64,000 nucleotides of DNA, taken from positions 4,836,001 to 4,900,000 of the forward strand of contig OY540821.1 of NCBI GenBank assembly GCA_961205875.1, given 5' to 3'. The notes beneath the pieces are model-generated. The model was not told where the DNA came from. It searched no databases and was given only the letters and a program-made list of their open reading frames with translations. Positions within the stretch are counted from its first letter, which is position 1. The number at the start of each line of letters is the position of its first letter. This stretch comes from Sialis fuliginosa. Its lineage: Eukaryota > Arthropoda > Insecta > Megaloptera > Sialidae. A program made the translations under genes and the position numbers. Shown here piece after piece: positions 1 through 64,000 of this stretch.

Positions 1-250
1 ATAAGTTATGGAATTTAGAGCAGTGACACTTCAACTAATCGTAATACAGTTGGCATCTTTCATCGTACAAAATAATTTTCATAATATCACCACTGTTTTA
101 ATACCGTTAATATTTACCTACAACGCGTGCACGAAACTTGTCAAAGTCTTCAACAAACTCCAAAAGAACTGTCATATAAGTTTGATATCTCATTTGAAAG
201 TGCTTGCTTGCTAGCAAATTTGCTAGCTCCTTTATAATACCGGACATTAG
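1..250. repeat. Dispersed repeat family A, copy 1
   Basis: This stretch is nearly identical to the reverse complement of 61,565-61,816. Shorter remnants occur near 45,725-45,835, 57,260-57,352 and 61,850-61,910. Most copies end in the phrase CTTTATAATACCGGACAT, which looks like one terminus. I see no coding potential: the small ORFs on both strands are mirrored in the other copy. The family cannot be assigned by eye. It abuts a Penelope-like end at about 250, so it may be part of, or inserted beside, that element. Confidence 0.7.
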
Positions 251-420
251 TATAAATATCAGGTTTGACCAAGACTGTATCAGTCTGGAACTGTTAGGCT
301 CCTGATGAGGATTTCTTGTGAAGTCGAAACACGTGTCGAGTGACATTGTTTTATTGTGGTTAAGGTGTATATTTTTAGTTTAAGTGACTAAGAAACCACA
401 GTTTATCCGTTTTTCCAGTA
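250..420 (+). mobile_element. Penelope-like element terminal repeat (pLTR) fragment
   Basis: The segment matches 55,083-55,222 in the same orientation and the reverse complement of 54,600-54,720. Those two arms flank a GIY-YIG endonuclease ORF. It carries a hammerhead-like core (separate entry) and ends in the sequence that also forms the outer edge of the 54.6 kb copy. No reverse transcriptase or endonuclease ORF remains here, so this is a terminal fragment. Confidence 0.7.
291..345 (+). ncRNA. Hammerhead-ribozyme-like motif in PLE terminal repeat
   Basis: The core CTGATGA lies at 302-308. A 6-bp stem II follows (310-315 with 320-325, loop TTGT), then GAAA (326-329), a 2-bp stem III with an ACGT loop, and GTC at 335-337 as the expected cleavage triplet. 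Stem I forms from CTC/GAG plus a G-T pair, then, after a small internal loop, TGT/ACA. One extra unpaired G (309) between CTGATGA and stem II departs from the textbook core. Penelope-like elements are known to carry minimal hammerheads of this kind. Activity is not established. Confidence 0.6.
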
Positions 421-780
421 ATAGTAGGTGACATTATTTTGTCAATGAAAAAATTTAACTCCTTTCACCTTCTGAAACGTCTATTTATAACCACAACGAG
501 TCTTTGTTCTTTATACCCCCCCCCCCTCTCCCCGCCCTTGCCATTTTAATCTATACGGCACTGTATCATATTTTAACCACAAAAAAATAAATTAAAGTAT
601 AAAATTAATAATCTTCTAAAACTTCACAACCATCAACAGGCCCTTGTCCTTTATACCCCCCCCCCCCTCCCCCTCCTGAAACATCTAGTTGCGCCACTGT
701 TGACAACCGCATATGCATGAATGAAACCAGTCAAACTGTCCGTTACAGCTGACCCTCTCTGTCTAAAGGTGTAAGTGGGA
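421..780. other. Non-coding stretch with poly-C tracts
   Basis: Two C-rich runs (about 516-536 and 655-680) follow the same phrase, CTTTATACCCC, so they are copies of one short repeat. A TTGCGCCACTGTTG phrase near 691-704 resembles the CACTG ends of the hAT-like MITEs found elsewhere in the window. No coding signal was found. Confidence 0.5.
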
Positions 781-1010
781 GAGAGATGGTGCGATGAATG
801 AAACTATATAAAACCGCATCATTAATGCGTCCGAGTACCGGTCAGGTGAGTGTTTTGCGTGGGTTTGTACTCGTGTGGGCGATACTCGATGCGTGGGCTT
901 CCGCGGCCTCCAAGCGGACGTTGTTGTCGTCTGCGCAAACGAAGAGAGGCTCGAAAAGACCAAAAAGGAAATTCCTTTGTACGTATATGGAGTGTACGAA
1001 ATTGTAGACG
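781..1010 (+). promoter_or_regulatory. Candidate TATA promoter and first-exon donor
   Basis: TATATAAAA lies at 805-813. About 33 bp further on there is a strong splice donor, CAG|GTGAGT, cut after position 845. The next 150 bp are much richer in G and C than anything nearby. A 69-codon ORF (798-1,007) runs through it but matches no family I know and overlaps a similar ORF on the other strand. One reading is a promoter with a short non-coding first exon, possibly for the rols gene, whose 5' end is missing. That link is inference. Confidence 0.3.
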
Positions 1011-1084
1011 AGGTTATGTAAACTGATATTTAACGGATATTAGTAACCTATAATTGTAATCAGTGTGTCCACTGGTTTTTTAAA

Positions 1085-1415
1085 ATAAAATTCCCTAACT
1101 TTTCCCTGACCACTAGAGGCTCGGGGGGCCCGGAACAAGAAGTGCTGGAGGGAAAAAAATAAAATTTGAAGATCTTTTATTTTGCTCGTCAATTTAAATT
1201 TATACACTTTTTTCTTCTTTAAATGAATAAGTGTAGAATTGAAGTTGAGAAGCAAAAAAAAGGTCAAAATTAGTAATAAGTATAAAGGCACTGCCCCGAC
1301 TGCTTTGGAAAAATACCTGACTTCCCAGAATTTATAATAAATTCCCTGACTTTTAAAAAAATTTTTAATAAATTCCCTAACTTTTCAGAATTTTAAATAA
1401 ATTCCCTGACTTTTT
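1085..1415. repeat. Short degenerate tandem repeat (AAATTCCCTGACTTTT)
   Basis: The phrase AAATTCCCT(G/A)ACTTTT recurs at about 1,087, 1,340, 1,371 and 1,398 with irregular spacing, separated by TTTAATAA-type spacers. It is probably the sub-terminal part of a small transposon. No gene was seen. Confidence 0.45.
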
Positions 1416-1499
1416 TTGTAATTATTAACGTGTAAAAAAAAAAAACAAAAAAATCTTATTGGTGGTATAGATCTTGGTTTCTGGGTGTAAGTCGCGTCG

Positions 1500-1560
1500 A
1501 TTTGGTCGTGTTATCGGCCAACGTTTCGTCACACATTGAAGTAGACATCTTCAGGGCTGT
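1500..1560 (-). mobile_element. Penelope-type end motif (second family)
   Basis: On the minus strand the sequence reads CTGAAGATG, then a stem-loop, then GACGAAACGTTGG. This arrangement is common at the ends of Penelope-like elements next to GIY-YIG ORFs. It resembles the hammerhead core but has CTGAAGATG instead of CTGATGA. No ORF is attached, so it is a terminal fragment. Confidence 0.45.
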
Positions 1561-2052
1561 TCTATTAGTGTTTTTTTTACGTAAAAGATGAAATTTTTTT
1601 TTTTTACTAATCTAAATATTGTGACCTCTTTATCGGTACAATTGTGTATAAAAAAGGCTGTGGTGGCCACATAAGTTTATTTTTAATATAAGGATAGTCA
1701 AGGCAACATAGAATTTTTTACTGGTGTAAAATTTGGAAAAATGTATGAGGTGCCAATTTTAAACATTGATTAGAACATGTCCTGAAAACTCCCTAGCAAA
1801 ATTTGCTCCGAAACACCTTCAACCAAGGAGTCATAGCTAGATTTCCACTATTGTATTTATATGATTTGTTAATTAAACTTATTCATCTGTTTATAAATAA
1901 AACTATGACTAATTGAATAAATGTCTTGTATCCTATAAAAATTCAATCATATAAAATTTCTCTATTTTCAAATATCAAAATGATACATATAATAATTATG
2001 GTTTGTTTTTAATTTCATTTTAAAAACAATATAAATATATCGAACGTATAAA

Positions 2053-2215
2053 TAAGGTACTGGCACCAGTCTTGGATCATACGTCAGTGTTGGATTGTTT
2101 AATTAAATGTACTAAATTAGAAATATATGTTGATATTTGATTACTGTCATAATCTATAGACACTTAACTGTAAAACAGCTTAATTTGATGACAATCGGTC
2201 ATAGGGTATAAAAAA
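2053..2215 (-). repeat. Repeat family B, inverted end fragment
   Basis: It begins with ACTGGCACCAGTCTTGG near 2,060 and continues into sequence that is the reverse complement of 6,415-6,575. The complete copy of this family is at about 48,999-49,865. Confidence 0.6.
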
Positions 2216-2722
2216 TACATAAATTATTAATATAATAAAATAAAATATTTAATATAAAGCTATATTTTTAATTATTTCGTGGCACACAATTTGGCAGTCA
2301 CTGAGTCAAAAGGTACGGATTGTACTCAGAAACCCAGATAACAAGTGTTTATTGAACCTGGTTTTCAAACGTTGAACATAATTTTCATTCTTTTATGCAC
2401 TTGTGTCTATATGTACATAGATAATACTGCTTTACTAATAACAAATGCATATTTGTCTTTATTTAAATATTTAACAAAGTTTACAATAGATACTGTACAA
2501 ATATCTCGACATAATACATCATTTATGTATGTTTACATATTGTTCTTATTTAAAAGTATTATATCTATGAATAATGGAATATGAGTAACTTCTATAGAAG
2601 ACGTAATATTTAATAATTTATGCTAAATATTTTACATTTGTATGATTCCACTAAATTCACTGAATTGCATTATTTAAATAATATTTTACACATACTTGCA
2701 ATTAGTTTTACTTGGAAATCCA

Positions 2723-2830
2723 TACTAATATTATAAATGCGCAGTAACTCTGTTTATTATCTTTTCACGGCTAAACTGCTGAACAGATTTTGATGAAATT
2801 TGGCAGAGAGATTAATATGATTTTTGTTAA
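2723..2830 (+). repeat. Retroelement-tail-like fragment
   Basis: The phrase CCATACTAATATTATAAA is followed by 'acggctaaactgctgaac' and 'gatgaaatttggcag'. This is a widespread arthropod non-LTR/SINE-type tail pattern. Related copies lie at 14,597-14,760 (+) and, reversed, at 62,378-62,600. The pattern is recognised by its phrases only, so the family is not certain. Confidence 0.5.
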
Positions 2831-3708
2831 AATAAAAACACAAAGTACAGCAATCTGCCATGTTTGATAAAACACCAGTCAGAGTGGATGACGTCACGGC
2901 TACGTAAACGTCATTTTTGTTTCATTAATATCTGCACTGTTTATAAATTATTTTGTGGTTTTAAATTATCAATTTGCTCAGTTTTGTATTACCAAAAGTA
3001 AAACCGAGAAACATTAGCGATACAGAACATAAAACAGCTGTCTAAATGAACTAACAGTTCGATAGATAAAATTAAAAAAAAAAAAAAAACATTAGCGATG
3101 GAGCAAGGATTTATTATAGTTGACAAGGAGTGTTTACATAGGCGTGACGTCAAAAATGCGCCATGACACCTGCGAGCGTTTTGGCGTCAAATTCAAAATT
3201 AGTTTTAAATGGTCAATTTTTGTGATTAAACCTTTATTTTCTGCAGAAATAAGCATTTTTTTGGAAATAAGAGACACGTATCTTAAATAGTTTTTAAAAA
3301 TTAGGCATCATTCCGCCTATTGCAACGTGTGATGAAATATTTAAACGCAGAGCAGTTAAATTTAACTTTTCTGTCATCCGTTTACGTATGCACGAGATGA
3401 CAATGAACAAGATAATATGCATCAATACCTTTAGAAAACATTGTCCGATAATGATTCATTTGCATGTATAAATACAACAGCAACACGGTATAAAGAGAGA
3501 AAGAGAGATAGTTAACAAAACGTGGGCAACTTTAGTTCAACACACATTGAGGATACGAGTAATAAATATAGCTATATAGTTTTCAAAAATGATGTCATTT
3601 TATTTAACTTTTATTTATCAGAGGATTGAAGGCAAGCCCCGGATACGATCGGTGGGCAATCGGGCAAATGCCCGGTGGGTTGATGTATTTTTTAAATATT
3701 GCAAATTA

Positions 3709-4242
3709 CAGGGGTCAAAACTGGTCAGTAAAATCAGTAAAAGTCAGTTTTTTGTAACCCGGTCAGTTAAAGTAAGTTTTTTTTAAATGGTTAGTTTTTT
3801 TGGTTTGGCACTGAAAGTTTTCACATTGGAGCCCTATTTATCGTGAAGAAACTCACTATTTGACTTGAAAACGACACAATTACCCTGAAAAATATATTCA
3901 AATTATAAATAATGTTCTATTTTGTTTACTTATTTGTATTGTTTATTACCAAATTTTAGAAGATATTTTATGATATAATTGTAACGTATGTACACTGGCT
4001 ATGCCAAGTTCGGTGAGAAAAATTTATAAAAATTAACTGTAATGATTGTTGCTTTTGTTATGAACATAATAAAAAGGTGGTAAGGGTTGGCTATGGGGCG
4101 GTGAAGGCCAATAATTATAAAAGTATTTTTTTAATACATAACATCTACATTTTTTAACTCGGTTCATATAGTCAATAAAAGTCAGTATTTTCTGTGTCAG
4201 TAAAATCAGTAATTTTGAACACTGAACTTGTTTCGACCCCTG
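3709..4242. mobile_element. hAT-like MITE (CAGGGGTCAAAAC ends)
   Basis: The ends are CAGGGGTCAAAAC and GTTTCGACCCCTG, imperfect terminal inverted repeats. Both are followed inwards by repeated AGTCAGT/GTCAGTAAAATCAGT sub-terminal motifs. The flanks share AAATTA in slightly offset positions, so the target duplication is degraded. There is no transposase ORF. Confidence 0.6.
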
Positions 4243-5222
4243 AAATTATAACTTAATACCCATATTTAAGTTTTTTTTTTAAAACTTGTCAAAAATTGCA
4301 CTATACTAAACTTTTAAACCGTTATCTAAAATTCAAAAAACATTATATTGATACTGATATTTTTGATTTTTCGTCCCGATAGCGATTTAAAAAATTAAGT
4401 AAGAATTTTCGATAAATTAACGTTTAACTTCGATAGAACCTATCTAGCGCACAAACCGAGTTAAACATATGTGCATGCACTTTTTCCTCTGCACCCACAT
4501 TATATTTCCTTTAACACTTTCAAGCCAACGTATTTTTAACGGACGTAGTGCAAAAAACCCTATACACCTTGTTTATTACGTCACAACCGATTCCCACACA
4601 GTGCACACGTATGGGTGGACTGTGCGGGGGGTGGGGGCGTCTACGAGAGACATATAAAGTAACGCTCCAATGACTTGTCGTTACATAAATACGACACGTC
4701 ATATTTAGGCGCCAAATTTCGTCACAACCAAATTTGAACAGTGATCAGATTCATGTTTTAAAAAATTGAATGAAAAAAGGAGGAGGGGAGAGATTTTTGC
4801 CATATCTTTTATGAATGGGGGAAGTGGGGAAATTAATTTGTATGTAAAAAATACATACAAATTAATTTCCCCATAGTAATACAGATCCATTCAGATGACA
4901 ACCTGACTAACTTCAAGTATGAGATGCATTATATTATAGCTGTGCGCGATTTTATCAGTAACTACTGAACGGATTTTATTCCGGTTTTCACTAATGGATA
5001 GAGAGTTTCACGAGGAAAGTTTACGTATGTAATTTGTGAATATTATGTGTAAATATCATCGGAGAGTTTAGGCGCCAAATTTCGTCACAACCAAATTTGA
5101 ACAGTGATCAGATTCATGTTTTAAAAAATTGAATGAAAAAAGGAGGGGGGGGAGACTTTTGCCAAATCTTTTATGAATGAGGGAAGTGGGGAAATTAATT
5201 TGTATGTAAATACATAGGTATA

Positions 5223-5756
5223 CAGTAAAAGCTCTTTATTCGCGGGGTATATGTTCCATAAATATGCCGCGAATACAGAAACCGTGAATACGGAATGGTA
5301 ATTTATATGGGATTATAGGGGATATGTTCCTAGGTGACAAAATAAATAAATAAATACAATATAAAAAAATCAATTTAATTGAAGTTTTTGACCATATTGA
5401 TTAATTATTATCTTCAGGCTTAGGCAATGGTTTAAAGAATTTTGTAATTTTTTCTTGCTTGGCAGTTTTTAAAAGCTCCTTCAATTCAGACTGATATTCA
5501 GCAGTGGCATTAGCAATTTGCCTCTTAAAAATAAGACTTCGTTCCATAGACGGGTCAATTTTCATAAAGAAATCACAAAGCACATTTGCCATTCTTAAAC
5601 CTTCACTAAGATTTTTCAAATTAAATGTCACGTTTCCTGATTAGATCTGCGAATAAAGAAATCTTTAGCCGCGAATATAGGAATTGGGTCGCATTTTTTT
5701 AATCCGCGAATAGTGAAAACGCGAATGAAGGAAGCGCGAATAAGGAGCTTTTACTG
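5223..5756. mobile_element. Non-autonomous pogo/Tigger-like element
   Basis: The terminal inverted repeats are CAGTAAAAGCTC(T)TTATTCGCG and its complement CGCGAATAAGGAGCTTTTACTG, flanked on both sides by TA, the expected Tc1/mariner/pogo target duplication. Repeated 'CGCGAAT' motifs lie just inside both ends. The 534-bp element is far shorter than an autonomous pogo element. It keeps only the C-terminal part of the transposase (separate entry) and sits inside a tandem repeat block. Confidence 0.85.
5401..5631 (-). pseudogene. Pogo-like transposase C-terminal remnant with PIP box
   Basis: The 76-residue open frame lies wholly inside the CAGTAAAA element. Its end reads QEKITKFFKP, which fits the PCNA-interacting (PIP) box pattern Q-x-x-[ILM]-x-x-F-F. 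Pogo-family transposases are known to end in such a box. The upstream part contains a charged, probably helical segment. The DNA-binding and DDE domains are absent, so it cannot be a working transposase. Whether this short frame is expressed is unknown. Assignment rests on the TIRs plus the PIP box rather than on an alignment. Confidence 0.7.
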
Positions 5757-6064
5757 TAATTAACTGTAGAATTATAGTAATACAGATCCATTCAGATGAC
5801 AACTTGACTAACTTCAAGTATGAGATGCATTATATTATAGCCTGGGCGCGATTTTATCAGTAACTACTGAACTGTTTTATTCTGGTTTTCACTAAGAGAT
5901 AGAGTGTTTCACAGGGAAGGTTTAGGTATATAATTTGTGAATATTTTGTGTAAATTTTATCGGAGAGTTAGCGATAAGTGAAACCAGTAGGTTTATTATA
6001 GATTAAATACATATATAAGGTAAAGACACCTGTAAGAGCAAGTTTTCGTTTTTTTTCATTTGAT

Positions 6065-6580
6065 AGGCTTGTTTTTTGTAATTATCATGAACTCATGTTA
6101 CTAATAAAACAAGTAACTCTTTATTTAATCAATTTAATTACCAAATTCATCAAATATAGTTTATTTTTTAAATTATAGCCTTTTATTTTGTTCATGTTTT
6201 TTTCTCTAGTAATGTAAAACCATTAATGAGCACGCAGTTATGGACACTTGCTAATGATTATATACAAATTGATAAGTACTACGACACAAAAGATATAAAA
6301 GAAAGAATCGTCAAATTTGAAACAATGTAAAGCAGTTGCTATGATAATATAATAATTAATAAATAAATTATACTAATAATTAGTTTAAATGTCCACCATT
6401 TTGACACCTATTGGTCGATTGTCATCAAATCACGCTGTAAGACAGTTAAATTTATATAGATTAATATTTAGAAATGGTAGTAATCAAATATCAACACATA
6501 TTTCTAATTCAGTACATTTAATTTAAAATTTGCCATTACTGGGATCCTTGCCAAGACTGGTGCCATATGCCACTACCTTA
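6065..6580 (+). repeat. Repeat family B, right-hand part
   Basis: This matches 49,412-49,860 over most of its length, including 'atcatgaactcatgttact' and the end GCCAAGACTGGTGCC. It lacks the left third of the complete copy at 48,999-49,865. Confidence 0.65.
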
Positions 6581-6929
6581 TTATGTAATAGGATAGGAAG
6601 ATAAAATTAATAATGCAAATTTAATGAACGGATAACCTACATAAAAAACTACATGAAGGGAGAAAAAAATTAAAATTAACGTTGTATAAATGTGTTAGAC
6701 CTTCACACGAGACTCGGTAAAGGTAATCTCGGATTTAATAACCAAACGTTTGATAATAATAATTAATATAAAATATAATAATAATTAAATTTAACATTTT
6801 TTGAAGTCGGTTTTATTTTTTATTTTTTTTATATTTCAAAATCCATCGTCAAATTCTGATAAAATTTATATGGGACCACCTCGAGACTATACTCTTTCAA
6901 ACAAACAAAAAATCAAATCGGTGCATATT

Positions 6930-7560
6930 TGTCGGACTTGAATCTGTACCCGAACCCGAACCGTAAACCCGAAAAAACCCGTATTTTTCATTAACCTGAA
7001 CCCGAACCGAACTGCTATATCTCAGAGTCAACAAACCTCAATCTGAATCTGAACCTTTTCATGGATAACCGGTAACCATATATTTTTAAAAGATTCAATA
7101 TATTATTTTTAATATTTAAATATTTTCCTCCAATAATTTTTAAAAGAGATTATAAAATGTACAATGGAAATCTGTTTGAATTTTATGGTAACTACTGAAA
7201 TTTACATATTTTTCACCTTTTTTTAAATTCTATAATTACACTTCAATTTGCAAAAAAATCTAAAAAATAGAAATTTCAATCTGTAAAATGTAATTTTATT
7301 TTCTGCCATTTTTTCTAGCAATATTTTAATGGCTATTAATGTTTTTTCTTCTTCAAAAATGTTTTATTTGTTAATTATAATTTTTTTTCGAACAAAATAA
7401 TTTTCTTTCAATTACAAACTTGAACCCGAACCCGAACCTGAAACCTAAAAAAATAACGGTTTTTGAACCCGAATAGTTTGCAACATGTTGAACCTAAACC
7501 CTAACCCGAACCGAAATTTATGTTTGAATCCGAACCATAAATAAATTCCGGTTCAACATA
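6930..7560. repeat. Region with clustered CCCGAAC motifs at both sides
   Basis: Degenerate CCCGAACC/GAACCCGAA repeats cluster at about 6,945-7,050 and again at 7,420-7,550, with AT-rich sequence between. This is the usual look of sub-terminal repeats in a hAT-type MITE, but I could not define clean ends. No gene was seen. Confidence 0.4.
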
Positions 7561-8337
7561 CATAAAAATATCCAAAGTCGAATTGAGAACTCCTTTTTTG
7601 AATTCGGTTAAAAATCATTCGGTCTTGTACCTAATACCTACCGAAAACTGTTTGGTTTCTAGTTATTATTGACAAGTAATGCGTTCATTGCCAAATTTGA
7701 AAAGTGGTTAAATTTAGGTCATTCTAAATAGTAACTCCGCAAACTGAAGAATATAAAACCGACTTAAAAGAAAAAAATATACATACATATGCAAAATGCA
7801 AAAATGATTTGTTCGACTTACTAATTATATATACATATATATGCAACGCCATTGTGCCTGTAATATAATAGTCATACTTAGGCGCCAGTTTCGTCATATC
7901 CAAATTTGATCTGTCTAGTCAAATTTGGAGTCATCAGAAATTTCACTCACTTCCTTTTTAAAGAAATTATTTTTATGGCAGGTGTAATATGTAGATAAAA
8001 TAATTGGTTTCAGAAATTATGTTTTCTTTGATTTTTCGTTGTTCTTTCTTTCTGAAAATATCACATTTCCGTGTATGTACATTGTACAACTTCATATTGT
8101 TTAAAACGATTTGTCAACCGTTTAAATTTTTCGATTTTTTTTTAAATTTATGTTATTGGCCATCAGGCGTAGCCCCTCAGCCAAACTTGAACTGTATTGT
8201 ATATATATATATTTTTCTAGTTTTTATTTTTATTTTTTTAACGTTATTCTATATCTTATGTTTTTTTCTTCTTCCTTTTTTTGTTTGTTTATTTCTATTG
8301 AAACAGTGCGAATTAAAGAAAAATGAAAAAAATGTCA

Positions 8338-8500
8338 GGTAAAAGTTGTAGAAAATATGATTATCTATAATTTACGTTCTATTCATTATTTTCTATCTTT
8401 TATCAATTCTCCAAAATTATTTTTTAAATAAAATTAAAAACACGTACACTGTTTTCTTTTAGTATTACATATAAGAAAGTCCCGAGGTACCCATGGCTGC
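8338..8500 (+). repeat. Repeat family C end (ATAAGAAAGTCCC)
   Basis: It shares 'aagttgtagaaaat' and 'cacgtacactgtt' and ends in ATAAGAAAGTCCC. The same order recurs at 10,530-10,690, and parts recur at 19,768-19,830, 20,615-20,655 and, reversed, at 60,980-61,022. It is probably the tail of a retroelement or a MITE. The family is not recognised. Confidence 0.55.
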
Positions 8501-8583
8501 TTTCTTAATGAAAAAAATGGGACCATTAGGGGTAAGAGGGGATCGACTATATTAAATCATTTGATTCCGTAACTAGTACCAAC

Positions 8584-9465
8584 TAGAGCTGGGCGCGTGA
8601 GTAATTTTTGCTCACGATCACGCACGCTCACGAGAGAAAAATTTTTAGTAACGCCCGCTCACTCACGGTTACAAAAAAAAGTATTCACGATCACGCCCGC
8701 TCACGAATTCTATTTTTTTACTCACGCCCGATCACGCACGGCGGGTCACGCTCGTGACCCGAATAATATGTTATAAATAAAATGTTTAATTTTTTACGTG
8801 CAATATAATATGTGTATATTTTATATTTGTATATTTTTTCGAAACTGCATTTTTAGTGCAAATAATAACACCAAAAAAAGATAAAATGGAAATAAAACAG
8901 GTATGATTACAGAATAATAATACCACTGAAATCTATAGATGAAAATTATATTATACCTATACACAAAAATTGATGTTTCGACAAATTTTTGATATCTTAT
9001 TTCAAGTGCGTATTTATATTCGTATAGAAGTAAAAATAAGTACAATAAAAATCAGATGTACAATTTTGAAAAATTTTATTTATATAGGGATACATAGGTA
9101 CTTTATTTTGTAATATTACCATTTATATTACCATTATATTAAACATACTATAGTTGTTTAATATATGAATTACTTATATAAAGTTGATTAAAAATAAATA
9201 AGTGAATTACATAAAAAAACTCGATTAAACAGATTATCATATATGCATGAGATCAGAAATTAAAGAAATATCAAAATATACATACATATACTCACGGACT
9301 CACGCACGACAAAAATTTACTCACGCCCGGTCACGCACGATTGTTTTATTTTGACTCACGATCACACCCGCTCACGATCCAATATTTGAAAATCGCTCAC
9401 GTCACGTCGGGTCACGGCCGTGACCCGACGTGACCCGAAAAATTCACGGCCCGCGCCCAGCTCTA
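8584..9465. mobile_element. hAT-like element with CTCACG sub-terminal repeats
   Basis: The ends are TAGAGCTGGGCGCG and CGCGCCCAGCTCTA. A perfect 8-bp target duplication, GTACCAAC, flanks it (8,576-8,583 and 9,466-9,473), which is typical of hAT elements. Both ends are packed with CTCACG, GATCACG and GGGTCACG motifs, over roughly 150 bp on each side. The AT-rich middle has no convincing ORF, so the 882-bp copy is non-autonomous. Confidence 0.88.
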
Positions 9466-10529
9466 GTACCAACTGTTTTATATTCTAAAAAAATATAGAA
9501 CAGAGCCGATAGAACGATCAAACTGACGTGGCTTATACCCAGAAACCAAGATCACCGCAGAAGCTACGATAAAATCTTATTTATAAATTATTTAAAAGTA
9601 CTATTGTACATAAAATAAATATTAATATATAATACCTAAATATCAATAAAATTTATAAATATCTCTAATTGACATTTGGTCCATAGATGAGGGACAGGAA
9701 GACAATACAGTTTCCGGATTAACGCGACTTCCTGATAACTTTATCTGCGTAGAAATCCACATCCGCTTTCGCTCCATTCATTGATGTTTCAAATGTAAAT
9801 AAACGATTTCACAACTTTTTTTTCAATGGGTGATTCACTCGACATTATAATGAATAATATATTATGTACATATATATACATACGGTCAGAGATATTGTCA
9901 TACTATACTAACTTGTATGTCCTTAAATTTAAAATTAGAGTCGTTAGAAATCAAAACAAGTATCTCGACTTTCTGTCAATCATTGTTGTGATTTAAATCG
10001 TTATTTAAAGTTTAGAAAATAAATGAATTTCCGTCGATTTTTATAAAAAAATTTATTTTAACAAAACTTATTATTTTGGTATTTAATACAAACAGATTTT
10101 TCATTTTTTACTTTCTTATACTATTGTATATGAAATATACAATAGTATAAGTAAGTATAGTGAAGCCGATTTTTTTCGAAATCCGGATTTTGATGGAATT
10201 ATCCATTTTGACCTTCCCTTAATCCATTCTGACTATTTTCGCCATGATGTCTGTGTGTCCGTCTGTCGGTATGTCTGTCTGTAAGCGCTGTAAGTCAAAT
10301 ACGACAAATCGTAGAAGGATGAAATTTTATATTTAAGATTAATTTTTGTCTGCGAAGAAAACGTCCTATTTTTTAAAACGATCTTTGTTGTTGGAAAAAA
10401 ATGTATGAGGAATAAATTATAGATAGTAATATACTCGACATTTTTTATGTAAAACATTTTTTTCTTATTTCAAAAATAATTCAAAAATTGATAAGAGTAA
10501 ACATCCGTTTTCAGTTATTACGTTCAAAA

Positions 10530-10690
10530 AAATTCATTTGTTTTATAATGTAGAGAATAATAGTATCTATATTAGGTATTCATTATATTCTATCTTATTA
10601 GTTTGTTAGAAATGTTTTAATGAAATAAGAATCACGTACACTATTCACTGTTAGGTTACGTATAAGAAAGTCCCGTGGTTCTCATCTCAT
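10530..10690 (+). repeat. Repeat family C, second copy
   Basis: It contains 'cacgtacactattcactg', a TTAGGTTACG phrase, then ATAAGAAAGTCCCGTGG, in the same order as the copy at 8,338-8,500. A poly-C run follows at about 10,776-10,792. The rest of 10,690-11,920 is AT-rich with no gene seen. Confidence 0.5.
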
Positions 10691-11921
10691 ACATATTTCG
10701 AAAAAATGATAATAAATAACATTTAAAGAGATTTAATTTCCTTATATTTTGAGAGAAAAAACATTCGACAATTCACCCCCCCCCCCCCCCTTCCGAACCT
10801 AAAAAATTGACAGAAACACTATCTAAAACTCGAATTTTTTAATCTTGTCTGCTTCACACTAGTTTATTTAACGGATTTTGAAAAATTCAGTAAATAAAAA
10901 ATTTTGAATTTTTTTTTAAATTACTGAATAATTTTTATGCAACTTTATGTCAGCACACATAAAAATGTATTATTGTTTTTTTCATTATACCATACTAATA
11001 ATTATTAATATAATAAACGTGTATGTAATAAAAATTAAATAATAATTTCATAATAAATATTATCAGATCTTTTTTATGATATACAAAAAAGTACTTTCAT
11101 AATGAATAATACTTGAGAGAAAAAATTATCAAGAAACCATTAGAATGTACGATTTTAAAAGATTGAATGTTCTTTTAAAATTTTGACTTTGACCCACTTC
11201 AAGATAATTTAATATAAAAAATCTTACGTTCTCCCAAAATACATACATATAACAATAATGATTAAAATTGATTTTTTATTTCAATGACAGCTACAAGAAC
11301 TTCAGGTGTGAACTTAAAGATAAGAGGGGGGGGGGCGGATATTTCGATCTTTAATAAAGATAATAATGTTATTTTTTTATATAAATATTCTCACTGAGAG
11401 ATGGAAATATGATTTTTTCGACTAAAATAATATAATTATCAGATATATTTTTTGGTACGCCACTGCAAAACCTTGTCTAAAAAATCATTTGTCATATTGT
11501 AAATATATTGTGTCATAAAATTTATAGGTAATACATATTTTTATAATTTTTCATGTAAGGCACAGTGGAAGGCACGTGAAAATTATATTAAAACGTTTTT
11601 AGGGTTTCGTCAAAATAAAATTGAAACCATATTTGTAAATCTCGTCTGTAGCATAACTCAAAAACTATTGGATCGATTGAGTTAAAATTTGAAAAAATAT
11701 ATGTAAAATTGCATGCCCATTCCGGGAAAAATATGAATAATCTCATAAATTATTTGCAAAGATATAAAAAAAATTACGTCACGAAAAAAATTCTATACAC
11801 AAGTGGGGTATCAAAATATGCATTTCGTTGAACTGATTTTTAAATTATACAGTTAAAAATTATTTATCAGCGAAAACTGGTAGAAAGTGCAAAGTACAAT
11901 TCATTTCAAAAACGTATCTGC

Positions 11922-12310
11922 AGTTCTGTTTATAAATGAATGGTCACGTTCACGACTGACCAAAAAAAGTGAACAACGAGCTTTGATTGGTTGATTCATG
12001 AAATTTCTGGTGGAATGTACCAGAAATTAAAAGACTAATTTTTTAAGCGTGTAACGAAGTGAGAAAGAAGTAACTAGAAAGAGATAGAAACTAGTGACCA
12101 GGCTAACCAAAGAACTTTTATGTTCACTTCATGTTAAGCGTTTCTGTCAGAACACTAGTTTCTATCTCTTTCTGGTTATTTCTTTCTCACTTCCTTACAC
12201 GCTTAAAAATGACATTCTTTAAATTTCTGGTACATTCCACTAGAAATTCCATGAATCTGCTGTTTTCACTGTTTTTGGTCAATCCTGAACGTGACCATTG
12301 TTTTATAACT
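11922..12310. mobile_element. Foldback (inverted-repeat) element
   Basis: Two arms of roughly 180 bp are near-complements: for example GTAACGAAGTGAGAAAGAAG on the left and its complement near 12,177-12,200, ending in 'gaatggtcac' / 'gtgaccatt'. A 117-codon ORF at 12,131-12,484 reads through the right arm and matches nothing, so I do not treat it as a gene. Confidence 0.75.
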
Positions 12311-12689
12311 TTCCCCGATGAAATGATTCTACGCACGCCACTGGTGTTATATTATGTTAAGATTAAAACTAAACAAGATGTATTGACTTTCTCTTTTGAT
12401 CATGAAACTGACCGATATTTGAAAGGCCCCGGGGGTCATTCGTCAATGATTGTACACAAATTATGTGTAGTGAATTATAGATAGCGCTTTTTAGATTTTG
12501 GAAATGCCACAATGTTTTTATATTGGCTAACCTGATTATTTGTTAACAATAAATTATGTTGTCTATGAATAAGGATATTTTAAATCTATGTATTTGTGTA
12601 TATGTTACTTTCTTATACGTCAATCGATGATGAAAATATTAATAATTCAGATTTTGATAGAAATTAATTTTTTTTTTATTTACCAATTT

Positions 12690-12752
12690 TTTATTTTGCC
12701 ATTACTGGAATCCTTGCCAAGACTGGTACCACTACCTTACTTCCTGATGTCT
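12690..12752 (+). repeat. Repeat family B, right-end fragment
   Basis: The phrases 'tgccattactgga', 'atccttgccaagactggt' and 'accactacctta' match the end of the copy at 6,530-6,580. Only the terminus is present. Confidence 0.5.
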
Positions 12753-13459
12753 GATTGTCTTTAAATTTTGAATATTTATATATTCTTGATGTAAATACAT
12801 GGATCAATCATTTCAATGTATTAAATAAAAAAATCAATTGAAAATTCATGAAAAAGGAGAAAATAATTTTCCTTTCACATATTTCAGCATTTTCAGTCAT
12901 AAAACGGTTTTAATAATCACTGTTTTCAGGTTCATGCAACTAAAATTAAAAGCATGGGGCGCTTATAAGTATATTTTATCTTACAAAAAAAAAAATCAGT
13001 AACTTACAAAATTTAAGAAAATCACGAAAATATAGTATTAGTTATATCGGCATCTGAACAGAAATTTTTATAAAGTATGGCTTGTTTCAGGTAGCTAATA
13101 AAATATACAATATAATTATATCTTTTTACTTTTAATAAATATCAGAATATAATTACACACTACGCTTCAAAAACCTCCAGGCAATTTGGTTGTGAAATTT
13201 TTACATAACTTAAAACACACGTGATAGTAATTGACTGTGAGTTAATATTTATAAAATGTCCCTATTTATAAAATACAGTAGTGACATCTATCAATACAAC
13301 TTAGTTTATTTAGGTTCTTATCTTGGATAAAAAAAAAACCTGTATTTCAAAATCAAAGAACGCCCGCACGAGTGGCTCTTCTAAAAATGTGAAGTGATGC
13401 TTTTTTAATATTTTTAAAAAATAAATTTTTATTAATAGAAAACAAACAATATTAAATAT

Positions 13460-13995
13460 TCCTTAATACGGACTTGTCTTTCTTATAGTGTAAGTCCCAT
13501 CAAAATCTGTTCAGTAAACGAATAATTGTAAAACGACGTTAAAAATACGGGCCTGTCCTAATTCAATTTCCATATAGCCTTAACTAATTCTGGGCTCTTA
13601 GACTTTCAAACAGTGAATGTCCCATCAAAATCGGTTCATTAATTTTCGTGTCAAGTCGAAACAAACAATAAACCATCAAAACGGATAACTGTAAAACGAC
13701 GTTAGAAATGCGGCCATGTCCTTTTTCAATTACCATATAGCCTAAACTAATTCTAGGGTCTTAAGCTTTCTTATAGTGAAAATCCCATTAAAATCGGTTC
13801 AGTAGTTTTCGTGTCAAGTCGAAACAAACAATTATTTTTAAACTATCGAAACGGATAACTGTAAAACGACGTTAAAAATACGGGCATGTCCTTTTTCAAT
13901 TACCATATAGCCTAAACTAATTCTAGGGTCTTTAGCTTCCTTACAGTGAAAGTCCCATTAAAATCGGTTCAGTAGTTTTCATGTTGTGTACAAAA
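13460..13995. repeat. Tandem repeat, about 165-171 bp unit, three copies
   Basis: The phrase TGTAAAACGACGTTA occurs at about 13,526, 13,689 and 13,860, each time followed by 'cgggc/catgtccttttt', 'accatatagcct', 'ctaattctagggtctt' and 'aaaatcggttcagtag'. The last two units are the closest to each other. This is a small satellite-like array. Retroelement-tail phrases are embedded in it, so it may have grown from one. Confidence 0.8.
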
Positions 13996-14596
13996 CTATC
14001 AAAATGGATTATATCAAAAATCATGGTATTTTCCAATAACGAATATTCCAATATGATCCAATTAAATTTATTAGAAATAATGAGTTCGTGCCAATAACAT
14101 TGGACTTTATCTAATCTCTGTAATAAATTAGTGTTTTGTATGACATCTTGGACGCCATCTTGGCGCTCTTTTATCAACTCATATCACGCCTGCTGTCTAT
14201 TATTATATGTAAAAATAAATTACTGAGAAATATGCATAATGTTTACATTGTTCAATCTTATATCATGTTTTTCTAATCTATACTTGCAATTTTTATCATC
14301 ATCTTCTAATAATAGTGCTTTGGTTCCTGTTTATAAACATAGGTGTGTCTATAGAAAATGTACGGGGGTTGGAAGGGCCTTTCAGAAGCCAAAGATATTA
14401 ATTCTATAAATTATAGAAACTTAAATTGCATACAATATAAAATATTTTCTAATATAATTTTTTTATCATTATTAGAATTTTTCGCACGCGTTTGTTTCGA
14501 AATAGGTCTTATCAAAATCGGTTCAATAGTTTTTAAGTTAAATTAATACAAACGAACAGGTAAATAAATTTAAAAAAAACTATAAAAATTGATCAT

Positions 14597-14760
14597 ATCC
14601 ATACTAATATTATAAACGCGAAAGTAACTCTGTCTGTCCGTCTGTTTCACGGCTAAATCGTTGAACCGATCTTATTGAAATTTGGCAGGGAGATAGCTTG
14701 CATCATGAGGAAAGACATAGGATATTTTGTATCCCGAAAAATTGATTATGTAAAAAAATA
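14597..14760 (+). repeat. Retroelement-tail-like fragment
   Basis: It contains CCATACTAATATTATAAA, 'gtctgtccgtctgttt', 'cgttgaaccgatctt' and 'gaaatttggcagggagatag'. It is the closest relative of the fragment at 2,723 and of the reversed copy at 62,378-62,600. Confidence 0.5.
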
Positions 14761-14940
14761 CAAATGCCATGCGGGAAAAGTCGCGGATAACAGCTATAGT
14801 TGCCTATAAAACGATGTATTAACCCTTTAGACGCGAAAGTCGACTGTATTTTTTTTTCTTTCGACGCGAAAATCGACTATAGTCCACGGCTCGAAAAAAC
14901 ACCATTGATATATATAGATTTTTAGCTAATTCTTCCTTAA

Positions 14941-15665
14941 GGGGAGGTTCTCATCTAGCGACCCAAAAATTACGTGATTTTCGCGATTTTTTTTCTTATG
15001 GAAGGAAGTAAATAAAGTAGTCAAGTTTTTTGGTACTTATTAAGTATGTTATTAACTACTTTTACAAATTTTTATGAACAAAAATACCGAATAGTTTATT
15101 AGTTATATGCATTCAAAGATAGTCATCGAAAAAAAAAACACCTCCACGGGCGGCAAGGTAACGCATCCAATTTTTGTCTGAAATCAAAAAATCAATGTTT
15201 TTTATAAAATAGAAGACATTTGCTAGATCTTGAACTAAAATCACTAAGAAAAGTAAAAAAACAACAAAATGGCGGACTTGCAAAAAAAAAAAATTTTTTC
15301 GCACTTTTTTTGGCTCAAAAAAGTGCTGTAACAATAAAAATAATGATTGTAAAATTATGATTTTAGTTCAAGATCCAGAAAATTTAATTATCTTTAAAAT
15401 AAAAAAAAATTCATATCGATATCTATAGTAGTTTTTGAGATATCTTGCCGCCCGTCTCAGAAAACATGGTTTCGAGAAATACGCGTTTAAAGTTTTAGTA
15501 CAACATGTATATATGTGTGTGTATGTGTGTATATATTGACTATAACTTTAAAAAAAAATTGAATTCGGCAAAACGGGTTTCACGAGCGTATTCTACGAGA
15601 CATTTGCCAACTTTTTAAGCAAAAAAAAAATCGATTTTTTGGTCGTGCTTGATGAGAACCTCCCC
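14941..15665. mobile_element. TTAA-flanked MITE (piggyBac-like target)
   Basis: The ends are GGGGAGGTTCTCATC and GATGAGAACCTCCCC, perfect over 15 bp, with TTAA immediately outside both (14,937-14,940 and 15,666-15,669). A TTAA duplication is the hallmark of piggyBac-type insertion. The element is 725 bp with no transposase. The only ORF (15,113-15,334, minus) is AT-rich and unconvincing. Confidence 0.8.
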
Positions 15666-15669
15666 TTAA

Positions 15670-16551
15670 CGGCTCTGTCAAACAGAAAGCGGACTGTATA
15701 ATGTTGCATTACCCTGGTCAAACAGAAAGAGGACTACCGCAACGGACAAGTTCAGTTCGTGGTGGGCAACGAACGGGTTGTAAATTTTTACAGAGTTAGC
15801 GCGCGGACTGGATACCAAAATGAGTAAAAGAGAAGATAATAATGAAAAATTGATTGATCTTGTGCGGTAGTGCAGTTGTTTGTATGACTTCGCTTCAGTA
15901 TTTAGCTCGGAAAACAACACTCTCGAACGTGCAATGCCTAGTCACTATATAGAATGCCTGCATTATGCACATTGACTATGGCATACCCATTACATTTTTC
16001 ATCTTGCTGCTGAACTCACAGCTAACAAAATAAGTAATTCTTCTTCTTCAGATGAACTGCTGAACATGATTATCACTATACCTTTTACAGTATAAATTCA
16101 CACTTATGAAACATAATTTCACATTAACGAAAACAGATTTCACACAAATGAAATATAATTTCACATTAACGAAAACTGATTTCGCACAAATGAAATATAA
16201 TTTCACATTAATGAAAACTGATTTCACACAAATGAAAACAGAATTAACATATATGACAATTAATTTATCTAGTGTGAAATTAATATAAAGAAAAAGTTTT
16301 TTATTCCTTATAATATTAAATATACATGTTAATTATATCACATTTCAATAAGGTCTTCCTGGCGCAATGATGCAGCATAATATCGCTCGACATGGTTTGC
16401 ATATCTAAGATGTTATGAAATCTCTTAAATTGCCATATTAGCAATGTTTTTTTAAGTGGAGTTCCTTTAAACCGTTAGTAAAACGACATATCCAGGGAAG
16501 AATGCATGTATTTGACCACTTCGGTCAGTCCGCTTTCTGTTTGACAGAGCC
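15670..16551. mobile_element. Second TTAA-flanked MITE
   Basis: The ends are GGCTCTGTCAAACAGAAAGC and GCTTTCTGTTTGACAGAGCC, 20 bp and complementary. TTAA lies outside on both sides (15,666-15,669 shared with the neighbouring element, and 16,552-16,555). It contains a minisatellite (16,106-16,245). It ends only about 60 bp before the RING-finger exon of the rols gene. Confidence 0.75.
16106..16245 (+). repeat. Minisatellite, about 39-bp unit
   Basis: Three to four copies of a unit reading 'atttcacattaacgaaaac' followed by 'tgatttcacacaaatgaa'. The unit length is a multiple of three, so one frame stays open as a repeated peptide (NFTLTKTDFTQMKY). That is a by-product of the repeat and not evidence of a gene. 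Confidence 0.75.
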
Positions 16552-16610
16552 TTAAACCTCTAAAATCTGTATTCCGTTCTGTAAAATAACCCAACATGAT
16601 TTATTTTCAG

Positions 16611-30088
<13,478 letters not shown>

Positions 30089-30214
30089 GTTAGATTTAAA
30101 TGAGGTTAGGATCTACTTTTTATGTTTATTTTAAATTAATGTTTTTAATAATTTATTGACAACAAAAAAAATTACATAATTGTTTACTTATTGGTACAAA
30201 TATTGTAAAGTAAA

Positions 30215-30220
30215 AATAAA
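30215..30220 (+). terminator. Poly(A) signal AATAAA, candidate for rols
   Basis: An AATAAA hexamer lies about 127 bp after the rols stop codon. The surrounding DNA is AT-rich, so chance hexamers are common. It is simply the first well-placed one. Confidence 0.4.
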
Positions 30221-33200
30221 TACCTATTAATATATTTAAAAATATATCAATGCAAATACAAATTTAATCAAAAATATGAACAAATATATTATAAATAATA
30301 AACTATTTTTAACCGTACCAATAGGTGTATAGAAAAAAAGGTAGAATTTAGTATATTATACAAGTTTCAAATACAAAATATGCCAATTTGATTAATTAAT
30401 ATCAATTTTAAGTACTTTTTCAATTCTATGAGTTTTGTATGTAATTATTTTTTTGATTTTATGGGTATTCAGGAATGCCAAGATCCATTTATTGTAATGC
30501 TCTTTCTTGAAAAAAGAAATTAAAAAAGTATTTGGAAGTAACAGATTTTAGGTCTAGATTTAAACGAACATTGGTTAATGGATAAGGTACTCGGATACCT
30601 TCATTCCCTCATTTATATAAGTACCAATTAAGATGAAATTTTGTATACGTATGTAGATTGATGACCCAAAAACAGAAATGATGAGAATTAAAAAAAATGT
30701 TTTTCAACCTTCCTTTCAGATCTTATCTTTAAATAGGTCTCCCCAAATGCAATAGAAAATTTTCTAAGACCTTTTGATATTAACCCTTCAGTCACGAGAT
30801 ATTTGCTTTCAAAGTCATTGCGTCTTTCCCCCTTCTAATTTCTAAACTATTGATGCAAAAAATTTGAAAAAATTCTAGAATGTAGCTTCTAATTAGTACT
30901 TTTAATGAAAATTATAACAAACATTGTAGTAAAAATAGTTAATGAAAAATTTAGAAAGTTTTTTTTATAAATTGTCAAAGAGAATGTTGAGTGAAAATGG
31001 TTACAGAAATCTATCACCTGGCTGTTTTTTTTTTTACTTATATAAAAAAAGTTATCTTAAACATTAATATCACTAGAAATTATCAAACGAATCTTCATCA
31101 ATAACGTAAATAACTAAAACTTGATAAGTGCAATGTTATACAGGCTTTTTAGTTAAAAATAAAAGTATTTGAAACTTGTATATTACAGTAAGTGTTCGCC
31201 AGTAAATCTACTTAGATATTAACTGTTTTTATTTTATTATTATTATTTTTATGTATATAAATAAATAAAATTAAATAGAATGAGATATTTTATCGTTCAG
31301 TAAGTTTAATGTAATATTTATTATTTAGAACGTTTTTTAAATAAGGCAATATAAGATAAGCCTGGTGCTAAAATAGATATAAATTTCTTTTGAAGTAATA
31401 AAAAATAACGTGCCTTTAAAAAGGAGAGGATTTTATTAAAAATGTATTTAATTATATTTCGACACAAAAAGATGTATTAAAATTAAATATATTTTTAATA
31501 TTCGATAATTGAAATGTATGGATAATAATTTATATTATAGTATATAGATTTTAAATGCAAATAAGCAATAAAAAAACAAGTAATGATTGAAAATGACATT
31601 TGAGAAAAAAATGATCGCCATTGTTTTATCCCAGCCATAGATATAATTTCAACAATTACCTTATCCATTTTTGTTCAATATTTTAACTCTCGTTAGCGAG
31701 ATGTATTTGTGAAATGATATAGCATGAAATAACTTCTGTAAAAGTTACACTAGCATATTGGACTCGGTGTTGCTCATATAGGCGTCTTAAAGCGTATTAT
31801 ATGTAACAACACCAATTTTTGGAGAGCCATTTTATATAAGGTTTATAATGGCTCATTTTATGAAAAAAATTTTAAATATTTACATAAAGTATATAACACG
31901 ATTTAAGGTTTATATGGACGGACAATCAGATACAAAAGTAGCCTAAATTTTGAAAAATATCTTGATATTTTATCATTTATGCACTTTTAATTGCACTATG
32001 TACTAAATTTTTCTTTAATTCTCTCTATAAGAAACATAATATATGACCTAATTATAAAAAACAAAGATCTTTTATAATCGTTTTTTCAAAAAATACTTTG
32101 TTTACATTGTTATCAAATTTACATGCATAACAGTCGTAGAGCGGGAAATTTAAAATTTTGTTGTATTATAATTTATTTCTCGGAAACGGTTTAGTGAAAA
32201 CATATGATATTTTGCATAATTGTTCAACTAATCAAATGCTACACTCCCTCCAAAAATTAGAAAATCGGTAGCATTTTATCAATGTGTTTTACCTAAAAAA
32301 TGCCGAAAAATATCAGTTTCCCATAAGAACACATGTTAAATTTAAATCAATATAATTCCTAAACGGCTTAGTGAATCAATTTAATATTTTGTCTATTGCA
32401 TAAGAATGCTAATGGGAACATTCCAACCAATTTTCATGTATTTGGTAGCATTTTGAAATACATCCCATACATCCTTAAATAAAACGACACATTGTTTTTT
32501 AGTAATTACAGGAAATTTTTAAACATCCACAGGCAATCAAAATCAAATCTTAGCTGAAATTACCCCATTTATTTCTTATTTTATTCTTTTTGTTGTATTT
32601 GGAATCTATATATTATAATAAAAATATATTATCATGGAATATTAACAAAAGACTGAATATTTATTTTGTGATTGTTATCCAAAAAAAAAAGTTTCGGATA
32701 TTTGTTTTAAAAAAAATATTTTTGTACATTTTATTTAACGCATTACTTCTTAAAATAAACATACAATAATACCAAATCTGATTTAAAATAATTTGAAAGA
32801 ATAAAAATGCATGCTGAAATATATTCATTTTATAATAATATTTATCATACTGTATTTAAATAAATATTTTTATAATTTTTTCTCGTTTTTTTTTAATTTA
32901 ATTTTTCAGGAAACTTAAAAGCAAGTTTTACATACCTGTATATATATATATATATTTATTTATCAATATTGAATGACCTTGTATTCTTCTTTAAGTATGT
33001 AGAAAAGGACAACAACAAAATAATTTAATCAGTATCGTAAGTTGAATTTTATAATCACAATTTAAATTTTGCACAGGGCCTCATTAGTTTAAAAATATAG
33101 TTTAAACATAATATTTAAGAATAAATATTGATTCTTCTATCAAAATGAATAGAAATTTTAACTCCAATTAATAATTTTCAGTATAAACAATGGCATATTG

Positions 33201-33407
33201 ATTTTGTAAATATGTACAATATTTTAATCAATTTATAAAATAATCTTAATTCATATCTGTAATACTTTTTTATTTATAAATGGCATTGAACTTTTTTATT
33301 CTTGATATATTTACTACACATTTTTTACACCATTATTATTTAAAATAAGTTGAATGTTACTTAAATAATATCTTTATTAACGTGTATACACCATAATTAA
33401 AAACAAA
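30221..33407. other. Intergenic AT-rich DNA, no gene seen
   Basis: Between the rols 3' end and the ACADSB start codon I find no coding exon, tRNA-like cloverleaf or clear transposon ends. There are short A and T runs and a TA microsatellite at about 32,939-32,956. The ACADSB promoter should lie in the last few hundred bases, but no motif stands out. Confidence 0.5.
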
Positions 33408-36400
33408 ATGAATTCTATAAAAAGTTTATTCACAAGTAAGGTAAATATGATTCTAAAAATTAACCTTAAATACGTTAAATAATTTGGATCGAGATATATA
33501 TTATAAATATTTTATAGTTGAATTTGTCTAGAAAATTTTTTTTTTCATTTTACTGTTTAGATTTTACGTTCGAAGAATTTTTCACGTATATTAAATTCAG
33601 GAAAATTTACGAGGTCTTGTTCTAGTCAACCACAGCCTGCTACGTTCTTAACAGAAGATGAAGAGATGATGAAAAATTCAGGTAGATCGAAAGATATATA
33701 GTATTTTATTGTACACGTTACGTATTTATTTATTTTACAGTATCTCGACTGGCGAATGAAAAAATAGCTCCGCTAGTAAAAAAAATGGAAAGCGATGGAC
33801 GACTAGATTCATCTGTTTTAAATTTACTTTTTGAAAATGGGGTAAAGATATTTTTATTTAATATATATCGATGGCGTTACTGTAGAACGGAATATATTTA
33901 TTATGTTTCAGTTAATGGGTATAGAAATAGACACAAAGTACGGAGGTGCAGGTAGTAGTTTTATGGCATCAATATTAGCGATAGAAGAAATATCTAAAGT
34001 TGATCCAGCGGTAGCTGTTCTTGTGGATATACACAATACGTTAGTTAACGCATTGATTAAGAAATGGGGCACCGAACAACAGAAAGATAAATACCTACCG
34101 CTCTTAGCTACAGAATGGGTAAGTCACAAATATACATAGCTAGGCCTGGTGACAACTAAACCAAGTCCGGGACTTAGGAGCCCCATTTGAAAAAAATTAA
34201 ATAAAATCAGGTAGAATCTACATTGATTTAAAAAAACAGACCCCGACTGAATAAATTAATAGTTACTAATGGCAGAATCTACCCCCCCCCCCCCTCTCCA
34301 GACGTAATAAAATAATAATAACAGATGATTCATTTTTAAGGGGAGTAGTTTTGCTATATCTGAAACTACTTCAGGTAGTGATGCTTTTGCTCTGAAGACA
34401 ACAGCAAAACAAGACGGGGATAAATTCGTTATCAACGGATCTAAGATGTGGATTTCTAATTCAGATATCGCAAAACTGTTTTTAGTTTTTGCGAATGCCA
34501 AGCCGGAATTGGTAAGTTATACAGGGTGTCCCACAGGATGGTGTTGAAACTAATCAGCTGTCTTTTTCAAACGGATATTGTTATTGAAAAAACAAACATA
34601 GCATTGAAAAGAAGAAAGTCTACAGTTTTTCATGGATATAAATAAAATTTAATAAAATATTTGTGCATCAATTTATTTTTTCTGTTAAAAATTATATTAA
34701 TGCAAATTTATTGCCCAAAAATGGAGTAAGCTATCGCATAAATTTAAATAAATAATGAGTTATAACCTTTTTAGTGTGGTTTCACTCTTAACTTTACGTT
34801 TTTCGTATTTAATACGAAAACTCCTACAAGAACTGCTATACGCTTTTCCTCTCGAAAAGAAGCACTTTTCAAGAAGAAAAGTCAGATTATTCATTTTGAC
34901 GCACATTTTGATTATTATTAATGTATTTTATAGAAATCAAATCAATTTTGAACATCGAAGATATGAAAATGTTACTTTAACCGATTTTCTTAAAAATACC
35001 CACCTTTTTCATTAATGATTTCGGCGCAAAGTTTTGGTTTTATTTGAAGAGTGGTGGTGGCTCAGTGATGGTTTGGGGCTGCTTCAGATGCGTGGGACAA
35101 CATACAACCACAAACATTAGAAAAACTTGTTGAAAGATTGCCTAAAATCTGCGCCGAAATCATTAAAGCAAAAGATGGTCATTTTCAAGAAAATCGGTTG
35201 AAGTAACATTTTCATATCTTCGATGTTCAAAATTGATTTGATTTCTATAAAATACATTAATAATAATGAAAAAATGTCTAAACTACATATGTTATGTAAG
35301 TTGATTTCGTGAAATAATCAAATAAAATTAAAAAATTGTTTTTTCTTTATGTGTATTCCAAATCTTGGCTTGTACTGTACATAGCCAGAATAAAATTGCA
35401 GCCTCTCCTCTTTTCAATGCAATTTTTATTTTTTCAATAACAGCATCCATTTGAAATAGCTGATTAGTTTTAACACTTTATCGGGGGTATTATTACATGT
35501 TTTCCGCATAGATTTTAAACATATATGTGTTTTGTTACGGTAGGGCTACAAAGGAATAACCTGTTTCATTGTAGAACGCGATACGCCAGGTCTAACCATC
35601 GGTAAAAAGGAACAGAAGCTTGGAATATGTGCATCGGGAACGTGTACAGTTCATTTAGATAACGTTGTAGTTCCAAAAGAAAACATATTGGGAGAAGTCG
35701 GTACAGGGTACAAGTTAGCAATCGGTATACTCAACGAAGGAAGGATAGGAATAGGAGCTCAGCAAATAGGCATAGCACAAGGATGTTTCGACGCTACAAT
35801 TCCGTATACGTTAGAAAGAAATCAATTTGGGAAATCGATATTTAGTTTTCAAGTGAGTTTGATTTTATTTATTAATTTCAAAATTTTCGTTGTTTGTTTT
35901 TTCTGACAACATGAAAACTACTGAACCGATTTTGATGAGACTTTCACTGTTTGAAATTAGTTTAAACTGGTGGTAATTGAATTAATATGGATTTGTCTGA
36001 GATAATCTCAAAAACTACTGAACCGATTTTGATTAAATCTGCACTTTCATGTTCCTTGAAACCTCAGAGGTATATCGTCACGCGATCACTCAAAACAGCT
36101 GTACAGTGAATTAATAAGTCAAAATTTAATTTGAAAATTAAAAGAAACTACATAAAAATTATGTATGGAAGTTTTTTAGAGTTCAATTAGTTCTATATAA
36201 AAGTTTGTGAGACCTCAAATAGTTTAAATTCACTCATTGATTGAACCCCGTAATTTTCCGACAGTTTGTTTTATGATTTAATAACTAGTTTTTCTATTAA
36301 TTAAATCAATATCTCATTTTTGATATCTTTAACAGTCGATGCAACATCAAATAGCGCAAGTAGCTACAGAAATAGAGTGCGCCCGTGTTTTAACATACAA

Positions 36401-36650
36401 CACAGCACGGCTGCTAGAACAGGGCCAAAGTATTACAAAGCAAGCAGCTATGGTTAAATATTACAGCGCTGAAGTGGCCCAGAGAACTACGATCAAGTGT
36501 ATAGACTGGATGGGGGGTGTAGGGTTCACTAAGGACTTTCCGCAAGAGAAGTTCTATAGAGATTGTAAGATTGGTTCTATCTACGAAGGGACCGCCAATA
36601 TGCAGCTGAATACGATAGCTAAGTTAATTGAAGAAGAATATAAGAAGTGA
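33408..36650 (+). CDS. ACADSB: Short/branched-chain specific acyl-CoA dehydrogenase, mitochondrial
   Basis: Seven exons: 33408-33440, 33561-33681, 33741-33841, 33912-34118, 34341-34511, 35544-35852, 36336-36650, giving about 418 residues (human ACADSB 432). This flavoenzyme oxidises 2-methylbutyryl-CoA and related short-chain acyl-CoAs in isoleucine breakdown and passes electrons to ETF. The first two exons encode a basic, Ser/Arg-rich mitochondrial targeting peptide. Family landmarks in order are TDEEMM-like [36 protein letters not shown] (FAD/substrate region), [31 protein letters not shown] and [12 protein letters not shown]. The catalytic base is the Glu of IYEGT, about residue 398, equivalent to human Glu414. 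All exon joins keep frame. The end of exon 3 lies in an A-rich stretch where I placed the boundary by phase. A Tc1-derived element occupies intron 5. Confidence 0.94.
34260..34320. repeat. Poly-C tract in ACADSB intron 4
   Basis: A run of about 14 C near 34,280-34,293 lies 40-60 bp before the acceptor of exon 5 (34,341). The run probably came with a degraded MITE. Length variation here could affect the distance between branch point and acceptor, though nothing in the sequence shows an effect. Confidence 0.5.
34521..35485 (+). mobile_element. Tc1-like element with internal inverted duplication
   Basis: The outer parts are complementary ('gttgaaactaatcagctg' on the left, GCTGATTAGTTTTAACAC on the right). 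Plus-strand remnants read GSVMVWGCF (about 35,059-35,085), a Tc1 transposase motif, and then [20 protein letters not shown] (about 35,118 on), a typical Tc1 C-terminus. The end of the ORF is also present in reverse at about 34,899-35,040, so the element contains an inverted copy of its own 3' part. It starts about 9 bp after the intron 5 donor cut. Confidence 0.82.
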
Positions 36651-36702
36651 TGATTGTAATTGATTTATTTTATATTTTTATAATAACACTATATTAAATA
36701 AC

Positions 36703-36708
36703 AATAAA
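36703..36708 (+). terminator. Poly(A) signal AATAAA, candidate for ACADSB
   Basis: The hexamer lies 53 bp after the ACADSB stop codon (TGA at 36,648-36,650), a usual distance. Confidence 0.5.
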
Positions 36709-37992
36709 TCAATTTTTTAAATATCGTAAATTACTTTATTACCGTATATAGACAACTTTTAATATACATAGTAATAGCCGGTTGCATATATACCACAATA
36801 CAATATAATTTTGTTAGCAATTCAAATACGATGATTAAATTAAATTATTATTATTATTAAATCATTTTTTGTAGATCTCAACATAAGTAAGTACTTAACT
36901 CTACAAATGAAAATATTTTAAATTATTATGTAAGTATCAAACATGTAAATTTAATACGCAAATAATATTATTTGCGTGCATTGTCACCGAGAATTTAAAA
37001 GAGAAATGAAATGAATACAACATGGATTTTTTTAAACTAGTTACCTATTATTTAAAATATATAATTTATTCTTACCTTTAAACGTATCATATTAAAACTT
37101 GAAAACAAACTTATTTAAAACGAAAGTACATAACCTAAAAACTGATACCCGCGAACCCCGCGAATCATCGAATACATATTGTTTTAAATATTTTATAACA
37201 AATTACACTTCACATACCACACATACACTTGGAAAACGATTTTGTTTAGTATTTCTACCGAAATAAACTTTAAAATATTGTTTATGAGACATATTTTACG
37301 TTTTAAGAACTATCATTTCAAATTCGACAATACATATATAGGTACTTACTATGTTTACATAATATGGTAATTTATTGTTACATAAAACAGTTAAATATTA
37401 AATTACGTTTGATTTGTATTATTTTTTTAATTTAAGGAATTCCAGCGATCGTTCTTAACACGATAAACTAGCATTTCTTAATAAAATACACAGGTCAATA
37501 ATAGGACCGAAAAAATAAAAATAACACCCTAATATTTATATCTAATTTTATTTATATATGTAACTGTAACGCACGCTGTAACGTCTTGCTTTATTTTAAA
37601 CAATAAATAAATTATGTACCGAGTTTTTATTTTATTGATAACGTTTTAACATTTTCTATAATTAAACAAACAAATAAACTAACTTACCAGCAACCACATA
37701 CTTAACTCATTTCTTCCTTATTTAAGTACCACAGCAATATCCTACTAGAAAAAAATTAATATTTACCTGTACAGAATTAATAATTCAATATCAGTTGTTA
37801 TTTTTCCAATAAAACCATATAAAATATTCCACATTTCTTATATTATAATAAAATTTTCATACAAAAACATAACTAAATACAGTCAAACTTGGCAATATCA
37901 AAAAAAAAAAATCGAAAGCACTTGCACTCAGAAACCCAGAGTTTGACTGTACATACAAATAAACATTTAATAACAATGGATATTTATTATAC
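36709..37992. other. Convergent intergenic region, ACADSB and FMC1
   Basis: This is AT-rich DNA between two genes that point at each other. The 3' UTR of each gene should lie here. No repeats with clear ends and no ORF of interest were seen. Confidence 0.5.
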
Positions 37993-38307
37993 TTATTTCG
38001 GATCATGCGGTAACTTGAACCCGACTAAATTAGCAGTTTCCCTTATACTCCTTTCTCCTTTACCCTGATATTCCTTATTTATTTCATGGTACTTCCTCAG
38101 ACTTGACAGATAGCACAAATATGTGTGTGCAATATATTTCACTTCTTCTTGTGCCTTGCACAATTGTTGATCTGTGGTTTTGTACTTTTCGTACTGGTTA
38201 AATATATATTGAATCGGAAGAGAGTCTTTGAGGTTTCCTGTCGAGCTTACACGTCTTAATTCAGATGTTATTTGACGTAGAGTTCTTAGGTTATTTTGTA
38301 ACGCCAT
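37993..38307 (-). CDS. FMC1: Protein FMC1 homolog (ATP synthase assembly factor)
   Basis: A single-exon ORF of 104 residues, close to the human length (113). It is a small LYR-like helical protein of the mitochondrial matrix, needed in yeast for F1-ATPase assembly at high temperature. Family landmarks are an N-terminal LRxxxxELR helix (LRTLRQITSELRRVS), the CKAQEEVKYIAHTYLCYLSSLRK block, and the C-terminal GKGERSIRETANLVGFKLP segment, which matches the vertebrate GKGERS...LVGLKLP motif. Its start lies 76 bp downstream of the SRR1-like stop on the same strand, so the two may share regulation, although a separate promoter could also fit. No truncation was seen. Confidence 0.88.
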   Translation of the reverse strand: MALQNNLRTLRQITSELRRVSSTGNLKDSLPIQYIFNQYEKYKTTDQQLCKAQEEVKYIAHTYLCYLSSLRKYHEINKEYQGKGERSIRETANLVGFKLPHDPK

Positions 38308-38382
38308 TTTTTAGAGATAGTTTTAGGTTAGGATTCCTACGACATATAATTTATTATTATTAATATTTAAACCAATATATTA

Positions 38383-39288
38383 TTAATCTAAATTTAACTG
38401 TCCAATTTTATTTATAATAAATTCCGTATCTTCTGGATTATATTCTGGTTCTTTACAATTTTTCCAGAAGTCCGGAGCTAGCAATTTTAATTGTGTATCT
38501 TTAAAAACGTGAACTGATAAATCGTTAAATATATTCATGTATTTAAATGTATTTATTATACAAATTTCTGTAACGTATGGTGAAATATTTAAAATACACT
38601 CAGCTTCATCGTTTAATACATTTTTCGGGTTACGTTCGATAATTTCTGTGAAACTATTTGCAATTAAAATACAATCTTTTAATGAGGTACCCCAATTTGT
38701 CCACAGTAAATTGTTAGTTAATTGTTTTGGACAATGAGGCATAAAAACAATCGTTGGATTATTTAATTTAATTTTTCGTTTTCCTTCTTCATTTAATTTA
38801 ATCAATTCAAAACCTAACGATTCTAATATTTCACACTCGCATTTATAAAAAATAGGGTCATGTACGTACGATTTAACGTTAAACTTATCTTTTATACACA
38901 GTAATAATGCTAATTGGTATCGCGATGACATAGAGTTTGCGATATTTCCTAAACCATAAGAAACTATCTCTTTAATTTCTGGGTTACCTAAAGTATCGAT
39001 TGCTTCTCTAATTGTTGCTGAGAATGATTCGTAGAAATCTGATTGTACAATGTCGTCTTTCGCTGATAGGATTCTTCTGAATAGGGAAAAAGTTAGGTTA
39101 AGTTATGTCATACTTAAAAATAATTTCCAATATAAAACGTACCTCAGTGCTATTGCTTTATCAATAGTAGGGTCGTCAGTTTCGAAGTTATTATCACCGT
39201 TGATAATTGATTTTATTCCAATTTTCTTACTTTTCCGTCTTGAAGACACGAGTTTAAAATCTTCTTCTGAATTATGACATTTTGCCAT
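38383..39288 (-). CDS. SRR1-like protein
   Basis: Two exons (39288-39143 and 39076-38383) give 279 residues. SRR1 domain landmarks are all present: SYGLGNIANS...YQLALLL, VHDPIFYKCECEILESLGF, and FMPHCPKQLTNNLLWTNW. The family is named after Arabidopsis SRR1 (a light and clock regulator). The animal protein (SRRD) has been linked to heme biosynthesis and circadian output, but its biochemical role is not settled. The N-terminus is basic and Ser/Lys-rich (SSRRKSKKIG). I chose the ATG at 39,288 because the longer open frame has no upstream ATG. It is divergent with DNLZ (274 bp between starts) and lies just upstream of FMC1 on the same strand. Confidence 0.88.
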
Positions 39289-39562
39289 AACGTACAAAAT
39301 AAATTAGGAAAAATTAGTTAATTGAATAAAATTCAGATTGGAACGAAATATTTCGTTTGTGTCGTATAAAATTAAAAATAATGGATTTGAAGTAATAAGT
39401 AAACCTACTTTTAAATAAATGTAAATATGTGTTACAAACGTACTTAACGTTTGCATGTACAGAAGAACATTCCGCTGAAAATTTATGAAGTATGGAGATT
39501 TGAAGTAGAATTTATTTTATACGTAAATTAATTGATAAAAGCGAAAATAAATATCATATAAA
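39289..39562. promoter_or_regulatory. Candidate bidirectional promoter, SRR1-like and DNLZ
   Basis: Only 274 bp separate the two start codons, which point away from each other, so both promoters must lie here or overlap the 5' UTRs. I see no clear TATA box in good position for either gene, as is usual for housekeeping-type divergent promoters. Confidence 0.5.
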
Positions 39563-39988
39563 ATGTCTTTATTAAGAAACTTGAGACGAACTACGAGATT
39601 GTTACAACATTTGAAGTTTTCAACTCGAGTAGTGACAAATTCAAATATTTATTTGAAATTTGAAAGTAACCGGAATTTTTGTAACACAGTTCAAGAAACT
39701 AAAACAAGTATACCTTTAGGAAAATTAGAAGGAAGATTACAGTTAGTTTTTACATGTAAAAAGTGCAATACGAGGAACATTAAGTTTATATCGAAACAGG
39801 CCTACGAAAAAGGTGTCGTTATTGTTAGATGTGACAGTTGCGAGAATAATCATTTAATAGCTGATAATTTAAAATGGTTCACGGATATGGGAGATAAAAG
39901 GAACATTGAAGATATACTTGCAGAAAAGGGGGAGAAAGTCAGGAAGATAAATATCGATGAAAACGATCTGGAAATCATTGAGAAATAA
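39563..39988 (+). CDS. DNLZ: DNL-type zinc finger protein, mitochondrial (DNLZ/Zim17/HEP)
   Basis: A single-exon ORF of 141 residues. Zim17/Tim15/HEP proteins keep mitochondrial Hsp70 (mortalin) soluble and active for protein import and Fe-S cluster work. The N-terminus (MSLLRNLRRTTRLLQHLKF) is rich in Arg and Leu without acid residues, as expected of a matrix targeting peptide. The zinc ribbon has the two CxxC knuckles CKKC and CDSC, followed by the signature region NNHLIADNLKWFTD, the DNL-type motif. Length and layout fit the family. It is divergent from the SRR1-like gene, and two other mitochondrial genes (FMC1, ACADSB) lie nearby. Confidence 0.93.
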   Translation: MSLLRNLRRTTRLLQHLKFSTRVVTNSNIYLKFESNRNFCNTVQETKTSIPLGKLEGRLQLVFTCKKCNTRNIKFISKQAYEKGVVIVRCDSCENNHLIADNLKWFTDMGDKRNIEDILAEKGEKVRKINIDENDLEIIEK

Positions 39989-40409
39989 TTTGTAAAATGT
40001 TGTTATAATATTTATTACAAAAATGTACAAAATATATTTATATTTGGCAAATAATTGTTGATTAAGTAAACACTCCTTATTTTAAGTAACTTTCACACAT
40101 AATATATATATTTTTCATGGCACAAGTCGTACATATATTTTTCTGAGCACCACAGATATTAATATTATTATTAGTACAAATAAAATATCTTAAGACTAAT
40201 TTTATTGATACTTTTAAGAGGGGTGATTTAAAAATATAGATAACTGAATTAAGGCAAATCATTAAAAAACATAAGATTTCTACATCCCTCTACACATTTT
40301 GAGGACATTATGAAAATGAAACTATTTTTGCACTTTTATAACAGAGTTTCTAAAACTTTTTTTCAGATTACAGAACACATTAATTTTTTTTCTTCAGATC
40401 TCTTAAAAT

Positions 40410-41000
40410 AGACCAGGCGCCAGGTTTGGATATTTTTTTTCATTTGGGGTGGAGGAAAGACAAAAATCATTGATTTCTTAGCTTTCTTTCAACTTTACGA
40501 CAAAAATAGTTAAGTATAAAATGAGAACTAATTAAATTCTCTACAAAAAAGGTTCTATACATATTTTTCGTCAGATTTGTACTTTAGTGAATAATGACCA
40601 TCTGATTTTTTTAACATTAAAAGTGTAAAAAGAAATTTTAACAAATTCAAATGGTTGTTATTCGGTGAAGTACAAATCTAACAAAAAATATGCATATAAT
40701 CTTTTTTGTCAAGAATTTGATTGGCTTTCATTTTGTATATTACTAGTTTATTGTCAAATTGCAAAAAAGCCGAGAAATTGTCAAAAACTGATTGTTGTCC
40801 TTTACCCCACCCCGAAGGGTAAATTCAGATTACCATTACTCGGTGAAGTACAAATCCAACAAAAAATATCCATAGAACCTTTTTTGTAGAGAATTTAATT
40901 ACCTTTCATTTTGTATACAACTATTTTTGTCGTCAAATTGCAAGAAAGCTGAAAAATCAGCAAAAACTAATTTTTGTCTTTTCCTTCACCCTGGAGAGGA
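40410..41000. repeat. Three-unit repeat, one inverted and two direct
   Basis: Units of about 150-190 bp: 40,655-40,810 and 40,840-40,995 are direct repeats (shared GGTGAAGTACAAATC and 'ttttgtatat/ac...cta'). About 40,425-40,600 is a reversed copy. It starts downstream of the DNLZ 3' end. It may be a foldback element with one arm duplicated. Confidence 0.6.
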
Positions 41001-41530
41001 TTTCTTATCGATACTAAAATAATATAGTCAGAATTATTCCAACTTAACGTCTGGCCTGTAAATGATGTGCTCTGTGGTAAACATTTTCAGAAACACTGTT
41101 TTTATTTTATTTACATATAAAATTAAATAGAAATATAACACTTTGTTAATAAAGATAAAATAACTACACCCTATATAATAAATGACACATGACTCCATCT
41201 TTATTACAAATCAAACACAAATCAGCACCCTGTATCAAGATTAGTTATTTACCATTTATTAAATCGGGCATGTGGATAAAAAATATAATACTTACTAAAA
41301 TCACGTAATTTAAAAATAAAATAAACTATAATAACAAAACTGACGTCAAGTTTTAAGGCACAAAAAATACCCCAAGCGACAATAAAAGGGTGTTGAAGAA
41401 ACAAAAAGTTACGTAAATAATTTTCCTATATTACTTTCCCAGATACAAATTGTTTACGTCACTTTTATTACACATAACTTTAAATCCTTGACAAATAACA
41501 ACACAGCATTGAAATGCAACCATTGAATGA

Positions 41531-41690
41531 GCCTGCATTCCCTTAGCAAAATTTAATAGTTAAAATCTCTGGTAGTTTGTTACATAACCTAAAAATAAAA
41601 ATCACAACAATCCTATGTTGCAACAATCAGTAATTTGTTAGGTTATGTAACAAACTTATAGGGTTTTCAACTATTGAGGGAATGCTGGCT
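41531..41690. repeat. Small foldback, about 160 bp
   Basis: Left arm phrases GCCTGCATTCCCTTAGC and 'gtttgttacataacct' pair with AGGTTATGTAACAAAC and 'gagggaatgctggc' on the right. There is no coding content. It lies downstream of both DNLZ and the Dok 3' end. Confidence 0.6.
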
Positions 41691-41991
41691 AAAGTGCCAG
41701 GCTGATTCATTTATACATTTTAAATTTTCAAGGTCCACGCAGTAACATTACAACACTTTGTCAAAGATTTATCTGCGTAATTCAAATATTTTATAAATTT
41801 AATTACAACTGAATAACGTTAATTCTTTTTTGCTCTCCTGTAAGTAACGTTTTTTAAGAAAAATAGTGTCTTTTACGTCACGATCCATTTTAAAACCGCT
41901 TTTAAACTGACTATTATGAATGCATTGCATCTACTTTTTTAAATCAAGATATGATTGTACTTTAAAATACTTCAACCCGGACCCATTAAGA

Positions 41992-44507
41992 CTAGACTCT
42001 CTTTGGCTTACTGATAACGGCATACGCCGTCTCGTTTATAATATTATGCGGTATACCCTCGCACTGCAATACTACATTGTTTGCCAGCGCCTGCTTGACG
42101 CTGTTCTTGCCATCTGCAAGTCCGTCATTCTTTGATGATCTCCTGATCATCCCATACCCAAGATGTGAGTCATCTGCAGACCTAACTGCTTCCATTTTAG
42201 TGTCGACGTTGATCACGTCATACGCGTACCAAGCAGGTGGCTCGTTGTCTTCACATTTGATGCATCTGTCTGATGTCACTGTTACCTGTTTGTGTTTAAT
42301 AATGTTAGGTTATGGGTTTCAAAAGTAATTTAAAATTAAATATTCACAGTGGCGCCGAAACCAATTTTTTTCTGGGGGGGGGGGGGGCAGTACGTCATAT
42401 TTTTTAAACTAAAAATGAATAATACAAAAATGTTTGATTGTGAATTTTCAACTAAAGTTTCGTCAATTTAACCAGGGCTTTGAACCGTTATTTTTTTCGT
42501 TTAGGTTTTCGTTCCGGTTCGAGTAAAAAAATATATTTCGGTTCGGTTCCGGTTTTTGTTCCGAAAAAAATAACGGTTTTTCTGGTTTTTGGTTCAGCTT
42601 CAGTTCAAAGTCCTGGATTTAACTATCGTGAATAAAATTCTGACACCTACCTGCTTATAAGAAGACGTCGAAGCACTTGGTTTTTTGCAAACATCTTCAA
42701 GAGTAGGTTCGACATGCACCTCTTCATAATCATTTATATCAAAATCTCCAAACGAAGCCTGCGGCTTTACAACCATCACTTTCTCCCCCTTTTCCCCCTT
42801 ATCCTTCCCAATCAGTCCATGCATAACTGTCGTATACCCAGGCCTCACTTTAGTAAGCTTGCTCGGTGCCGAAAAGAACTGCAGCTTGTCATAATTTTCA
42901 TCATCTTCTTGACACTGTATCTGCGTGATTATTTTCGATGCTTCTTGGAAACTTGGCCCCTTTCGATTAGGCTCTTTTTGTTGTTGTTTGGGCCACTGCG
43001 TCTCTTCGAGGAGGTTGTTTTCAAGGACGGTGCTGTAGTTTTCTGTGTGGTTTACGTCATCTACTCCCAGCGTACGCCATGCGTCGTTTCTTACTTCGAC
43101 GATGTCGTAATTGAGGTTTTTGGGGTTGTCTTCAATGAGCTCGTAGTCGGGGGTTTCTGGGATTTCTGTTTTGGTTGGGACGTTCTTACGTGGAGGTTTG
43201 TTGGGGATGATTTTTTTCAATGGTTTCTATAAAAGAATATTTGTAATGAATTAAACAAGTCTAAATTAAGGAATCAAAATCAGTTTCTTTAAATATAATT
43301 AAAAACTGCAGACAGAATTATTATTATCAAAACTCACCTGACTGTCAGGGAACATAACTGGCATATTCTTCTTATTCTGACACGATCCTCCTACATTACT
43401 TTCCAGCGTAGACATCTTAGAACCCACTGTCTTAGCCGTAGTCGACAAAAACTTTGATGTAATTGGTAAACCTGTCATTCCAGTAATACCCGTTTGACTT
43501 AATAACGACGGCTGATTATACGAAAACGGTTGCTGGAAACTTGATGACGAGAAAGAAGATGGATACGTAGGAGATGACGGGGTTGTCAGAGATATAGGAC
43601 TCCGGGATCTTGCTTCCATACTAACCGCAGCTTGAAATTGGCCTTCGATTGTGTTCAGTTGATTCACAGAGTTCGGCGCTGAATCTTCAGGTTTTGTTTT
43701 CATCATTGACTTCATCTTCGTTGATAAACATCGAAAGATCTCTTCACGGTTTGAGTGCTCCAAGTGGAACTTACCTTCTCCAGATTGACACTTTCGTCCT
43801 GCTTCAAACGTAAATTTCCCATTTGAATAGCCGTATCTTCGTATGTACTTGTACGGCCATGTGTATAGAAGATTATCATTCGACGGGAAGCGCAATTGCA
43901 TCTCGGTGTTAGTTAGCACAAGCGTATATGTTACTGGTTGCAAGCCACAACGTTCTGAGGCGTCCGATGAGCTAAGATGTACTGTGAATACACCTTCACC
44001 GCTAGAGCAGTATAATTCATTGTCTTCTACTATACTTTGTGCTCTGTAAAAGAACAATCAGTAGTAATTTAATTTATCTATTTTTTTTTTATTGTTTACC
44101 TCGAACTATCATCTTTAAAGGCAACGTTTTGTAAATTAACAATCCACTCTTGTAATTCTTTTCCGTCTGTAGCACCAAACGTATTGTTCCATGTTTTTGT
44201 CACAATTTCAAACGTAGTTGTGTCTTTTTGAGCAATTTTAACACAACCGTCTAGTGTTAAGATTTTCGAGGTCCCTGTACCTATAATTGAAATATCATTT
44301 GTGCTCGTATCGTAAACTTCCAGTCTTTCCATCCCGAATCTTGAAGCAGCAAATAGAGCACAGAATTTCAACTGCCATGCTTTCTGAATTTAAAATAATC
44401 ATTAGTTTTGTATAACTTGTAAATATGTTTTAACTTACTTTTAAAACAATCTTCCCTTGGGGTGGAAAAAGTAATATTCCAGCGTGTACTGGCTTTTCAA
44501 CGTTCAT
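41992..44507 (-). CDS. Dok: Dok family adaptor (downstream of tyrosine kinase)
   Basis: Five exons on the minus strand: 44507-44439, 44383-44100, 44043-43338, 43226-42651, 42285-41992, all in phase, 642 residues. Dok proteins are membrane-recruited adaptors that bind activated tyrosine kinases and pass on or dampen Ras/MAPK signals. An N-terminal PH domain (about 1-117) begins HAGILLFPPQGK. An IRS-type PTB domain (about 120-225) is shown by RRYGYSNGKFTFEAGRKC followed by SGEG. The tail is long and disordered with several likely phosphotyrosine sites: TPDYELIED, NYDIVEV, ENYDKLQF, NDYEEVHVEP and WYAYDVINV, plus a basic proline patch (NKPPRKNVP). It looks complete. The stop (TAG) is at 41,994-41,992. 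A small hAT-like MITE sits in intron 4, about 35 bp beyond the donor. Confidence 0.92.
42350..42395. repeat. CAGTGGCG end with poly-G in Dok intron 4
   Basis: CAGTGGCGCC is followed by about 15 G within 25 bp, the same pairing seen in the MITEs at 23,021 and 50,184. No matching second end was seen, so it is probably a truncated copy. Confidence 0.5.
42473..42615. mobile_element. Short hAT-like MITE in Dok intron 4
   Basis: The ends are CAGGGCTTTGAAC and GTTCAAAGTCCTG (one internal mismatch). Flanking 8-mers AATTTAAC and GATTTAAC agree at 7 of 8. The interior is made of GGTTCGGTT/CCGGTTTTTG-type repeats. It is 143 bp long. Confidence 0.8.
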
Positions 44508-47500
44508 TTTTGTTCTCTATACTATAAACAATTTTAATAAGATTGTGGAATCAACTCATATTTATCAGTCCACAGGGAAAATTTAAAGAAGTTTGACATA
44601 TCACATCAAACAACAGCATTGTTGCCACATTGAAGGTTGAGTCAATGTCAAAATAATTTATAAAATAAATGAAATCAAGGCATAAAATCTGATAGACAAT
44701 GTAAATACAAATAAATGTAGTCGATTATTAATTCTCATAGTTTAAAATTATGTTTTGTATCAATAAATTATATACATCCATAAAATGCATTTGGCAACAC
44801 CGTTGTTTATCACGATTATCAAAATACTACCGGAAATGATTCATTTTTTAAAAAAAACCACAGCATTCTGCCGCATTTATCATTTATTTTAAAATTTTGT
44901 GGTGTTTGTGTAATTTATACAAACTGATTATATAGTTAATTAACAAAACTTAATTTATTTGATATATCATTACATTTAAATATGTTTTCTATTAATAAAA
45001 TAAAGATTTTAATTATAATAATTATAGTATGTATATTGATTAGTAGAAAAATATTCAAATGAGTCAACAAACAAAATTATTGTATTCTATTTGTTATTTT
45101 TAAAGATACATGTTATTCGAAGACGCTGTAATTATCTTTATAACGATAATTAATTCTTAAATAAATTTCAGCACGACCTACAGTAATTATATACATAGAC
45201 ACACAATACATCATCATATATGATGAATTATTAGAACGAAAATGACCGACCTTGTCGTTATTTTCCTAAAATAATCGATAAAACGGACCTAGCGTTATAA
45301 TAAACACGCTTGTTTTTAATGTACCTGTCTATAAGAACATATATAGGTAATATTTTGTATGTTATACAGTGGTAGTTAATTTATATGTAAATTGGAAGTT
45401 CTATGTAAAGCAGATTAGAACTAGGGTCAAAATTTGTGTGAATAAAAAACATTCTTTTAGGGCAGGGGTTATTTTAAGAAAATGTTTCAATTACACATAC
45501 CTTTTTTTGCTTTTTTTGCTCTACACGTACATCTTTTTTTTAAGCATAAGGAAAAAAAAGAAAAAAAAAAGCCCTTAAATTTTTTATATTAATATCTTTC
45601 TTTTAAAATTAGGACAAAATAACAATACTCAATATTTTAACACAAAACGTATGAAACTTTCAATAATAAGTAAAGTAACTACATAAAGTATATAAAAAAG
45701 ACACTGTTTTAATACCATTGGTACGCGAAAATTGTCAAACACTTCATGAGACTACAAGATAATTGTCAGATAGGTTAGAATCCTTATTTAGTAAATTTTG
45801 CTGGCTCGTTTATAATACCGGACATTACACTTTTTTATATTTTTCTTTCTATTTGTAATTTTTCAACTACACAAATTAGCTTTTACAACTGCAGTTTTCA
45901 TTTTTGGAAATGCAGAAACAAGCTACAACTACAAACTAAAATAATCACTATTTTAGGGCTTAAATTGTAGCTTGATGCAGAGCTTTTAAAAGCTGTTGAG
46001 TGTTTTTTTATGACATTATAGGAGGATCAAAATTTTGTTTTTCTCCTGAAGGGCCAACTTAAAAAAATAAAAAATGTTTAGAACTACCCCAAAACATACA
46101 AATAAATCATTTTTATAACTTTTAATGATTTGTGTTTTTTTTTTTTTTGGTTCGGCGGTTTTTTTTAAACTAAAAAATATGAAAAATTCTAAAAATAATT
46201 TCTTTGTATTACTTGATTAATTCTAAGCACTTTTTATTTTACAACTTTCAAATTTATCTAAAAGTTGATCCTTTAGCAAATAAAAATATAAATAAACATA
46301 CTATTCTTATAAATAACAAATTAACATTTTGGAAATGCTTCTAATTAACAAAACCGTAATTAGAGGCCCTGAGGTCCTGAGGCAAGAAGTGATCGAGGGG
46401 CCCTTTATCTTCCCACTTTCGTTTGTTCAAAGGCCCCGGGCACTACCCCGGCGGTAGTTACGGCCCTGCTAATCAATCAAGGAATACATATGAAACTTTT
46501 TTAATTTCTCAACTGGAAGTTATTGTAATCGGTCCGAAAATCAAAAATTTCAATATTTTAAATACTAATAAATAAGTCTATAATTCATGTTGCCTTGGAA
46601 ACAAATGCAATTAAATTTAAATTGTCAGATTAGTTATTTTAAAAACAAATGCAATTTAATTCAAATTGTCAAATTAGTTATTCTAAAAATGTTAACATTA
46701 GGATATTAGAAAACTAATATTCATTACAAAGGTGAGTTTTATTTCTGACCAATTCTATTAAAATTTTTCATGTACATATTAAAAAAATATTCATATAAAC
46801 TATACGGAAATAATAAATAATCAGTATTCAAGTATTTATAATCATACCGTGTTTTGGGAAGTTGATTGTGTGGACCTAAAGGGTCTCACCCCATCCCAAG
46901 CTTGTATTTGCATGATTTGGTACGTTTTTTCATTACTCGAAAACCCTTCCCTTAAACTAATTTAAGTACAATTTAAGCAAAATGATTTTTTTTATCAACA
47001 CAATATAAGTACTTACAAAAAAAACCATATTTTATTATGGCTCATGATAATATTTTAATTATTATGAAAAATGTTAACTTTAATAAGTTTAGGGATAGTT
47101 TTAGACGCACCCTGTACATGCATACCCAATGTAGGGGTTGTAAACGAGGAGTTAGTTTCAGTACTATTCAGTTTTTCCTTGAGGTAGCTGCAAATCGATT
47201 TTACACGTGAGGAAAAACGCGCGAAAATTTAAACAAGTCAAAACAAAAAATTTAATGACAGTGACTAGATCACGAAAATGAAGTTTCAAGAAAAAGTTTA
47301 TCAAATTTTTACTACTCTTAAAAACGAGTTGAAAGTGTTACTTCTCGGTGAAAAAATTGAATATGCAAGAATGAAGAGTAGTAATGAATAAAAGTGTTAA
47401 TAAAAATTACGAAAAAATACACAAATGAGGGTGAAAAAGTATATTAAATATAAGAAAAAAATTGTTTATAATTTAATTTTAATTTGTTAAGGTTGTGATC

Positions 47501-47819
47501 ATAATCTATAATAATAAAATATCTTTGCTTGATTAAAAAATATAATATATTTAATAAATTAAAAATAAATTTATAAATTTTTGTATAAAATAAAAATATT
47601 ATTATAAATCCATTAAAAAAAAAGTTCTAAATATCTTATATAAATAAATAAGTATAGAACCATAGAAAAACTTTATTTATTAAATAGACAAATTCACATA
47701 AATTAATGTTAAATATATGATATTAGGGATCATAAAAGAGTTGTGCCTTTTGGGGTTCCACCCCTCCATGATTATAAAAACATATATAAAATTAAACAAA
47801 CTAAATAAATAAGATCGCA
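44508..47819. other. Divergent intergenic region, Dok and PLD3-like upstream exon
   Basis: The DNA is AT-rich. It contains a diverged GTAGTTGTA-type hAT MITE relative (about 45,465-45,965), a remnant of repeat family A (45,725-45,835) and a GC-richer patch at 46,365-46,470 of transposon character (GGCCCCGGGC phrases). No additional exon was found. The Dok promoter should lie in the first few hundred bases. Confidence 0.5.
45725..45835 (+). repeat. Repeat family A remnant
   Basis: It ends in TTTATAATACCGGACATT and shares 'ataattgtcagataggtt' with the remnant at 57,270. It is heavily diverged from the copies at 1 and 61,565. Confidence 0.5.
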
Positions 47820-48176
47820 ATGCCACATTTTTGGGACAGTTTTACGAGCTTTGGAAGTTCCAATAGACCTCAGCACAATTTACAAGAAGGCCTTTTCCAG
47901 ATAGCTACCCAAACGTGTCAGTTATTGGTGCAGGTCAACAATACAAACAATATTAGTTATGGGAACAATGCGACTAATATACAGTGTTCGAGTTTTGTAC
48001 AGTCGCGCGGTGATTCGGGTCCTTCAACGTCGTCGACATGGGGGTCGAATAATAGAAGTCCTGCAACGGCCGAAGAGGATCCTGAGCAGCTGGTGGTGTT
48101 GATTCCACCTGCTGCAGATGATAAGACGTTGGTCAGGAAAGGGTCAACTTTTGGGAGATATAAACATCGCTTATCG
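47820..48176 (+). CDS. Candidate alternative first exon of the PLD3-like gene
   Basis: The ATG opens 119 codons and ends exactly at a strong donor (TCG|GTGAGT) in phase 0, the phase needed by the exon at 61,192. The peptide is low in charge and rich in Asn, Ser and Gln (LLVQVNNTNN, PSTSSTWGSNNRSPATAEE) and ends PEQLVVLIPP...RKGSTFGRYKHRLS. This looks like a cytosolic, disordered N-terminal tail of a type II membrane protein. Base composition is clearly coding-like compared with its surroundings. The join to the PLD gene 13 kb downstream is inferred from phase, strand and the lack of other partners. It could instead start an unrecognised gene. Confidence 0.55.
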
Positions 48177-48339
48177 GTGAGTTATTTACCTAAATTATTA
48201 ATTGTTAATAATTAATATTAAATAATTGTTAAATTTATGTAACTTTATGTAAAATTTAACAATTCTTTTTATTAAGTATAGATTATTAAATTAGTGTAGG
48301 TATAGGTATTGCAATATCGAAAATTTCAGTTCAGATTGA

Positions 48340-48840
48340 GACAAAAAAAATGTTCTCCGATTTCAAAATTTTAAATTTATCTTTCCGTTTCACGTCAAGA
48401 CAAACACTTTTCGTTCCGTGTCTGTCTGTCTGTCCGTCAATTCGTGCGTGTGTCCGTCTGTCCTCTGAATCCTTGTCACACGCATAACTCATAAACCACT
48501 GAGCCGATATTATTGAAACTTGGTCGGATGGTTGGGTCTGGTTTGAGGACGGTCCCATTTCAAAATCATCAAAATCGTGTGTAAGGGGGAAGGATGATAC
48601 CCCAAAATATTTATTTTTTCAAGATATCTCAAGAACGACACATGTTACGTGAAAATTTTATAGAATATTTTTTGTAGAGCATTAAATTTTCTATAATATG
48701 GGTATACAACGTTTGTTGTAAAATATCCCCTTACAAAGATTTATCTCAATTTTGTCAAAAAATTAAAAATATATGAAAAAATATTCAGGTGCGTTTTCAG
48801 AAAAATTTCGAACTAATATTTTTTAGTAAAATTGTATAAA
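48340..48840. repeat. 500-bp dispersed repeat D, copy 1
   Basis: It closely matches 55,845-56,395, sharing ACGTCAAGACAAACACTTTT, a TCTGTCTGTC run, 'atcatcaaaatcgtgtgt' and TATCTCAAGAACGACACAT. Phrases of the type 'actgagccgatattattga' suggest a retroelement tail. No functional ORF was seen. Confidence 0.7.
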
Positions 48841-48998
48841 AATTAAATGGTTAACCAATTCCAGGCAATTTATATAAACACTATCGGTTTTTATTTAAAT
48901 TGTTGAATAATTAACTACCTTTGGTGAATTTAGCACGATGAAGCACTGTGCATTTACTTGGCAAATGTTTTTTATTTATTATGATTTTAAATGATGTA

Positions 48999-49865
48999 AT
49001 AAGGTACTGGCACCAGTCTTGGACGCTTTAAGAACAAGGTATACCGTTTTTTGGGATTGATAAGATTATTTTTTCCCGGGAAAAAAATTCAGATTTGAAG
49101 TGATCAAATCAGATCTTTATAGATCTGCATTTTGAGACAACATCATATTTTTTGATCTGATTTACAACGATCTACAAAGATTTCTAAAGATCGTTGAAGA
49201 TCATGACAGAGATTGAAACGTGAATCTTCAGAGATCTTTGTAAATCGTTGTAGATCTTTGTAGATCATTGTACATCTTTGTAGATCGTTGTAAATCATTG
49301 CAGGTCTCCACAGATAAAAAAAACTAGTGAAAAAATATAATGTTGTCTCAAAATGCAGATCTATCAAGATCTGATTTGATCACTACAGATCTGAAATTTT
49401 TTCCCGGGTTGTAATTCTCATGAACTCGTGTTACTAATAGGTATGTATATAACAAGTACCTCTTTATTAAATCAATTTAATTACCAAAGTCTGCAAATAT
49501 AGTTTTTTTTTATTTCTAGCCTTTTATTTTGTTTGTGTTTTTTCTCTCCAGTAATGGATAAAGTAAAACCAGTAATGGGTACCCAATGATTACAAAATGA
49601 TAAGTACTACGACACAAAAGTTATAAAATAAAGAATCGTAAAATTTGAAACAATGTAAAGCAGATGCTATGATAATATAATAATTGATAAATAGAATACA
49701 CGAAAATTAGTTTAAATGTTCGCCATTTTGACACCCATTGGCCGATTGTCATCAAATTAAGCTGTTTTATGTCTATAAATTATGACAGTTTTCTAATTTA
49801 GTACATTTAATTAAATAAGTGTCCAACATTGGGGTATGATTCAAGACTGGTGCCAGTATCTATAT
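48999..49865 (+). mobile_element. Repeat family B, complete copy with nested foldback
   Basis: Inverted ends are TACTGGCACCAGTCTTG (about 49,006) and CAAGACTGGTGCCAGTA (about 49,841). Partial copies lie at 2,053, 6,065, 12,690 and 63,565. At about 49,071-49,410 it carries a hairpin bounded by TTTTTTCCCGGG / CCCGGGAAAAAA-type ends. The hairpin centre is a run of degenerate 'gatctttgtagatcgttg' units of about 9-12 bp. That hairpin is absent from the 6,065 copy, so it is a later insertion. Confidence 0.72.
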
Positions 49866-50183
49866 ATATTATTATTTATAGTTTATTTTAACCAGTATTA
49901 GCTACGCCACTGAGCAGTCCTGAATAGGAGTTTTTAATTAAAAATAAAAACGTAAATAGTGATTCTCAGTTCGATAAGGATTAAATATTTATACATTTAT
50001 ATCGTGTTATGTGTCCTGTAACCGCTGTATCCAGTTAGTAAAATATTTATACTATACCTGGGTTACATTCTTACGTCGCTCTCCTTGATTAGAAATGTTT
50101 GTTTAACCCTGCAGCGGGCGCGCACTGTCCTGAAACTTTAGCAATTTTGAATCCTAACATTCAATCAATTTTTATCCTGTACG

Positions 50184-50469
50184 CAGTGGCGTTGTAAGAA
50201 AAAGTTTCGGGGGGAGGGGGGGGTAAGCTTTTTTGGATCATATAGTTAAAAAAAGGTCATATAATTGAAAATTAATTAATAAGCAGTAACTGAAGAGCTT
50301 TTTTTTTTAGTCGTGAGACTAAATACAGTTAACTATATGATGAATAAAAAAAAGGTCATTCAATTCAAAATTATAATAATAATAATTTCGCATATTTTAA
50401 GAACATTGAATATTTCGGGGGGGGGGGGGGGGGGTTCGACCTCAAAACCCCCCCGTTCCTACGCCACTG
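50184..50469. mobile_element. hAT-like MITE (CAGTGGCG ends, poly-G near both ends)
   Basis: The ends are CAGTGGCGTTGTAAG and CCTACGCCACTG, with a perfect 8-bp target duplication CCTGTACG (50,176-50,183 and 50,470-50,477). Long G runs lie near 50,210-50,222 and 50,409-50,433. It has no coding capacity. Another G run of about 16 (50,537-50,552) lies just outside and may belong to a second, degraded copy. Confidence 0.88.
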
Positions 50470-50479
50470 CCTGTACGTT

Positions 50480-51770
50480 TAACTTTTTTAATTAGGGTTG
50501 CCAGGTGTGCTTTCAAATAATAGCGGTCAAGTGGGCGGGGGGGGGGGGGGGGTGAGGGTTAATTAGTAAAAAAAAATTTTTTTGATTTAATTAGAACACA
50601 GAAAAATAGTATTTACATAAAAACAATGATTAACTTTTATGTTTATAATGCCTCAACGAAATCTTTGATTTGACAAATTTTGACTATTTTGTGAAAAAAA
50701 ATAGTGAAAATAATGTGAAAAAAGTGGACTGTCCGCTCAAATAGTAGACACCTGGCAACACTATTTTTAATTCAAATGAGGGGGGGGGGTATAAAAAAAT
50801 ATATGTCTGTTTCATTTAATAGGGTAGGTAGCAAAATAGTCACTTTGGGGATTATTTAGATAAATTTATAACTGGAAAACTGTAAGACCCATGTCCAAAT
50901 TTGGTGCATGTACTGAATTTGTGGGTAACATTATGACACATCAAAATAATGATAAAAAATACCACATATTATAGGTACTGTTGGGAAAAAAAAAAAAAAA
51001 TTTTTTTTTACTTAGATGAGCAATAACTTTGAACTGGAAACACGGCTAGCAATAACGCTAATACTGAAAAATACGTTAGTTAATTACCTATGTAACTGAC
51101 TCATTGTGGTTGCTCTAGTTACATTACTTTGGAAGTTATGAGATAATCTTTGTTTGTAAGTACTACTCTGAGTGAAGTTTTTAAACACACTGTAGCTCAG
51201 AGGTTGTTGAAGATAGACCTAACCTTCCCGTACAATTTTTTACTCACAATGAGCCAAGGAATCAGCTCCTAAAATATCTGTATCCCAAACCGGACTACCA
51301 TGTATACATATAGTTATGTATATTATTTATAAAATGTAATATTGATGTATAAAACCCCTATATGAAAAATGATCCAAATTTGCCACTGCGTGCCTGATGT
51401 AGGGTTAATCAGATAAAGTAAACAAACTAAACTATAATAGCATTTCGTATTTAATCAAGAAAATGCTATTAAGAAATTATATCTATATTTTCATCAGTAT
51501 TTCTGAGAAAATACTATTGATAAATAATTAAATTTAATCACAATACATAAAAAATATAAACTAGAGTATAAAGGGTTGATTTAAAAAAAAAATAGATACA
51601 AAATATGTACTAAATACCCTCCCCCCTCCTTCATAGAAGTAAAAGTTTTATGATATCAGTATGTACTTACATAATTTTAAATTTTTTAGTAATTTTTTTG
51701 GTATTTTAATCGATTTATTTATGAAAACTAAATGCATATAAACTAGTGCACAAATAAATGTTTTTAAGAT
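50480..51770. other. Non-coding AT-rich stretch
   Basis: It contains G runs near 50,540 and 50,780, each associated with phrases such as TTGCCAGGTGTGC/GACACCTGGCAA (about 50,498 and 50,745). These are complementary and probably mark the ends of another small element (about 50,498-50,757). No gene was seen. Confidence 0.45.
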
Positions 51771-52160
51771 TTCAAGTTGATTAAGACATAGGAAATTTAA
51801 CATGGGGACAATTAGAAATGTTGTAGTAACCTTTGGTCAAATTTAACGATGTGTGATTGGTACATTTTGAAATGCCGCCTCGAAACTAACTGATACATTT
51901 TAAATTAATCAATAGTATTTTGTTTTCAACTTTAAAAAAGAATAAAATACATTAATGAAATTAAAGTAAACATGCTAGATAAAATAATAATAATATTTTT
52001 TGGCAGATATAAATTTGAAAACAAAATACTAATTACTATTTTATTAAATTTTGTGGCGGCATTTCAAAATGTACCAATGACATATCGATAAAGACCAAAG
52101 GTTACTACAACACTTCTAATTGCCCCCATGTTACATTTTCTATGTCTTAATCAACTTGGA
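51771..52160. mobile_element. Foldback element, about 390 bp
   Basis: The left arm TTCAAGTTGATTAAGACATA and the right arm TATGTCTTAATCAACTTGGA are complementary. Pairing continues over 'aacatggggacaattagaa' and GTAGTAACCTTTGGTC with small interruptions, up to about 51,950 and 51,985. The centre is AT-rich. Confidence 0.82.
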
Positions 52161-52712
52161 ATACACTGTATATAAATGTCACAAATAAATTAGTAACTAG
52201 ATGATTATAGTCAATTAAGTTAATAGCTTTCGTTCATATGTATTTAACTTTTTGTTAATTTGTTAATTTAATTTTTTTCTATTTCGAAAATACTTTAAAG
52301 AAAAACGCAACTTCGTGTTATGGAACTTTGTATATATATAATAATAATATATGTTGCTTCAGCCTATAGTGCACCTATTCAATATTACAAACAAAGTGCA
52401 GAAACTGCAAACAATAAGTTTCTATGTATCTATTCTAGCAAAAAAGTTATGACCATTTATAGAAATATGGATTTAAAAAAACACCAAAAAAACAAGAAAA
52501 ATTTCAACATTTTATAGTTAATTATATTCACCTCTTTTTTTTACAAATAATTCATTATGATATACCCATGCTAGAAAATATGTATATCTGAGACACTTGG
52601 TATCAGGGGCGCACATAGATTTTTTTAGCGATGGTTCAAAATAACATATTCATTAACATATATGTATTCTAATTTTTTTTACAAAAAAAGTTTGATCAAA
52701 TGTGTATGTATA

Positions 52713-53628
52713 TTAGAGTGGTCCTTATATGGGGTTAGGACGAATTTTGACCGGGCCGCCCACCAAATCAGCTCCAAATAATTTTAAAAAAATCTGGAAA
52801 AAGTTTCAGCTCTCTATCTTGAAAAATGGCCATTACCAGAGGGTGGTGATTTTCTCATTTAAAATACACGTATTTTTTCGAATTTTCAAAGACCTGCGTA
52901 CTAGAGTGTCTTAAATTCTTTCCAAATATCTAGAATACTCGCGAAAGAATTCCTAGTACTCATATTCCATATCTAGATTGATAAATTAAATTTGTGATTC
53001 AACGTTGACAGGTATATGGGCCATTTGGTCATTTCATCAAGAGAAAATTTTTAACAATTTTTTTTGGTATAATTTCTGGATAATTTTGTCAGAAAAATGT
53101 TTGACAATGAAAACATTGATCTTAAAATAAATAAAAAATTGATTCTGAAATCAAAAAAGACCATTCCATATCAATTTCTATCTTTTCTACTTTGTTAATT
53201 TTAATTTTAGAATCAAAATATTTTATTTCAAGATCAATATTTTCATTGTCAAACGTTTTTCTGACAAAATTATCCAGAAGTTATACAAAAAAAATTGTTA
53301 AAAATTTTCTCTTGATGAAATGGCCCATATAGCTGTCAACGTTGAATCACAAATTTAATTTATCCATCTAGATATGGAATATGAGTACCAGGGATGCTTT
53401 CATGAGTATTCTAGATTTTTAGAAAGAGTTTAAGACACTCTAGTACGCTTATCTTTAAAAAATCGAAAAAACATGTGTATTTTAAATGGGAAAATCACCC
53501 CCTCTGGTTATGGCCAATTTTAAGATAGAGGGTTGAAACTTTTTTCACATTCTTTTTGAATTATTTGGAGCTGATTTGAGGGGCGGCCCGGTCAAAATTC
53601 GTCCCAACCCCATATTGGACCACCCTAA
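52713..53628. mobile_element. Giant foldback element, about 0.92 kb
   Basis: The left end is TTAGAGTGGTCC and the right end GGACCACCCTAA. Long arms pair through 'gaccgggccgccc', AAATCAGCTCCAAATAATT and 'tctatcttgaaaa', down to a centre near 53,170. The flanks share TGTATA. The sequence is unrelated to the other giant foldbacks in this window. Confidence 0.88.
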
Positions 53629-53639
53629 TGTATATAACT

Positions 53640-54599
53640 GACTCTTATCCTTGAGTCATGGAGAGCTTTGTGACCTACAGAAAAGCTCATAAACTTTCTA
53701 ACAATGTCTATAATAGTGTCATATACCTACATACTATTGATTTTTTATACATATAAGGTGTTCCTTTATACGAATCAATAAACTTATTAACTTTTCATTA
53801 GCTTATTAAAAAAGTTATTACTCACACGAACGATTCGTTATTTTAATGGATAAAATTCATTGTCCAATTTCATAAATCCCCCTCCTTCCCCCATTTTGTC
53901 GCGCGTGCAAAATCTGTTATGTCACAAAAATGTATAATTTTAAAGGGGATGTAATTATTTGAGCAGTTTTTTTAAATATTCGGGCGGTTACATTGGGCAG
54001 TTAATAATTCATTTAGGCAGTATTAAACTTTTTGTGCGGTAATTAAATCAATTGTGGCAGTAAAATGTAGCAAGTAATATACAAGATTTTGGTAAGTTAT
54101 TTAATCTTACAGCGGCAGTTAAAAACCTACTACTAAAGGAGGACATACTACTTTGTACCCCAAAAATTGATTATATAAAAAAAATACAAATTCATAAAAA
54201 GGTTCTAATAATCTAATTTTTATTGAAATAAAAATAAAAATCAATGTTTTTTCAATTATAGAAAACCACGATAAGAATTTACGTTAAAATTAGATTAATA
54301 ACATAATAAAATCACTTAAAAAATAAAATTTCTAACACGAAATTCAGTAATATAATTTTATTTTCAACTTTCGCTATTTTTCATGTGATTACGTTAAATT
54401 ATGATTACAAAAAAAATACACAGCTTGTGAAGTTTCCGTTATCCTTTAATTTATATCCAAGAGTTATAACTATACCTGACGGTTCAAGGTCAATTTAGTG
54501 CTATAGTAAAATAGCTGTTTGGGGTTAAATTCAGTGGCGTAACGTTAGGATTAAAATTTAAGTGGCTCTCCATAAACCAGTTAGTTTTGTTACTCTACT
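53640..54599. other. Non-coding stretch between foldback and PLE
   Basis: The DNA is AT-rich. It contains a TCAGTGGCGTAACG phrase at about 54,530, a stray CAGTGGCG-type end. No gene or paired ends were seen. Confidence 0.45.
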
Positions 54600-54663
54600 G
54601 ACCACTAGAAAAACGGAGAAACTGTGGTTTCTAGTCACTTAAACTAAAATATACACCTTAACC

Positions 54664-54725
54664 ACAATAAAACAATGTCACTCGACAGGTGTTTCGACTT
54701 CACAAGAAGTCCTCAAGATTTCTAG
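54664..54725 (-). ncRNA. Decayed hammerhead-like motif, PLE left arm
   Basis: On the minus strand the stem II hairpin GACTTC-TTGT-GAAGTC, GAAAC and GTCGAGTGAC are kept, but CTGATGA is replaced by ATCTTGAG and the stem III loop is ACCT. It doubles as the end of the endonuclease ORF. Without the CTGATGA core it should not cleave. Confidence 0.5.
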
Positions 54726-55106
54726 GCTTTCTGCTGCGTCCAATTGATTGTTATTACTGCATGTTTTAATTAGTTTTAAATTACTTATGTCTGTAGTGTG
54801 ATTTAATGTAGTCATATGATGAGCTACGCTGGATTTATCAACCCGGTTGTATTTTAGGTGAGCCATGTGCTCTTTAAATCTAATGTTTATTGATCTCCTA
54901 GTTTGTCCTATGTAACTTTTGTCGCAATTTATGCAGTTAATTTTATAAATACCCGATTTTTCATTTACTTCTGTTTTATCTTTGGGGTTACCTAGGAGAG
55001 TTTTAATATTGTTATTATTAGAATAAACCAATTTAAAGTCAATTTTTTTAAACATTTTAGTAAGTAGTTTATGGGTCCTTTTAGTATAAATATTAGGTTT
55101 GACCAA
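54678..55106 (-). pseudogene. GIY-YIG endonuclease part of a Penelope-like element
   Basis: The open frame of 142 residues includes SGIYKINCINCDKSYIGQT, i.e. GIY...YIG with the CxxC insertion typical of Penelope-like elements, then RRSINIRFKEHM with the conserved Arg, and a histidine-rich VAHHMTTLNH block. This is the nicking domain that primes target-site insertion. The upstream reverse transcriptase is missing, so the copy is dead on its own. The C-terminus (RTSCEVETPVE) is translated from the decayed hammerhead region of the terminal repeat. Residues 1-40 are a basic linker. Confidence 0.85.
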
Positions 55107-55125
55107 GACTGTATCAGTCTGGAAC

Positions 55126-55181
55126 TGTTAGGCTCCTGATGAGGACTTCTTGCGAAGTCGAAACACGTGTCGAGTGACATT
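55126..55181 (+). ncRNA. Hammerhead-ribozyme-like motif, PLE right arm
   Basis: CTGATGA at 55,136-55,142, stem II GACTTC/GAAGTC with TTGC loop (55,144-55,159), GAAA at 55,160-55,163 and GTC at 55,169-55,171. Stem II is perfectly paired here, while the copy at 291-345 has a G-T pair, so the stem is conserved with change. The same extra G follows CTGATGA. Confidence 0.6.
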
Positions 55182-55844
55182 GTTTTATTGTGGTTAAGGT
55201 GTATATTTTAGTTTAAGTGACTCTACTGACCAATGAAAGGTGTCAAATTCTGTAGGGAAACAAGAGCAAGAATATATATATACGAGTATGTATGTATGTG
55301 TGCATAAACATATCACGCAAACTATAAAGTCGATATAGTGAAGAGAGAAGTCCGTTAATAATTATATGTATCAAGCTTTTTAATCTCGTTTCCTTTTTTT
55401 ACGAACTACCTACGCAATATTTTTTTAAATCTAGATTATATATTTTTTGGATATAATGTTTTCGCGAAACGTTAAATCACGTAATGCATATTGTATTTCT
55501 TTAAGGAATATGTATATTATGTATACAGGGTGGTACAAAAGAGTGAGTGAAATTGTATTTTTTATGTTTATTTTTTAATTCTATTTTCATTTGGAACCTA
55601 AAGTATCCCAACTTTACCTCTCGACAAATCGGCCCTGCAGATTGGGTGGTGTATATAGGCCTTTAGTATACAATAATAATACATTTAATAATTTTGTTAT
55701 CTTGTAAACACTTTGAACGGGGTATTAGTTCTGTGGGATTTCTTTTGTATTTACTAAAACCTAGTTAACTATCTGTTTGTCACCACTGTTTTAATACTAT
55801 TGCTTCCTCGTAATATCGAAGATATGAGAAGCTTTGTGATCTTT

Positions 55845-56395
55845 TCAGATTGAGATAAAGAAATGTTTTCTGATTTCAAAATTTTAAATTGATCTTTCCG
55901 TTTTACGTCAAGACAAACACTTTTCGTTCCGTGTCTGTCTGTCTGTCTGTCCGTTCGTCTGTGTGTCCGTGTAACTTGGTCGGATAGTTGGGTTTGGTTT
56001 GAGAACGGTCTCATTCCAAAATCATCAAAATCGTGTGTAATGGGAAGGTGTGACACTCCAAAATATTTATTTTTTCAAGATATCTCAAGAACGACACATA
56101 TTGCGTGAAAAGTTTATAGAATATTTTTTGTAAAGCATTAAATTTCCTATAATATGGGTTTACAACGTTTGTTGTAAAATATTCCCTTACAAAGATTTAT
56201 CTCAATTTATTTTAAAAATTCGTGATTTGTTTTTCTAAATTGATATTTGCTTGGACATTATTAAATGTCATTTTGGCGTTTTAAATGTCATTTTGACGTT
56301 TGCATAAATTTAGATTTGGATTGAAATTGTCAAAAAATTAAAAATATACGAAAAAATATTCTCGTGCGTTTTATGAAAAATTTCGAACTAATAAT
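55845..56395. repeat. 500-bp dispersed repeat D, copy 2
   Basis: It is the same repeat as 48,340-48,840. Relative to that copy it carries about 100 extra bp near 56,205-56,330 with repeated AAATGTCATTTTG(A/G)CGTTT phrases. It is directly followed by a giant foldback at 56,401. Confidence 0.7.
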
Positions 56396-56400
56396 AAATA

Positions 56401-57238
56401 TACAGTGCGTTCACGATGAAAGGAACAAATTCGTTTAAAATTCAGGTAATTATTTTGTAGAAAAACGCTCGGACCCGTCGATTAGTATTTTTAGTTGCGG
56501 ATGATGTTCTGACATAAGAAAATTGTATACAGGGTGTCTCAGGAAAAACATATGCAGTCATCATTGATTTTTTTAAATGGAACACCCTATATATTATACC
56601 ATTTTTGAATTGTGCAATAAATTCTGAACACTGTTTGTACAGCATATCATATCTCTAAAATCAGTGGTTTTCGGAATAATGACGTTTGAAAATTGACATT
56701 TTGAAATACACACAAGTCAAATAAAATGTTTAAATTGAACAAAAACACCTTGAACATTTTTTAAAAGCCAACAAAAACATCCTGGTATGGCAAAAAAAAA
56801 ACATTGAACTTTTTTTTCTTTTATTTTTCTTTTTTTTTCTTCTTTTTTTCTTTTTTTGCAATACCAGGTTATTTTTGTTGACTTTTAAATGTTCAAGGTG
56901 TTTTTGTTCAATTTAAACATTTTATTTGACTTGTGTGTATTTCAAAATGTCAATTTTCAAACGTCATTATTCCGAAAACCACTAATCTTAGGAATATGAT
57001 ATGCTGTACAAAAAGTGTTCAGAATTTATTGCACAATTAAAAAATGGTATAATATATAGGGTGTTCCATTTAAAAAAATCAATGATGACTGCATATGTTT
57101 TTCCTGAGACACCCTGTATACAATTTTCTTATGTCAGAAAATCCGCAACTAAAAATACTAATCGACTGGTCCGAGCGTTTTTCCACAAAAGAATTACCTG
57201 AATTTTAAACGAATTTGTTCCTTTCATCGTGAACGTAT
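56401..57238. mobile_element. Giant foldback element, about 0.84 kb
   Basis: The left CGTTCACGATGAAAGGAAC pairs with the right GTTCCTTTCATCGTGAACG. Pairing continues for about 400 bp per arm to a centre of poly-A and poly-T/C runs (56,796-56,860). The two arms give mirror-image ORFs (YRVFHLKKSMMTAYVFPETP in both), which shows how similar they are. The phrase 'tacagggtgtctc' within the arms is shared in type with other foldback and Tc1-like elements here. Confidence 0.9.
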
Positions 57239-57259
57239 AATAAAAATAATAATAAAATA

Positions 57260-57352
57260 ATAAACTTCAGGAGAACTGTCAGATAGGTTTAAATTAAATC
57301 CTCATTTGAAAGCGCTTGTAAGCTAAAAAAATTGTTAGCTCCTTTATAATAC
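57260..57352 (+). repeat. Repeat family A remnant
   Basis: It contains 'ctgtcagataggttt', 'cctcatttgaaagcgc' and 'ttgttagctcctttataat'. It lies directly after the giant foldback. Confidence 0.5.
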
Positions 57353-59376
57353 CGAAAATAATTAAAACGTATTTCTAGGACGAATAGAAAAAAACAAAAC
57401 AAAAGAAAACAAAACAGGACCAATAAATTATTTCTAGATTTTTTAATCCATAATACTGTCTAGTACTAAGCCTTTTTCGACAGCTCTTCGGGTTGATATT
57501 TCTAGAATTATTGATCACATTTTACTTAAGCTATATTAAATAAACTACATATATATAGCTATATTATACATATAACACTAAAATTTACGTTAAGAAAAGT
57601 AAATATTTAAAACACAAAATAAGTAAATAAGGTACAACCTAACTTATATATATTATATTTACATATAACATCCATTATATAAATGTGTTTACATTTCTCG
57701 TGGATCATAGGCAGCCGCAGAAAATTTTCCAAGGGGGTGGGGGAAACTTGTAGATAAATAATTATACGTCAATAAAAATTATTTAATTTTTAGTGTTACG
57801 TGAAAACGAAACTCTAAGGGCCGGTGCCGGTGACATCGGTTTTGCCGGTGTGTGGAAAAACGCCCTTATGGTGTCCGTATCCGTTTGTCAAAAGCGATTT
57901 TCTCTGAAACTATTCAACGTAAAAATTTGAAATTGAGATAGAGTGTGAAAACCTAATTATAGACGTGAAGTGTAAAAAGTTGAATTTTCATTCTGGGGAT
58001 TAATTTCATAGGGTAAATTGGGAAATGAAAAAAAAATTTCAAGGACATACGTGTAGGGTGTCAAATGAAAGCTTATTGAAGCACAAATTCAACAATATAT
58101 TAGGGGTGCCCATAGACATAGAGCATTGACCACGCATTTGATTCGAAAAGAAAGACGTGTCAAAAGAAAGAGATGGAACAGGTTTAGAATATACTTGTCC
58201 TTTTTTTAAACAGGAGTGTAACTATTCATTCTTGGCCCCGAACATTAAAAATATTCATAGATACATACATATAAAGAGATTAAAATACAAAAAATAATTA
58301 ACGTTATAAAAAAAATTTATTAAAAAAAACGATTGTTGATTTCTAAATAATATAAGTTTCGTAAACCATAATAGAAACAACTTTCATCAAAATGTAAACA
58401 ACACAGCATTGTCCATTTTCTTACAATTGCATCTTATCCACCAATAATGTTTAACCATTTTTGTTTTTCATCTTCTTTAAGTGGGAATCTGTGACAACAG
58501 ATTTATAATTAATTAATTACCGATAAGTATTATTTAATATTATTGAAAATATTATTTACTTACAAAACAAATATGAACCATTATAGTATGTTTATTGTTT
58601 ATATTATTTACTTTTCTAATAAAAAACTTATTACACAAGAATCACAAGATGATATACAAAAATATATCTGACAGAAATACTAAACTGAACTGTAGTAAGC
58701 TACCAATCAGATTCTTAGAAAAAGAGATAGATATATTCCAAACTACACTGCATCTCTCTCTCACTTTTTGAACAAATGTTACACCATTGTGTTAATACAG
58801 AATGCGCTGTCCATGCTCTATGTCTATAGTTTGAAGCAAGTTTTCCTAACTAAAAATAATTGATTACTTGTGAATACTTCATTTTTGTCAAAAAGACACG
58901 ATGTTGCTGTTTTGTTTTTTCGGTCCAAACACGGCATAATACGTAATGTATTTTTTATGCATATTTTAAAACATTTTTCGGGAAAAAGCATAAAAATTGT
59001 TGTCCTTACCTTAATCACCAAAAGGATCACTCGGAAAAATCTTAAAAAAACCATGAAAATTAAAAATTAGGTGTAGATTGAACGAAAATTATAAGGATTG
59101 AAAAAATTTTAACCTGATCAATTGTTATAAACAATTTAATCGTTTCTCTCCTTATACTGGTTTTAGAGAAAAAGTTTTTCGATAGAAATATTTCTCACAA
59201 TTTTTGCCCTTACACGTTTTTCAAAATTTTCAATAATTTATGTGAGGGGCTGGTGGCACGGAACACTAATTATGCAAATATAGCTTCCACTTGACCGATT
59301 TTTAATATTTATAACTAACAATAAATTATAAAAAAAAAATTTCAAATAAAAAAAAAAATCATTAATACCTTATAAT
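57353..59376. other. Non-coding stretch upstream of PLD3-like gene
   Basis: The DNA is AT-rich. The phrases CATAGACATAGAGCAT (58,116) and ATGCTCTATGTCTATAG (58,813) are complementary and may bound an element of about 0.7 kb. No exon was found. Two small ORFs near 58,830-59,070 lie on opposite strands over the same DNA and have no coding look. Confidence 0.45.
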
Positions 59377-59627
59377 TAGAGATTGGAAAAATAGTTGAAT
59401 TTTTTTTCGGAAAATAGTTTTTTTTGCGATTTAATAATAATTAGTGCAAACGAAGCAATAAAAAGTGTCGCAAATAGTTTAAAAATAGTTGGAAAGATAG
59501 TTGCAAATAGTTGATTTCAAATTGTGTTCAATCAAACCAGTTTTCTGAAAACGGTGGAGATATGTAATAAAAATTACAATAAATGCATTTTTACGTAATA
59601 GTTGAAAAACTATTTTTCCAATCTCTA
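59377..59627. mobile_element. hAT-like MITE (TAGAGATTGGAAAAATAG ends)
   Basis: The ends are TAGAGATTGGAAAAATAG and CTATTTTTCCAATCTCTA, an 18-bp perfect inverted repeat. A perfect 8-bp target duplication CTTATAAT flanks it (59,369-59,376 and 59,628-59,635). Internal AATAGTT(G/T)GAAA repeats are present. It lies about 0.4 kb before the PLD3-like first exon. Confidence 0.9.
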
Positions 59628-60020
59628 CTTATAATGCATAAACCCCCTACCCGGGTTAATCGTGCTAGTTTATCTACAAAAAAATGTAAACATTGCATCC
59701 TATTATATCAATATTAATTTCTCTTAAACAAAGACAAAACATCCCTTTCTAATACAAAATCATATACCCATCTCTCTTTTGTAATAAAAATATCACATAT
59801 GCGTATAAAAAGAGACAGACAATTCACGTGGTATTGCAATAAACAGAGATAGCGTTATGTAACGGTACATATGCATGCATTACATATGTAATCTTTCTTG
59901 TAATACGCGTCATATGAGTTGTAACAAAAGTTAGGTTGTGAATACGCTGTCAATTTATCTATGTTATGAATGTTTTAGTGATAATTAAATAATATATAAG
60001 TAATTTCATTCAATAAAAAA

Positions 60021-63000
60021 ATGAAAATAAAACCGGAATTGCTCAAAACTGATAGAGAATACAATGACGTAAGTATTTTGATAATTTTTATTTTGATCAG
60101 CTGATTTTTGTTTATTAATTAGGACAGTTTGGTTATGGATTTTAAAATTAAATTATATTTCTAGTAAAAATAAAAATATCAAATGTATAGGTATAATAAA
60201 AAGGGGCTTAGGTATCAAATTCCAGATCAATATGTATTTATGTTTTTAGTTCCATTTGGTTCCACTATAAAAAAACGTCTTATTTGATGACATAAAACTC
60301 CGGAACTATAAATCAAACAAATTTCAGAATGATGTTAAAATATTCGTTAGTTTTATGTGTTAAAATTTTAAATCATTTTGTGAAATCGTTGGGAAGTTAC
60401 GGCCATTAAAGTAAAATACTGCTATATAATTATCAAAAATTCGAAATTTTAATACAAAGACAGTAGAATAATTAATTAATTTTTATTGAAATCTGTGACT
60501 AATTTACCCTTTAAAATTTTTGAACTGAATTAAAAAAATATGCATAGTCATTTTTGATACACCAGCTTTTTAATTTTATTCCAAATTTTTAATAATAATC
60601 GTTTAGATTATAATGCAAATGCTTTATTTATATTAATAATATTATCTTTACATTATCAGTTGACTCCAATAGTAGATATAAATATAACCAATTAATCAAT
60701 TGGTTCAATTTTGATCAGTGGTGTAGATAGCTTTTTACGATGGGGGGCGATATGACAAGTGATGGCTGAGGAGCCTCTAAAATATACGAAAAAAAAATAA
60801 ATGATTAATGTAATTTAAAATTGAATGACTTTTTTTTTTTTGATCATACATTTTTTGTAGTTAGTTTATTAAAAAAAAAAGGTAATTCAAAATTAACTGA
60901 CCTCAATTTCCCAAATTTTTCTTATTTGCTTCTACAATTTTGTTCATACTTGGGAAGTTTAAAAAAAATATCTGCCTTGGGAACCACGAGACTTTCTTAT
61001 ACCTAACCTAACCTAACCTAACAGTGAATTGTATACGTAATTCTTTGTTTTTTTACTTTTCAAATATTAAGAACAATTTCTCTATTTTTGAATTGTATTT
61101 CTATGAAAATAATACTTTTTGAATATTTATCAAGATAATTATATTTTCGAATCATGATAACAAATATTATTTTTTATTTATTTTGTTACAGACGGTTCTG
61201 GAAGGAGGAGGAAGTCAAGTTGAAGAATTAGACCTCTGGAGTCAGGGATATTCTTTACGGGACCATTCGAACAGTCCTATCAATAGGTATTTATAACTTA
61301 TAATATATTCCAGTGTTGAAATCAGAGGGTTTACTCTGAAAGAAAGGGTAGAGTGATGAAGAAAATCATTTTATTACCGATTTCAAAAAAGGAAGAGATT
61401 CTCAATTCGATAATATATATTTTTATGTAGGGGAAAGTGGGGTAGATTCGTACAAGGGGTACATACAGTAGCTAAATATAGACTATCTTACACGTTTACG
61501 ATTTCATCTTTTTGTACGTGAGTTGTACGTATGCGTCCACTCGTCCCATGAATTAAGTCGGTGCACAATGGGTCTAATGTCCGGTATCATAAAGGACCTA
61601 ACAAATTTGTTAGCTAACAAACACTTTCAACTGAGATATCAAACTTATATGACAGTTCTTTTGGAGTTTGTTGATGACTTTGACAAGTTTAGCGCACGCG
61701 TTGTAGGTAAATACAAACGGTATTAAAACAGTGGTGATGTTATGAAAATTATTTTGTACGGTCAAAGATGCCAACTGTGTTACAATTAGTTGAAGTGTCA
61801 CTGCTCTAAATTCCATAACTAATCCATAGATACTAGTACAGAATTAATACCTCATTTGAATGTAATTGCTAGCTAGCAAATTTTGTTAGGTCCTTTATAA
61901 TACCGGACATAAATCACATATTTTTGCGCGAAATTTCGCTTCAAGCCAATTTTCAACCAATTTTAATGTAGTCAGTCACATTGAAACTTTTTATGAAAGA
62001 AAAAAAATTAAAACCAACTTCAAAAACTGTTAAATTTCATTATTATATACTATTCAGTATTTTTAAGGTTTCTTCGACGTTTTATTTTTTTCTTAAAAAG
62101 TTTTTAATTCTGGATTCAACATTGAATATATTGTATTTAAATAAAGGTTATTGGATAATTTAAAAAATATTAATTTATATTTCCAGTAGATGGAACAGCA
62201 GTCAAAGCTGGTGTAAACCATCATGTATTCCAATTTCTATTATCCTTATCCTGATCTTCCTGGTCGTCCTTTTACCTCTCTTAGACCACGCCATGGAGAA
62301 GGATAACGAATTTATAAATAGAGCTTATCATGAGCTGTACAACGGATGTCCCAATTCTTGCAAGTAAGTTCTACTTGTATTATAACTAGCTGTTATCTGC
62401 GACTTCATCCGCATAGAATTTGTATTTTTATTATCTATAACCAATTTTTCGGGAAACAAAGTAGGCTATGACCTTCCTTAGGATGCAAGCTATCTCCCTG
62501 AGAAATTTCATCAAGATCGGTTCAGCAGTTTAGTTGTTACCCGCGACTTCGTCCGCGTGTAATTTGTATATTTTTATTATCTATAACCATGAATTACAAA
62601 TAATTTTTGTTCTGTTTACATTTAAAAGTTAATAATTGAAAACAAAATAAACAACTGCCTGCCGAGCGCAGAATCTTTCCTCTGCCTCGTGACACTTCAT
62701 TATAGTTCGCGCGAATTGCCGCGAATAATATGTTACTGTATGCATATTTCAAGTTATTTCCTAAATCAAAAGACCAAATTGGATGCTGTAAAGGGCAAAT
62801 TATATCTACATTAAGTATTTATGACGATGAAATAATTTATTTCGATAAAGATTAATGTTTTGCAGGTCATAAGTACACGTAAACAGAACCCAAATATTTT
62901 AAATTTTCTTTGTAACATAAAAGCAGTCACTGTGGCTTAAATATAAAAGTTAGACATATGGTGTCGCTGAGTTTATTGTAGATCTTTTGATTCTACATAA

Positions 63001-63459
63001 TTCTTGAATACATTATTTTGTTCAATCTTGAACGGTTTACTGCAAAAGAGCGCGCTGGCGACAAACTTTTTTCCGACTTGATTTATTATAATCGTCACTG
63101 CTCAGTTGTTATGTTACCTAACGTAAAAAACTATAGCCTATAACGTTGCCAGAAAACGTACCTATGAATTAAAAAAAAACACGTAAATCGGATAAGTGGT
63201 TCTCGAGTGATAAGCGCACTAACAGACAGACAGACATTGAGCTTTATATATATTAAGGATATAATTTCTTATTTCTAGAATGTCGTTGGTGGAAACAATG
63301 CCGGAAGGTCTAACGTACCCGAACGGCAGCATTACATTTCCTTCTACGTACGATACATGGCTTGATTTAATAAATAATGCAGAGGAGTCCATAGAGATAG
63401 CGTCATTCTATTGGACGCTAAGGCGCGCGGAAGTTTACGACCACCCGTCATCTCAAATG
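60021..63459 (+). CDS. PLD3/PLD4-like membrane protein, 5' part (continues off window)
   Basis: Exons 60021-60068, 61192-61286, 62187-62363 and 63279-63459 join in phase. The protein starts MKIKPELLKTDREYND, then a short acidic cytosolic stretch, then a single membrane helix (about ISIILILIFLVVLLPLL). It goes on to a Cys-containing lumenal segment (YNGCPNSCK) and the start of the first PLD domain (STYDTWLDLINNAEESIEIA, then SFYWTLRR). This is the layout of PLD3/PLD4, type II membrane proteins that work in lysosomes as 5'-3' exonucleases and phospholipid transphosphatidylases. The HKD catalytic motifs lie downstream and are outside the window. The donor after 63,459 (ATG|GTAACT) is only fair. 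The short 16-codon first exon and the upstream exon at 47,820 both end in phase 0, so they may be alternative starts. Confidence 0.82.
60980..61022 (-). repeat. Short TTAGG-type tract joined to repeat family C end
   Basis: CCTAACCTAACCTAACCTAA at 61,003-61,022 is (TTAGG)n on the minus strand. Next to it lies CACGAGACTTTCTTATA, the reverse of the family C end ATAAGAAAGTC. The copy at 10,655 has TTAGGTTACG in the same place, so the tract seems to be part of the repeat and not a telomere relic. Confidence 0.6.
61565..61816. repeat. Dispersed repeat family A, inverted copy
   Basis: Near-identical to the reverse complement of 1-250. It lies in the PLD3-like intron after exon 61,192-61,286. A second, short remnant of the family follows at 61,850-61,910. 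ORFs on both strands mirror those of the first copy. Confidence 0.75.
62378..62600 (-). repeat. Retroelement-tail-like fragment, reversed
   Basis: CCCGCGACTTCGTCCGCGTG (about 62,555) and 'tctccctgagaaatttcatc' with 'aagatcggttcagcagttt' are the reverse of the tail pattern seen at 14,597. The 'gcgacttc' phrase occurs twice (62,389 and 62,559), suggesting a partial duplication. A further tail-type phrase with (ACAG)n lies at 63,220-63,240. Confidence 0.55.
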
Positions 63460-63564
63460 GTAACTTTTATACATATTTATATATAATGTATGTATACATG
63501 CAACTATTGTATACCTACGTAATATACTGGGTGGACAAAATAAAATGTTGATAAAAAAACTCTA

Positions 63565-63715
63565 TTAGGTATTGGCCCCAGTCTTGGCCGCATTAAGAGC
63601 AAGGTATACTGTTTTTTTGGAATTATAGGCTTCTTTTTTGTAATTCTTATAAACTCGTATTAGTAATAAAATAACTAACTCTTTATTAAATCAAATTATG
63701 GGGGCAGACCCAGCT
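63565..63715 (+). repeat. Repeat family B, left-hand part
   Basis: It starts TATTGGCCCCAGTCTTGG and matches the left end of the complete copy at 48,999-49,150 and then 49,410-49,470, without the nested hairpin. The window continues to 64,000 with AT-rich DNA and no visible exon. Confidence 0.6.
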
Positions 63716-64000
63716 GGGCCTTCCAAAAAAAGCTCTTTTTTTTAGGATTTTTTTCGGCTACGCATTAAAATAATTAATAACAAATGTTTTCCACATGAAA
63801 GATATGTATTTACAGAAAATATTGTAATTTTTTTTATGGCAAAACATTAAAAAATAAGTGGGATCTGAAATTATAAAAAAAACAAAAGGGATCATTTGCT
63901 AATGACATAATGCTCCGGATGAACGAAGGGATTTGAAAAATTTGGAATTTTCACAAAATGGCGGATATTGAAAGTTAAAATTCTTTATTCGACTAAAATT

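Follow-up and report, generated by a model that had tools for sequence, protein, structure and literature searches.

A hammerhead ribozyme motif in the terminal repeats of Penelope-like elements of Sialis fuliginosa, and the ends of their insertions

The window, which is the whole 64,000-nucleotide stretch of Sialis fuliginosa DNA that was analysed, carries what is, judged by its sequence, a small type-I hammerhead with a collapsed stem III in the terminal repeat (pLTR) of a Penelope-like element. The RNAs that were reverse transcribed to give the sampled short insertions of this family (family 1) and of a second family (family 2) were mostly uncut at the ribozyme. The reading that we consider probable is that the pLTR contains a type-I hammerhead under selection, which would act as a leader ribozyme, perform poorly as a lone monomer and be left uncut in most templates. 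A hammerhead in a Penelope-like pLTR is of a known kind, and the count of insertion ends is the useful new element.

The motif and the element that carries it

The plus-strand letters at 302-337 of the window are CTGATGA-G-GATTTC-TTGT-GAAGTC-GAAA-CACGTG-T-C. They comprise the catalytic core CTGATGA (302-308); an extra nucleotide between A9 and stem II (309), which is G here and T in family 2; stem II (310-325), formed by GATTTC (310-315) and GAAGTC (320-325) around the loop TTGT; GAAA (326-329, G12 to A15.1); and the palindrome ACACGTGT (329-336), which would close a stem III of 2 bp in a monomer or form a duplex of 8 bp between two RNAs. The common forms of the two families agree in the core, the GAAA and the palindrome. 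C17 in hammerhead numbering is placed at 337, and the cleavage site predicted from the hammerhead consensus lies between 337 and 338. The 5' strand of stem I, GCTC (298-301), faces GAGT (338-341); of the stem I that the first-pass annotation had drawn around an internal loop, three Watson-Crick pairs and one G-U beside the core are supported, and the putative pairing beyond the loop finds no support here. The ordered parts that it had named (CTGATGA, a 6-bp stem II, GAAA, a short stem III and GTC) are all present, both at 302-337 and in a second full copy at 55136-55171, with predicted cleavage between 55171 and 55172. Thus CUGAUGA, GAA-A and UH occur with stems I, II and III in the type-I order, and the departures from the consensus are the one extra base after CUGAUGA and a stem III of just 2 bp. 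A stem III of at most 2 bp combined with a palindromic loop is as in the small hammerheads of Penelope-like elements (PLEs).

Copy 1 lies in a solo family-1 pLTR at 247-424 (plus strand), which blastn aligns to the pLTR of locus L044 with 96.6% identity over 178 nt, and its region forms direct repeat D4 with 55081-55209. The left end of the hammerhead copy is abutted by a 250-nt inverted repeat (window 1-250 and 61574-61823, 92% complementary). The motif is abundant: a 36-nt pattern with at most three mismatches has 1,635 copies in the 392-Mb genome and a pattern further downstream in the family-1 pLTR has 1,602 occurrences, with none for the reversed control of the first or the control of the second. 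A pattern that takes A, C or T where family 1 has its extra G has 629 exact matches (control 0), and the 100 listed among them belong mostly to family 2. The pLTR copies of family 2 number about 1,000.

The Penelope-like terminal repeat named in the first-pass annotation is supported by a reverse transcriptase match in a related copy, by a GIY-YIG stretch beside copy 2 and by the order of ORF and pLTR. A genome search with the GIY-YIG stretch gave 881 candidates, of which 150 were scored, and most of the 30 ORF-linked loci have the ORF stretch, about 105 nt and then a hammerhead-bearing pLTR on the same strand. Locus L064 has an open frame of 854 residues with an RVT_1 match (6.2e-15); no GIY-YIG row was returned for it by Pfam at 0.001, and a GIY...YIG signature is visible by eye, giving reverse transcriptase and GIY-YIG in one ORF as in Penelope. 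The same 13 nt, AGTCGCTATATTG, stand at both ends of the L064 element, as judged by eye. The GIY-YIG stretch beside copy 2 scores 20.1 bits, just below the Pfam cut-off of 22.6. A PDB search found no match at 0.001, and the 21 stretches of viral_contigs that matched the ORF peptide patterns include none that encodes a relative. Elsewhere in the genome, five GIY-YIG remnants with identical scores recur at a spacing of 7,366-7,368 bp (G000:C10:3223682-3253357), which is a tandem repeat of a segment.

Copy 2 belongs to a complete insertion (54605-55219), made up of a minus-strand piece and an inverted plus-strand piece between two copies of ACTCTACTGACCA. The 13-bp target site duplication (left copy 54592-54604, right copy 55220-55232, both plus strand) was equalled in 0 of 100 shuffles. 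The first piece (54605-55079, minus strand) is 5'-truncated with a long 3' end, and its ORF remnant (55079-54711) matches the L064 frame at 87% over residues 698-819; the second is a pLTR piece (55080-55219, plus strand) with a short 3' end, which carries the hammerhead. Between them the genomic copies thus display pLTRs, an inverted pLTR, a tail and a target site duplication, and the second insertion of the window has an ordinary Penelope architecture when compared with the account available in PMC3846280. A third, partial hammerhead (54715-54676, minus strand), from which the 5' half of the core is gone, is joined to the ORF by what appears by eye to be an internal deletion. A designed overlap in which the ORF runs into the hammerhead was considered and rejected, because most other loci have about 105 nt and the pLTR after the ORF stretch; the end ...RTSCEVETPVE* is due to the deletion. 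Other features of the window are an inverted repeat at 56503-57143, whose 257-nt arms are 97% complementary and separated by 127 nt, further foldback repeats resembling it at 21088-21635, 52823-53521 and 34906-35272, and host gene exons encoding a TANC1-like protein (24980-26962), an SRR1 domain (38383-39102) and an IRS-type PTB domain (43299-44057).

Resemblance beyond chance and a second family

A descriptor that required CTGATGA, zero or one extra base, a stem II of at least 4 bp, GAAA, a stem III of at least 2 bp, UH and a stem I of at least 3 bp matched only at 302 and 55136 on both strands of the window and nowhere in 200 dinucleotide shuffles. The looser pattern CTGATGA...GAAA is not significant alone, with three matches in the window and at least three in 13 of 100 shuffles. 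Covariance model R1, which was built with both full window copies, scored these at 78 and 77.7 bits (copy 1 matching at 294-345), the partial copy at 41 and the best other place in the window at 15.4; alignment A1 has nine rows, copy 1 among them, and three of the nine are family-2 variants. The Rfam search that had been proposed as a check gave no match at the gathering score, Hammerhead_1 (RF00163) reaching 17.6 bits where the cut-off is 34. When 301 bases were scanned permissively, the same model had the lowest E-value of five matches (0.13), and family 2 was not reported by the Rfam type-I model at E up to 2. The gathering score is a database threshold and not a chemical definition of a hammerhead.

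Family 2 has 51-57% identity to family 1 in the GIY-YIG endonuclease stretch and carries a hammerhead at the same place, with the common form CTGATGA-T-GATAGC-ATT-GCTATT-GAAACACGTGTA, followed after the predicted cleavage site by AGTCT. Of 20 regions that follow the family-2 ORF, 12 contain the strict motif in sense orientation, and R1 exceeds 40 bits in 16 of the 20; by eye, two of the other four stop at the ORF end, one has its hammerhead deleted and one is decayed. The core is changed in several regions (L078, L081, L084). L084 also has one antisense match to the strict motif, which looks like chance.

The two families differ at half of the paired positions and keep the pairing: 108 of 108 cells are paired and both partners have changed in 6 of 12 pairs in an alignment of nine rows that were chosen for an intact core and in which a single divergence underlies the covariation. 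Within stem I, three of four pairs are changed on both sides between the families. Neither the per cent paired nor the covariation score was reached by any of 500 shuffles, the count of doubly changed pairs alone was reached by 125 of 500, and structures slid by one to three columns are just 22-41% paired; the stems are thus kept by paired changes in these nine chosen rows. Identity between the families exceeds the maximum of 200 shuffles from the core to the cleavage site (25/36; shuffle maximum 23) and in the tail (22/35; 21), and falls short of it from the start to the core (11/20; 12), in the promoter (23/40; 25) and from the cleavage site to the short RT start (31/48; 32). Because core, fold and position are common to two families in which half of the stem pairs differ, the sequences support selection for the fold on active elements, with single copies decaying afterwards.

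The two copies in the window do not themselves bear on this. The first-pass annotation had noted that stem II differs between them and had taken the difference, which keeps the pairing, as a hint of selection. The T-to-C difference is real, but it is one-sided and leaves a G-U. The base at the 312 site is C in 25 of 25 variants that have the site (out of 26 distinct variants, the set being ORF-linked copies that span the whole stretch, with shorter matches dropped), so that C is the family norm and the T of copy 1, which at least 14 genomic copies share, is derived; a single transition that keeps a G-U pair gives no information on selection. A selection signal among copies within one family was likewise sought and rejected, the core being not clearly better kept than the rest: mismatches number 17 in 792 core cells versus 162 in 5,096 for family 1 and 11 in 516 versus 60 in 3,221 for family 2, and none of the 12 core letters is changed in 49 of 66 family-1 and 35 of 43 family-2 pieces that span them. 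This lack of a difference in the sampled short insertions is what a chance resemblance or a neutral relic would give. Against that reading, to which we assign a very small probability, stand the empty shuffles and the second family, with the same motif at the same place and with paired changes; on the descriptor shuffles and the covariation test, chance is very unlikely.

Transcription start and cDNA ends

The ends of insertions were counted at 60 family-1 and 40 family-2 sites. These were the first exact matches listed for a downstream pattern, with 56 of the family-1 and 39 of the family-2 sites on contig C1, a choice that favours young copies, and one listed family-1 site (L031) and one family-2 site (L071) were left out. 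For family 1 the pattern covered the stretch 15-49 nt past the cleavage site and so placed no constraint on where the 5' end fell. Most of the sampled insertions are short, 15 of 101 family-1 pieces ending upstream of -62; several alignments were assessed by eye, and the blast-derived ends may be off by a few bases.

A TATA box, TATAAATA (251-258, plus strand), lies 31 nt before a putative transcription start at 282, the A of an initiator-like TCAGTC, at which 5' ends cluster; 35 of 101 family-1 pieces end at -59 to -55 from the cleavage site. In family 2, TATAAATA likewise lies 31 nt before that family's own cluster. There the A that was predicted from the TATA box before the count (-50) is the commonest end (12 of 70), 31 of 70 ends fall at -50 to -45, and 15 fall in the 5-nt start window. 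Both families together have 50 of 171 cDNA ends in the 5-nt start windows. The cluster probably marks the transcription start, with the core beginning 15-20 nt downstream, and a start upstream of the core would make the ribozyme part of the element's 5' leader and let it recur between the units of a tandem transcript. The possibility that stem II serves as a DPE was rejected: GGACTT stands at +28 in family 1 and agrees in five of six letters with the DPE consensus, but a TATA box is present at -31 in either family, and family 2 has nothing like a DPE at +28.

The cleavage site leaves no footprint among these ends. The interval -3 to +1 holds 2 of 101 and 1 of 70 ends, where the neighbouring positions predict 2.5 and 2.2 (P 0.71 and 0.89), whereas cDNA from a cut template would end at 0. 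Since cDNA ends cluster at the start and are at background for the cleavage site, the templates of these short insertions were mostly uncut there. Uncut templates do not show that the ribozyme is inactive. Five of the 70 family-2 ends lie exactly at -4, in the stem III palindrome (L155, L156, L168, L171, L178), and these keep the TGTA upstream of the cut.

These counts bear on a model in which the ribozyme processes tandem transcripts to unit length and the resulting cut RNAs serve as templates, as has been proposed for retrozymes, which are held to move via self-cleaved, circularised RNA in the available part of PMC7229834. The hammerhead does recur in each pLTR, and four hammerheads stand at 176-bp spacing at one place, but only 3 of 171 ends lie at the cleavage site, which is the background level, versus 50 of 171 in the start windows, and the five family-2 ends at -4 include bases upstream of the cut. 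Processing of this kind is disfavoured for the sampled short insertions, and we consider it unlikely overall. The place in question, L031 (G000:C1:39235500-39237800), is a head-to-tail repeat with five register copies and four hammerheads at the 176-bp spacing, reminiscent of retrozyme arrays.

RT start sites, pairing of leaders and the role of the hammerhead

The 3' ends form two groups in both families, at about +46 to +47 and at +82. Family-1 ends at +44 to +49 define a short RT start site (about 382-387), enclosed by a hairpin of GTGGTT (356-361) and AACCAC (394-399; whole hairpin 356-399, plus strand), which recurs in family 2 as ATGGTTA/TAACCAT with one paired change from G-C to A-T; ends at +80 to +84 in 45 pieces define a long site (418-423, plus strand) at the end of the tail. 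Head-to-head insertions make up 39 of the 60 family-1 sites, and target duplications there, counted with no chance control, are at least 10 bp in 25 of 60 sites and at least 6 bp in 31 of 60, with a mode of 12. One long and one short end are combined in 27 of 28 classifiable pairs among the 39 of family 1, the other being short-short (P about 1e-7 under independence), and in 17 of 17 classifiable pairs among the 25 of family 2 (P about 8e-6), where the unclassifiable pairs (11 and 8) are set aside and the boundary between long and short was chosen once the end positions had been seen. At L032 (1978-2180), a palindrome of two inverted pLTRs has 101-nt arms that are 100% complementary and 1 nt apart.

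The one-long-one-short rule fits a scheme in which the stem III palindrome pairs two RNAs in a particle, one RNA is copied from the long and the other from the short site, each onto its own DNA strand, and the paired ribozymes cut only once copying is done. We rate this scheme as decidedly doubtful. The base at -40 is common to both pieces in 9 of 9 informative family-2 pairs, and a second column agrees in 16 of 19, for 25 of 28 overall versus a shuffled mean of 75%; family 1 has no informative column for such a comparison. The common base at -40 counts against two different RNAs and also fits one RNA copied twice. Retroviral leaders carry a dimer-initiation palindrome, to which the palindromic stem-III loop of a hammerhead in the 5' leader would, in this scheme, be comparable.

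The RNA of the window shows no unusual stability (z -0.97, with 31 of 200 shuffles folding equally well). For a copy 1 monomer the hammerhead fold is predicted at -5.9 kcal/mol, versus -17.4 kcal/mol for the predicted fold, which is not a hammerhead. Ensemble pairing of stem II is predicted at 0.86 or more in single leaders of both families, and that of stems I and III in monomers at near 0 in family 1 and at about 5% and 0.1% in family 2; the predicted competing hairpin in family 1 uses UGUC and GACA. The palindrome ACACGUGU is predicted to form an 8-bp duplex between two RNAs at -10.3 kcal/mol. Action assisted by a dimer or a protein would be the natural reading of this folding. Thus, in the mechanism that we favour, the leader transcribed from 15-20 nt upstream of the core would contain a hammerhead able to cleave between GTC and G (in family 2 between GTA and A), though poorly as a lone monomer, and either two RNAs would pair through ACACGUGU and build a proper stem III or an element protein would help.

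Templates that stay uncut and a monomer hammerhead that is disfavoured in predicted folding are also what would be seen if the conserved fold were a binding or initiation structure for an element protein that no longer cuts or never did, and the spacings from cleavage site to RT start, nearly equal in the two families (about +46 to +47, and +82), agree with such a role. However, the core letters are the same in both common forms while the stems have turned over, which argues against it, since binding alone would not require CTGATGA, GAAA and UH to be kept. We regard a binding structure without cleavage as improbable and retain the selected leader hammerhead.

The closest known systems each share part of this arrangement. 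Small Penelope-like hammerheads reportedly cleave as dimers, as papers that cite them say of the work of Lunse, Weinberg and Breaker in 2017 and of Cervera and De la Pena in 2014. The families described here resemble these dimer-acting hammerheads in the type-I order, the collapsed stem III and the location in the pLTR and, as far as the citing papers describe them, are set apart by the one extra base between A9 and stem II that both carry. The palindromic stem-III loop is a trait ascribed to small PLE hammerheads in the portion of PMC6466107 that was available. In PAc, a Poseidon element of Anolis carolinensis, the hammerhead cleaves only with protein added and mutants still insert normally, according to the accessible sections of PMC11167929. 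The same sections describe a hammerhead at the junction of pLTR and ORF, two internal RT start sites that bound a tail and an uncut RNA template, all as here; the ORF of PAc begins at stem II, whereas the first in-frame ATG of L064 follows a tail-like hairpin, and the evidence for PAc consists of assays, whereas here it consists of genomic ends. Penelope elements of the rotifer Adineta vaga share inverted pLTRs, a TATA box with an initiator-like motif and duplications (8-10 bp), and may carry a 31-bp tail on one inverted pLTR, in the material consulted from PMC3846280; they differ in that the word hammerhead occurs 0 times in the main text of that paper.

The extra G itself had been suggested to be a family-specific variant. 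An extra base is present in both families, but only family 1 has G there, and family 2 has T. The plus-strand hammerhead of chrysanthemum chlorotic mottle viroid also has an extra nucleotide between A9 and G10.1; the host and element are unrelated to those here and the viroid's base is A. At that position A slows cleavage, C or G is strongly harmful and U speeds cleavage 3-4-fold, according to the part of PMC3705267 that was available, and the G of family 1 would therefore be unfavourable. The occurrence of G and U in two families is a natural experiment on a position that tunes the speed of a hammerhead.

Uncut templates bear on the question of what Penelope hammerheads do. Genomic insertion ends test, with no need of new experiments, whether the cDNA stops where the transcript begins or where the ribozyme would cut, and in both families it is the former. 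The same count of ends is feasible in any genome that is rich in solo pLTRs.
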